A stretch of 46,289 nucleotides of DNA from Nitrospira sp. (GTDB taxonomy: Bacteria > Nitrospirota > Nitrospiria > Nitrospirales > Nitrospiraceae): assembly GCA_016788465.1 (NCBI GenBank), contig JAEURV010000068.1, positions 1 to 46,289 of the forward strand, given 5' to 3'. Shown in pieces: positions 1 to 46,289 of the stretch. The notes under the pieces were generated by a model. That model searched no databases. It had not been told where the DNA came from and worked only from the letters and a program-made list of their open reading frames with translations. How positions within the stretch are numbered: the stretch's first letter is position 1; each line of letters starts with the position of its first letter. A program made the translations under genes and the position numbers.

Positions 1-1
1 G

Positions 2-1900
2 GCTGCTACGGGCGGAGCCGCACCGGACGGCATGACACCATCGGAGCAGATTTTGACAATTAACCGAGAACTGGATGTCCACTGCGAAAGGTACAACAGG
101 TGCTGGAAAGATGACGTTCTACCGGCATTACGGGAAGCAAGTATCCGGATTCTCCATTATACGGAGTTGACGCAGACGGAGAGAGAAGCGATCCAACAAT
201 ACTTTCAACGTGAGATCTCTCCCGTGCTGACTCCTCTGGCATTCGATCCGACTCATCCGTTCCCGCATATCTCAAACCTGAGTTTCAATCTGGCGGTGTT
301 GGTCAAACACCCGGAACGAGGTGATTGCTTCGCCCGCGTCAAAGTGCCGGATATTTTCCCTCGACTCGTACCTATCCCCACGCATGAAGATGTCGCCTTG
401 CAACAGATGGGGTTGAGTAAGACAGGGAAGACGCAACGATTCGTGTGGCTGGATGAAGTCATCGCAAATAATCTGGACGATCTGTTTCCCGGCCTGGAAG
501 TGATTGCCTCCTACCCGTTCCGTGTGACGAGAGATGCGGAAGTCGCCATCGAGGAAGATGAGGCCTCGGATCTCATCGAAGCCATGGAGGAGCAGCTCGA
601 TCAACGGGACTTTACATCGGCAGTTCGATTGGAATTGGATGCCTCGACGCCTGATCATATCCGCGATATCTTGACCCGCAACCTTCAGCTGCCCCCATAC
701 CTGGTCTATACCTTCAATAGTCCGATCGGCATGGCCGGTATTCGTGAACTGTACGCACTTGAGCGGCCTGATTTGAAGGATGCTCCGTTTATGCCGTCTG
801 TTCCATCCTGTGTGAGCAAGTCGACCAGTCTCTTGGCTGCGATCCGTGAGAGAGATATCCTCCTGTATCATCCCTACGACAGCTTTATGCCGGTCGTGGA
901 GTTTCTGCGGGAAGCGGCACACGATCCGGATGTCCTGGCCATCAAACAGACACTCTATCGCGTCAACCCGAAATCACCCATCATCGACGCGCTGCTGGAA
1001 GCCCGTGTCAACGGCAAGCAAGTTGCGGTGCTGGTCGAGCTCAAGGCTCGATTCGACGAGGAAAATAATATCGAATGGGCCCGTAAACTTGAAGATGAAG
1101 GGGTGCACGTCGTGTACGGCATACGAGGCCTCAAGACGCATGCAAAGGTGTGCCTCATCGTACGTCGAGAACCGGAAGGGATCCGGCGCTACGTCCATCT
1201 TGGCACAGGAAACTATAACGTGATCACCAGTCGCATCTATACCGATGCGAGCTACTTCACCTGCGATGAAGCCATCTGCAGCGACGTATCGGATCTCTTC
1301 AACTCCCTGACCGGATACTCCCGCAAGAATTCCTACTCCAAACTGCTCGTGGCACCGACGATGTTACGGCAACAGATACTGGCTCGGATCGAGCGTGAGA
1401 CCTGTCGCCACCGCCAACACGGCGACGGGTATATCGCGTTCAAGATGAATGCATTGGTTGATACGCAGTGTATCCAGGCGCTCTACGACGCGTCGCAAGC
1501 CGGTGTCAGGATTGATCTTCACGTGCGAGGTATTTGTTGCCTTCGGCCGGGCCTCCCGGGGATCAGTGAGACCATTACCGTGACGTCGGTAGTCGGACGG
1601 TTTCTGGAACACGCACGAATCTATTATTTTCACCACGGTGGCCAGAAGGAAGTGTTGATGGGGAGCGCGGATCTGATGCCTCGCAACCTGGACCATAGAG
1701 TGGAAGTCATTTTCCCTGTGGAGGATCCTCAGTGGCGCGAAGCCATCATCAGTGAGATTCTCGCTGTCGGGCTACGGGACAATGTGCAAGCCAGAAGGTT
1801 GCTTCCTGACGGGACGTATGAGCGTAAGCAACCGACAGAGGGTGAAGCGGTTGTGAATTCTCAGGACTGGCTGTTGACTCACTGGAAGTCCCGGTCTTGA
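2..1900 (+). CDS. ppk1: Polyphosphate kinase 1, C-terminal part (5' end outside window)
   Basis: Makes inorganic polyphosphate reversibly from ATP. The frame is open to the window edge and the ATG at 32 is internal; about 80-100 N-terminal residues are missing compared with the usual ~700. Counting from that ATG, the catalytic histidine that becomes phosphorylated is H370 in KTHAKV, and the second conserved histidine is H555 in NLDHRVEV. Both phospholipase-D-like catalytic domains are therefore present. The CorA-like gene starts 26 bp downstream and is probably co-transcribed. Identity is very secure; only the 5' end is unseen. Confidence 0.95.
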   Translation, partial: AATGGAAPDGMTPSEQILTINRELDVHCERYNRCWKDDVLPALREASIRILHYTELTQTEREAIQQYFQREISPVLTPLAFDPTHPFPHISNLSFNLAVLVKHPERGDCFARVKVPDIFPRLVPIPTHEDVALQQMGLSKTGKTQRFVWLDEVIANNLDDLFPGLEVIASYPFRVTRDAEVAIEEDEASDLIEAMEEQLDQRDFTSAVRLELDASTPDHIRDILTRNLQLPPYLVYTFNSPIGMAGIRELYALERPDLKDAPFMPSVPSCVSKSTSLLAAIRERDILLYHPYDSFMPVVEFLREAAHDPDVLAIKQTLYRVNPKSPIIDALLEARVNGKQVAVLVELKARFDEENNIEWARKLEDEGVHVVYGIRGLKTHAKVCLIVRREPEGIRRYVHLGTGNYNVITSRIYTDASYFTCDEAICSDVSDLFNSLTGYSRKNSYSKLLVAPTMLRQQILARIERETCRHRQHGDGYIAFKMNALVDTQCIQALYDASQAGVRIDLHVRGICCLRPGLPGISETITVTSVVGRFLEHARIYYFHHGGQKEVLMGSADLMPRNLDHRVEVIFPVEDPQWREAIISEILAVGLRDNVQARRLLPDGTYERKQPTEGEAVVNSQDWLLTHWKSRS

Positions 1901-1926
1901 TGGATGGTGCATAGGACGAGGTGGAC

Positions 1927-3666
1927 ATGACCATTGATCTTGAAGAACAATCCGTGGGTTCACGGCGACTGACGGAACAGTCACCTCCATCTGAGGCACG
2001 TGTTGAAAGTAGCTCTCTTTCTTCACCCCATAATCCCACAGTCAGACATTTTCGACAGATTGTGCTTTGGCCTCTTCAGTTAATGCCGGTTCAACACGAC
2101 GAGCCGGTCCAAAAACACTGTGACTACATTCAAGCCCACGGCCTCACCAGTCTCTGGCGAGAGGTCGAGGATGAGTTTACCGGGGACCCCGCTCTGTTTC
2201 AGGAGCGGCACTACAGTGAGTTCATCACATTTCTCCCGTCTGTTCAGCGCTTTTTATACGGCGAGGGCACAGGTCGTGGAACGGGCGTCAATCAGGAGTC
2301 ACCCATTCGTGTCTTTCGCCGCAGCGATGTTGCACAGGTAAGGATGACCTACGCCGACCCTGGAGTTGCTCCGGTCATCTTTGATGTGGCGCACATTGAT
2401 CTGTATTTTTTCTACGACATTGACCTTGTGATTCTGGCCATGGAGATCTATGCCGACGATCTCCCTCTGAGTTGCGTAAAAGACACCATGCTTCGCTTTC
2501 CCAGGGGATATCCCACCTACTGGGAACCAGAAGGACAGGGCGGTCATTGCCTGAAAAAGGCCGAGTGGCTCGCCAAGGACGGTACCGTGCTGTCGTCTTC
2601 CGACTACGAAGACAAAAGCAAGTACTTGTCCTTTGTTTGCCGGTACCGAGCACCCTGTATTGCGTCACACTGGGAATTTTTACTCGAGCCGTTAGTCCTT
2701 CATCATTCAGCAAAACCCGGCCTCATCCGCTATCGGCAGATCGAATCACATCTCCTGCCGTTTATGGCCTACCTCACGCTCGACAACCCGGCTGCGTTGA
2801 CCCGTGCCGATTTCATACGGTTAGGGTTAGCCGCCCCTCCTGACCCATCAGACGCGCTCCCCTACTCTGAGGGGCACCTGCGCGACTTTGAACATCGGTT
2901 TTTCTATGATCGCTACTGGACAGAGAAAGATCCCGGTCGTCCTGGAACCCGCTTTATTTGTAGTGGACGTGTGTTTACGGAGGTGAGCGATTGTAGTAAC
3001 CGCTTTCTGGCCACTCGAAAAACAGGCCTGGAACAATTTCGGCATGAGTATTTTGTACTTTTCTTGATCGCCCATTTTCATAAAGCTGCCATGCTGATGC
3101 TGTCGGATCGGCTCGTCGATGCGCTGAACCGGTTGGAGCCAGGCAACCTAGAATCCGTCAGGCACTTCCGAAACGTTATCCGGCAAATCCTCGGCGTGTT
3201 CCTTCGTTTCACCCATCGCTATTGGTTTCAGGAAGTCTCGGAGCATACCCAGGTGAAGGAACTATTCCGCCTGACGAATAGGCATTTGGGAACGGCCAAG
3301 TTATACACGGAGGTCCGCGAGGCCATTGAGGATATGAGTCAGTATTTAGACAGCGATGTCCTGCGGCAGCAGGGAGAGACGATGGTACGCCTGACTGTCG
3401 TGACCACGGTTGGATTGATCGGCATGGCAACGACGGGCTTTCTCGGTATGAATTTAATCGCCGAGGCCGATGCTCCATTCATCACGAAGTTCGGCATTTT
3501 TCTGTCGGTTCTCCTGCCGACGACGGCCGTAACTATCTACACAGTATTGAAATCTCGTCGGTTGTCAGAATTTCTCGAGAAAGTCTCGGACGAACGCGCC
3601 TTGGTAAGCGCTAAGTTTGTCGCGTTTCTTGACGTGTGGAGGACTAAACTTGATCGATTGCCTTAA
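1927..3666 (+). CDS. CorA-like divalent-metal transporter family protein with long cytoplasmic domain
   Basis: About 580 residues. The C-terminus has two membrane segments. The first ends in the GMN tripeptide (residues 507-509, within GFLGMNLI), the signature of CorA-type Mg2+/Co2+/Ni2+ channels, and the second follows about 10 residues later. The ~480-residue soluble part is nearly twice the usual CorA length and I do not recognise it, so transport is inferred only from the C-terminal architecture. A GTG at 1921 is possible, but AGGA at 1913-1916 sits 10 bases before the ATG at 1927, which I prefer. It follows ppk1 closely; a link between Mg2+ and polyphosphate is inference. Confidence 0.7.
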   Translation: MTIDLEEQSVGSRRLTEQSPPSEARVESSSLSSPHNPTVRHFRQIVLWPLQLMPVQHDEPVQKHCDYIQAHGLTSLWREVEDEFTGDPALFQERHYSEFITFLPSVQRFLYGEGTGRGTGVNQESPIRVFRRSDVAQVRMTYADPGVAPVIFDVAHIDLYFFYDIDLVILAMEIYADDLPLSCVKDTMLRFPRGYPTYWEPEGQGGHCLKKAEWLAKDGTVLSSSDYEDKSKYLSFVCRYRAPCIASHWEFLLEPLVLHHSAKPGLIRYRQIESHLLPFMAYLTLDNPAALTRADFIRLGLAAPPDPSDALPYSEGHLRDFEHRFFYDRYWTEKDPGRPGTRFICSGRVFTEVSDCSNRFLATRKTGLEQFRHEYFVLFLIAHFHKAAMLMLSDRLVDALNRLEPGNLESVRHFRNVIRQILGVFLRFTHRYWFQEVSEHTQVKELFRLTNRHLGTAKLYTEVREAIEDMSQYLDSDVLRQQGETMVRLTVVTTVGLIGMATTGFLGMNLIAEADAPFITKFGIFLSVLLPTTAVTIYTVLKSRRLSEFLEKVSDERALVSAKFVAFLDVWRTKLDRLP

Positions 3667-3768
3667 GGTAGTCACTTCATAAGACGAATCAGATCATGCG
3701 AAAGGCAAGGCTGCCGACCTCCGGAACGGAGATAAGGCTCATAAGTCGAACTATGCCAGTTCTTCTCC

Positions 3769-4938
3769 TCAGTGGGTACGGACTGGACCCATTGACACTG
3801 CAATTGAAAGAGCGATCAGCGCGATGATGATCCACTCAAGCACCTCCATCCGCCTCGTTCCGGCTCGATCCGACATCTTGCCGTAGATGCTCTCCAACGT
3901 CTGGAGCTTGCGGAGGATACTAGCATCCCACTCCTCCAGGTGAAAACGTTGTGAGACGAGTCGATACACCCGCGCGAGATACTGATCACCCAACAACTTC
4001 AAGGTATTGGTGACGCGCTCGAAGATCAGCGCGCTATCGACCTGCAGCTGCGCGATATGAGTGACATCCTTTTCGTATGAGCCGGGCATGGACAGGAGAC
4101 GCGGCTTTCTGGACAAGGCTTCGTAGCCCTCATCCAACGCACGATCGAGCTGTTCATCCAGGATACGCATCTCCAGCAACTCGACGTTGGCAAATTCCAG
4201 TACGGCACGAACGTCATCCATTTCCTTGCCGAACAAGACGGCAGAATGCCAGTCGATGAAAGCGGCGTCGTCGAGACCGAACGAGATTCGGCACGACAAT
4301 GCGTCGGCCACTTCCTGCTCCGAGAACGGTGTCCGTTCAGCCCGCAGAATTTGAGCCAAGTCAGACTCGTGGCTTCTCCATAAGGGACCCCCCTCTCCCG
4401 GAATGGAGGACTCGATCGCGAACATCATGTAGTCCTCCACGTCCTCTGCAATGGCCGGACGTTCAATGGCTTGGCCCAGCGCTTGGACGAGCCGTTCCAC
4501 TCGGAGGCGTGATTCGGTCAGCAATCGTTCATTTTCATACAGAGACTCACTCAGGTCCAGCAGTTGTGTAAACGGGCCACTGATGGGGAAACGATACATA
4601 ATCGTCACGGCGCCGAAATCGTACACCATGACCTCCACGATAGGGCTTGCCTGATAGTAACCTATGCTCAAGACGCTGCCTTCCTGAACAAGGCGTAGCG
4701 GAGCCGGCCGATACTCGAAGTATTGAGGGGCCCTCGTCCTATGCCGAAGATGGCTGCGTTCGGTGCCGGCGAGGATTCGTTGTTCCGCCTCCGTCAGGTC
4801 GATGGAGAGACCAATATCATACGCGAAGAGAGCGAAGCAGGTTCCCTTCGTAAGGGTGACATGTTCCAGCATGGTCATTTCTTGCACGCTACATTCCTGG
4901 CCACTCATGGCGACAACACAGGCTTCCTTAGACGCCAT
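3769..4938 (-). CDS. DUF155/RMD1-like membrane-anchored protein
   Basis: 389 residues, function unknown. The middle has VMVYDFGAV (around residue 105), and residues ~240-275 contain LEFANVELLEMRILDEQLD, which resembles the conserved C-terminal block of the DUF155 (RMD1/Sif2) family. One hydrophobic helix near the C-terminus (WIIIALIALSIAVSM) should anchor it in the membrane with the bulk soluble, as in that family. The start lies 3 bp after the stop of the deoxyhypusine-synthase-like gene, so the two form a tight operon. A decayed paralogue of its N-terminal third lies at 7115-7522. Family assignment is from motif resemblance only. Confidence 0.7.
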   Translation of the reverse strand: MASKEACVVAMSGQECSVQEMTMLEHVTLTKGTCFALFAYDIGLSIDLTEAEQRILAGTERSHLRHRTRAPQYFEYRPAPLRLVQEGSVLSIGYYQASPIVEVMVYDFGAVTIMYRFPISGPFTQLLDLSESLYENERLLTESRLRVERLVQALGQAIERPAIAEDVEDYMMFAIESSIPGEGGPLWRSHESDLAQILRAERTPFSEQEVADALSCRISFGLDDAAFIDWHSAVLFGKEMDDVRAVLEFANVELLEMRILDEQLDRALDEGYEALSRKPRLLSMPGSYEKDVTHIAQLQVDSALIFERVTNTLKLLGDQYLARVYRLVSQRFHLEEWDASILRKLQTLESIYGKMSDRAGTRRMEVLEWIIIALIALSIAVSMGPVRTH

Positions 4939-4941
4939 AGT

Positions 4942-5919
4942 TTACCAACCAAGGACGTATGCGAACATCAATGGCGCCACGATCGTGGCGTCGGACTCGA
5001 TGATGAATTTCGGAGTATCCATACCGAGCTTTCCCCACGTGATCTTTTCATTCGGGACCGCTCCGGAATATGAGCCATAACTCGTTGTCGAATCGCCGAT
5101 CTGACAGAAATATCCCCAAAGCGGCACCTGCTCCCTTCGAAGATCCTGGCTCAGCATCGGTACGACACAGATAGGAAAATCACCGGCAATCCCGCCTCCA
5201 ATTTGAAAAAATCCGATCGAATTCTCCTCTGCTGTTTTCATATACCATTCGGCCAAATGCATCATATATTCGACACCGGATCGTACCGTGTGCACGTTCC
5301 GAATGGCTCCTGTGATGCAATGTGCCGCATACATATTACCCAATGTCGAATCTTCCCAACCCGGGACAAACAGCGGAAGATTCCGTTCTGCTGCTGCGCA
5401 CATCCAACTGTCTGCCGGATCAATCTGATAGTGCTCTTTCAGCCTGCCGTTGACCAAGAGCTTGTAGAGGAACTGATGCGGAAAGGCCCTGGCACCGGCG
5501 CTATCCGCTGCCGCCCATTCGGTTGCGACCGCCGCCTCAATGCGACGCATCGCTTCCGCTTCTGGAATGCAGGTATCGGTGACTCGATTTAGATGTCGAC
5601 GCAGGAGATTTTGCTCATCCTGGACCGTCAGTTCCCGATAGTGCGGGATCCGCTCGTAATGTTTCTGCGCCACGAGGTTGAACAAGTCCTCTTCCAGATT
5701 GGCGCCTGTGCAACAGATGGCATGTACCTTGTCACGTCGGATCATTTCAGCCAGCGATAGCCCCAGCTCCGCTGTGCTCATTGCGCCGGCCAACGTCACC
5801 AGCATGACACCCCCGCGATCCAGATGAGCTCTGTAGGCATGGGCCGCGTCTTTCAGCGCCGCCGCGTTGAAATGCCTGTAGTGGTGATCAATAAATTGCG
5901 AAATAGATGTCGGTTTCAT
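4942..5919 (-). CDS. Deoxyhypusine-synthase-like aminobutyltransferase
   Basis: 325 residues. Deoxyhypusine synthase family enzymes move an aminobutyl group from spermidine to an acceptor using NAD. The catalytic lysine region is conserved as NEKITWGK (lysine about residue 297), followed by the expected ESDATIVAPLMFAYVL end; GGGIAGDF and HCITGA also fit the family. Bacteria lack eIF5A, so the acceptor is probably not a hypusine protein; homospermidine or a related polyamine is the likely product (inference). The start is set by AGGAG at 5925-5929, five bases before ATG 5919; an upstream in-frame start at 5955 has no such site. First gene of an operon with the DUF155-like gene, divergent from the arginine decarboxylase. 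Confidence 0.85.
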   Translation of the reverse strand: MKPTSISQFIDHHYRHFNAAALKDAAHAYRAHLDRGGVMLVTLAGAMSTAELGLSLAEMIRRDKVHAICCTGANLEEDLFNLVAQKHYERIPHYRELTVQDEQNLLRRHLNRVTDTCIPEAEAMRRIEAAVATEWAAADSAGARAFPHQFLYKLLVNGRLKEHYQIDPADSWMCAAAERNLPLFVPGWEDSTLGNMYAAHCITGAIRNVHTVRSGVEYMMHLAEWYMKTAEENSIGFFQIGGGIAGDFPICVVPMLSQDLRREQVPLWGYFCQIGDSTTSYGSYSGAVPNEKITWGKLGMDTPKFIIESDATIVAPLMFAYVLGW

Positions 5920-6464
5920 ATCAGCTCCTGTCTTTATGATTTTGCCGTTCAGCACTGTTGCGGTCAGGCTTTCCTAAGGATGGCAAGACGGAATAGGAGC
6001 CCAGGTATCGCCAGAGCTTGTTCCGCCCATATCATCGTGCATCAATACTCTTTTAGCACGAGCTCATTGACGCATTCAGATCGCCCTGCGTGAAAACCGT
6101 TCTGACCGGGACGCAGAACTCCCATGCAGGCGGTACGCGCTACGGTACGTCACGACGGGAAGATCGTTTGAACCTGTATCGAGCCGGAACCTAGTCCGAA
6201 CAACCAGAAGCACATTGTTTAGGCAGATCTCGTTACAAATTCATTACAGAAGCGTAACCGAACAGTAAAAAGTTCTCGACTTCGTGCAGTAATCCGAAAA
6301 TTGAGCCCGAAAGATATTGTGAAACACTCGTCCGCCTTGCTACAACAAGCTCCCGACGGTGCCGCGGATGAGGTATGGTTGTTGGTCTGAGTCACTACTT
6401 CGAAAGCAATCACTCAACAGTCTCCGGAATAACTTGAACAGCCCATTGGCAGACGAAAGGAAAG
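5920..6464. other. Divergent intergenic region, 545 bp
   Basis: Separates the leftward deoxyhypusine-synthase-like gene from the rightward arginine decarboxylase. I see no coding sequence with a credible ribosome-binding site. The only structured element is the 11-bp periodic array at 6232-6270. Promoters for both genes must lie here. Confidence 0.6.
6232..6270 (-). promoter_or_regulatory. Pho-box-like array, four 11-bp repeats
   Basis: On the plus strand GTTACA (6232), ATTACA (6243), GTAACC (6254) and GTAAAA (6265) repeat at exactly 11-bp spacing. Read on the minus strand the first two units are TGTAAC and TGTAAT, the same units as upstream of pstS. The orientation points at the deoxyhypusine-synthase-like gene, but 310 bp separate them, much more than at pstS. 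Confidence 0.45.
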
Positions 6465-7037
6465 ATGATGGTACCTACGCAGATGTTTCTCACCAGAGGA
6501 GTTGGAGTCCACAAAGAAAAGCTGACATCTTTCGAAGAAGCGTTACGCAGCGCCGGTGTGGAATACTGCAACCTGGTGAGTGTCTCGTCGATCCTCCCAC
6601 CACACTGTAAAATCATTCCCAGAAAGCACGGAGAGAAGCTGCTGAAGCCAGGGGAAATTACGTTTTGCGTGATGGCCAGATCTGAAACGAATGAGCGGAA
6701 CCAATTAGTTTCAGCTTCTGTTGGCGTGGCGAAGCCCACCGATCACGGCACCTACGGCTATCTCTCAGAGCATCATGCTCACGGTGAGACGGATGAAGAG
6801 ACCGGTGAATATACGGAAGATCTCGCTGCACAGATGCTCGCCACGACATTAGGAGTGGAGTTTGATCCCAATGTCGCATGGAAAGAGCGCGAACAAGTCT
6901 TCAAGATGGGAGGAAAGATCGTCCAGACGCTGAATATTACCCAGTCCGCTGTGGGGAAAAAAGGCAAGTGGACGACGGTCATCGCCCTGGCAGTGTTTAT
7001 CCCGCCAGAAAATGTCGTCCCTCGTCCTCGCCGATAA
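6465..7037 (+). CDS. pdaD: Pyruvoyl-dependent arginine decarboxylase
   Basis: 190-residue proenzyme that decarboxylates arginine to agmatine, the entry to polyamine synthesis. It self-cleaves at a Ser-Ser pair, seen at S41-S42 in [10 protein letters not shown], which creates the pyruvoyl cofactor on the alpha chain. Length and the VSSIxPP motif match archaeal and bacterial PvlArgDC. AGGAAAG at 6458-6464 directly precedes two tandem ATGs; 6468 is equally possible. It is divergent from the deoxyhypusine-synthase-like gene, so together they could supply and use polyamines. No agmatinase or agmatine deiminase is in the window. Confidence 0.92.
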
Positions 7038-7114
7038 ATATAGCGCTGCTAGCCCGAGCAGAACATCTCTTTCGTTCACGTCGATCGCAGGCGCCCCTTG
7101 TAGGAACCCTTACG

Positions 7115-7522
7115 TCAACTGCGTGTCAAGAAGCGCTCCGGTGTTGGTCTGTCAATCGGGAAACGACGGGTGATGGCTCCAAAGTCGTAGACCATGACTT
7201 CCACGGTTGGACCGGCCTGATCTCGACTGAGCCCCACGATGTTGCCTTCCTGAACAAGCCGTGGTGAACCGAACCAACGCTCCAACGGCTGATGACATCC
7301 GGACTGATGGCGAAGACGCCTTCGTGCCGCTCCGGTGACAGTCCGTCCTTCCGACGTCGGTCGGGTTGACGAACCGTCCGATGTCGTAGGGAAACAGGGC
7401 TCAGCAGACCCCCTTGGGGCCAGTGACATGCTCAGGCAAATCTTTCCCTTGCACATCGACAATGCATTCGTTGGACTTCTCCCTCTCGGAGAAACATGCC
7501 CAATGGCCTGAGGCTTCTGCAT
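7115..7522 (-). pseudogene. Decayed N-terminal copy of the DUF155-like gene
   Basis: The open frame ends with PRLVQEGNIVGLSRDQAGPT then VEVMVYDFGAI, which aligns with LRLVQEGSVLSIGYYQASPI then VEVMVYDFGAV of the intact protein at 3769-4938. The earlier part matches in another frame: EHVTGPKGVC, then an in-frame TGA, then ALFPYDIG, against EHVTLTKGTCFALFAYDIG. A second frame change lies near the start codon. The ATG at 7522 still has AAGGAGG in front of it. Only ~120 of 389 codons remain, so the gene is truncated, frameshifted twice and carries a stop. Confidence 0.8.
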
Positions 7523-7548
7523 CCTTCCCTCCTTCTGAATCGGTCCCT

Positions 7549-7587
7549 TTTTACCTGATCGTTACCGTCAGTTGATTGCGTTGTAAC
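7549..7587 (+). promoter_or_regulatory. Possible Pho box upstream of phoX
   Basis: TTTTAC (7549), CGTTAC (7560), GTTGAT (7571) and TGTAAC (7582) recur every 11 bp, 78-116 bp before the phoX start. That is the same distance range as the clearer boxes before pstS and the porin. The units are degenerate and partly in mixed orientation, so this is tentative. Confidence 0.4.
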
Positions 7588-7664
7588 GGACTGATGCGAG
7601 AGTGGCCAGGATTTTTCAACGAGACAGATATCTGTTGCTCTTTACCTAGAGGAGGGAGGTTTCT

Positions 7665-9677
7665 ATGGCGATCATTGATGACGAAGGAGTCAGCAATCAG
7701 TCGGGGAATGAACATTTTCAAGACGTCTTGGACGCGCGTCTATCCCGACGTGGGCTCTTGACCGGTGGGTTGGCAACGGCGACGACTGTTGCACTGGGCG
7801 GGGTCGAGGCACTGTTAAAGGCTGTACCGGCATCTGCACAGGACATCGGCGAGACGTCAGAGGACGACTCGGCAGAAGGGCGCCTCCGCCGAGCGCCCGC
7901 GCTTGGCTTTGAGAGCGTCCCGGTTTCGTCGGCGGATGATGTCGTGGTTCCGAAAGGCTACTCGGCCGAAGTGCTGATTGCCTGGGGCGATCCGGTTTCC
8001 AACGGCCCGGCATTCAAACAGGATGCGAGCAACACGGCCGATGAACAGGCGCGCCAGTGGGGCATGCACAATGACGGGCTCGTCTATTTCCCGATCATCG
8101 GATCCCAACGCGGGCTGATCGTCCAGAACAACGAATATACCGACGACGGGCTTCTGTTCCCGGACGGGGTAAATAACTGGACCGCTGAAAAGACGAAAAA
8201 GTCTCTGAACGCCCACGGTGTGTCGATTATTGAAGTCACCAAACGCACGGGCTTTCCTTGGGACTGGCGGCGCCGACGCGGCAAGTGGGACGTCGTGAGG
8301 CCCTCTCCGTTCGCCCGACGCATCACCGGTCTGACTCCCGCTGAGATCGGCGGCCCGGCTGCCGGCGATCCCCGCTTCGTCACCAGCGAAGACCCGACCG
8401 GCCGTCGGGTGCTGGGCACGCTCAACAACTGCGCGATGGGTTTCACTCCTTGGGGCACCTATCTGGCCTGCGAGGAAAACTTCAACGGCTATTTTCGCAA
8501 GAATGGTGCGCAAACTAATCTCGAGAAGCGCTACGGCATTACGGCGTCGGGATTCGGCTATCTCTGGCATACGACAGACAAACGGTTTCGCGTCGACGAA
8601 GAACCCAATGAACCGAATCGGTTCGGCTGGGTAGTCGAAATCGATCCCTTCCGTCCGCACTCCACGCCGGTGAAACGCACGGCGCTCGGTCGCCTAAAGC
8701 ACGAGGGAGCCTGGGTCCAGGAAGCACGGAACGGAAAGATCGTCGTGTACATGGGCGACGATGAACGGAACGAATATATCTACCGGTATGTGTCAAACCT
8801 GCCTTGGAGACAGGCTCGAGCCCAGGGAATCAATCCGCTCGACGATGGGATTCTCTACGCTGCGAAGTTCCATGCAGAGGGCGCCGGTGAATGGTTGCCC
8901 CTGACTCCGGACAATCCCCGCCTGGCTGGCTGGTCGCTCAACGATATTCTCATCAACACGCGAGGCGCTGCAGATGCGGCCGGGGCCACCATGATGGATC
9001 GGCCTGAATGGATCGATACCTTCCCCAAAGACCTCATGGCTATCGCGACCTTGACTAACAACAGCCGGCGCGGAACGACTCCACCCTCTGTCAATAATCC
9101 GGACGGCACTACCAGCGCCGGGTCGGCACGACCTCCGGTGGACGCGGCCAATCCCCGTGCGGTCAATAACTACGGCCATATCATCCGCTGGTACTACCGG
9201 CAGGACTGGACGGAACCAACGTTTGGCTGGGATATCTTCGCCCTCTGCGGCGATCCGGCCAATCCGGCCCACGGTTCCACGATCTTTGGCGACAAGTACG
9301 GGTCGCCGGACGGCATTTACGTGGATCGAAGCGGCCTGATCTGGATTCAAACCGATGTCTCGACTTCGACGATTAACGCCGGCGCCTATGCGGGATTCGG
9401 TAACAATCAAATGTTGGTCGCACATCCGGAAACCAGGGAGACGCGGCGCTTTCTCATCGGCCCGAATCAGTGTGAAATCACCGGGGTTTTCATGACACCG
9501 GATCGTCGGACGATGTTCGTTGGGATTCAACATCCTGGTGAACGCCCCGACGATCAACCAGGAGACCCTCTCAATCCAAAGCAATTCAGCTCCTGGCCTG
9601 ACGGCCCAGATGGCGGTCGGCCTCGCTCAGCTCTGATTGTCGTGACGAAGGATGATAGTGGGAGGATGGGGAGCTAA
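7665..9677 (+). CDS. phoX: PhoX-family alkaline phosphatase, Tat-exported
   Basis: 670 residues. PhoX enzymes are Ca2+/Fe-dependent phosphomonoesterases that release phosphate outside the cytoplasm. The N-terminus has a twin-arginine signal (SRRGLLTGG near residues 27-35) followed by a hydrophobic stretch ending about ASA. The body fits the family: YMGDDERNEYIYRY, the DRSGLIWIQTD segment and the C-terminal EITGVFMTPDRRTMFVGIQH. GGAGGGAGG lies 7 bases before the ATG. A small gene begins in the TAATG stop-start overlap. The Pho-box-like array upstream supports induction on phosphate starvation. Confidence 0.9.
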   Translation: MAIIDDEGVSNQSGNEHFQDVLDARLSRRGLLTGGLATATTVALGGVEALLKAVPASAQDIGETSEDDSAEGRLRRAPALGFESVPVSSADDVVVPKGYSAEVLIAWGDPVSNGPAFKQDASNTADEQARQWGMHNDGLVYFPIIGSQRGLIVQNNEYTDDGLLFPDGVNNWTAEKTKKSLNAHGVSIIEVTKRTGFPWDWRRRRGKWDVVRPSPFARRITGLTPAEIGGPAAGDPRFVTSEDPTGRRVLGTLNNCAMGFTPWGTYLACEENFNGYFRKNGAQTNLEKRYGITASGFGYLWHTTDKRFRVDEEPNEPNRFGWVVEIDPFRPHSTPVKRTALGRLKHEGAWVQEARNGKIVVYMGDDERNEYIYRYVSNLPWRQARAQGINPLDDGILYAAKFHAEGAGEWLPLTPDNPRLAGWSLNDILINTRGAADAAGATMMDRPEWIDTFPKDLMAIATLTNNSRRGTTPPSVNNPDGTTSAGSARPPVDAANPRAVNNYGHIIRWYYRQDWTEPTFGWDIFALCGDPANPAHGSTIFGDKYGSPDGIYVDRSGLIWIQTDVSTSTINAGAYAGFGNNQMLVAHPETRETRRFLIGPNQCEITGVFMTPDRRTMFVGIQHPGERPDDQPGDPLNPKQFSSWPDGPDGGRPRSALIVVTKDDSGRMGS

Positions 9678-10111
9678 TGGATGAGCCATCCGCTCCAGTT
9701 CGAATGCGCTCGCGGGGTCGTCAGAGTATGAGACGACCCCGCACCCGCATGACGCACTATGTCGGCAACCAAGGGCTTGTGTCGCCCCTTCGTGATCCGG
9801 TTTTGATGCTGCGCCGAAGAACGTTGGTCAACGGCCTGTTCACGTATGTGGAGGAGATTCAGAATCTGGATTCCGGTTATGCTCTTCGGTTTCGCCGATC
9901 ACATGATCAGGACGATCTGGAAGCACTGATCGGAATTATTGCCGACTATATCATCTTCGAAAGTCAGAATGCTCCGGAACTCACGTTCGAAATTGTCGAA
10001 GAGTCGCACGACAAGAGTTTTTGGTTACAGGTGTGGGGCCTGCGCCCTGAATGTCCAAATGCCACATCGACCTCTATCCGCTCCGATTCCACCTTGTCTT
10101 CTTTGGCATAG
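9677..10111 (+). CDS. Small hypothetical protein coupled to phoX
   Basis: 144 residues, unknown function. The start overlaps the phoX stop as TAATG with GGGGAG just before it, implying translational coupling. The first ~40 residues are basic and low in information. Residues ~45-125 look like a folded domain (YVEEIQNLDSGYALRF, then ADYIIFESQNAPELTFEIV). It vaguely recalls a small unnamed domain of the form GYAFRF..ER..CPFLTFEL but lacks its cysteines. A start at an internal ATG near the domain is possible. Confidence 0.55.
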   Translation: MDEPSAPVRMRSRGRQSMRRPRTRMTHYVGNQGLVSPLRDPVLMLRRRTLVNGLFTYVEEIQNLDSGYALRFRRSHDQDDLEALIGIIADYIIFESQNAPELTFEIVEESHDKSFWLQVWGLRPECPNATSTSIRSDSTLSSLA

Positions 10112-10507
10112 AATCCAGCATGGCGAAGCCGCCCTGAGTCGGCTGTCCACTATTGATTACTGCGAGTCTCCTCTCCAGGGGTTGGCAACTCTCATAGATC
10201 GACGTTCGCAGAGATCCGAGCCGCGCAGGACGGCTGCGTTGCCGATTCATGAGAGTCACATGATCGACCTCATCCCCACAGCTAAGACATCGCATCGCGA
10301 AGAATCATGCCCTACCGTCACGAATGATTTTCAGTACGTCCATGCTCGTACAGCATGCACATTGCAGAGCTTCTTCCTGCATCGAGAGTGGAACTTTCAT
10401 GTGAGTCGCGCTTACCCCTTCTCTTGAAAGAAGGGGTAAGCGTGGAGGAGCCAGGCACTAGCTTGGGAGGGCAGGTCGGCTCCTCCGCGAGGTCATACGT
10501 TCCGAAG
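10112..10507. other. Intergenic stretch, 396 bp
   Basis: Lies between the phoX partner gene and the end of the broken DksA-like gene. I find no gene with a credible start here. A minus-strand frame at 10074-10295 begins MRCLSCGDEVDHV, with one CxxC only and no ribosome-binding site. The one clear element is the perfect hairpin at 10409-10442. Confidence 0.5.
10409..10442. repeat. Perfect 14-bp inverted repeat (hairpin)
   Basis: CGCTTACCCCTTCT at 10409-10422 pairs exactly with 10429-10442 across a 6-base loop. No T-run follows on either strand, so it is not a classical intrinsic terminator. It may still end transcription of the DksA-like gene, whose stop is 66 bp away, or be a mobile-repeat remnant. 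Confidence 0.7.
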
Positions 10508-10855
10508 TCAATGTCCCTGGTGATTACGCTCCATACGTGCCAGACATGATACGCAAAAGAGCGCATCCGGTTGAACCGTCAACCGAGCATAAGGAATCGC
10601 CTTGCGACACTGCCGACAGCATCCATAGCTCTTGGTATTCGTCAATTATAGGGCACGCTTGATCCGGTTGAGCCTGGCGACCATTCTCGCCTTTACCTGT
10701 AGGGCTAGATCCTGCTCGAAATCGTTTGAGGCCTGGTCGGCAGGATCTGCATAACAGACTCGTTCGGACGGTGGAATAAGCGAGAAGTCCCACTCAGTCA
10801 ACAGTGAAATGCGTTGTCGGATGAGTTCCTCTCTTAAACGTAAACGCTTGGTCAT
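10508..10855 (-). pseudogene. DksA/TraR-type zinc-finger protein interrupted by in-frame TAA
   Basis: Reading from ATG 10855 (GGAG 8 bases upstream) gives MTKRLRLREELIRQRI through ARLNRIKRAL, then TAA at 10646-10648. The same frame then continues as SYGCCRQC, AIPYARLTVQPDALFCVSC and a stop at 10508. The second part is the C-terminal zinc finger of DksA/TraR family proteins (CRQC, then CVSC), which bind RNA polymerase. The parts join in one frame, so a single nonsense mutation separates them. The full product would be ~115 residues. Read-through is possible but unsupported; an assembly error is another explanation. Confidence 0.75.
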
Positions 10856-10980
10856 GTGGCTCACTCCCGTGAGCGCGGATGGTTCGCCGTTTGCGCTCAC
10901 TTGACCCTTATTTTGGTTGTGCAGTAGGGGCATCCCAATATCTCTTGATGCCAGTGATACAGCATGGGTGGCAACGTCTG

Positions 10981-11008
10981 GTTACAGAAGAATTACATGT
11001 ATGTAAAA
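10981..11008 (-). promoter_or_regulatory. Pho-box-like repeats between the DksA-like gene and acr3
   Basis: TTACA occurs at 10982 and 10993, exactly 11 bp apart, with a weak third unit GTAAAA at 11003. On the minus strand the units read TGTAAT and TGTAAC, pointing at the broken DksA-like gene 126 bp away. Only two good units, so low confidence. Confidence 0.3.
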
Positions 11009-11043
11009 AAGGTTGAAGAGGTCTCCCAGAGACAGGTTCTTGG

Positions 11044-11066
11044 TTGATTAATCAATTTGCCTTGAT
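11044..11066. promoter_or_regulatory. ArsR-like operator candidate upstream of acr3
   Basis: Contains the palindrome TTGATTAATCAA (11044-11055), followed by TTTGCC and TTGAT, so ATCAA and TTGAT at 11051-11066 form a second inverted pair. Such ATCAA/TTGAT symmetry is typical of ArsR-family binding sites. No arsR gene is in the window. It lies 174 bp before the acr3 start. Confidence 0.35.
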
Positions 11067-11239
11067 GTAATAAGAAACCGTGACAGCGGCCCGGACGAAA
11101 ACAAGGGAGCAGGTGACACATCGCTCTCATGTGATGTCTGGTGAGATACGAAGGAGAACTCTACGGCAACGTTGAAACGACCAGCAGCGGAAGAGCTGTA
11201 CTGCCCGGTCACATTGTTGAATCACCTGAGGAGATTACA

Positions 11240-12337
11240 ATGGCCATCGCAATGGCATCACATTCATCGGCTGAATCGCACGAGAAGCGGCTGAACTTGT
11301 TTGAACGATACCTCACGCTATGGGTGGCACTGTGCATGATCGGGGGAGTGCTGCTGGGACAATCAGCGCCCGGCATGGTTCAATGGTTACGGAACTGGGA
11401 ATTCGGTGAAGGCAGCCACGTGAATAGTGCTATCGCCTTGTTGATCTGGCTTATGATTATCCCCATGATGATGAAAATCGATGTAGCCTCCATCCGCAAT
11501 GTGGGGAAGCGGCCGACAGGATTGCTGATAACCCTCTTTGTGAACTGGATCGTTAAGCCTCTTTCGATGGCCTTCATCGCCTGGGTGTTTTTCCGGCTCG
11601 TATACTCCGCCTGGCTTACTCCAAGTGAAGCGGATCATTACATAGCCGGAGCCATTATTTTGGCGGCGGCACCCTGTACCGCCATGGTCTTCGTCTGGAG
11701 CTATTTGACCGACGGGGATCCAGCCTACACGCTGGTGCAAGTGTCAGTAAATGATCTCATCATGCTGGCTCTCTTTGCTCCCATCGTTGGGCTTCTTGTT
11801 ACTGGTGCTTCCACATTGACGATCCCCCTATCGGTCCTGTTCTATTCCGTTCTAACGTTTATCGTCATTCCGCTTGTGATCGGTGTGGTCCTGCGCAATT
11901 GGTTCATCGCGCAATGGGGCCAAGCCTGGTTCGAAAACCGGTTGCTCCCGAGGTTTGCCCCTGTCACCGTTTTCGCCTTGCTCGCCATGTTAGTCTTGCT
12001 CTTTGCATTTCAGGCCGACAATCTTACCGGAAAGACGTGGCATGTGGCGCTCATCGCCGTCCCCATTCTGATCCAAGTCTATTTCAATGCGTCATTGGCC
12101 TATGGTTTGATGAAATGGTTCAAGGTTCCACATTCAGTCGCAGCTCCGGGGGCACTCATCGGTGCAAGTAATTTCTTTGAGTTGGCGGTCGCGACCGCCA
12201 TTGCCTTGTTTGGGCCGGAGTCGGGTGCCGCGCTCGCCACCGTGGTTGGGGTACTGGTCGAGGTGCCGGTCATGCTTTCCGTCTGTGCGTTCTGTAACCG
12301 AACACGTACTTGGTTTCCGACGGAGCAACCGGCGTGA
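11240..12337 (+). CDS. acr3: Arsenite efflux transporter Acr3
   Basis: 365 residues from ATG 11240, chosen because AGGAG at 11229-11233 lies 6 bases before it; a longer frame from 11141 has no such site. It exports arsenite through about ten membrane helices. The conserved cysteine loop reads APCTAMVFVWSYLT, and GASNFFELAVATAIALFG near the end is the second Acr3 signature. The stop overlaps the GTG start of arsC by GTGA, so the pair is translationally coupled. Arsenate reduced by ArsC is the substrate source. Its position beside pst and phoX makes sense because arsenate enters through phosphate transporters. Confidence 0.93.
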   Translation: MAIAMASHSSAESHEKRLNLFERYLTLWVALCMIGGVLLGQSAPGMVQWLRNWEFGEGSHVNSAIALLIWLMIIPMMMKIDVASIRNVGKRPTGLLITLFVNWIVKPLSMAFIAWVFFRLVYSAWLTPSEADHYIAGAIILAAAPCTAMVFVWSYLTDGDPAYTLVQVSVNDLIMLALFAPIVGLLVTGASTLTIPLSVLFYSVLTFIVIPLVIGVVLRNWFIAQWGQAWFENRLLPRFAPVTVFALLAMLVLLFAFQADNLTGKTWHVALIAVPILIQVYFNASLAYGLMKWFKVPHSVAAPGALIGASNFFELAVATAIALFGPESGAALATVVGVLVEVPVMLSVCAFCNRTRTWFPTEQPA

Positions 12338-12807
12338 AACCTGTCGTCCTCTTCCTCTGCACGGGCAACTCTTGCCGCAGTCAGATGGCGGAGGGATGGC
12401 TTCGCCACTTAGCGGAAGATAGGTTTGAGGTTCTGAGCGCGGGAACTAACCCGGTCGGGGTAAACCCGCAAGCCATTGAGGTGATGCAGGAGGTGGGAGT
12501 CGATATTTCTCACCAGTACTCAAAGCATGTTGCAGAATTTCAGGGACGACGGCTTCACTATGTCATTACGGTGTGCGATCACGCCAACGCTTCATGCCCG
12601 ACGGAACCGCAAGGTGACGTCAGATTGCATTGGAGTTTTGATGACCCTGCCCATGCGCAAGGTTCCATTCTTGAACGCCTACAGGTTTTCCGGCGAGTAC
12701 GGGATGAGATTGGTCAGCAAATCCAAGAGTGGTTGCGGGCCGCCGATCGATTGCCGGCCCCCGGCCCTACATCTTTGCCTCAGCGTTCAGGATTGCAGAA
12801 GACATAA
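12334..12807 (+). CDS. arsC: Arsenate reductase, low-molecular-weight-phosphatase/thioredoxin type
   Basis: 157 residues from GTG 12334, which overlaps the acr3 stop (GTGA) and has GGAG 8 bases upstream. It reduces arsenate to arsenite. The P-loop C9-T-G-N-S-C-R-S fits the CX5R phosphatase fold. C81 and C88 (VCDHANASCP) match the two resolving cysteines of thioredoxin-coupled ArsC, and HWSFDDPA follows as in that class. All three redox cysteines are present, so it should be active. The C-terminal ~15 residues are a proline-rich extension. Confidence 0.93.
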   Translation: MKPVVLFLCTGNSCRSQMAEGWLRHLAEDRFEVLSAGTNPVGVNPQAIEVMQEVGVDISHQYSKHVAEFQGRRLHYVITVCDHANASCPTEPQGDVRLHWSFDDPAHAQGSILERLQVFRRVRDEIGQQIQEWLRAADRLPAPGPTSLPQRSGLQKT

Positions 12808-12865
12808 AAGTCGACGCAGAGACGACTGGCTCGAAATATCGTTGCCGCCAATACAGGCGATGACG

Positions 12866-13576
12866 TCAGCACGCCGGGGATTTGTCCAATAACTTGTACC
12901 CAAGTGTCTTGATCGAGACGATGGCGTCATTGAGCAGCGGCACCTTCACTTTCAACCGGCGGATATGGACGTCGACGGTTCGCGTCGTCCCATAGTAGTC
13001 ATATCCCCACACCTCATTGAGAAGCACCTCTCGCGTCATGACTCGCCCTGGATGACGCAACAGATATTCCAACAGTCCGAACTCCTTTGCCGTGAGCAAC
13101 ACTTCCGTCCCGTGTACCCTCACTTCGTGTCGAGTGAGATCAAGCGTGAGCGGGCCATAGGTTCCGGAGGTTGGCTTTTGATCGGTGCTCTGTTCCAACC
13201 GGCGGAAGAGTGATTTGATCCGTGCGACGAGGGTCTTCGGGCTGAACGGCTTCGTCACATAATCATCGGCGCCCAGCTCGAGCCCAACGATCGTATCAGA
13301 CTCTCCGGCTTTGGCCGTCAGCATGATGATCGGCAACATCGCCGTATTGGGGGCAGCACGCAGCCGTTTACACACCTCAAGACCATCTAGTTCAGGGAGC
13401 ATGAGATCGAGGACGACCAGATCTGGTTTGTCCTCTTTGACCTTCTTGATCGCCTCCACCCCATTCAGCGCCGTATTCGTTCGAAATCCTTCTTTCTCCA
13501 AGTAGTGCGTGACGAGCTGTGCAATCTCAGGCTCGTCTTCAACAACCAGGATTTTCTTGTTCGCGATGCTGCCCAT
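12866..13576 (-). CDS. phoB: PhoB-like response regulator (OmpR family)
   Basis: 236 residues from ATG 13576. An N-terminal receiver domain carries the acidic pair in VVEDEP and the phosphorylation site D57 in VVLDLMLPE; TAKAGE and YVTKPF follow. The C-terminal winged helix has GVxxLLEYLLRHPG-like and WGYDYYGTTRTVDVHIRRLK segments, typical of PhoB. It likely binds the 11-bp Pho boxes seen here. The frame runs to 13678, but the receiver fold starts near 13576 and no convincing ribosome-binding site decides the start. No PhoR kinase is adjacent. It is last in the leftward pst-pho set, converging on arsC. Confidence 0.88.
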   Translation of the reverse strand: MGSIANKKILVVEDEPEIAQLVTHYLEKEGFRTNTALNGVEAIKKVKEDKPDLVVLDLMLPELDGLEVCKRLRAAPNTAMLPIIMLTAKAGESDTIVGLELGADDYVTKPFSPKTLVARIKSLFRRLEQSTDQKPTSGTYGPLTLDLTRHEVRVHGTEVLLTAKEFGLLEYLLRHPGRVMTREVLLNEVWGYDYYGTTRTVDVHIRRLKVKVPLLNDAIVSIKTLGYKLLDKSPAC

Positions 13577-13719
13577 TGGATGATTCTGTAGTGGAACGAA
13601 GAACGGGTCAAACCGACAGAGTGTCTCGCGACCTATTCCGTATCCGTCAGGGAGGAATGCCATCGCGCATCGCTTCACAGGATGCTTTCGCGCTGTGGCC
13701 TGCGGCGATATCGATACGA

Positions 13720-14397
13720 TCAGCGTTCGGAAACCGCAGATGGCGCAGTATGGCGAATGATCTTGCCCTCCACCAGATAGACGACCAGTTCAGCGATGTT
13801 CGTCGCATGATCTCCCACTCGCTCGAGTGACTTGGCGATAAAACTCAACCGAATGGCACGGGAGATCGTATGCGGATTCTCGACCATGAAAGAGAGCAGT
13901 TCACGAAACAACTGTTCCATGAGATCATCGACGAAGTCGTCATCCATGATCACTTTTCTGGCCAGTTTGGCGTCTTCCTTTACGAAGGCATCGATGCTTT
14001 CCTTCACCATCAGCCGGGCCAAGTTTCCCATCCGTGGGATGTCGATGTAGGGCTTGAGTTGAGGTTCTTCATTCAGCTCGATCGCTCGCTCACAGATACT
14101 CTCCGCTAGGTCACTGATGCGTTCGAGCTCGGTGGATAGCTTCATGGCCGTCGTGACCAACCGTAAATCACGCGCCGCCGGCTGATGGAGCGCCAGCAAC
14201 TCGATACAGGCTTCGTCGATCTCCACATCCAACGCGTTGACCTTGTGATCTCGCTCGATCACGCGACAGGCCAAAGCCGAATCGCGGTTGACCAACGCGG
14301 TCAGTGCTTTGTCGATCTGGTCCTCAGCCAACCCGGCCATCCTTGCCAGTTTGGTCTTGAGTTCGGCAAGTTCCTCGTCGAAATGTCGTTGCATCAT
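13720..14397 (-). CDS. phoU: PhoU phosphate-signalling regulator
   Basis: 225 residues. PhoU couples the Pst transporter to PhoR/PhoB signalling and binds metals through two three-helix bundles. The N-terminal half begins HFDEELAELKTKLARMAGLAE; the repeat motifs ERDHKVNALDVEIDE, KLSTELERISDLAESICERA and KSLERVGDHATNIAE are all present at the expected spacing. Starts 4 bp after the pstB stop, so it belongs to the pst operon, with a 143-bp gap before phoB. Confidence 0.95.
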   Translation of the reverse strand: MMQRHFDEELAELKTKLARMAGLAEDQIDKALTALVNRDSALACRVIERDHKVNALDVEIDEACIELLALHQPAARDLRLVTTAMKLSTELERISDLAESICERAIELNEEPQLKPYIDIPRMGNLARLMVKESIDAFVKEDAKLARKVIMDDDFVDDLMEQLFRELLSFMVENPHTISRAIRLSFIAKSLERVGDHATNIAELVVYLVEGKIIRHTAPSAVSER

Positions 14398-14401
14398 AGT
14401 C

Positions 14402-15283
14402 TCACCCGAATCGTCCGGTGATATAATCTTCGGTCTGTTTGTTGGAAGGATTGGTAAACAACTGTTTGGTACGGCCGAACTCGATCAAGCGGCCCAGATA
14501 CATGAAGGCCGTGCAATCGGACACCCGCGCCGCCTGTTGCATATTGTGCGTCACGATGACGACGGTCAACTCCTTCTTCAGGGAAAACAACAATTCTTCG
14601 ATGATCCCGGTCGCGATCGGATCGAGCGCCGAGCAGGGTTCATCCATCAGAAGCACATCGGGCTTGACCGCGAGTGCCCGTGCGATGCAGAGCCGTTGCT
14701 GTTGCCCTCCGGACAACCCAAGCGCGCTCTTGTGGAGCCGATCCTTCACTTCCTCCCAGAGACCCGCCCCTCGAAGACTCCGTTCGACGATCTCATCCAA
14801 CACCGCCCGGTTCTTCAGCCCTTGCAATCGCGGCCCGTACGCGACATTTTCATGGATGGATTTCGGAAAGGGATTGGATTTTTGAAAGACCATGCCCACG
14901 CGTTTGCGCAAGTCGGTAATATCGATCATGGGATTGAAAATATCCATGTTATCGAGGAGGATATTCCCCTCATACCGAGCCCCTTCGATGAGGTCATTGA
15001 GCCGGTTCATACACCTGAGCAATGTGGATTTCCCGCAGCCCGACGGCCCAATGAATGCCGTCACCTGATTCTCCGGGATCTCTAGATCGATCTTGAACAG
15101 GGATTGGACCGGCCCATAATAAAAGTTAAAGTCCTGTACCCGAAGCTTCGGCTTTCCCGAAGCACCGGGCTGCGGCTGTAGGGCGGAATCATCATGATAG
15201 TCCATGCTCTCCATCTCCAATGAGGAAACAGCCGGTGCAAGCGTCGGCACACTGGACTTCACATCATACTGCTGATCCAGCAT
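14402..15283 (-). CDS. pstB: Phosphate ABC transporter ATP-binding protein PstB
   Basis: 293 residues. Energises phosphate import. Walker A is GPSGCGKST, the signature [15 protein letters not shown], Walker [14 protein letters not shown], and the H-loop VTHNMQQA. The first ~45 residues are an acidic linker longer than in E. coli PstB. The ATG at 15283 overlaps the 3' end of pstA by 20 bp and has AGGAGGAAAT immediately before it, which decides the start. Confidence 0.96.
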
Positions 15284-16691
15284 ATTTCCTCCTCATTCGA
15301 TTACGCAAGACGATTCCGGTCAAATTCAGCGTCACCACGACAAGAATCAACACCAACGTCGTCACATAGACCATCGGCTTAGCGGCTTCCACATTCGGCG
15401 ATTGGAACCCCACGTCATAGATATGAAATCCCAAATGCATGAACTTCCGGTCTAAGTGTAAGAACGGCCAGGTCCAATCGATCGGCATGGCCGGCGCCAG
15501 TTTCACCACCCCGGTCAACATCAAGGGAGCCACCTCTCCGGCCGCACGGGCCATGGCGAGGATCAACCCGGTCAGGATTCCTGGAAGCGCCGTGGGCAGG
15601 ACAACCTTCCATATGGTTTCCCATTTGGTCGCCCCCAAACCAATCGACCCCTCTCGGTACTCCCGAGGCACGGCTGCTAACCCCTCCTCGGTTGCAACAA
15701 TCACGACCGGAACCGTCAAGAGGGCCAATGTCAGCGAAGCCCAGAGGATACCGCCCGTGCCGAAGGTCGGGGTCGGCAGCCGATCTGAAAAGAACAGAGT
15801 ATCAAGCGTCCCGCCGACACCGTACACAAAGAATCCCAGGCCGAACACACCAAAGACAATCGAGGGCACCCCGGCGAGATTATTGACGGCGATGCGAACA
15901 GTTCTCACGATGACACCCTGCCGGGCATACTCTCTGAGGTACAGAGCCCCGATGACACCGAAGGGGGTGACGACGAGGCTCATGATCATCACCATCATGA
16001 CCGTCCCAAAAATGGCCGGGAAGATTCCTCCCTCGGTATTGGCTTCACGTGGTTCCGTAGTCAAGACCATCCAGACATTGCCGACATAGACCCATACTTT
16101 TTCCACCGTCGACAGAGCGTTGGGGCGTAGGACCCGCACGACTTGGTTTAGAGCGATGGACTTTTCTCTCCCGTTGGCATCGACAACGAGCACCATATAA
16201 GGGCTATCCGTTTCGCTCGACTCCGCCTGCCGAATCAGAGCTGGGAGAGATTGCCAGACCGCATCCGTCCCTTCTGTCACAAGCTCATCTTCTTTGGTCA
16301 GCGTCCTAAGACGCCCGTAGAAGTTCCCCCACTCACGACGCTCCACCATCACGAGATCGGGCGGCGCGGCACGTTCGACGATCTGATTGACATCGATCCA
16401 TCGATAGTCGAGCCCGTACAAATCGCGGTTGCCGATCTTCATTCGTATTCGTGGAATCCCTTTGGGGCTGACCTCCTCACCCGCCAACTGGCCGATTACA
16501 TGTTTGCCGTCTTTGAGAGTCAATTCGACAAGGTCAGCCGGCCAGAAATACCCGAACCCGTTGACGAGAATCAGCACCAACAACCCGGCGATCATGAACA
16601 ACGACAGAGAGAGGCCTGCGCCACAGGCCCAGATGAAGAGCTCCCCGCTTGCCATGAATTGTCTCAGCCACTGTTTCATTGCATCACTCAC
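15264..16691 (-). CDS. pstA: Phosphate ABC transporter permease PstA, long form
   Basis: 475 residues against ~300 for E. coli PstA. One helix near residues 18-45 precedes a ~170-residue probable periplasmic domain. The permease core (about residue 225 on) has LREYARQG, the [16 protein letters not shown] segment and the [20 protein letters not shown] coupling motif. The long form resembles PstA of pseudomonads. The start is a GTG at 16691; an ATG at 16679 is also possible and neither has a strong ribosome-binding site. Overlaps pstB. Confidence 0.93.
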
Positions 16692-16770
16692 CCACCGGCA
16701 TGGCCGGATCTACACACGACATCGGTTGTTTCGCCCCATCTCGAACAAGGTCTTTTGACCACTCCTGTAT

Positions 16771-19092
16771 CTAGAACTGACTATACTTCTCCCTAAGCCG
16801 CTGTCGAACCAGTTCCGCTATCGTGTTGAGTAGAAAGGTCGCTACGAAGAGGAGCAATCCCGCCAAAAAGAGCGTGCGATACAATGTCCCGCCATGGGGT
16901 GCTTCCGGGATTTCCACGGCGATATTGGCGGACAGCGTCCGGAAGCCGTTGAACAGGCTCCAGTCCATGATCGGTGTATTCCCCGTCGCCATCAGGACGA
17001 TCATGGTCTCTCCCACCGCACGACCGAGCCCGATCATCAAGGCGGAGAAGATGCCCGGACTGGCTGAGATCAGGACGAGATAGATCAGTGTTTGCCAGCG
17101 CGTCGCGCCGAGTGCCAAGGAACCGGCAATGAGGTTCTTGGGAACATTGGTCAAGGCTTCTTCTGAAATGCTGTAGATGATGGGAATGATGGCAAACCCC
17201 ATGGCGACGCCCACGACAATGGCATTGCGCTGATCATAATTCAGACCTAGGTGGGTCTGAAGCCAGGGCTTATAGTGACCATTGAATAGGAAGGATTCCC
17301 ACCAGCCATTCGTCGCCAGACAGCCCCAGACGACGGCGATAATGACCGGCATCATGAGAAATGCTTCGACACCAGGCCGGATTCGATGCCGCAGTGAAGC
17401 CGGCAACAAGAGAAAGAGTCCCGCAGATACGGCAATGGCAAAGGGAGTCACCAAGACCATTCCCGCCATCGCGGGAAAGTTTCGCTCGAGCATCGGGGCA
17501 AACCAGAGGCCCGCCAGGAAGCCGAGGACCACCGTCGGGAGCGCCGCCATGATCTCAATCGTCGGCTTAATCTTCGTCCGATAATCAGGATGCATGAACA
17601 TGGAGGTGTAGATCGCGGCTAAGACCGCCAAGGGAACCGCGAGGAGGACGGCATAAATGGTCCCTTTGATCGTCCCAAAGATCAGCGGCGTCAAACTAAA
17701 CTTGGCTTCGAAGTCGTCCGACCCGCTCGAGGACTGCCACACCAGCTCCGGTCGCTCATAGCCCTCGTACATCACTGGAGAAAACAAGGTCACCAGGGTA
17801 ATTTCTGGGTAGGGATTGGCAATCTGGTAATGGACCATACGATTCGTGTCGGTCACAACGACGACGCCATCCGCCTTCGGTGCAAAATAGGTGTTACGGA
17901 GCCCTCCCTGTTGCGGCGCAAGGGTGAGCAAGGTCTGCGCGGATGTCGAATGGTGCAGCCGGATTCCACCATCGGCATCCGTTGTAATGAACCCTTTATC
18001 ACGCTGTGAAATGGTGATGTCGGTCACAGTGCTCTGATGAGGAGCGAACCGATGGACGGCCGTCATTTTGGTCTGATTCGTTCCAGGATGCTCCCTCACC
18101 GGCATCCACACGGCCACCTGCCCAGCCGCATCACCGACGACAAGACTGCGATCTCCCATGAGGTAGGCCAGCGCGGTAATCGCCTGATCCGGTCCGGACG
18201 CCTGTGTCGTTTCCGCCAGAACAGGCTTGGCTGCATCCCGAAGATCGAAGTGGTAGACCTTGCCATCCGCCGTGCCGACAGCGAGAAGCTCTGCCCGACT
18301 TGCAAGCGTGAGCGCCGTCACCTGACCGGGAATGTTGGATGTCAGATCGACCTGCGTCGTGGAAGCGGAATTCGTTCCATCAGGGCGAGAGACGTTGCGG
18401 CTGGTGGTCAGCCAGAGATGCCGATCTTCCAAAAGAGCCGCAACCCGCGCTTCGGAATCCGTGCTCTGATAGGCGAGTTTGGTAATGGCTTGTGGAGTCG
18501 GCGCCGCCGCAACGGGAGTTCCCATCTTGACCGATGGAGCAATCGAACGTTCTTGGTCGTGAAAGTCCTGCGTGAATTCAATGGTAACAGGGACGATACG
18601 ACCGTCTCCCGTGCCGAGCGCGAGACTGTGTCCCTTCCCCAAGGCTCGTGCCAAGGCAGTAACCGTCCCATCCGACAACAAGCCATGCGATGGCACTTTG
18701 GATATGGCAGCCGCGCCTTCCCCTAGGAAAACAAACTCAAGTGTGTCGCCTCGCAAGACATAGGCGATCTCTTGATGTTCATCGATGCCGATGAGGGCTG
18801 CTGCCGTTGGACGCTCAAGTTGATGAAGGGTAATGGGCTCGCTCGAGGTGGCGCTGGGGGGAAGAAATAGCGGGATGACTTCCTTGACGAGAAAAACACA
18901 CATCCCGAGAATACAAAGGATAATGCTGATCCCGCCTGTCTTGATGATGAATCGAGTGATCCCATCGGTCAACGATCTGATTTGACGTCGAGTGAACAAC
19001 CCCTCCACAAGTGCCGAGGCCTGCAATGCACCTCGGCTTGGGGAAGGGTCTCCCTCAAACACCGGTTCCGGAGTGAGCGGTGGCACGTTCAT
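16771..19092 (-). CDS. pstC: Phosphate ABC transporter permease PstC with WD40-like periplasmic domain
   Basis: 773 residues, more than twice E. coli PstC. One helix (about 52-75) is followed by ~370 residues with repeated short beta patterns such as AVGTADGKVYHFDLRD and VTALTLASRAELL, read as a beta-propeller-like domain outside the membrane. The permease core begins near residue 465 (LIFGTIKGTIYAVLL) and includes SLALGATRWQTLIYLVLISA and GRAVGETMIVLMATGN. Similar enlarged PstC proteins occur in pseudomonads; the propeller's role is not known to me. Sits 114 bp after pstS and 79 bp before pstA. Confidence 0.93.
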   Translation of the reverse strand: MNVPPLTPEPVFEGDPSPSRGALQASALVEGLFTRRQIRSLTDGITRFIIKTGGISIILCILGMCVFLVKEVIPLFLPPSATSSEPITLHQLERPTAAALIGIDEHQEIAYVLRGDTLEFVFLGEGAAAISKVPSHGLLSDGTVTALARALGKGHSLALGTGDGRIVPVTIEFTQDFHDQERSIAPSVKMGTPVAAAPTPQAITKLAYQSTDSEARVAALLEDRHLWLTTSRNVSRPDGTNSASTTQVDLTSNIPGQVTALTLASRAELLAVGTADGKVYHFDLRDAAKPVLAETTQASGPDQAITALAYLMGDRSLVVGDAAGQVAVWMPVREHPGTNQTKMTAVHRFAPHQSTVTDITISQRDKGFITTDADGGIRLHHSTSAQTLLTLAPQQGGLRNTYFAPKADGVVVVTDTNRMVHYQIANPYPEITLVTLFSPVMYEGYERPELVWQSSSGSDDFEAKFSLTPLIFGTIKGTIYAVLLAVPLAVLAAIYTSMFMHPDYRTKIKPTIEIMAALPTVVLGFLAGLWFAPMLERNFPAMAGMVLVTPFAIAVSAGLFLLLPASLRHRIRPGVEAFLMMPVIIAVVWGCLATNGWWESFLFNGHYKPWLQTHLGLNYDQRNAIVVGVAMGFAIIPIIYSISEEALTNVPKNLIAGSLALGATRWQTLIYLVLISASPGIFSALMIGLGRAVGETMIVLMATGNTPIMDWSLFNGFRTLSANIAVEIPEAPHGGTLYRTLFLAGLLLFVATFLLNTIAELVRQRLREKYSQF

Positions 19093-19206
19093 GCTTTAAC
19101 CTTAGCCTGTCCTTTCACCGCTCCAGCCTTGCACGCCGAAAAAAGTAGTAGATGGTCATCATAATTCTTTCTGCGACCACCTCACTCCGACCAACCACAT
19201 CCAAAC

Positions 19207-20196
19207 CTATTCGATCTTTGGCAACTCTTTTTCAATGATGCTCTGGGGCAACGGGAAAAAACCGTCCTTGATGACGACAGCTTGTCCTTCCTTGCTATAA
19301 ATAAACTTGATGAATTCTTTCACGAGTGGATCGAGCGGCTTATTCGGCGCCTTGTTGACGTACACCAACAAGTGACGCCACAGGGGATAGGTCCCGTTCA
19401 TCGCATTGGCCTGCGATGGCTCCACGAAGGGCGCTCCCTCTTTTTCGGCTAACGGAAGGACTCGAACACCGGAGGTCAGGTAGCCAATCCCGCTATAACC
19501 GATACCTACCGGATCTTCCGTAATTCCCTGCACCACGGATGCGGAGCCAGGCTGTTCCTTGACTTCATCCTTAAAGTCGCCATTTTTCAGCGCAAACTCT
19601 TTGAAAAACCCATAGGTGCCGGATGCGGAGTTTCGGCCGTAGATACTGATCGGCGAGGCTGCCACTTCGCCAGTCACCCCTAGCTGGCTCCACCGTTCTA
19701 GATTGGCCGGTGCGCCAAATCGGCGAGTCTTTGAAAAAATCGCATCCACTTGCCCCATCGTCAAGCCTTGAACAGGGTTATCCTTGTTGACATAGACCGC
19801 CAGGGCATCGATGGCCACCGGGAAAGCGGTTGGTTTGTACCTGAACTTCCTCTCAAAGGAATCGATCTCGGTGCTTTTCATCGCTCGGGACATTGGACCA
19901 AGCTGGGCCGTGCCTTCGATCAAAGCGGGCGGTGCAGTGCTTGACCCCTTGCCTTCGATTTGGATTTTGACATTGGGATACTGTTTACGAAATCCCTCCG
20001 CCCAGAGCGTCATCAGATTGTTGAGCGTGTCCGAACCAATACTGTTGACATTTCCGGTTACCCCGGTGACCTTCACATACCCTTTCAGCGCTGGGTCCAA
20101 CACAACATGATCATCGGCATAGACCGAGGGAATCGTCGTAGCAAGCGCTCCAAGCAATGCAACACAGGAGAGACCAAACCTGGTCGATTTATTCAT
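19207..20196 (-). CDS. pstS: Phosphate-binding periplasmic protein PstS
   Basis: 329 residues from ATG 20196, preceded by AAGGA at 20203-20207; the longer frame from a GTG at 20217 lacks a ribosome-binding site. The signal peptide (FGLSCVALLGALATTI..) is cleaved probably after VYA. Ligand-loop residues are visible as IGSDTLNNL, EGKGSSTAPP, GPMSRAMK and GRNSASGTYGFFKE. It captures phosphate for PstCAB. A three-unit Pho box lies 66-95 bp upstream. Confidence 0.95.
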   Translation of the reverse strand: MNKSTRFGLSCVALLGALATTIPSVYADDHVVLDPALKGYVKVTGVTGNVNSIGSDTLNNLMTLWAEGFRKQYPNVKIQIEGKGSSTAPPALIEGTAQLGPMSRAMKSTEIDSFERKFRYKPTAFPVAIDALAVYVNKDNPVQGLTMGQVDAIFSKTRRFGAPANLERWSQLGVTGEVAASPISIYGRNSASGTYGFFKEFALKNGDFKDEVKEQPGSASVVQGITEDPVGIGYSGIGYLTSGVRVLPLAEKEGAPFVEPSQANAMNGTYPLWRHLLVYVNKAPNKPLDPLVKEFIKFIYSKEGQAVVIKDGFFPLPQSIIEKELPKIE

Positions 20197-20261
20197 AACC
20201 AATCCTTTCATGATCACTACCCTTTACTTCTCCACACTCTAATCCCTGGCTATTGCGACTA

Positions 20262-20291
20262 CATTACACGAATGTTACAGCCGTGTTACAT
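20262..20291 (-). promoter_or_regulatory. Pho box of pstS
   Basis: On the minus strand TGTAACA, TGTAACA and TGTAATG follow one another at exact 11-bp spacing (plus-strand TTACA at 20264, 20275 and 20286). This is the PhoB direct-repeat layout, with TGTAAC in place of the E. coli TGTCAT. Its distance from pstS is suitable for activation. Confidence 0.75.
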
Positions 20292-20325
20292 CTATAGCAA
20301 ACCATGCTGAAGTCACGCTGCGCTT

Positions 20326-20345
20326 AAAGGGGCAGCCCCCTGCCC
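20326..20345 (-). terminator. Probable terminator after the porin gene
   Basis: On the minus strand GGGCAG-GGGG-CTGCCC forms a 6-bp GC stem with a 4-base loop, followed by CTTTAA. The T-run is short, so it is a weak intrinsic terminator. It would separate porin transcription from pstS. Confidence 0.45.
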
Positions 20346-20358
20346 GCCCCCTTCATCA

Positions 20359-21705
20359 CTAGAAGTTATACTGCAGCTGAGTTCTGACAATATCCCCTTC
20401 ACGGATATTGTAGGGAGCAGTCTGCGTATCGGTGCGTCTGCTCCGAGCATAGGCGATCGTGAATTCTAGAGACTTCGAGATTTGCCATTCCATCCCGACT
20501 TCCCATTCACGGACCACATTGAACGGTGAATTGGTCCGGTGCTTCTTGCCGCCGCTGTATTCCTGATACCGCACATAGGGAATCAAGCTGGTCAACCAGG
20601 GCTTGTTCACATCCCACTTATACATGCCCTGGACGTAGCCGCCCTGAATATTTCCCTCTTCCACACGTGTTCTGGTCGCGTTCAACTGAGGACCGTTTCC
20701 CCAATTCCACTCTGCTTGGAATCCGATTGGCTGAGGATACAGAATAAAATGTACCCCGACGCGCTCGTCTAGGATGTTCCCGTTATTTTCCCGAGCAATC
20801 GCGGGACCACCTGTCGTCAAGGGAGCCGTCGCCCCGACATTGAACGTGCCCCGATAGGCATCGACACCGAACTGAATAATTTGGCCGTAGGGTAACTCCA
20901 TGGGATACGTGGCATGGAGGACAACGTGCTTATTGTCATTACGATCGTTCACATTGATCGTCTGGCCATTGTAGACCCCGATGCCCAATACTCCGTAGTC
21001 TCCGGAACCCTTGAGGCCTGAATCGACGAGCTTTTTGAATAGCTTCCTGGTCTCCTTCGGCGTGTAGTAGAGGAACAGTCCGAGATCACGTTCGCCCTGC
21101 ACGGCACTATTGAGACCGTCGGCGCGATCAAACGTAATTCGGTTTTGGCTGGACTGCAGATTTTCAAACCCAAACGGGACCTTCGATTGTCCCACTCGAA
21201 GCCTCAATTCTTTTTCCTCCAAGAACAGGAAGGGGATGGGCATAAAGACGTCAGCATAGGCGTCGCGAAGTTGGACAAAGTGATTACTCTGATCCCCAGT
21301 CGTGCCAGGTACAGTGCCGGCAAATTCCGGCTGGATATAGAAGGAGAGCCAATCTGTGATGTCGCCTGAAAAGACCATACGGACACGGCGGAACGCAAAG
21401 CTTGTGTCATCCCGAATGGTATTGTCGTACTCGCTCCGGATCGACTTATCTCCAGGCAGGTAGGTATAGCGGGCTTGCACATAACCGCGAATACTGAGCT
21501 TATCGAACCACTTCTTGATCGCTGCCCTCTCAGCGACGATCGCGTCCTCTCGTTCATGCTCGGCTTTCAGCTTAAGCCATTCCTCTTTTGTGATCTGCCC
21601 CTTTTCGTAGAGAAGATCCTCAATGTTCGCTTGAGCCACATTGGCCGTGAAGATCACTCCGAAACTGATCGCACACAGGACGCTTACCAACCCCCATTTC
21701 TTCAT
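20359..21705 (-). CDS. Phosphate-selective porin O/P family outer-membrane protein
   Basis: 448 residues. Signal peptide MKKWGLVSVLCAISFG.. with cleavage about AQA, then a charged helical segment (IEDLLYEKGQITKEEWLKLK) and a beta-barrel body starting LSIRGYVQARYTYLPG. RRVRMVFSGDITDWLSFYIQ and RVGQSKVPFGFENLQSS are hallmarks of the OprP/OprO family; the C-terminus ends with the aromatic strand VRTQLQYNF. It would let phosphate or other anions cross the outer membrane for PstS. Four-unit Pho box upstream; same strand as pstS. Confidence 0.9.
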   Translation of the reverse strand: MKKWGLVSVLCAISFGVIFTANVAQANIEDLLYEKGQITKEEWLKLKAEHEREDAIVAERAAIKKWFDKLSIRGYVQARYTYLPGDKSIRSEYDNTIRDDTSFAFRRVRMVFSGDITDWLSFYIQPEFAGTVPGTTGDQSNHFVQLRDAYADVFMPIPFLFLEEKELRLRVGQSKVPFGFENLQSSQNRITFDRADGLNSAVQGERDLGLFLYYTPKETRKLFKKLVDSGLKGSGDYGVLGIGVYNGQTINVNDRNDNKHVVLHATYPMELPYGQIIQFGVDAYRGTFNVGATAPLTTGGPAIARENNGNILDERVGVHFILYPQPIGFQAEWNWGNGPQLNATRTRVEEGNIQGGYVQGMYKWDVNKPWLTSLIPYVRYQEYSGGKKHRTNSPFNVVREWEVGMEWQISKSLEFTIAYARSRRTDTQTAPYNIREGDIVRTQLQYNF

Positions 21706-21762
21706 TCACCTACCTCCTCCATTAGTCGTGTATAGAACCGAGCGAGGATATAGATGATGAAC

Positions 21763-21801
21763 GTTAAAATGATGCTACGGTGTTGTTACGTCCTTGTTAA
21801 A
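21763..21801 (-). promoter_or_regulatory. Pho box of the porin gene, four units
   Basis: Plus-strand GTTAAAA (21763), GCTACGG (21774), GTTACGT (21785) and GTTAAAT (21796) recur every 11 bp; on the minus strand they read as TTTAAC/CGTAAC/CGTAGC-type units. It lies 58-96 bp before the porin start, matching the pstS arrangement, and 22 bp before the divergent gene at 21823. Confidence 0.65.
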
Positions 21802-21822
21802 TTCGCTACGATCTAGCCCAAC

Positions 21823-22260
21823 ATGGCACCAGATTCCCCGAACGCACAGGATCAGAGCCAAACTGAACCGCCCTTGTGGTCAATCGGGATGGCGATGCTG
21901 ATCATTCTGCTTGCACCACTTGTCTTGTACTCGTTTGCTCCGGCCGGCCCTATTCGCGAGGGCGACACCGTTTTTTCAGACGGCCAACAGCGCGCGCAAT
22001 TTATCAAAGCGATTGCGTCCCATTCTCTTCACCCTGACGAAACCTGTTTACTCGATCCCAACAGCCCATTGATCGTAATTGAAAATTCAGGAGGTGAGCC
22101 AGACGGTTGGATCAAAGCCGAAGTGCAGGGGAGTCCGTCCGCAGAGTGGCCGTTTTGCCCGGTGCATGCTGAAGTACGGCTCAGCCTTCATCAGGTCTTT
22201 CAAAAACCGGCGGTCTTGGGAACGGTGCGAGACACGCTGGTGCGATGGTTTGGCAGGTAG
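21823..22260 (+). CDS. Hypothetical membrane-anchored protein divergent from the porin
   Basis: 145 residues, not recognised. One hydrophobic helix at about 21-40 (GMAMLIILLAPLVLYSFAP) would anchor it, with ~100 residues probably outside the cytoplasm. Two cysteines (in ETCLLDP and WPFCPVHAE) could form a disulphide. No clear ribosome-binding site precedes ATG 21823; starts at the internal ATGs near the helix are possible. It shares its upstream region with the porin Pho box and converges on msrA. Confidence 0.55.
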   Translation: MAPDSPNAQDQSQTEPPLWSIGMAMLIILLAPLVLYSFAPAGPIREGDTVFSDGQQRAQFIKAIASHSLHPDETCLLDPNSPLIVIENSGGEPDGWIKAEVQGSPSAEWPFCPVHAEVRLSLHQVFQKPAVLGTVRDTLVRWFGR

Positions 22261-22279
22261 AACCCGGAATTCTGCGAGT

Positions 22280-22843
22280 TTAGGTCTTGAGTCTCGCAGC
22301 AAATTGCTTGCGAAACTTTGCTACTTTTGGACCCACCACAAACTGACAGTATCCTTGGGAAGGGTTTCGAGCGAAATACTCCTGATGGTAGGCCTCTGCT
22401 TCATACCATCGCGTTGCCGCAACGACTTGTGTCACGAGAGGGGACCCGTACAGCTTTTCGTCCGTCACGGTTTTTATTACCTGTTCAGCCGTCTGTCGCT
22501 GAACTGGACTACTATAGAAGATCGCCGAACGGTATTGTGTGCCGATATCATTTCCCTGTCGATTGAGTGTGGTCGGATCGTGAATCACAAAAAATATTTC
22601 GAGCAGTTCTTGATACGAGATGACAGCCGGATTAAACGTGATGCGCACGGCTTCGGCATGGCCGGTCTGTCCTCCACACACCGCTTCATAGGTCGGATTG
22701 TCCAGGGCTCCGCCGATATACCCAGACTCAACCGCCACCACTCCATGCAACTGATCGAAGACCGCTTCAAGACACCAAAAGCAGCCACCTGCAAGAATGG
22801 CAATATCCTGCCCCGATAAGATCGTTCGTGAGTCGTCGCCCAT
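22280..22843 (-). CDS. msrA: Peptide methionine sulfoxide reductase MsrA
   Basis: 187 residues. Reduces methionine-S-sulfoxide in proteins. The catalytic cysteine is C21 in GGCFWCLEAVF; SGYIGG, YEAVCGGQTGHAEAVRITF and the RSAIFYSSPVQRQTAE segment match the family closely. No signal peptide, so cytoplasmic. The start lacks a clear ribosome-binding site but fits family length. Confidence 0.95.
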   Translation of the reverse strand: MGDDSRTILSGQDIAILAGGCFWCLEAVFDQLHGVVAVESGYIGGALDNPTYEAVCGGQTGHAEAVRITFNPAVISYQELLEIFFVIHDPTTLNRQGNDIGTQYRSAIFYSSPVQRQTAEQVIKTVTDEKLYGSPLVTQVVAATRWYEAEAYHQEYFARNPSQGYCQFVVGPKVAKFRKQFAARLKT

Positions 22844-22895
22844 GGTGTGAATCGGTCAAATAATGTGCGGTACTTCTTCGACAAGCTAAGCTCGA

Positions 22896-23057
22896 CTAAT
22901 CTTCTTCTTCCTCTTCGATGTCCTCGATCCCTTCATAACTCATTTCCGGGAAGGAGGCCGACGCCTTCTCACAAGCAGTCTCAACCATTTCCTCAGCGTC
23001 TTCTGCTGAATCAGCATCGACCAAAAACTTCACGGTGATTGCATACCTCTGTTCCAC
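22896..23057 (-). CDS. Small acidic hypothetical protein
   Basis: 53 residues from GTG 23057, chosen because AAAGGAG lies about 6 bases upstream; a longer frame to 23216 has poor composition. The sequence begins VEQRYAITVKFLVDADSAED and ends in a run of acidic residues (IEDIEEEEED). It looks like a small beta-alpha unit with an acidic tail. Function unknown. Same strand as its neighbours. Confidence 0.6.
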   Translation of the reverse strand: MEQRYAITVKFLVDADSAEDAEEMVETACEKASASFPEMSYEGIEDIEEEEED

Positions 23058-23230
23058 TCCCAACTCCTTTCTCCAACAACCTGCCCGACACCCCTTGCTC
23101 GAAGCATCGCATGACCTCGTACTTTCTGACAGTTGTGGTGGCCATGTCAACCGTTTCGGAACGGGAACGCGGCAAGCCCTGTGTGTGAATAAACTTGGAG
23201 GGGATGTGAAAACCAACCGAGAACGTGAGG

Positions 23231-23611
23231 TTATTCGTCTTCTTCGAGATTGGCGAGAACCGATGTCAATTTGACCATCTCATCCGGAGCGATACACGAA
23301 AACGCCAGTCCGAAGCTATTCGCACCCACCCACCGCACGGTCGCTTCGTCAACCCGTAACGGCCAGTCAAGCCCTGGGATGTGGAGACGGCACTCGAATT
23401 TCGCACCTTGCTCCACCTTCATCTCACTTTCGATCTTACAGCCACCAGCGGAAATATCAACTGTTCGCCCCTGCCCTTCCTGCTTGCTCCCGGATAATGT
23501 GCTGCGAAATTGGGCAGTGAACCGCGGTTGAATTCGGCGCTCGTCCGTCCCCGGTTGCTTGTGAGGGGATTCCACTTTGTCCGACTGAAAGAGGGCACGA
23601 ATCTTTTTCAC
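23231..23611 (-). CDS. PilZ-domain protein
   Basis: 126 residues. PilZ domains bind cyclic di-GMP. The N-terminal arginine motif is RRIQPRF (about residues 25-31) and the second motif DISAGGCKIE (about 52-61), the expected RxxxR and [DN]xSxxG pattern. No other domain, so a single-domain effector. Starts at a GTG with AAGGG 10 bases upstream. Ends in a short acidic tail (LANLEEDE). Confidence 0.87.
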   Translation of the reverse strand: MKKIRALFQSDKVESPHKQPGTDERRIQPRFTAQFRSTLSGSKQEGQGRTVDISAGGCKIESEMKVEQGAKFECRLHIPGLDWPLRVDEATVRWVGANSFGLAFSCIAPDEMVKLTSVLANLEEDE

Positions 23612-23686
23612 GACCGACGACCCTTATCGATCCGAGCGACAAGCAGGGACACTCTGCATTTTCACTATCACCCCGAGAACCATTAC

Positions 23687-24337
23687 TTACTTGGTCGACA
23701 GCAACATGTGGCCCCGTCGATTTTGCTGGTAGCAGGACTCGTTTCGCTCGTTGCAGAACGGCCGCTCTTTCCCATACGACACGATCGCTAGTTGATTGGG
23801 GTTGACTCCAGCCTCTCTCAGATAGTTTCGAGCCGCCTTGGCACGCTTATCACCGAGCACCATATTGTAGTCGCTGGTCCCTCGTTCATCACAATGACCC
23901 TCGATCTTAAGCATCGCTCCAGGATTGTCCTTGAGATAGGCGGCATTATGATTGAGCGTCTCCATCCCTGTATTAGACAAGGTCCATTGGTCATACCCAA
24001 AGAACACATCCTGCAATCCGGCCTCGACGGCAGCCTGTTCTTCTTTCGTTAACTCCGCTTGTTGCCGCACAATGACGCTGGAGGGGTTCAGACTCGTTTG
24101 ATGTCCGGCTTGTCCACTTTGTCCACCTTGCGACAGACGCTCTTCATTGGGATTGCGCGAGAACCCTTTGAGCTCACCGCTCGGGCTTCCTCCGGAAATC
24201 GTTGGAGCTTTTGAACTGGTGCTTCCAGATCCGCCTTCGCTCTCGGACTGCACCCATTTCTTGCTACACCCTTGGTCCGACAAGAAAAGAAGTCCCACGG
24301 CCACTACCACGCCAAACTTCGCGACGACTCTAGTCAT
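23687..24337 (-). CDS. pal: Peptidoglycan-associated lipoprotein Pal (OmpA-like)
   Basis: 216 residues from ATG 24337, which has AGGAG 8 bases upstream; the longer frame to 24370 has not. A hydrophobic leader ends FLSDQGC, an imperfect lipobox whose cysteine would be acylated. The C-terminal OmpA domain (about 105-216) has IEGHCDERGTSDYNMVLGDK, the usual peptidoglycan-binding loop, plus RAKAARNYLREAGV. The linker is serine/glycine rich. Pal tethers the outer membrane to the cell wall with Tol proteins, none of which is in this window. Confidence 0.87.
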   Translation of the reverse strand: MTRVVAKFGVVVAVGLLFLSDQGCSKKWVQSESEGGSGSTSSKAPTISGGSPSGELKGFSRNPNEERLSQGGQSGQAGHQTSLNPSSVIVRQQAELTKEEQAAVEAGLQDVFFGYDQWTLSNTGMETLNHNAAYLKDNPGAMLKIEGHCDERGTSDYNMVLGDKRAKAARNYLREAGVNPNQLAIVSYGKERPFCNERNESCYQQNRRGHMLLSTK

Positions 24338-24872
24338 AGCCTTTCTCCTCTTATGGCCTCGTAAGGTCACAACTCAGCCCCCTCATCGATTTGCAGCCGA
24401 TTGATATCAGGCACGATCGTCCGATTCTTTCTTCGCTTTCACATGGGAATAGCATCAGTACTGATAAAGTTGTGAGGCAACAGAAGTTTAGCTGATTACA
24501 AACAGGATGCCTAACAATTTTTCATATCTAGCCGGATGACCTGGTGGGTAGGGGATGATCGCTCCGCCAGGATAGAGGAAAACCATTCCTGCGGTGTTCT
24601 CGCATCGCTCAGAGACTCACGTGCTGAAGTTTATAGCTGGCCTCATGGCTCGTTGCGGCCTTGCCGGACAGCGCTGGGGGACATCCCGAAGCTATTCGGT
24701 CGTTAACACCGTACGGACCATTCCAACCATATTGTTGGCATCAACTGGGCTTTTCAGCGGACTGACAGAGAAAGTAGAGATTGAATGAACCGAAGAGAAG
24801 GAACAACCCGACCAGCGAGGCGCGGACAGAGCAGTCACCTAAGTCTATTACGCGAACAAACCACCATTCTGT
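24338..24872. other. Non-coding stretch, 535 bp
   Basis: Lies between the Pal start and the stop of the small membrane protein. Six-frame reading shows only short frames without ribosome-binding sites or recognisable motifs. It should contain the pal promoter. The part before pal is relatively AT-rich around 24480-24530. Confidence 0.5.
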
Positions 24873-25013
24873 TCAGCGATGGCCATTGCGATCAGCCCAA
24901 CGGACCGGTCGCAATACGGCCCCCATACCAGCGATCGCACAGATAAACAAGAGCATGGCCAGAGCAATCACCAGGAAAAATGCCGCTCTCATGTCGTGCA
25001 AAACGGGGATCAT
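24873..25013 (-). CDS. 46-residue single-helix membrane protein
   Basis: Begins MIPVLHDMRAAFFLVIALAM, continues LLFICAIAGMGAVL and ends RPVRWADRNGHR. It has one clear membrane helix (about residues 10-34) and a short basic tail. AGGAGG sits about 8 bases before the ATG at 25013, a strong ribosome-binding site for such a small frame. It starts 27 bp after the zinc-ribbon gene on the same strand, so they may form a two-gene unit. Function unknown. Confidence 0.6.
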   Translation of the reverse strand: MIPVLHDMRAAFFLVIALAMLLFICAIAGMGAVLRPVRWADRNGHR

Positions 25014-25040
25014 CTTACGTCCCTCCTCTTGCTCGATGCG

Positions 25041-25205
25041 TCAACTGCGCCATCCACAGGTACAGACCCATGGACTCATTGGATCAGACTTCTGAAGAGG
25101 TCTCCCACAACAAGGACATTGTCGAGTCCACAACTGCTTCACAGGCTGACCAGGACCTATAACTACCCGTGTTTCCTGACTGCTATATCGGCAGAACCAA
25201 CTCAC
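25041..25205 (-). CDS. 54-residue zinc-ribbon protein
   Basis: From GTG 25205 (AGGG 7 bases upstream) the product begins with MSWFCRYSSQETRVV (GTG read as Met) and ends CPCCGRPLQKS then WVCTCGWRS. Two CxC/CxxC pairs about 20 residues apart form a rubredoxin-like zinc knuckle. The frame is open upstream to a TGA near 25236 without another start, so it could be a truncated remnant. Function unknown. Confidence 0.55.
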   Translation of the reverse strand: MSWFCRYSSQETRVVIGPGQPVKQLWTRQCPCCGRPLQKSDPMSPWVCTCGWRS

Positions 25206-25484
25206 AGGATAACCCTGCTTCTTCTTAAGTGTAGATCATGCTCCGCACGTGGTCTATGCCGCGCCCCGTTGTGATTCATCCCGACACGCCCACAACCTAT
25301 TGTAAAAGCTGCCCGACATTGGACCAACCTTTCTGTATCACTAAGAGTCCAACCTACGACCAGCTTGCTGGCCGAGACAACCGACAGCATCAATCCGCTG
25401 AAAACCACACCCAATGGGACGTTACACAGGCAGCTGAGAGGAAATCAAGACAAGATTTCCACAAAACTCTGCCGATGCTGGCTG

Positions 25485-25853
25485 CTAATGCAGCAATTCG
25501 TACTGTACGGCACGAAGCAGCATAGGAAGATCCAGCGGCTTTGCAAAGGTTTGTCTTGCCCCTAGGAGCCTGGCCGTCTGCAGTTCATCTGCAGAGTGCC
25601 CGCTCATCGCGATGACCTTCACATTCAGAAACGCACGCGTCAGCTCCAAGATGAGGTCTAGCCCATTCATTTCAGGCATCTCCAAGTCCGTTATGACCAG
25701 GTCCATGGGCTGCACACGGAACCGCTCGAGTCCTTCTCGGCCATTTGCGGCCTCGTAGGTTTGATACCCGGCATCTTCGAGGATCTGCGCCAGCAGCGTC
25801 CGTACGCAGGCATCGTCTTCAATCACTAAAATCGTGGGAGGTCTCATCACCAT
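25485..25853 (-). CDS. Single-domain response regulator
   Basis: 122 residues, one CheY-like receiver domain and nothing else. Acidic pocket VIEDD, phosphorylation site in LVITDLEMPEMNG, then VIAMSGH and the conserved lysine in FAKPLD. It presumably relays a phosphate from an unidentified histidine kinase; no kinase is in the window. AAAGGG precedes two nearby ATGs (25853 and 25847). The 280 bp downstream of it has no gene before the zinc ribbon. Confidence 0.88.
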   Translation of the reverse strand: MVMRPPTILVIEDDACVRTLLAQILEDAGYQTYEAANGREGLERFRVQPMDLVITDLEMPEMNGLDLILELTRAFLNVKVIAMSGHSADELQTARLLGARQTFAKPLDLPMLLRAVQYELLH

Positions 25854-25898
25854 AATCCCTTTCGTCCTTTGACGATTGCGCTCAACACATCGGCCTCG

Positions 25899-26135
25899 CT
25901 AGGCGACCAACAACTCCACATCCTCTGCGTCCCGGTCCTGATTGAACGTCTCGTGCCCCGGCATCAGTTCCATCATGGGTTTGGCGAACAACTGACGGTG
26001 ATGCTGGATAACGGCATCATCCCGATGACCACAATTGACACAGCGGGTACTTACGCTCCACATCTCACCATATCCGCCTTCCATGTCGATCAGGTGCTCT
26101 TCCAGCATCAACCCTCGGCAACGTGTGCAGTTCAT
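25899..26135 (-). CDS. Zinc-ribbon protein
   Basis: 78 residues from ATG 26135, chosen because AGGAGG at 26144-26149 is 8 bases upstream; the ATG at 26141 is too close. MNCTRCRGLMLEE and RCVNCGHRDDAVI give two CxxC pairs about 28 residues apart, a treble-clef/zinc-ribbon layout. The C-terminus is acidic. Function unknown; it could be a small regulator. It is the last chromosomal gene before the island boundary at 26430. Confidence 0.7.
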   Translation of the reverse strand: MNCTRCRGLMLEEHLIDMEGGYGEMWSVSTRCVNCGHRDDAVIQHHRQLFAKPMMELMPGHETFNQDRDAEDVELLVA

Positions 26136-26429
26136 CCTCATTCCCTCCTGTTTGACAATCACATCCGGGCTAAGAGAACTGTACCAGGGAGGAGAATTCA
26201 AACTAGATCTGAAGGAGTTACGTCGAAAGGGGGGGCAGGAGGCCATTTAATTCAGCCTGAACGAAACCTGAATCGCCGTCAGACAGCTTCGACTCCGTCT
26301 GAGGCAACGAGCAACTAGGCGATTTTATGGGTGGACCACTCGCTCATACACAATTCGTGCGAGGAGGCCTCCTCATGGGAAGGGCAAACTATCCATTGGA
26401 GAGAGATTCTGAGAACTCGTTGAAGTCTG
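26136..26429. other. Flank of the island, no clear gene
   Basis: About 290 bp. Just outside the left repeat, GATTCTG.. AACTC.TTGAA (26405-26424) resembles the 3' end of the island integrase at 36130-36149. At 26244-26256 a frame reads GHLI and then NRRQT, faintly like the GHLIP..NRQ stretch of the integrase. This may be a footprint of an older related element; no gene is intact. Confidence 0.35.
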
Positions 26430-26474
26430 TGGTGCGCCCGGCAGGAATTGAACCTGCGACCTACGGGTTCGAAG
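26430..26474. repeat. Left attachment repeat, 45 bp
   Basis: Identical to 36154-36198. It corresponds to the tRNA-Arg 3' end from the CCA to the anticodon loop, beginning TGGTGCGCCCGGCAGG and ending GGGTTCGAAG. The sequence after it (TCACAGCC) no longer matches the tRNA, so it is not a functional tRNA. Confidence 0.92.
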
Positions 26475-27055
26475 TCACAGCCGAACGATTCAGATTCACC
26501 GGAAACCGCAACAAATCAGGACATTACACAGGCAGAAGAATGAAAATCAAGGCAAACAATCCGTAACCCTGCAACCTCGGCACAACCAGGAATCGGACCC
26601 TCAACACTCGCCGCCATCCAAGGAAGATGAGCCATGAGCACTCGTCTCGTCCTGCCCTGTCGTCGCTCTTTCGCCTGTCTGGTAGGCTCCGCGCCACAGT
26701 ACGGCGCGGCTCTCCTGAAAAGGATCAGTGATCTCCTCACAGCGCCGTTCACGGTCCTGCGCCTCATGACGCCGCTTAAGATGTCCTATGAGCCCACGAA
26801 AGAAACGAGCGGAGCTGTATCTCAAGATCCTGGAGGTACTCCCAGAGCTGCGTCTGGATACCATAAAAATCGTGAAGCAGGAAGTCGAGTGGACGCCCGA
26901 GAGCGCGCACTTGCTTCTTCAAACCCGAACCTGCGTCTTAAATGGTGACTGAGATGCCGCGTGCCGTGATTTGATCGGTATCCGCAATTCTAGCAGGCCG
27001 CCGTGTGACCCCCGAGTTGTGTGACACTCTCGCACAACTCGCCAACTCCAGTAAG
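26475..27055. other. Left end of the island, no confident gene
   Basis: About 580 bp. Several overlapping frames exist but none has a ribosome-binding site. The most protein-like is 26788-26952 on the plus strand (54 residues, MSPRKKRAELYLKILEV..), which has alpha-helical composition but no recognised family or start signal. Confidence 0.4.
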
Positions 27056-27466
27056 TCACTTAGGATTCGCTCCCTGCTCGATTTGACGTTCAAGATCAGC
27101 GGAATCAAAGTTGCCGAGTGACGCAGCGATCAAGCCGTCATCACCCATGCGCCACTCTTCGAACCCACTGAGGCGCACGCGTTTGCCGGTCCTGCTATGG
27201 GTGCCTTCCAGTGTCCACTGATAGATCATCTTGTCCTGTCGCGCAACGAGATCATTCAGATACACCGTCAGATCTGGAAAGGCGGTGAAGAATCCTTGTG
27301 CAGCTGTCGCAATCGCGCTTCGGCCCACCGACGGCGTGCCTCCATTGATGGTAAGCGAACCGTCTGGAGCATAGAATTGAGCAACAGTGGGCGCATCCCG
27401 GCTGCACCACGCAGCCGTGTATCGGACAGCAAAGTCGCGCAACTGTGTCGTCTGTTTGTGCACCAT
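27056..27466 (-). CDS. SnoaL-like / NTF2-fold protein
   Basis: 136 residues. The pattern RDFAVRYTAAWCSRDAPTVA, FYAPDGSLTINGG, AAQGFFTAFPDLTVYL, GTHSRTGKRVRLSGFEEWRM and GLIAASLGNFD is typical of the SnoaL-like polyketide-cyclase/ester-cyclase family with the NTF2 fold. Members can be hydratases, cyclases or isomerases of small hydrophobic molecules; the substrate is unknown. Third gene of the sigma-54 operon, 58 bp after the methyltransferase. Confidence 0.82.
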   Translation of the reverse strand: MVHKQTTQLRDFAVRYTAAWCSRDAPTVAQFYAPDGSLTINGGTPSVGRSAIATAAQGFFTAFPDLTVYLNDLVARQDKMIYQWTLEGTHSRTGKRVRLSGFEEWRMGDDGLIAASLGNFDSADLERQIEQGANPK

Positions 27467-27524
27467 AATTTCCCCCTCAGTGAATAGACAACCTATTGCC
27501 CTACATATGCGAGGGTGTTGGCTG

Positions 27525-28340
27525 TCAGTCCTTTGCCCGCGCCGTCACCACAAGTGCCTGCATGGTTGACCGAAATGGTGTCATTCCTCCGATCCGGGCA
27601 AAGACGTTGGCCACCGCATCAACGATTGGGCCGGATGAACCGCCACGTGCTTGAATTTCGGCAAGAATGGGTGCACCTTCAATCATCCCAATTGCTAACG
27701 CCCTCGCGGTACTGCTGACACACGGCTTCGAAATAGCCTGAATCTTGAGCTGGTCGAATCCGTTTGCCGTAAGTAACCGGCGTAACTCCGTAACGTTTGC
27801 GAAGCTAAACGGTGCCTTGAAGAACTGCGGTGGATTGTCGGGGAAAAACTCTGCAACCGTGTCGTGGGCGGCAACACTATAGGGATTATGTTCCATGCGA
27901 TCCCACACACTGAATGCCAGCACACCATGTCTGACGAGAACACGGCGCATTTCTCGAAATGCACGATCTTTATCCGATACAAACATAAGTCCGAACTGAC
28001 AGACCGCGACATCGAACGATGCATCAGGAAATGGCAGATCGGCGATGTCTGCTCGTCGCCAGACGATTCCCTCTACACCAAGCAGTTTGCGTTGTGCATA
28101 AGCGAGCATTCCTGGGTTGATATCGGTGGCCGTCATGGATACGGTCGGTTTCAGATGGGCTCGGAGCCGTTGGGTCAGGATGCCGGTCCCGCAGGCCATC
28201 TCGAGAACGGACCCTGCCAGGCAATCGGTGGGCACACCTCGCACAAGATCAATCGCATAGGGCTCGAACAGGACTGCCCCAAGATGTCGTTCATAAAGGT
28301 CGCAAACCGGGGCGTAATCATGTTCAAGAGGCGTATTCAT
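27525..28340 (-). CDS. Class I SAM-dependent methyltransferase
   Basis: 271 residues from ATG 28340; a TTG at 28355 overlapping the hydrolase stop is an alternative. Motif I is VLEMACGTGIL, motif II includes ATDINPGMLAYAQ, and DVAVCQFGLMFVSDKDRAFREM is the post-motif region of UbiE/Coq5-like (Methyltransf_11) enzymes. The acceptor is unknown. Second gene of the sigma-54 operon, starting ~11 bp after the hydrolase gene. Confidence 0.87.
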   Translation of the reverse strand: MNTPLEHDYAPVCDLYERHLGAVLFEPYAIDLVRGVPTDCLAGSVLEMACGTGILTQRLRAHLKPTVSMTATDINPGMLAYAQRKLLGVEGIVWRRADIADLPFPDASFDVAVCQFGLMFVSDKDRAFREMRRVLVRHGVLAFSVWDRMEHNPYSVAAHDTVAEFFPDNPPQFFKAPFSFANVTELRRLLTANGFDQLKIQAISKPCVSSTARALAIGMIEGAPILAEIQARGGSSGPIVDAVANVFARIGGMTPFRSTMQALVVTARAKD

Positions 28341-28351
28341 AAAGCCATCTC

Positions 28352-29125
28352 TCAAAAGTTGTATGATTCACCATCCTCAGGAACCAGCACACGCGACGTC
28401 ATGCCTTGTTCGCCAAGAAACGCTCGTAGATTCTTTCGGGACAGCGTGGCATGGTTGACCGCCTCCATGTGACTCGCAATGATGGTCGCAGCGGGAGCGG
28501 CGTGATACACATCGCGCACATCGTTTTGTCCCATGATGATCGCTTCATTCGGAAGCACTCTGGCATCGCCACTATTGAGGACGATCACATCGGGCTTGTA
28601 CTGCGTCAGGTTCTGCTTGACGCCTTCATACCAAACGGTGTCCCCGGCAATGTAGAGTGTTTTCTCAAGTGGATGTTTGAAGACGAGGCCGCACACATTT
28701 CCCAAGATATCTCCCATGAGTCCTTCAAGAATCTCCCCTCGGCCGTGCTGCCCAGGAGTCTTGATCAGCGTAATCCCTTCAAATTCGTTCCGTTCCTCGA
28801 GCGCCCGCGTGTTGCGAAACCATGACATCTGAATGTCCCAGGCATCTCGACTATTTTGGGTAAAGATCAGCATGTCTTTGGGAATGACCTTTTTTGCCGT
28901 GTCATCCCAGTGATCTTGATGGGTATGGGTCACGATCACTGCATCGACGGCGAGAATCTCACTCAGAGGCAAGGGAAGCTCAACAGTGGGGTTGGCGACG
29001 TGACTATTGAGTGTACCAGGAAATCCCGGAAAGCCACCCTTCTCTGACAGCATAGGGTCTATCAGAAATGTTTTTCCGGCATATTCGACTTTGAGGGTTG
29101 CGTTCCGGATCTGTGTGAGCTTCAT
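28352..29125 (-). CDS. Metallo-beta-lactamase-fold hydrolase (UlaG-like)
   Basis: 257 residues from ATG 29125, where the family fold begins (MKLTQIRNATLKVEYAG); GGAGG lies 11 bases upstream and the longer frame to 29215 is unlike the family. Metal ligands are the HxHxDH motif in VTHTHQDHWDD, D in IAGDTVWYEG and H in IASHMEAVNH. These hydrolases act on ester or lactone-type bonds; the substrate is unknown. First gene after the sigma-54 promoter at 29241-29258. Confidence 0.85.
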   Translation of the reverse strand: MKLTQIRNATLKVEYAGKTFLIDPMLSEKGGFPGFPGTLNSHVANPTVELPLPLSEILAVDAVIVTHTHQDHWDDTAKKVIPKDMLIFTQNSRDAWDIQMSWFRNTRALEERNEFEGITLIKTPGQHGRGEILEGLMGDILGNVCGLVFKHPLEKTLYIAGDTVWYEGVKQNLTQYKPDVIVLNSGDARVLPNEAIIMGQNDVRDVYHAAPAATIIASHMEAVNHATLSRKNLRAFLGEQGMTSRVLVPEDGESYNF

Positions 29126-29240
29126 GATGCTGTGCCTCCCCTGCGTGATTAATTCAATCTTGTCCGTAACCAGTTCCACCAGCCGAGATTTCGAATCGTC
29201 CTCCTCCTCATACACGTCAATGCTTTGATACAGCCTCGTT

Positions 29241-29258
29241 AAAGCAGCATTGATGCCA
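29241..29258 (-). promoter_or_regulatory. Sigma-54 (-24/-12) promoter
   Basis: On the minus strand TGGCATC-AATG-CTGCTTT: GG and GC are separated by exactly 10 bases, the diagnostic spacing, and match TGGCACG-N4-TTGCT closely. It reads toward the hydrolase gene with a predicted ~100-base leader and lies just downstream of the sigma-54 activator gene. Confidence 0.72.
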
Positions 29259-29323
29259 CACCTCCAAATAATCTCGCGTCATCCATTTTCAATGGGTTAG
29301 AGATCGGGCCGAGCGAAACCCAC

Positions 29324-29379
29324 CTCATGAGATTTCACGACTTATGAAATCTCATGAGTGCATTTGCGAGATTTCGCAA
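29324..29379. promoter_or_regulatory. Palindromic enhancer sites for the sigma-54 activator
   Basis: CTCATGAGATTTCA at 29324-29337 is repeated in perfect inversion at 29345-29358 across 7 bases. A second element, TTGCGA-GATT-TCGCAA, follows at 29364-29379 and shares the core GAGATTTC. They lie ~65-140 bp upstream of the -24/-12 promoter, the normal place for activator-binding enhancers. Confidence 0.65.
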
Positions 29380-29429
29380 GCAAAAGATGCCCATGCGGAA
29401 AGTCGGGCCGTGGTACCCAGGTCGTAAGA

Positions 29430-31421
29430 TCAGTGCGCGGCAGGTTTCTGTATCTTGAGCGCTCTCATACGGGAAGAAAGAGTAGACGCGTTTATGCCCA
29501 GCAGTTTCGCCGCACCATGTTCACCCGAAACTTTCCACTTCGTAGCCTCCAGTGCGCGAATAATATTGGCGCGCTCCAGCTCATTGATCTCCTTGGCTGA
29601 CAAGATGCCATCAGGTATAGGAGCCTGGTCGACCTCAGACGCATCTACTGGAAGCACTTTTGGTAAGGCCCAATCCAGGTTGAGACAACCATCATCGGCG
29701 GTGATAACCGCCCGCTCGATCACATTCTGCAATTCCCGAACATTGCCGGGCCAGCTATATTTCTGAAGTCGCTGTGCACCATCAGGCGTGAGCGGAGCAA
29801 TAGTACGGCTAATTCTGGTGGCAAACCGTTTCGCAAACAGCGCAGCTAATCGCGGGACATCCTCTCCTCGTTCCCGCAACGGCGGCAGTCGAAGGGGAAA
29901 TACGTTCAGCCGGTAAAAGAGGTCCTCACGAAACCTCCCGTCGCGCACAGCCTGGTCTAGATCCCAATTGGTTGCGGCCAACACTCTCACATCCACTTTC
30001 CTGGTTGATATACTGCCGACCGGATCGAACTCGCCTTCTTGGAGCACCCGAAGCAACTTGGCCTGGAGATCGATGGCAAGGTCACCGATCTCATCGAGAA
30101 AGATAGTCCCCTTGTCAGCCAGTGCAAAACGGCCTTCTCTCTTCTTAGTTGCGCCGGTGAAGGCACCCGCTTCGTGACCGAATAGCTCGCTCTCGATTAA
30201 GGTAGCTGGGATTGCGGCGCAATTGACGGTGACCAACGGTCGTGCTCGACGAGCGCTGGCCGCATGAATTGCGCGGGCCACGAGTTCCTTGCCGGTTCCG
30301 GTTTCGCCAGTGATCAGCACGGTCGCATCGGTTTTCGCAACTTGCGCGATGTCCTGGAGCACTCGCCGAAATGCCGGACTGTCTCCGAGCAAGGCACCGT
30401 CATGATGGAGCGCCTGCAGTTCTTCTCGCAGCAGTTCGGTTTCGGCTGTCAGCGACTGAATCTTCTCCTCCGCTTCTATCCGTTCATGGATATTGCGAAG
30501 AATAAGCGTCGTGAACTTTTGGCGATGCAGCTCAAATCGGGACAAAGTCGCCTCGGCAGGAAACAAGTGGCCTCCCAGGCAACAGGCGTTGAGCCCGCCT
30601 GGAATCCACAGTGATTGCTGCCCCTCGGGGCGCTTGTCCAATTCGTCGATCAATACGAGCAGTCGATCGGCATCATCAGCACGTAGGAAACATCGAAAAT
30701 CCTGACCGATCATCTTCTCCGCACAACATTGAAAGGTCTTTTCGGTTGCAGGGTTCACGCGTGTGATGTGGAGCTGGTGATCCAACTCAATAATTGCGTC
30801 CATGGCGCTCAACAAAAGTCGACCGAGTTTTTCTTCCCGCTCACGGACCTCGGCTTCTGCTCGCATCCGGCGAAGTTCCGCTGCCGCGCGCGCAGCGAAG
30901 ATCTGAAAGATCGCATGGGCTCGCGGTTCTTCTGGAATTGGCCGACGGTCAATCACCGCCATATGCCCGAGTATCTGGCCATCGGTGTCCTGGAGCGGCA
31001 CGCCCATATAACTAACGGCTCCAGCTGCCTTCAAGTCCTTCTCATGGGGATAAATTTCAAGAAGCCGATCCGGGAAATGAACAAGCTTGGCCATATCGAT
31101 CACGCGCTCGCACGGCGTTCCCGCAATGTCCACTTCATAATCCGTGACCCACTGACCGTCCATCCAAAATGCAAGGGCGCGAAGGCGGCGCCGCTCGGGG
31201 AAGTATTCCGTCACCCAGGCTCCGTGCGTGCCGAGCGCCGATGCGAGGTTTTGGACTAGCGCCGCGAAAAACTGTTGCCCGGTTTCCGTTGCGGTGCCTT
31301 CGAGAATCGCGCGCAAGGCAACGTCGGTTTCAAGGTCCTGGAGAGGTGCGGAGTGATCAGATGAAGGAGATCCCATGAGGCGAAAGTATGGGACGAGATG
31401 AGAGGTAGATGCAAGAGGCAT
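29430..31421 (-). CDS. Sigma-54-dependent transcriptional activator (GAF-PAS-AAA+-HTH)
   Basis: 663 residues. An N-terminal GAF domain (about 30-195) and a PAS-like domain (about 215-320) sense the signal. A central AAA+ domain (about 345-580) has Walker A GETGTGKE, the sigma-54-contacting GAFTGA, Walker B GTIFLDEIGDL and the arginine finger region FREDLFYRLNVFPLRLPPLRER. The C-terminus is a Fis-type helix-turn-helix (AAKLLGINASTLSSRMRAL). The architecture is like NorR/FhlA. It sits directly upstream of the promoter and operon it probably controls. The start could also be the ATG at 31376. The ligand is unknown. Confidence 0.92.
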   Translation of the reverse strand: MPLASTSHLVPYFRLMGSPSSDHSAPLQDLETDVALRAILEGTATETGQQFFAALVQNLASALGTHGAWVTEYFPERRRLRALAFWMDGQWVTDYEVDIAGTPCERVIDMAKLVHFPDRLLEIYPHEKDLKAAGAVSYMGVPLQDTDGQILGHMAVIDRRPIPEEPRAHAIFQIFAARAAAELRRMRAEAEVREREEKLGRLLLSAMDAIIELDHQLHITRVNPATEKTFQCCAEKMIGQDFRCFLRADDADRLLVLIDELDKRPEGQQSLWIPGGLNACCLGGHLFPAEATLSRFELHRQKFTTLILRNIHERIEAEEKIQSLTAETELLREELQALHHDGALLGDSPAFRRVLQDIAQVAKTDATVLITGETGTGKELVARAIHAASARRARPLVTVNCAAIPATLIESELFGHEAGAFTGATKKREGRFALADKGTIFLDEIGDLAIDLQAKLLRVLQEGEFDPVGSISTRKVDVRVLAATNWDLDQAVRDGRFREDLFYRLNVFPLRLPPLRERGEDVPRLAALFAKRFATRISRTIAPLTPDGAQRLQKYSWPGNVRELQNVIERAVITADDGCLNLDWALPKVLPVDASEVDQAPIPDGILSAKEINELERANIIRALEATKWKVSGEHGAAKLLGINASTLSSRMRALKIQKPAAH

Positions 31422-31453
31422 AGACGAGAGAGAGCATCCCCTTCACATCCTAC

Positions 31454-31640
31454 CTAGATCTGCGTGACCGCATCCGCGGCTCCTTCGAGCAACCTCGGCA
31501 TTTCCTTGACATAGATTTCCGTCGTTGCATGGTGCTGATGCCGCATCACTATCTGACCCACGTTTGACTCGCATAATTGAGGAGTGCGCACATCGTAGTC
31601 GATCGTCTTTGCCGGTGTCGTCAATAGCAGAACGTCTCAT
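31454..31640 (-). pseudogene. C-terminal remnant of a tyrosine recombinase
   Basis: A minus-strand frame without a start ends VGQIVMRHQHHATTEIYVKE, then MPRLLEGAADAVTQI and TAG at 31454. The ATTEIYV block with its tyrosine matches the C-terminal catalytic box of phage-type integrases (GH....TTxxYxH). Only ~60 codons remain, cut by the relaxase gene start. It is distinct from the intact integrase at 34951-36219 and suggests an earlier integration event at this point. Confidence 0.55.
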
Positions 31641-32620
31641 CGCTCACGATCTTTCCCTCGTTCCCTCTCAGTCTCCGGAGTACGAACAGGTGTCTTGAAA
31701 TAGCGCACGAGATCCACGGCGAGTTGTCGGTCCTCCCCTTGATCGGATTGGGCGAGCGTCTTCAGGACCTGTTGGTAGTGATGCATCACCTCGCGCTGCT
31801 TCCTCGGCAGGTGCGTGTGGCGTTGCTGACGATCAAGCACCTTTGCGTTGGTCGTGCGATCATGCAGATGCTGGACCTTCCACCGTTCATGTGCGGTGCG
31901 GTGAATCCGGCTCGTGGTCGTCGCCTCAATCCCATGCTCGCGTAAGGCCTCCGCAAACCCCTCCCGCCACCGTTGCAGATCAGCCTTTCTCGGATTCAAG
32001 CGACTCCCGTCGAGGCCCGCCGCTTTCACCGTCAGGTGGACATGTGGGTGCGGAGAGGGATGCGGATCTGGATCGGTCTCGAACGTGTGGAGGACCATCG
32101 CGTACTGAAAGCCGGAGAACTCCCGTGTCGCGAAGTCACGGGCCGCGCGTTGGACCGCTAGCGGATCGGTCCTGGTCGGCATGGAAAGGACGAGATGAAA
32201 GGCATCGCGCATGGTCGAATCCGCGGCTATCGGCATCCCGCCATCGCGCCATTCGGCTTTCAGATCCGCCACCGCGTCCTTCCCGAGAATCACCTGACCG
32301 TCCTGATCCTCGATCTCGAGTTGGCCATCACGCGAAATGTAGGTGAGATTATTAGAGATACCCTTCATCCCTTTCGGCGCCCTGACGAGTTTCACCACGA
32401 CTTGGGGCGCACGGCGGACCATGGCCTGTAACTTCTGCCGCACATAGGTCGCACGAGCCTGTGGCGTGTTGAGCCCTCTGCCGGTCTTCACAGGCTTGGC
32501 TGAACCAAGAGGACTGCGCGTGCTGCGACGTGGCCGTGGGAGGGTCTCTGTTGAGACATTAAAGAGCCGACTCCCCCACTCATCCAATGTCTGGTCAATC
32601 TGGCTGCCTGTTGAGCTCAT
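31637..32620 (-). CDS. Relaxase, MobA/VirD2-like (MOBP type)
   Basis: 327 residues. Nicks DNA at oriT and starts strand transfer. The likely catalytic tyrosine is in NLTYISRDG (about residue 93). The metal-binding third motif is LHTFETDPDPHP then PHPHVHLTVK. The C-terminal half is basic and helical. It is shorter than plasmid relaxases such as TraI of RP4 but keeps the nuclease domain. Its ATG overlaps the mobC stop by 4 bp. Confidence 0.87.
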   Translation of the reverse strand: MSSTGSQIDQTLDEWGSRLFNVSTETLPRPRRSTRSPLGSAKPVKTGRGLNTPQARATYVRQKLQAMVRRAPQVVVKLVRAPKGMKGISNNLTYISRDGQLEIEDQDGQVILGKDAVADLKAEWRDGGMPIAADSTMRDAFHLVLSMPTRTDPLAVQRAARDFATREFSGFQYAMVLHTFETDPDPHPSPHPHVHLTVKAAGLDGSRLNPRKADLQRWREGFAEALREHGIEATTTSRIHRTAHERWKVQHLHDRTTNAKVLDRQQRHTHLPRKQREVMHHYQQVLKTLAQSDQGEDRQLAVDLVRYFKTPVRTPETERERGKDRER

Positions 32621-33168
32621 TGGATGTGCCAGCGCTCCACGGTCCCGCGTAAGACATCGGACACCTTCTTGGTATGGGCCTGGATCACGCGGGAGAGTTC
32701 GGTGATGACCTCGACCCGAAAGGCGCTCCGGTTCTGAGGCGCGGTATTCAAGACTTTCGCAATCTGGTTCAGGTTCCTCCCCAAGGCCAGCAGCTGTTGA
32801 TTCGACCGGGCCAAGGTCTCCAATTCCGGCTGTCCGACCTGCGGCTGTCCGGTCAACTTAGTGCGGATCATCGCCACCAGCCATTTGGTCGGCACATAGC
32901 CTTCGTGACCAGCCATTTTCTTCAGGGCGGCGAGCTCTGAGGGAGTCAGGTTCAGTTCGATGCGAGTGGTCGCTCGTTCTCGCTTTGGCGTGACACGCAG
33001 CCGAGGTGCAGGAGCCCGCGTGGCGCTCCGGTCCATGGCCTGTCGAATGGCGTTCCGGAGGGCATGGCTCGGCGTGATGCCGTGGGCCTGACACCAGGCC
33101 TGCCAGGGCGCTTTCAGTTCACCCAGATCCACCGTGACCGTCGTCGTCCGTTTGACCGTCTGCCCCAT
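32617..33168 (-). CDS. MobC-like relaxosome accessory protein
   Basis: 183 residues. Residues ~60-183 resemble MobC/TraJ-like relaxosome proteins: ATTRIELNLTPSELAALKKM is a ribbon-helix-helix-like DNA-binding segment and LLALGRNLNQIAKVLN is the conserved MobC box. The N-terminal part (TVTVDLGELKAPWQAWCQA) is less clear. It would help the relaxase melt oriT. The end overlaps the relaxase start by 4 bp. The putative oriT lies about 140 bp upstream of the start. Confidence 0.8.
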   Translation of the reverse strand: MGQTVKRTTTVTVDLGELKAPWQAWCQAHGITPSHALRNAIRQAMDRSATRAPAPRLRVTPKRERATTRIELNLTPSELAALKKMAGHEGYVPTKWLVAMIRTKLTGQPQVGQPELETLARSNQQLLALGRNLNQIAKVLNTAPQNRSAFRVEVITELSRVIQAHTKKVSDVLRGTVERWHIQ

Positions 33169-33307
33169 CAGCTCACCTGCACCAAGCCCAGTTGCAACAC
33201 CCCGTGCCCCTCACCGATCGGTGCCTGATTCCGGTCGTACGAGGGTCAAAGAACAGGCGCACAAGAATACGATAAACCCATAATGTAAGACAACTACGGG
33301 CAACAGC

Positions 33308-33320
33308 CATATCCTGCAAC
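33308..33320 (+). other. Candidate oriT nic site
   Basis: The sequence CATATCCTGCAAC contains YATCCTG|C, the nick consensus of MOBP relaxases such as those of RP4 and R64. Cleavage would fall between 33316 and 33317. It lies upstream of mobC and the MOBP-type relaxase, the usual place for oriT. Confidence 0.55.
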
Positions 33321-33354
33321 CTCTTAAAAAATGATAATAATAGAGGAAAGAAGA

Positions 33355-33380
33355 AAGAGATTTAGGCCCCCCAATCTCTT
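33355..33380. repeat. 8-bp inverted repeat near oriT
   Basis: AAGAGATT (33355-33362) and AATCTCTT (33373-33380) pair perfectly across 10 bases of TAGGCCCCCC. It could be a relaxosome-binding repeat or a terminator; no T-run follows. Confidence 0.5.
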
Positions 33381-33519
33381 AAAATCCGTCAAATATGTGC
33401 AAAACGGAGCACTAACGGGATCGTTAAAGAACTGACTCGGCGGGTCCAGCGCGCAACGGAGGAAGAATTGATCTTTAGAACGGAGACGTGTAGGCTGATG
33501 CCTAGTTGGAGCGACGCAA

Positions 33520-33726
33520 ATGACGACGGCGTATGAACAGACGATTCTTCAGAAACTTCGGCATCTTCCTCCCGAACGTTTAGCCGAAGTGGAGGACTTT
33601 GTGGATTTTCTCGCCCACCGTCAAGCCGAAGAGCGCGCTCTGACTCAGGCCGCCGGCCACCTCGCCAGCGCCGCCTTTGCGCAGGTCTGGGACAACCCCG
33701 CTGACGCCGATTATGACCGGTTATGA
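33520..33726 (+). CDS. Antitoxin, DUF2281-like
   Basis: 68 residues. ILQKLRHLPPERLAEVEDFV then DFLAHRQAEE is the typical N-terminal helix pair of DUF2281/VapB-type antitoxins, and the C-terminus (AFAQVWDNPADADYDRL) is the toxin-binding tail. GGAG at 33509-33512 precedes the ATG by 7 bases. It overlaps the toxin gene by 14 bp, the usual antitoxin-first arrangement. It should stabilise the element. Confidence 0.83.
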   Translation: MTTAYEQTILQKLRHLPPERLAEVEDFVDFLAHRQAEERALTQAAGHLASAAFAQVWDNPADADYDRL

Positions 33727-34051
33727 CTTCGGGGATGTGGTCTTAGTCCCCTTTCCCTTCACGGATCAATCCGCCGTCAAACGCCGCCCCGCCGTCGTGG
33801 TTAGCAGCTCGGCCTATCATCAGGCCCGCCCCGATCTCCTGATCATGGCGATTACCAGTCGACAACCCTCCTCCCTCTCCGTGGGTGAGATGCAGGTGCA
33901 GGATTGGCAGGGGGCGGGATTGCTCAAGCCGTCTGTGCTCAAACCCATCCTCACCACCATCGACCCAGCCCTTGTCCTCAAGAAACTGGGCCGACTCACC
34001 ACGACGGATCAAAGTGCGCTTCGTCAGGCCCTCCGGACCATGCTCGGGTAA
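33713..34051 (+). CDS. MazF/PemK-like toxin endoribonuclease
   Basis: 112 residues from ATG 33713. MTGYDFGDVVLVPFPFTDQS and KRRPAVVVSSSAYH are the PemK/MazF opening, including the RPAVV strand; SVLKPILTTIDPALVLKKLG matches the conserved end. Such toxins cut mRNA or tRNA when free of antitoxin. The frame extends upstream to 33677 inside the antitoxin gene, but family alignment and overlap favour 33713. Confidence 0.87.
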   Translation: MTGYDFGDVVLVPFPFTDQSAVKRRPAVVVSSSAYHQARPDLLIMAITSRQPSSLSVGEMQVQDWQGAGLLKPSVLKPILTTIDPALVLKKLGRLTTTDQSALRQALRTMLG

Positions 34052-34657
34052 GTCGTCCAGTTCCTCGTTCTGGTAACACCTGGCGCTTCTGTACAAGATT
34101 AGGTGAACACTCCATCAATCCTTTTCTTTCTGCTCCTCGATCCTCACTGAAGAGCCGAACCGATCATGAACGGCCACAGGCACCGGACTCACACACCAGC
34201 CTCTTCTCAACATCGCGTTGCGCCCCTCACCCAAGCGGGGGCGCAACAGACGTGCCGAATCTGTGGCTACGCACGACTGCATCCGTGACACCGCCTCGGT
34301 GGCGCGGTTGCCACGAGCGTGCCACACCCCTTGATGGGCGACAACTATTGTCGCCGCACGGTCGAGTCGCGTTACGCGACACAACGGTGCCGCAGTCCAC
34401 GTAGCACGGCGTCTCCGGACGCGGTGCTTCAGATGCGTGGCTGCCGAATCCCCTCCCCCGGCCTCCCCTACTTTTTCGGTATGGTCATAAATTCTGAACC
34501 CTCTCATAAGTGCCACCATGCCACGCACTTTCTGCGTCTCCTGTCTTCGGCAAAACGCATGACGACACAGAAGCGCTCATGTGGCACGAGGAACGCGGCA
34601 GACCATGCACCACGCACCGGATGCAAGGCGATTCAAAGATCTCGACAAGGGGCTGTG
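34052..34657. other. Intergenic region before the excisionase gene, 606 bp
   Basis: No recognisable gene; long frames on both strands are of poor composition. It contains the hairpin cluster at 34299-34380 and should carry the promoter of the excisionase and integrase genes. Confidence 0.55.
34299..34380. repeat. Cluster of three hairpins
   Basis: GTGGC-6-GCCAC (34299-34314), GGCGACAA-CTA-TTGTCGCC (34337-34355) and GTCGCG-TTA-CGCGAC (34366-34380) follow within 82 bp. The second has a perfect 8-bp stem. Possible protein-binding or single-strand origin structures. Confidence 0.55.
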
Positions 34658-34924
34658 ATGCTGAGTGATCTCTTCGAACCGGGGTATTTCGATCTCAAGG
34701 CACTGGCGGCCTACTCGTCCTGCTCGGTTCGATGGCTGCGGGATCGCCTCGTGGATCGCCTCCATCCCCTGCCGCACTACCGGATCGAGGGAAAGATTCT
34801 GGTGAAGCGAGAGGAGTTCGACCGCTGGCTGTCGAGCTCGCACGTCGTTAATTCGGCTGATGGACTGAGCGATATCGTTGATTCTGTGGTCGCTCACATG
34901 CGGCCCTCGAAGCGGAGCGCTTGA
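34658..34924 (+). CDS. Excisionase-like small helix-turn-helix protein
   Basis: 88 residues from ATG 34658, with AAGGGG about 5 bases upstream. YFDLKALAAYSSCSVRWLRD then RIEGKILVKREEFDRWL is the helix-turn-helix plus wing of MerR-like excisionase (HTH_17) proteins. It sits just before the integrase and overlaps the integrase frame start, so it may direct excision. The longer frame from 34319 is non-coding in composition. Confidence 0.72.
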   Translation: MLSDLFEPGYFDLKALAAYSSCSVRWLRDRLVDRLHPLPHYRIEGKILVKREEFDRWLSSSHVVNSADGLSDIVDSVVAHMRPSKRSA

Positions 34925-34950
34925 CACAGGGAAAGAGAGTCAAACACACT

Positions 34951-36230
<1,280 letters not shown>

Positions 36231-36295
36231 AACCAGACTCACCATGAATCATGTTCTGGCAAGACTTGTCAAGGTTGAGCGAGCGAATGAAACAG

Positions 36296-36796
36296 CTACA
36301 GGCGCGTCAGAATTTCATCTGCAACCTGCGTGACGGACTTTCCCTCTGTCTCAATCAGATGATCAGCCGCCGCTTGGTACTTCGGAATACGCTCCCGCAA
36401 CACATCCTGAATTTCCTCGATAAAGGACTTAGTGCCGGTAAGGGACGGACGTTGTGTATCGGACCCGATTCGCTTGGCAATAGTCTCCACTGACGCCGTC
36501 AGCCAGAATAGCGTCCCTGTGCGTTTCAGCACTTCGACATTCTGTGGTCGAAGGATGGCCCCTCCGCCGGTATCGATCACCAGCCCATCTTTACCGGCCA
36601 AATCCTGGCACATTTTAGTTTCGAGATCGCGAAAGTATTCCCAGCCATGTTGTTCGACGATCTGGGGAATGGTTTGTTCCGCCGACTTCACAATCTCGGC
36701 ATCGGTGGAGAACAGTTCGCGACCGAGGCGGGCGGCGACAATTTTCCCGACCGTGCTCTTTCCCGTGCCACGATAACCGATCAGCACCACGTTCAT
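36296..36796 (-). CDS. aroK: Shikimate kinase
   Basis: 166 residues from ATG 36796. It phosphorylates shikimate in aromatic amino-acid synthesis. The P-loop is IGYRGTGKST, STDAEIVK carries the shikimate-binding aspartate, and DTGGGAIL is the next substrate motif. The ATG overlaps the aroE stop by 4 bp (ATGA), so the two are coupled. A longer frame to 36856 lies within aroE and is rejected. Confidence 0.95.
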   Translation of the reverse strand: MNVVLIGYRGTGKSTVGKIVAARLGRELFSTDAEIVKSAEQTIPQIVEQHGWEYFRDLETKMCQDLAGKDGLVIDTGGGAILRPQNVEVLKRTGTLFWLTASVETIAKRIGSDTQRPSLTGTKSFIEEIQDVLRERIPKYQAAADHLIETEGKSVTQVADEILTRL

Positions 36797-37647
36797 TGAA
36801 AATGCGACTCCAAGACCGCGCGCATCACGGCAACTGGAGCTGGTTGACCGGTCCAAAGCTCAAATTGTGTGACGGCCTGATTGAGAAACATGTCCAGCCC
36901 GGGAATCGTCTTGCACCCTACGCGCTTGGCATTTTTGAGTAACTGCGTCTCCCGTGGGTTATAGACGATGTCCATAACGGCCAGACCCGGATGCAGGAGT
37001 GATGCAGGGACACAGGTCGCCTCGGTTTTGGGAGACATGCCGACCGGAGTGCAGTGAATCAAGACCTGAGAGTCCGGAAGGACCCGGCTAAGCGTGGACT
37101 CGTCCAGGCACGCATCCTCTACCGTGAGCGCTGCCGCCGAACGAATATCCTGCGCTAACATCGTCCGTTCACTATCCTCAATTCCGAGCAACGTTAATTT
37201 TCCCGCGCCAGACTCCGCCGCCAAGGCGAAGGCAATCGCTCGTGCCGCCCCCCCGGAGCCGAGCACCACGATGCGCCGCCCTTTCAGATCGACTCCGCTT
37301 TCACGCAGAGCACGCAATGCACCAGTCGCATCAGTGTTATACCCGATCAGCTCGCCCTTTTCGGCCACGATGGTATTAATCGCACCGATCCGCTTGGCGG
37401 TCGGTTCCACCTGATCAAGGAACTGCATCGCGGCCACCTTGTGAGGAATCGTCACACTCGCACCACGGAAGTTGCCCAGGGCGCGAAGCCCCTTAATGGC
37501 ATCCCCGATGGCATCCACCTGCCACGCAAGGTAGACGAAGTTGAGGCCTAACGTTCTGAACGCCGCATTGTGAATGGCCGGTGATAGCGAGTGGCCGACG
37601 GGCTTGCCGATCACCCCACAAAATTGTGTCGTTGTATCGAATTCCAT
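36793..37647 (-). CDS. aroE: Shikimate 5-dehydrogenase
   Basis: 284 residues from ATG 37647. It reduces dehydroshikimate with NADPH. The substrate site is KPVGHSLSPAIHN; VTIPHK contains the catalytic lysine; VLGSGGAARAIAFAL is the nucleotide-binding loop, and DMFLNQAVTQFELW is the C-terminal signature. The frame extends to a GTG at 37680, only 12 bp after the dehydrogenase gene; the shorter start fits family length but has a weak ribosome-binding site. Coupled to aroK. Confidence 0.93.
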   Translation of the reverse strand: MEFDTTTQFCGVIGKPVGHSLSPAIHNAAFRTLGLNFVYLAWQVDAIGDAIKGLRALGNFRGASVTIPHKVAAMQFLDQVEPTAKRIGAINTIVAEKGELIGYNTDATGALRALRESGVDLKGRRIVVLGSGGAARAIAFALAAESGAGKLTLLGIEDSERTMLAQDIRSAAALTVEDACLDESTLSRVLPDSQVLIHCTPVGMSPKTEATCVPASLLHPGLAVMDIVYNPRETQLLKNAKRVGCKTIPGLDMFLNQAVTQFELWTGQPAPVAVMRAVLESHFQ

Positions 37648-37692
37648 TGCATGGTCCACGCGCGTGCAGCTCCCAATCACTCCATGAAATCA

Positions 37693-38454
37693 TTAACTCT
37701 TATTGACGGTCATGCCCCCATCAATGGGGAAGGTCCCACCGGTCACCCACGCTGCCTCATCCGACGCAAGATACAACACCATATTCGCCACTTCTTCCGG
37801 TGTCCCGACCCGTCGAATCGCATATTGCGCCAAAATCGGTTGCAATCTCTCCTCGTCCGCAAGAAGAGACGCCGCCATCGGCGTATGAATCAGACCGGGA
37901 TTCACCACATTGCACCGGATCCCTTCCTTTGCGTACTCGATCGCCAAGGCACGCGTCAGCGCGTCGAGCGCACCTTTCGATGCCGTATAGGCGGCCAATC
38001 CGGAGAGCCCGACGAGACTGGCAATTGACGAAATATTCACGATCGCACCCCGCCCTTGCCGCTGCATATGAGGAAGAACGGCTCGCGTCATGCGAAACAC
38101 TCCAGTGATATTGATGTCCAACACCTTGGCCCAGGTCGCATCGTCGGTTTCATGGAGACGTTTCCCAAAATCTCCGACTCCCGCATTGTTGACGAGCACA
38201 TCGATCCGCCCAAAACTGTCGAGCGTTCGGCGGACCACCTCCTGCACATGCATCTCATCCGTCACAGAGCCGGCAATTCCGAGTACCTTGCCTTTGTTCA
38301 ATCGAATCACGCTGGCGACACGATCCAACTCCTGTTGCCGACGCCCGGTAATGACGATCGACGCACCCTCGTCGGCAAACCGTTTGGCGATGGCTTCGCC
38401 AATCCCGGCATTTCCGCCGGTCACAACGGCTACCTTGCCTTCTAACCTATTCAT
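37693..38454 (-). CDS. Short-chain dehydrogenase/reductase
   Basis: 253 residues. Classical SDR: TGGNAGIG is the cofactor-binding glycine motif, NNAG follows, and the catalytic triad is S in VNISSIASL with Y and K in YTASK. GRR after the second strand suggests NADP preference. The substrate cannot be told from sequence; FabG-like acyl-ACP reduction is one possibility. Starts 5 bp after trmI and is followed by aroE, in one leftward operon. Confidence 0.9.
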   Translation of the reverse strand: MNRLEGKVAVVTGGNAGIGEAIAKRFADEGASIVITGRRQQELDRVASVIRLNKGKVLGIAGSVTDEMHVQEVVRRTLDSFGRIDVLVNNAGVGDFGKRLHETDDATWAKVLDINITGVFRMTRAVLPHMQRQGRGAIVNISSIASLVGLSGLAAYTASKGALDALTRALAIEYAKEGIRCNVVNPGLIHTPMAASLLADEERLQPILAQYAIRRVGTPEEVANMVLYLASDEAAWVTGGTFPIDGGMTVNKS

Positions 38455-38459
38455 CTCTC

Positions 38460-39335
38460 CTACTCCTCTTCCGCTTCTTCAGATTCAGCCTCTGGCTCTT
38501 CGATGGCAGACCTGAATTTGTGCACCGATGGACTCAATAACCCTGGCTCTACTTTACGCGCCACGGTGATAAACCCCGAATGGGCGACCATTCGATGATC
38601 CGGCCTAACGCTCCGGCCTCGAATGGACCAGGTCCGCAGCAATGTCTCAAACGTTTCGATCATCCCGAACACCGTCGCTCGTTCGAGCGCTTCGACGGTT
38701 TGCATCACTTGTGGGACCGTCGGGACAAAGCTCAAGTAGATACCGCCGGATCGAAGAGCATTGACGGCATGCGGAATCACCTGCCACGGTTCAGGCAGGT
38801 CAAGCACCACTCGATCAAACTGCACCTGATCATCCAGAAGATCGATGCCCTCGTAGGCACTCTTCCGGAAACAGCGTAAGTTGGCAGGGTCCATATAGCG
38901 CGTAATATTGGTCTGTGCCGTCTGGGAAAAGTCTTCCCGCACCTCATAGGTCACGACCAAGCCGCTTGGCCCCACCGCGCGCAAGAGCGCCATCGTCATG
39001 GCACCTGAGCCAGTCCCTGCTTCGAACACCCGAGCTCCGGGATAGACATCAGCCCACATCGGGATGATCGCAAGATCTTTGGGATAGAGGACTTGAGCTC
39101 CTCTCGGCATCTTAAGCACATAGTCGCCGAAGGTCGGTTTGAGTGCCACCATCTTCTTCCCGCCGGAAAGTGTCACGATGGAGCCGTCAGGACGACCGAT
39201 GAGAGCGTCATGAGCAATTCGTTGTCCACTGAATTGGTAGGTTTCCCCCGCCTTCAGCGTAAGGGCATACTGCCGCTTTTTTTGATCGACGAGATGGATG
39301 CGGTCGCCGTTGGCCAACTGAGACATGGCGCGCAT
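38460..39335 (-). CDS. trmI: tRNA (adenine-N1)-methyltransferase, TrmI type
   Basis: 291 residues. It methylates A58 in the T-loop of tRNA. SAM motif I is VFEAGTGSGAMTMAL; YEVREDFSQTAQTNI and VVLDLPEPWQVIPHA are the family's later motifs, and an N-terminal RNA-binding beta domain (LVDQKKRQYALTLKAG) is present. The last ~20 residues are highly acidic (EAESEEAEEE), longer than usual. A GGAGG ribosome-binding site (39351-39355) can pair with CCTCC (39340-39344) just before the ATG, so translation initiation may be regulated. First gene of the leftward operon. Confidence 0.92.
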   Translation of the reverse strand: MRAMSQLANGDRIHLVDQKKRQYALTLKAGETYQFSGQRIAHDALIGRPDGSIVTLSGGKKMVALKPTFGDYVLKMPRGAQVLYPKDLAIIPMWADVYPGARVFEAGTGSGAMTMALLRAVGPSGLVVTYEVREDFSQTAQTNITRYMDPANLRCFRKSAYEGIDLLDDQVQFDRVVLDLPEPWQVIPHAVNALRSGGIYLSFVPTVPQVMQTVEALERATVFGMIETFETLLRTWSIRGRSVRPDHRMVAHSGFITVARKVEPGLLSPSVHKFRSAIEEPEAESEEAEEE

Positions 39336-39432
39336 TCTAGGAGGTTCCTTCCTCCGTTTGCAACCAACGGACCTTCCTTGACAGGGTCGGGAGGGGACCG
39401 TAAGATCTTCTTATTCTTCGATACTTCCGACC

Positions 39433-40761
39433 ATGCTTCTCCAGAGTCGGCACAGGAGCTATTCAAATTGGCCTAGCCTCACAACAGCGATTGTGAGCCT
39501 CGGAGTCGTCCTCTGCCCAATTCTCTCTCCCAGTCCCACTCATGGCAGCGAGATTGTAGTGGCAACCTATGAAGGGGTCATCAACCCCGTCGCGGCGGAG
39601 TATCTGAACGATGCTCTGACATTCGCTCAATCATCCGGTGCCCACGCCCTCATCTTGAAGCTGGACACGCCCGGAGGGTTGGACACCTCCATGCGCCTGA
39701 TGATCAAAGATATGGCCGCATCGCCTGTTCCTGTCATCGTTTTCGTTTCTCCTTCGGGAGGCCGTGCCGCCTCTGCCGGCGTATTTATCACCATGGCCGC
39801 CCATGTGGCTGCGATGTCCCCCGGAACCAACATCGGAGCCGCCCACCCAGTCGCCATGGGTGGAGGGGAGATGGACAGCACGATGAAGGAAAAGGTCGAG
39901 AACGACGCCGTGGCCTATATCAAAAGCATCGCGGACCAGCGCGGACGCAATGTCTCATGGGCCGAAGAGGCAGTTCGGAAAAGCGTTTCTGCCACTGAAC
40001 AAGAAGCCCTCAAGCTTAAGATCGTAGACATCGTAGCCGAGGACCTGCCTACTCTGTTGAAACAGTTGAACGGTAGAAAAGTCCATCTTCCCAACGGTTC
40101 TATCACGCTCTCGACCGACAGCGCGACACTGCACGAATTTTCCATGGGGACACGCCTTGAATTGCTCAAAATTCTGAGCGACCCAAACATCGCGTATCTT
40201 CTAATGTCGATCGGGACGATTGGGATCATGGCTGAGCTCTATAGCCCCGGAGCGATTCTTCCCGGAATCATCGGTGCCATCAGTTTGATTTTGTCCTTCT
40301 ATTCGCTCCAATCACTCCCCGTGAACTATGCCGGCGCCCTACTTGTCGTCCTCGGCGTAGTCTTCCTGCTACTCGAAATCTCTATTACCAGCTATGGCCT
40401 GCTGGCATTGGGTGGCTTGACCGCCATGACCTTGGGCGGCCTTCTGCTCATCAAGAGTGATGCGCCGTACCTCCAAGTATCTGTATCATTTTTATTGCCG
40501 ACTGTACTGACACTCGGTGGCTGTATCGGAGTCGTAGCATGGATGGCCGTCAAGAGTGGTCGTGGTAAACCGATCACCGGAACAGAGGGAATGATTGGTT
40601 CGCTCGGAATCGCAAAGACGGATTTGAACCCACACGGTCAGATCATGGTCCATGGAGAAATTTGGGACGCGATCAGTCAACGTCCGATTCGCCGCGGGGA
40701 GACTGCCGAGGTGGTGTCGGTCGAGGGATTGACAGTGACCGTGGCCCCACCTCACGGATAA
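39433..40761 (+). CDS. nfeD: NfeD-family membrane-bound serine protease homologue
   Basis: 442 residues. A leader (about 15-40) precedes a ClpP/crotonase-like protease domain (about 40-225): DTPGGLDTSMRLMIKDM, the nucleophile S in SPSGGRAASAGVFI and the lysine-containing region MKEKVENDAVAYIKSIADQRGR. Several membrane helices (about 265-375) and a C-terminal OB-fold NfeD domain (GMIGSLGIAKTDLNPHGQIM) follow. This long form typically pairs with a stomatin-like protein, as here 24 bp downstream, and is thought to act in membrane quality control. Confidence 0.92.
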   Translation: MLLQSRHRSYSNWPSLTTAIVSLGVVLCPILSPSPTHGSEIVVATYEGVINPVAAEYLNDALTFAQSSGAHALILKLDTPGGLDTSMRLMIKDMAASPVPVIVFVSPSGGRAASAGVFITMAAHVAAMSPGTNIGAAHPVAMGGGEMDSTMKEKVENDAVAYIKSIADQRGRNVSWAEEAVRKSVSATEQEALKLKIVDIVAEDLPTLLKQLNGRKVHLPNGSITLSTDSATLHEFSMGTRLELLKILSDPNIAYLLMSIGTIGIMAELYSPGAILPGIIGAISLILSFYSLQSLPVNYAGALLVVLGVVFLLLEISITSYGLLALGGLTAMTLGGLLLIKSDAPYLQVSVSFLLPTVLTLGGCIGVVAWMAVKSGRGKPITGTEGMIGSLGIAKTDLNPHGQIMVHGEIWDAISQRPIRRGETAEVVSVEGLTVTVAPPHG

Positions 40762-40785
40762 CCGGTCAGAACCCAAGGAGTTGCT

Positions 40786-41532
40786 ATGTCACTGTTGATG
40801 CCGCTCGTTTTACTTGGTCTCCTGCTCTACGCGAGTTTTAAGCGTGTCATGGAATACGAGCGGCTCGTAGTGTTTGTTCTCGGCAAGTTTCACACGGTTA
40901 AAGGCCCTGGAATCAGATTGGTTATTCCAGGACTGCAGCAGATGGTCCGTGTCAATCTTCAAACCGTCACCATGGAAGTGCCCTCGCAAGATGTGATTAC
41001 ACGCGACAATATCTCGGTGAAGGTGAACGCCGTCATTTTTCTCAGGGTGGTGGATCCCCAGCGTGCGGTCTTGGCGGTTCAGGACTACCTATACTCTACC
41101 TCCCAAGTTGCCCAAACCACCTTGCGCAGCGTGCTTGGGCAAAGCCAATTCGATGACTTACTGTCGAAGCGCGACGACATCAACGCCGAACTACAGCGAA
41201 TCATCGATCAGCAGACCGAGCCATGGGGCGTGAAGGTCGCAGCCGTGGAGGTCAAGAATGTCGATATCCCACAAGACATGCAACGAGCTATCGCCCGACA
41301 GGCCGAAGCTGAGCGAGAACGCCGTGCCAAAATCATCCATGCAGAAGGGGAATTTCAAGCCGCACAGAAACTCGCTGAGGCCGCCAACGTGATCGGGCAG
41401 AACCCAGCCGCCCTTCAACTCCGTTATCTCCAAACGCTGGTGGAAATCGCGGCCGAAAAGAATTCCACCACGATCTTTCCGATTCCCATCGATACGCTTG
41501 CCCCTTTTATTAAAGGCCTCTCATCCAAATAG
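40786..41532 (+). CDS. SPFH/stomatin-like protein (slipin)
   Basis: 248 residues. An N-terminal membrane helix ([16 protein letters not shown]) is followed by an SPFH domain: [40 protein letters not shown] and [22 protein letters not shown] charged coiled-coil segment ([20 protein letters not shown]) drives oligomerisation. It works with the upstream NfeD in forming membrane microdomains. Same operon as nfeD. Confidence 0.94.
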
Positions 41533-41794
41533 TGTGGCATTCCGGTCGCGTACTGATGCGAATTCCACATAGATGCCGCATTCATGCGACAGTTGTCCAT
41601 GATTCTTCTCATTAACCGCCGCTAATCTTTTCTATTTATCCGGCTGATCCCTGTTCCCATTTCTCATCTTCCATCCAGCATCTCTTTTGCTTCTTTGAGC
41701 CACTAAATATTAACCGGCGTGGACGAATCTTTTGGACTGAACGGGGCTCCAATTAATAAAGGACGATTCTCAACCTCCTAAAAAGGGTGACGTC

Positions 41795-43048
41795 ATGAAA
41801 GAAGATTTACGAGTCGAAGATGCGATAGACGTGCAACAGAAATTCGCTTCCGATGTTGATGCCGATGACGCCAGAGCGAGCGGAATGCTGGGTCGAATCG
41901 GTCGCGGCGAGAGTGAGGGATCCGGTCAGAAGGGAAAATCCAGACTGACCGCGCGTACAAGTCAGGCCAGTCCATTTCTTCTAGAGTCGTTATACTTTCG
42001 CTCGTTTGGCGAGCGGGGCCTCCTGTCGCGAGAAGAGGAGATCCTGATCGCCAAGCGGGTGGATCAGGGAACCAGGCGCATTCGAACCGCTTTGCGGCAA
42101 GCCATTAAGACTTTGCTGAAGATTCGACGGATTCCTGTTTGCGAAGAAAGCGCAAGGGTACTCCAGTCGGTCCGACGATTAAGTGGCTTGTCTGCCACCG
42201 CGTTGGACGATGCGGAGATGGCCTTGGATAGGGTTCTTCATCCGGTTGGCACGAACCTTCATGCCCCGGCTTCCATTGCGAAACCACTGGGGGCCGTGCT
42301 GGACGAAATACGTGCCGCACGAATCATTTTGGAACAGGGCAAGGATGAACTTGTCAGGTGTAATCTTCGGCTGGTCGTTGACGTCGCCAAACATTATACC
42401 GGTCGGGGGTTGAGCTTGCTGGATCTTGTGCAAGAAGGCAACATCGGATTGATGAAAGCGGCTGAACGATACCAATACCGAAAAGGGTTTAAGTTCAGCA
42501 CGTACGCAACGTGGTGGATCCGTCAAGGTATTACTCGGTCGCTTGCGGACCAATCTCGAACGATCCGTGTTCCAGTTCATCAAACCGAAGCCTCGCATCG
42601 TATTCTTCGGGTGATGCGGAGACTGTGCCAACAATTGGGCCGCCCGGCACGCTTGGACGAGGTGGCTCGTGTGCTTCACATGCGCCCTGAACGACTCCGA
42701 GAGACCGTTCAGGCCTTCCAAGAGCCGGTGGCCCTGGAAACTCCCATCGGTGATGGCGATACCCAATTCGGGGACATGATTCCTGACCACCAGGCTGTCC
42801 CACCGGACGCCAACGTTCACCGCAGTGAGCTGACGGAACAACTGGACCGCATCTTGAGCACCCTCACCCCTCGTGAACAGACGGTGATCAGGCTACGATT
42901 CGGCATAGGGTACGACGAATCAAGTACCCTTGAGCAGGTGGGGCAAAGCCTGTCCGTAACACGAGAACGCATCCGTCAGATTGAAGCAAAAGCCTTGAAA
43001 AAACTCAAAACCCCTGCGATCAAGGAGCTGTTCGCAGCCATTAGGTAG
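41795..43048 (+). CDS. RNA polymerase sigma factor, sigma-70 family (group 1/2-like)
   Basis: 417 residues. Region 2 is LVVDVAKHYTGRGLSLLDLV, QEGNIGLMKAAERY and YATWWIRQGITRSL; region 3 contains RRLCQQLGRPARLDEVARVL; region 4 ends LTPREQTVIRLRFGIG and VTRERIRQIEAKALKKLK. The acidic N-terminus (~60 residues) is much shorter than region 1.1 of RpoD, so an RpoS-like alternative factor is more likely than the housekeeping one. AAGGGTG precedes the ATG. Stands alone between slipin and lipB. Confidence 0.92.
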   Translation: MKEDLRVEDAIDVQQKFASDVDADDARASGMLGRIGRGESEGSGQKGKSRLTARTSQASPFLLESLYFRSFGERGLLSREEEILIAKRVDQGTRRIRTALRQAIKTLLKIRRIPVCEESARVLQSVRRLSGLSATALDDAEMALDRVLHPVGTNLHAPASIAKPLGAVLDEIRAARIILEQGKDELVRCNLRLVVDVAKHYTGRGLSLLDLVQEGNIGLMKAAERYQYRKGFKFSTYATWWIRQGITRSLADQSRTIRVPVHQTEASHRILRVMRRLCQQLGRPARLDEVARVLHMRPERLRETVQAFQEPVALETPIGDGDTQFGDMIPDHQAVPPDANVHRSELTEQLDRILSTLTPREQTVIRLRFGIGYDESSTLEQVGQSLSVTRERIRQIEAKALKKLKTPAIKELFAAIR

Positions 43049-43259
43049 GCTGCTCAAATGTGCAGAGGTTCATCAGAGAGTATCACGTAGTTCAATTCAC
43101 ATCGCACACTGCCTTCCCTCCGCATGGTGGGTTATGTCAGAATACCTCCACTGTGCGGAGTGTGGCGACTCTCACTCCTACCGGTACTATTAGTATTACT
43201 ATCTTGAAGGGTCTGACTGACTTTGCGGAAGGAACCGCTCCTTTGGAGTCTGCTATCCT

Positions 43260-43958
43260 ATGCTCCAATCCACTCCTGTGACGGTCTCCAACGGGAGCAG
43301 CCGACAGATTCCTGGAGATGCCGTTCGTCTCTTTTCGGCACCAGTTCCGTACCTTACCGGATGGGACTTACAATGTCGGTTGCATGAGGAGCGTCTCCTC
43401 GGTCTGCAACCGGATACCGTTCTCATTCTTGAACATCAGCCTGTCTATACACTAGGACGACGAACCCGATTATCCGATTGGGGAGGGAATGAAGAGACAT
43501 TGTGTCAAACAGGTGCCGAACTGCACCGGGTGAATCGCGGCGGATCCGTGACCTTTCACGGCCCCGGGCAAGTTGTGGCCTACCCTATCCTCAAGATCGA
43601 TCGCTATGCCGCAGGACCGAAACAGCTTGTCCGACGGTTCGAAGAGGTCGTGATTCGAACGCTCCGTTACTGGGATATCACCGGCTGTCGTCTCGATGGC
43701 AAGCCAGGCGTTTGGGTAATGACTCCGGTTCCCCAGAAAATCGCTTTCATCGGAGTACGGATCCAACGGGGGGTCACCTTGCATGGCCTGGCTCTCAATG
43801 TTGATCTCGATCTGGCACCATTTCACAGGATCCATCCCTGCGGATTGACCGACTGTCCGGTCACATCGATGGCAGCGCAGCGTCACACTTCGATCTCGGT
43901 TGATGATGTCAAGCAGGTACTGGCTCAGGCCTTTACAGAGATGATTCTCTCTTTCTGA
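43260..43958 (+). CDS. lipB: Octanoyltransferase LipB
   Basis: 232 residues. It transfers octanoate from acyl-ACP to lipoyl domains. RGGSVTFHGPGQVVAYPIL is the substrate-site motif, K160 (PQKIAFIGVRI) the conserved lysine and C194 in HPCGLTD the acyl-carrying cysteine. The N-terminal ~20 residues before RLFSAPVPYLTGWDLQ are extra. GGAG lies ~12 bases before ATG 43260; a start nearer the fold is possible. Followed 61 bp later by glutamate dehydrogenase. Confidence 0.93.
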   Translation: MLQSTPVTVSNGSSRQIPGDAVRLFSAPVPYLTGWDLQCRLHEERLLGLQPDTVLILEHQPVYTLGRRTRLSDWGGNEETLCQTGAELHRVNRGGSVTFHGPGQVVAYPILKIDRYAAGPKQLVRRFEEVVIRTLRYWDITGCRLDGKPGVWVMTPVPQKIAFIGVRIQRGVTLHGLALNVDLDLAPFHRIHPCGLTDCPVTSMAAQRHTSISVDDVKQVLAQAFTEMILSF

Positions 43959-44019
43959 AATCAGTGCGGAACGTCGAACCGGTCCACATTCGAGGATGAA
44001 TCGCCCTCAAAGGAGGAAT

Positions 44020-45270
44020 ATGCAAGAGCTTGATACCCCAACCTTCCGTTTAGCAGTGGCCCAGTTCGATCAAGCTGCGGAGGCCATGAGACTTGATACG
44101 AACCTTCGTGAGCGACTCAAACTTCCACAACGATCGCTCGTTGTCAGTCTCCCGGTGCGAATGGACAACGGACATGTCGAGGTCTTTACCGGTTACCGAG
44201 TTCAGCATGATTCCTCGCGTGGCCCTTCGAAAGGCGGCGTCCGCTACCACCCCGATGTGAGCCTCGGCGAAGTTGCAGCCCTTGCCATGTGGATGACCTG
44301 GAAATGTGCACTCGCTGGGCTTCCCTACGGAGGAGCCAAAGGTGGGGTGCAGGTGGCGCCGAAAGGTCTCTCATCCGGTGAGCTTCAGAGGCTGACCAGG
44401 CGTTATGCCGCCGAAATTTTCCCGCTCATTGGGCCGGACAAGGACGTCCCGGCTCCTGATGTCGGCACCGACGCTCAGATCATGGCCTGGATGATGGATA
44501 CCTATAGCCAGCAGGTCGGCTATGCGGTTCCTGGGGTCGTGACCGGCAAACCACTCTCTATTGGCGGCAGCCTGGGCCGCGAGGAAGCCACCGGCCGAGG
44601 AGTGGTCTATGTCACACTGGAGGCCTTGCGCCATCTCAACCTCTCAGTTGAGGCCGCGACCGTGGCAGTGCAGGGATTTGGGAATGTCGGCTCACACACC
44701 GCCCGCATCATGCAGGAACATGGCGCATGCGTGATCGCAGTGAGCGATGTTTCCGGTGGAATCTACAACCCAAAAGGCTTGAACATCGAGCAATTGATGC
44801 GGCGCGACCCCGGTCAACCTCTGCATCAGACCAAGCTTGGAGACGCCATCACGAACGAGGAACTGCTGCAACTGGACTGTACCGTGCTGGTCCCTGCCGC
44901 CCTATCGGAACAAATCACTGTGAAGAATGCCGATCGCCTGAAATGCCGTATCCTCTCCGAAGGCGCCAATGGCCCGACCACGCTGGAGGCCGACCGTATC
45001 CTGGCCGACAAGGGGATCTTTGTGATCCCGGATATTCTTGCCAATTCCGGCGGCGTCATCGTCTCATATTTTGAATGGGTGCAAGACCTTCAGCGCTTTT
45101 TTTGGAGTGCCGCTGATATCCAGAATCGCCTACAAGACATCATTACCTCTGCCTTTCACCGCACGCTTCGATTCTCGAGCGAACGACGCGTTTCTATGCG
45201 AATGGCGGCGCTCATGAGTGGGATTGATCAGGTCGCCCAGGCACATCTCCAACGTGGGCTCTATCCCTAA
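44020..45270 (+). CDS. gdhA: Glutamate dehydrogenase (Glu/Leu/Phe/Val family)
   Basis: 416 residues from ATG 44020, chosen because AAAGGAGGAAT directly precedes it; an upstream in-frame ATG at 43996 has none. It interconverts glutamate and 2-oxoglutarate with ammonia. The substrate lysine is in LPYGGAKGGV; GPDKDVPAPDVGT and the NAD(P) loop VQGFGNVGSHTA follow. The 416-residue hexameric type resembles archaeal and Gram-positive enzymes. It supplies or consumes ammonia. Confidence 0.94.
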   Translation: MQELDTPTFRLAVAQFDQAAEAMRLDTNLRERLKLPQRSLVVSLPVRMDNGHVEVFTGYRVQHDSSRGPSKGGVRYHPDVSLGEVAALAMWMTWKCALAGLPYGGAKGGVQVAPKGLSSGELQRLTRRYAAEIFPLIGPDKDVPAPDVGTDAQIMAWMMDTYSQQVGYAVPGVVTGKPLSIGGSLGREEATGRGVVYVTLEALRHLNLSVEAATVAVQGFGNVGSHTARIMQEHGACVIAVSDVSGGIYNPKGLNIEQLMRRDPGQPLHQTKLGDAITNEELLQLDCTVLVPAALSEQITVKNADRLKCRILSEGANGPTTLEADRILADKGIFVIPDILANSGGVIVSYFEWVQDLQRFFWSAADIQNRLQDIITSAFHRTLRFSSERRVSMRMAALMSGIDQVAQAHLQRGLYP

Positions 45271-45384
45271 GCCACTCGTGGATGAGTACGTACCGTTTCG
45301 CCTGCTCACTGGAGGCTTGTTCCTCGACTTGCCCTTGCGCTAGGGTACGGACTGCTCATCACTCAACTCACTATGGAGCTGTTC

Positions 45385-45678
45385 GTGGATCGTAACGCCA
45401 TTGTCACCGCGTGGGAAGTCCATCAGAACGAGGACTGGCCGCAGTTTTCAAGCCCGCATCAAGGACCATTGATGACCATCGACACCGTGATCGGAGGTTG
45501 TGTCGTCTACTATCTCGACAGCTCCGATGGTCTCGATGTTCAGCGACTTGCCATTCTGCAGGACTGCCTGGATGACTTGGATGACTTGACCGACCAGCTC
45601 GACGCTGAGTGCCAGCCATACTTTCTCCGACTTCGACAGCTCGCGAGTCTATTGCTGGATACGAGAACCGCTCCATAA
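45385..45678 (+). CDS. Small hypothetical protein
   Basis: 97 residues from GTG 45385, which has GGAG 6 bases upstream; the ATG at 45373 has no ribosome-binding site. VTAWEVHQNEDWPQFSSPHQ then MTIDTVIGGCVVYYLDS suggests a small alpha/beta protein, and the LQDCLDDLDDLTDQLDAE stretch is a charged helix. No family recognised. Independent of neighbours as far as spacing shows. Confidence 0.6.
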   Translation: MDRNAIVTAWEVHQNEDWPQFSSPHQGPLMTIDTVIGGCVVYYLDSSDGLDVQRLAILQDCLDDLDDLTDQLDAECQPYFLRLRQLASLLLDTRTAP

Positions 45679-45824
45679 TATAAGTATGCACAACCATCCC
45701 GAAAGGCTTTCTTGCAGATACCTGAGATGATTCGCTACAATTTTCGGTATATGCGCTCCGCGTCTACCCCTCTGGCGACAATTTAGATAGACTATCTGAC
45801 TTCACCCAGGAGAGTGACTACACC

Positions 45825-46289
45825 ATGCAAAGGACTCCGTATCACCTCGCACTCCTCGTCTTGATCAGCATCCTCTCCCTATCCACCTTCGCCAGGGCTG
45901 AACCTTATGAATTAAGCGAGCACGACGTCACGGAGCCAAAGGCGATTTCCAGCAGCGACATATCTCTCTTTGGCGCCAAACTCGGTGACCCTGAGGGGAA
46001 AGCCGTCGAGACTCTTGAGGCGCTGGCAAACCGCAAGACACTTGGAATTAAAGTCGAGCAGGAAGCGACATTCATCTTCTTGCTTGATCAGCGCAAACCG
46101 ACCGGTCCAATGGCCGGTCTACGAATTCAGGACGGGAAGGTCGATCTCCTGTTCATCAATAACCGATTTGCCCATCGGACAAGGGGAATCTTCCGCAATG
46201 TCCTCAATAGCGAAAGCCCTGATGACATCAGAAAGTTACTGGGCAAAGAAGAATACGGTGATGAGAACGTGATGGGGGCCATCATGGCC
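45825..46289 (+). CDS. Secreted hypothetical protein, 3' end outside window
   Basis: At least 155 residues. The frame is open to the window end. A signal peptide (MQRTPYHLALLVLISILSLS.. with cleavage about ARA) predicts export. The mature part, from EPYELSEHD, has no recognised domain; it includes LFGAKLGDPEG and EALANRKTLGIKVEQEATF. AGGAG lies about 12 bases before the ATG. Function unknown. Confidence 0.65.
   Translation, partial: MQRTPYHLALLVLISILSLSTFARAEPYELSEHDVTEPKAISSSDISLFGAKLGDPEGKAVETLEALANRKTLGIKVEQEATFIFLLDQRKPTGPMAGLRIQDGKVDLLFINNRFAHRTRGIFRNVLNSESPDDIRKLLGKEEYGDENVMGAIMA

Follow-up and report, generated by a model that had tools for sequence, protein, structure and literature searches.

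In Proteobacteria, the Pho box is described as two CTGTCAT repeats separated by a 4-nt spacer (PMC3131613). On the polyamine side, Thermus thermophilus has a caldomycin (agmatine-coupling) pathway with the enzyme CdmS (PMC10981699), and engineered Citrobacter forms polyamine-polyphosphate granules (PMC12874136). In the cyanobacterium Microcystis, transcripts of arginine decarboxylase and agmatinase are lower in low phosphate (PMC3720943), a decrease that counts against a general rule. A literature search, mostly at the level of titles, returned none on PhoB control of arginine decarboxylase or of a gene of the deoxyhypusine synthase family.

The window analysed here, a stretch of 46,289 nucleotides, is one contig (C59, 46 kb) of a 3.72-Mb Nitrospira genome and carries a phosphate island (Table 1). 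The island comprises ppk1, a weakly CorA-like protein (its match is below Pfam's cut-off), an unknown protein of 389 aa, a deoxyhypusine-synthase-like gene (DHS-like), a pyruvoyl-dependent arginine decarboxylase (ADC), PhoX and a small unknown, as well as an SBF transporter, a PhoB-like regulator, PhoU, an ABC ATPase, two permease genes, a PstS-type binding protein and an OprP-like porin. The PhoB-like protein has TIGR02154 (PhoB) as its best NCBIfam match, with 240.9 bits and thus below the cut-off of 296.2, and sits within the phosphate island; a second regulator in the genome is 74% identical to it. Five islands do not contain the DHS-like/ADC pair (L243, L244, L255, L258, L259), and there PhoX comes next, within ~470 bp, after ppk1 alone or after ppk1 and the CorA-like gene. 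One of the two phosphate-type permeases (16771–19092) has beta-propeller (WD40-like) matches N-terminal to its permease domain, the best covering residues 247–424. A relaxase and a phage-type integrase gene lie close together at 31637–36219, a possible mobile element, and a short frame on the minus strand (7115–7522) resembles part of the 389-aa protein (40–47% over ~70–90 residues) and is perhaps a remnant.

Table 1. Features of the phosphate island and their positions in the window
Feature	Position	Strand	Basis or remark
389-aa protein	3769–4938	-	3 bp behind DHS-like gene
DHS-like gene (Pfam DS)	4942–5919	-	
Candidate -10, TAAACA	6216–6221	-	7 nt past fourth 11-mer; by eye; weak
Four-unit Pho-box array, 11-bp phase	6232–6270	-	direct reading, matrix, conservation
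ADC promoter block GATATTGTGAA...TTGCTACAAC	6313–6346	+	also at ADC copies outside the island
Pyruvoyl-dependent arginine decarboxylase, extra copy within Pho island	6465–7037	+	
PhoB-like response regulator, presumed binder	12866–13678	-	
pstS Pho box, yardstick	20263–20290	-	matrix
Array before OprP-like porin gene	21763–21801	- (as its gene)	matrix

The initial annotation had claimed four units at 11-bp spacing between the DHS-like and ADC genes, two of them shared with pstS, and direct reading bears this out. On the plus strand the units GTTACA (6232), ATTACA (6243), GTAACC (6254) and GTAAAA (6265) follow each other at 11 bp, and GTTACA and ATTACA are also units of the pstS array. The strong units are oriented to the DHS-like gene (TCTGTAATGAATTTGTAACGAG on the minus strand, from 6250 downward). 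In order to avoid circularity, a scoring matrix was built only from the pstS arrays of other genomes (11 columns, 87 pstS units, 29 other Nitrospira genomes, with the window's own pstS copy excluded). The pstS loci were the best 30 of 69 genomes with a match, so that the matrix is biased to close relatives; three units at 11 bp are present in all 30. By this matrix, only the two array units nearest the DHS-like gene exceed 3 bits, both on the minus strand, while the other two are degenerate. When the window is ranked by triple score, pstS (37.9 bits) is followed by the array under study (15.3), an array at 11010 (13.0) and that of the porin gene (10.6), and the best position outside these four reaches -2.2 bits.

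The array has the direct repeat at 11-bp spacing of a Pho box, and its unit is that of the lineage's own pstS box, as judged by a matrix made without this genome. Like the Nitrospira pstS box, it has the TGTAAC unit, the 11-bp phase, several units and the orientation of the gene. It differs from that box, in which units 1–3 are strong, in that its strong units are the third and fourth (the first two, TTTTAC and GGTTAC, being degenerate), and also in its longer leader and its position between divergent genes. With the proteobacterial box (PMC3131613) it shares a direct repeat of 7+4 = 11 bp and its predicted role as target of a PhoB-type regulator, but the unit here is TGTAACA, and CTGTCATN4CTGTCAT has no match in the array within 3 mismatches. 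We take the E. coli-type CTGTCAT unit, which the array lacks, as a lineage trait and not as defining a Pho box.

A chance match within the intergenic stretch is highly improbable. It might be argued from the E. coli-type consensus, which at up to 3 mismatches has 7 matches in the window versus 4 expected and none at the array, an uninformative comparison, and from the pattern GTTACA-N5-RTTACA with one mismatch, which alone is not enriched in the genome because a backwards-pattern control gives 15 sites versus 9 (4 of these on this contig). Against chance, the triple score was reached by none of 3000 sequences made by first-order Markov randomisation from the intergenic region (and the best pair score by 4 of 3000), and the array is conserved in all nine DHS-like/ADC loci described below. 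The minimum score over these nine arrays is 9.8 bits, and no cluster attains it in 75 ADC neighbourhoods that lie outside Pho islands (917,703 bases), which were drawn from the best 80 of 248 relatives and contain a single cluster of at least 5 bits. In 18 Pho-island pieces (298,129 bases) there are 31 clusters at the higher and 39 at the lower threshold. The exact pattern occurs three times in the 3.72-Mb genome, always on the 46-kb contig (6232, 10981, and 20274 at pstS). On sequence grounds, the array is thus confirmed as real, of Pho-box type and of the pstS kind. The possibility of a leader RNA element was discarded, as 5800–6600 has no Rfam match (E up to 1) and conservation in the leader is low.

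Of 79 genomes of the genus, 26 carry the DHS-like gene, with 28 copies at E up to 1e-60, and the array is present in all nine loci where this gene faces an ADC start (L001–L005, which are the same places as L093, L092, L091, L115 and L095 with the same arrays, were counted once). It is absent from the 19 other copies, with a best score of -10.9; these include L102 and L117, which show just 154 and 261 bp upstream, and also L098, although transposase-like frames lie upstream there. Among the nine relatives, 19 of the 39 array columns are invariant, mostly in the unit cores, compared with 27 of 286 in the DHS-side leader and 24 of 46 in the ADC promoter block. When 507 conservation windows are ordered by their mean, the array comes 31st and the top eight are on the ADC side; the array is therefore one of two conserved elements and not the sole one. 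In a tree of DHS-like proteins, seven island rows form one group with L098 (support 100), a locus where both array and ADC are absent and where upstream homology to island DNA ends after a few dozen bases, behind the transposase-like frames. The reading frames at 374–1326 of L098, ~200 bp upstream of the island-clade DHS-like gene, are what we take to be transposase-like, and the arrangement may be a contig misassembly.

As to the gene that the array serves, the triple score is higher on the DHS-like strand in all nine loci (9.8 to 21.4 bits), where the distance from the DHS-like ATG to the array is 165 to 395 bp. On the ADC strand it is negative in seven of them and 5.4 and 7.0 in the other two. 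In G036 the array is kept (16.2 bits) though the ADC match covers residues 1–52 only, with PhoX beginning 260 bp on; in G035 it is intact (21.4 bits) though the DHS-like frame is broken. In the fetched islands, where clusters were assigned to genes by eye, arrays at pstS (4), at the porin gene (2) and at ppk1 (in 8 of the 11 pieces that include it) have their highest score on the same strand as the gene, and five clusters have no assigned gene (L244 3140, L249 5767, L254 10295, L257 17319, L259 13771).

The candidate -10 TAAACA agrees with TATAAT at 3 of 6 positions, and AACAAT two bases further at 4 of 6; at the offset matching TAAACA, pstS has, by eye, TAGAGT or TATTGT. Over the nine loci, matches to TATAAT peak at offsets 6–8 (36/54; another window, 31), and individual loci have their best hexamer anywhere from offset 5 to offset 9, the hexamers being weak. 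A TA-rich hexamer near this pstS offset as the -10 of the DHS-like gene is therefore suggestive only. A generic sigma-70 scan gave one match (6008–6035, plus strand), which is in neither proposed promoter.

The ADC exceeds the cut-offs of Pfam PF01862 (202.4 vs 22.7 bits) and TIGR00286 (121.7 vs 106.95 bits) and is below that of the non-defining NCBI equivalog NF009064 (186.4 vs 207 bits), as is the ordinary copy of L053 (185.9). Its nearest named relatives are Nitrospira MAGs (among the best 80 of 248 relatives), viral contigs gave no relative of it, and the genome holds a second ADC. The promoter block before the island copy has, by eye, a -35-like TTGTGA (6317–6322) and a -10-like TACAAC (6341–6346). 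The block GATATTGNGAA...TTGNTACAA precedes 62 of the 75 ADC copies located outside Pho islands, as well as the genome's own second ADC, and no Pho triple above 0.1 bits was found in the 300 bp before the copies outside islands. In its strict form the block is seen in 3 of 6 island rows, while its TGCTACAA part lies 118–125 bp before the ADC in all nine island loci. As the block occurs both before ADC copies outside the islands and at the island loci, the promoter of the extra ADC appears to be inherited. In a quick tree (84 rows, midpoint root, five duplicate rows excluded), the island ADCs are one side of a branch with SH-aLRT 99 and are nested in a group of 20 rows to which the second ADC of the genome also belongs (support 98), a topology consistent with one duplication.

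These data bear on the alternative of a back-to-back Pho box common to both genes and activating each of them, with the outer units (GTAACC, AGTAAAA) facing the ADC, which we consider unlikely. On the plus strand the outer units read CGTAACC-N4-AGTAAAA, with GTAAAA invariant in the nine loci; two loci have the positive ADC-strand triples given above, and the array is 65–66 bp from TGCTACAA in six of the nine. This spacing is, however, 203–206 bp in the remaining three, the block occurs elsewhere without any array, the ADC-strand score is negative in most loci with no plus-strand unit above 3 bits in the window, and G036 keeps its array beside a truncated ADC. The proposal of Pho control at the polyamine genes beside ppk1 is thus supported in part, by a conserved array of the pstS kind in an island with ppk1, phoX, a PhoB-like regulator and pst genes. 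Its extension to both genes is not supported, as the array reads to the DHS-like gene throughout and the ADC has a separate promoter block at varying distance. Most likely, PhoB would activate the DHS-like gene when phosphate runs short, whereas nothing here supports a direct control of the ADC.

Regarding the DHS-like gene itself, the ATG at 5919 was preferred as start over the GTG at 5955 because the alignments of most relatives begin at residue 10–13. The protein passes the Pfam DS cut-off (136.2 vs 27 bits), and an alignment to 8qzw shows that the Lys of the WGK motif (deoxyhypusine synthase fold) is present. Seven NCBI equivalog families (deoxyhypusine, homospermidine and caldomycin synthase) were matched and none was passed, the best with 114 of 450 bits, and for this reason the gene is named DHS-like only. 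To speak of polyamine synthesis, as the initial annotation did, overstates the evidence, given a DHS-like protein below every NCBI functional-family cut-off and a second ADC in the genome. The structure predicted for the 389-aa protein has a mean pLDDT of 38 and the model was set aside. Its gene lies at most 10 bp from the DHS-like gene in 3 of 8 loci showing both, and co-transcription is likely only there, because the gap elsewhere is roughly 250–550 bp and an operon is doubtful.

Compared with the caldomycin route of Thermus (PMC10981699), the island similarly has a DHS homologue with the catalytic Lys next to a source of agmatine. The make-up of the ordinary locus of Nitrospira moscoviensis L053, with another DHS-family gene, an ADC and an agmatinase, is also like that agmatine-coupling route. 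As differences, the island protein reaches 98 of the 500 bits required by NCBI's bis(guanidino)-aza-nonane synthase family, and a Pfam scan of 28 window proteins showed no ureohydrolase.

Further arrays were seen in the window and in relatives. The second array of this type in the window (10981–11010, minus strand) lies between a DksA-like frame (10646–10933, below Pfam's cut-off) and the SBF gene, and is absent beside SBF in all seven other island pieces with this gene. Within 500 bp of phoX and phoB of the window there is no such array. Across the loci compared, 13–14 of 18 matches are attained by 6 of 30 phoX and 1 of 30 phoB upstream regions, five phoX rows beginning inside the gene so that their "upstream" is not promoter. 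The eight arrays reading to ppk1 are at L244 5066, L246 2152, L249 1818, L250 2477, L252 12394, L255 1183, L257 16176 and L259 11841; there is none in L243 and L245, nor in L258, which shows only ~230 bp upstream, and the window begins at ppk1, with the upstream region of this gene outside it. Extra arrays directly behind the ADC, reading to phoX, are found at L252 4353 (15.1 bits) and L254 14883 (13.5 bits). Arrays reading to the PhoB-like gene (5.0 to 12.1 bits) occur in relatives at L244 14429, L253 3772, L255 10344, L256 2719 and L259 2956, and there is none in the window.

We favour a process, to which we assign a probability of roughly 0.7 from sequence comparison, where the array is a Nitrospira-type Pho box through which the PhoB-like regulator activates the DHS-like gene when phosphate is short, the ADC being largely independent by virtue of its own promoter. 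Upon phosphate shortage, the phosphorylated PhoB-like regulator from the same island would bind the 11-bp repeats and recruit RNA polymerase to the weak -10 near 6216–6221, from where a transcript would run leftward across the DHS-like gene and probably, in this genome, continue through the 389-aa gene. The divergent extra ADC would have come with its own promoter block, be expressed largely independently of the array, and supply agmatine. That PhoB instead represses or only fine-tunes the DHS-like gene, or that another OmpR-type regulator binds the array, is doubtful. The direction of an effect is not readable from sequence, the close second regulator would be at hand, and the drop of the Microcystis transcripts (PMC3720943) points the same way; on the other side, the array has the unit and phase of the pstS array.

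As a tentative and still rather speculative extension, one Nitrospira lineage may have a phosphate-starvation polyamine module in its Pho island, in which a Pho-controlled DHS-like enzyme would couple agmatine from the extra ADC into a long (guanidino)polyamine. This product would neutralise, as counter-ion, the polyphosphate made by the adjacent ppk1, a gene with its own Pho array in relatives. Our data add a gene for a polyamine-type enzyme to the predicted Pho regulon of Nitrospira and provide a model of the Nitrospira Pho box with which regulons can be predicted. Should the product bind polyphosphate, phosphate starvation, polyphosphate and polyamines would be tied together by transcription.
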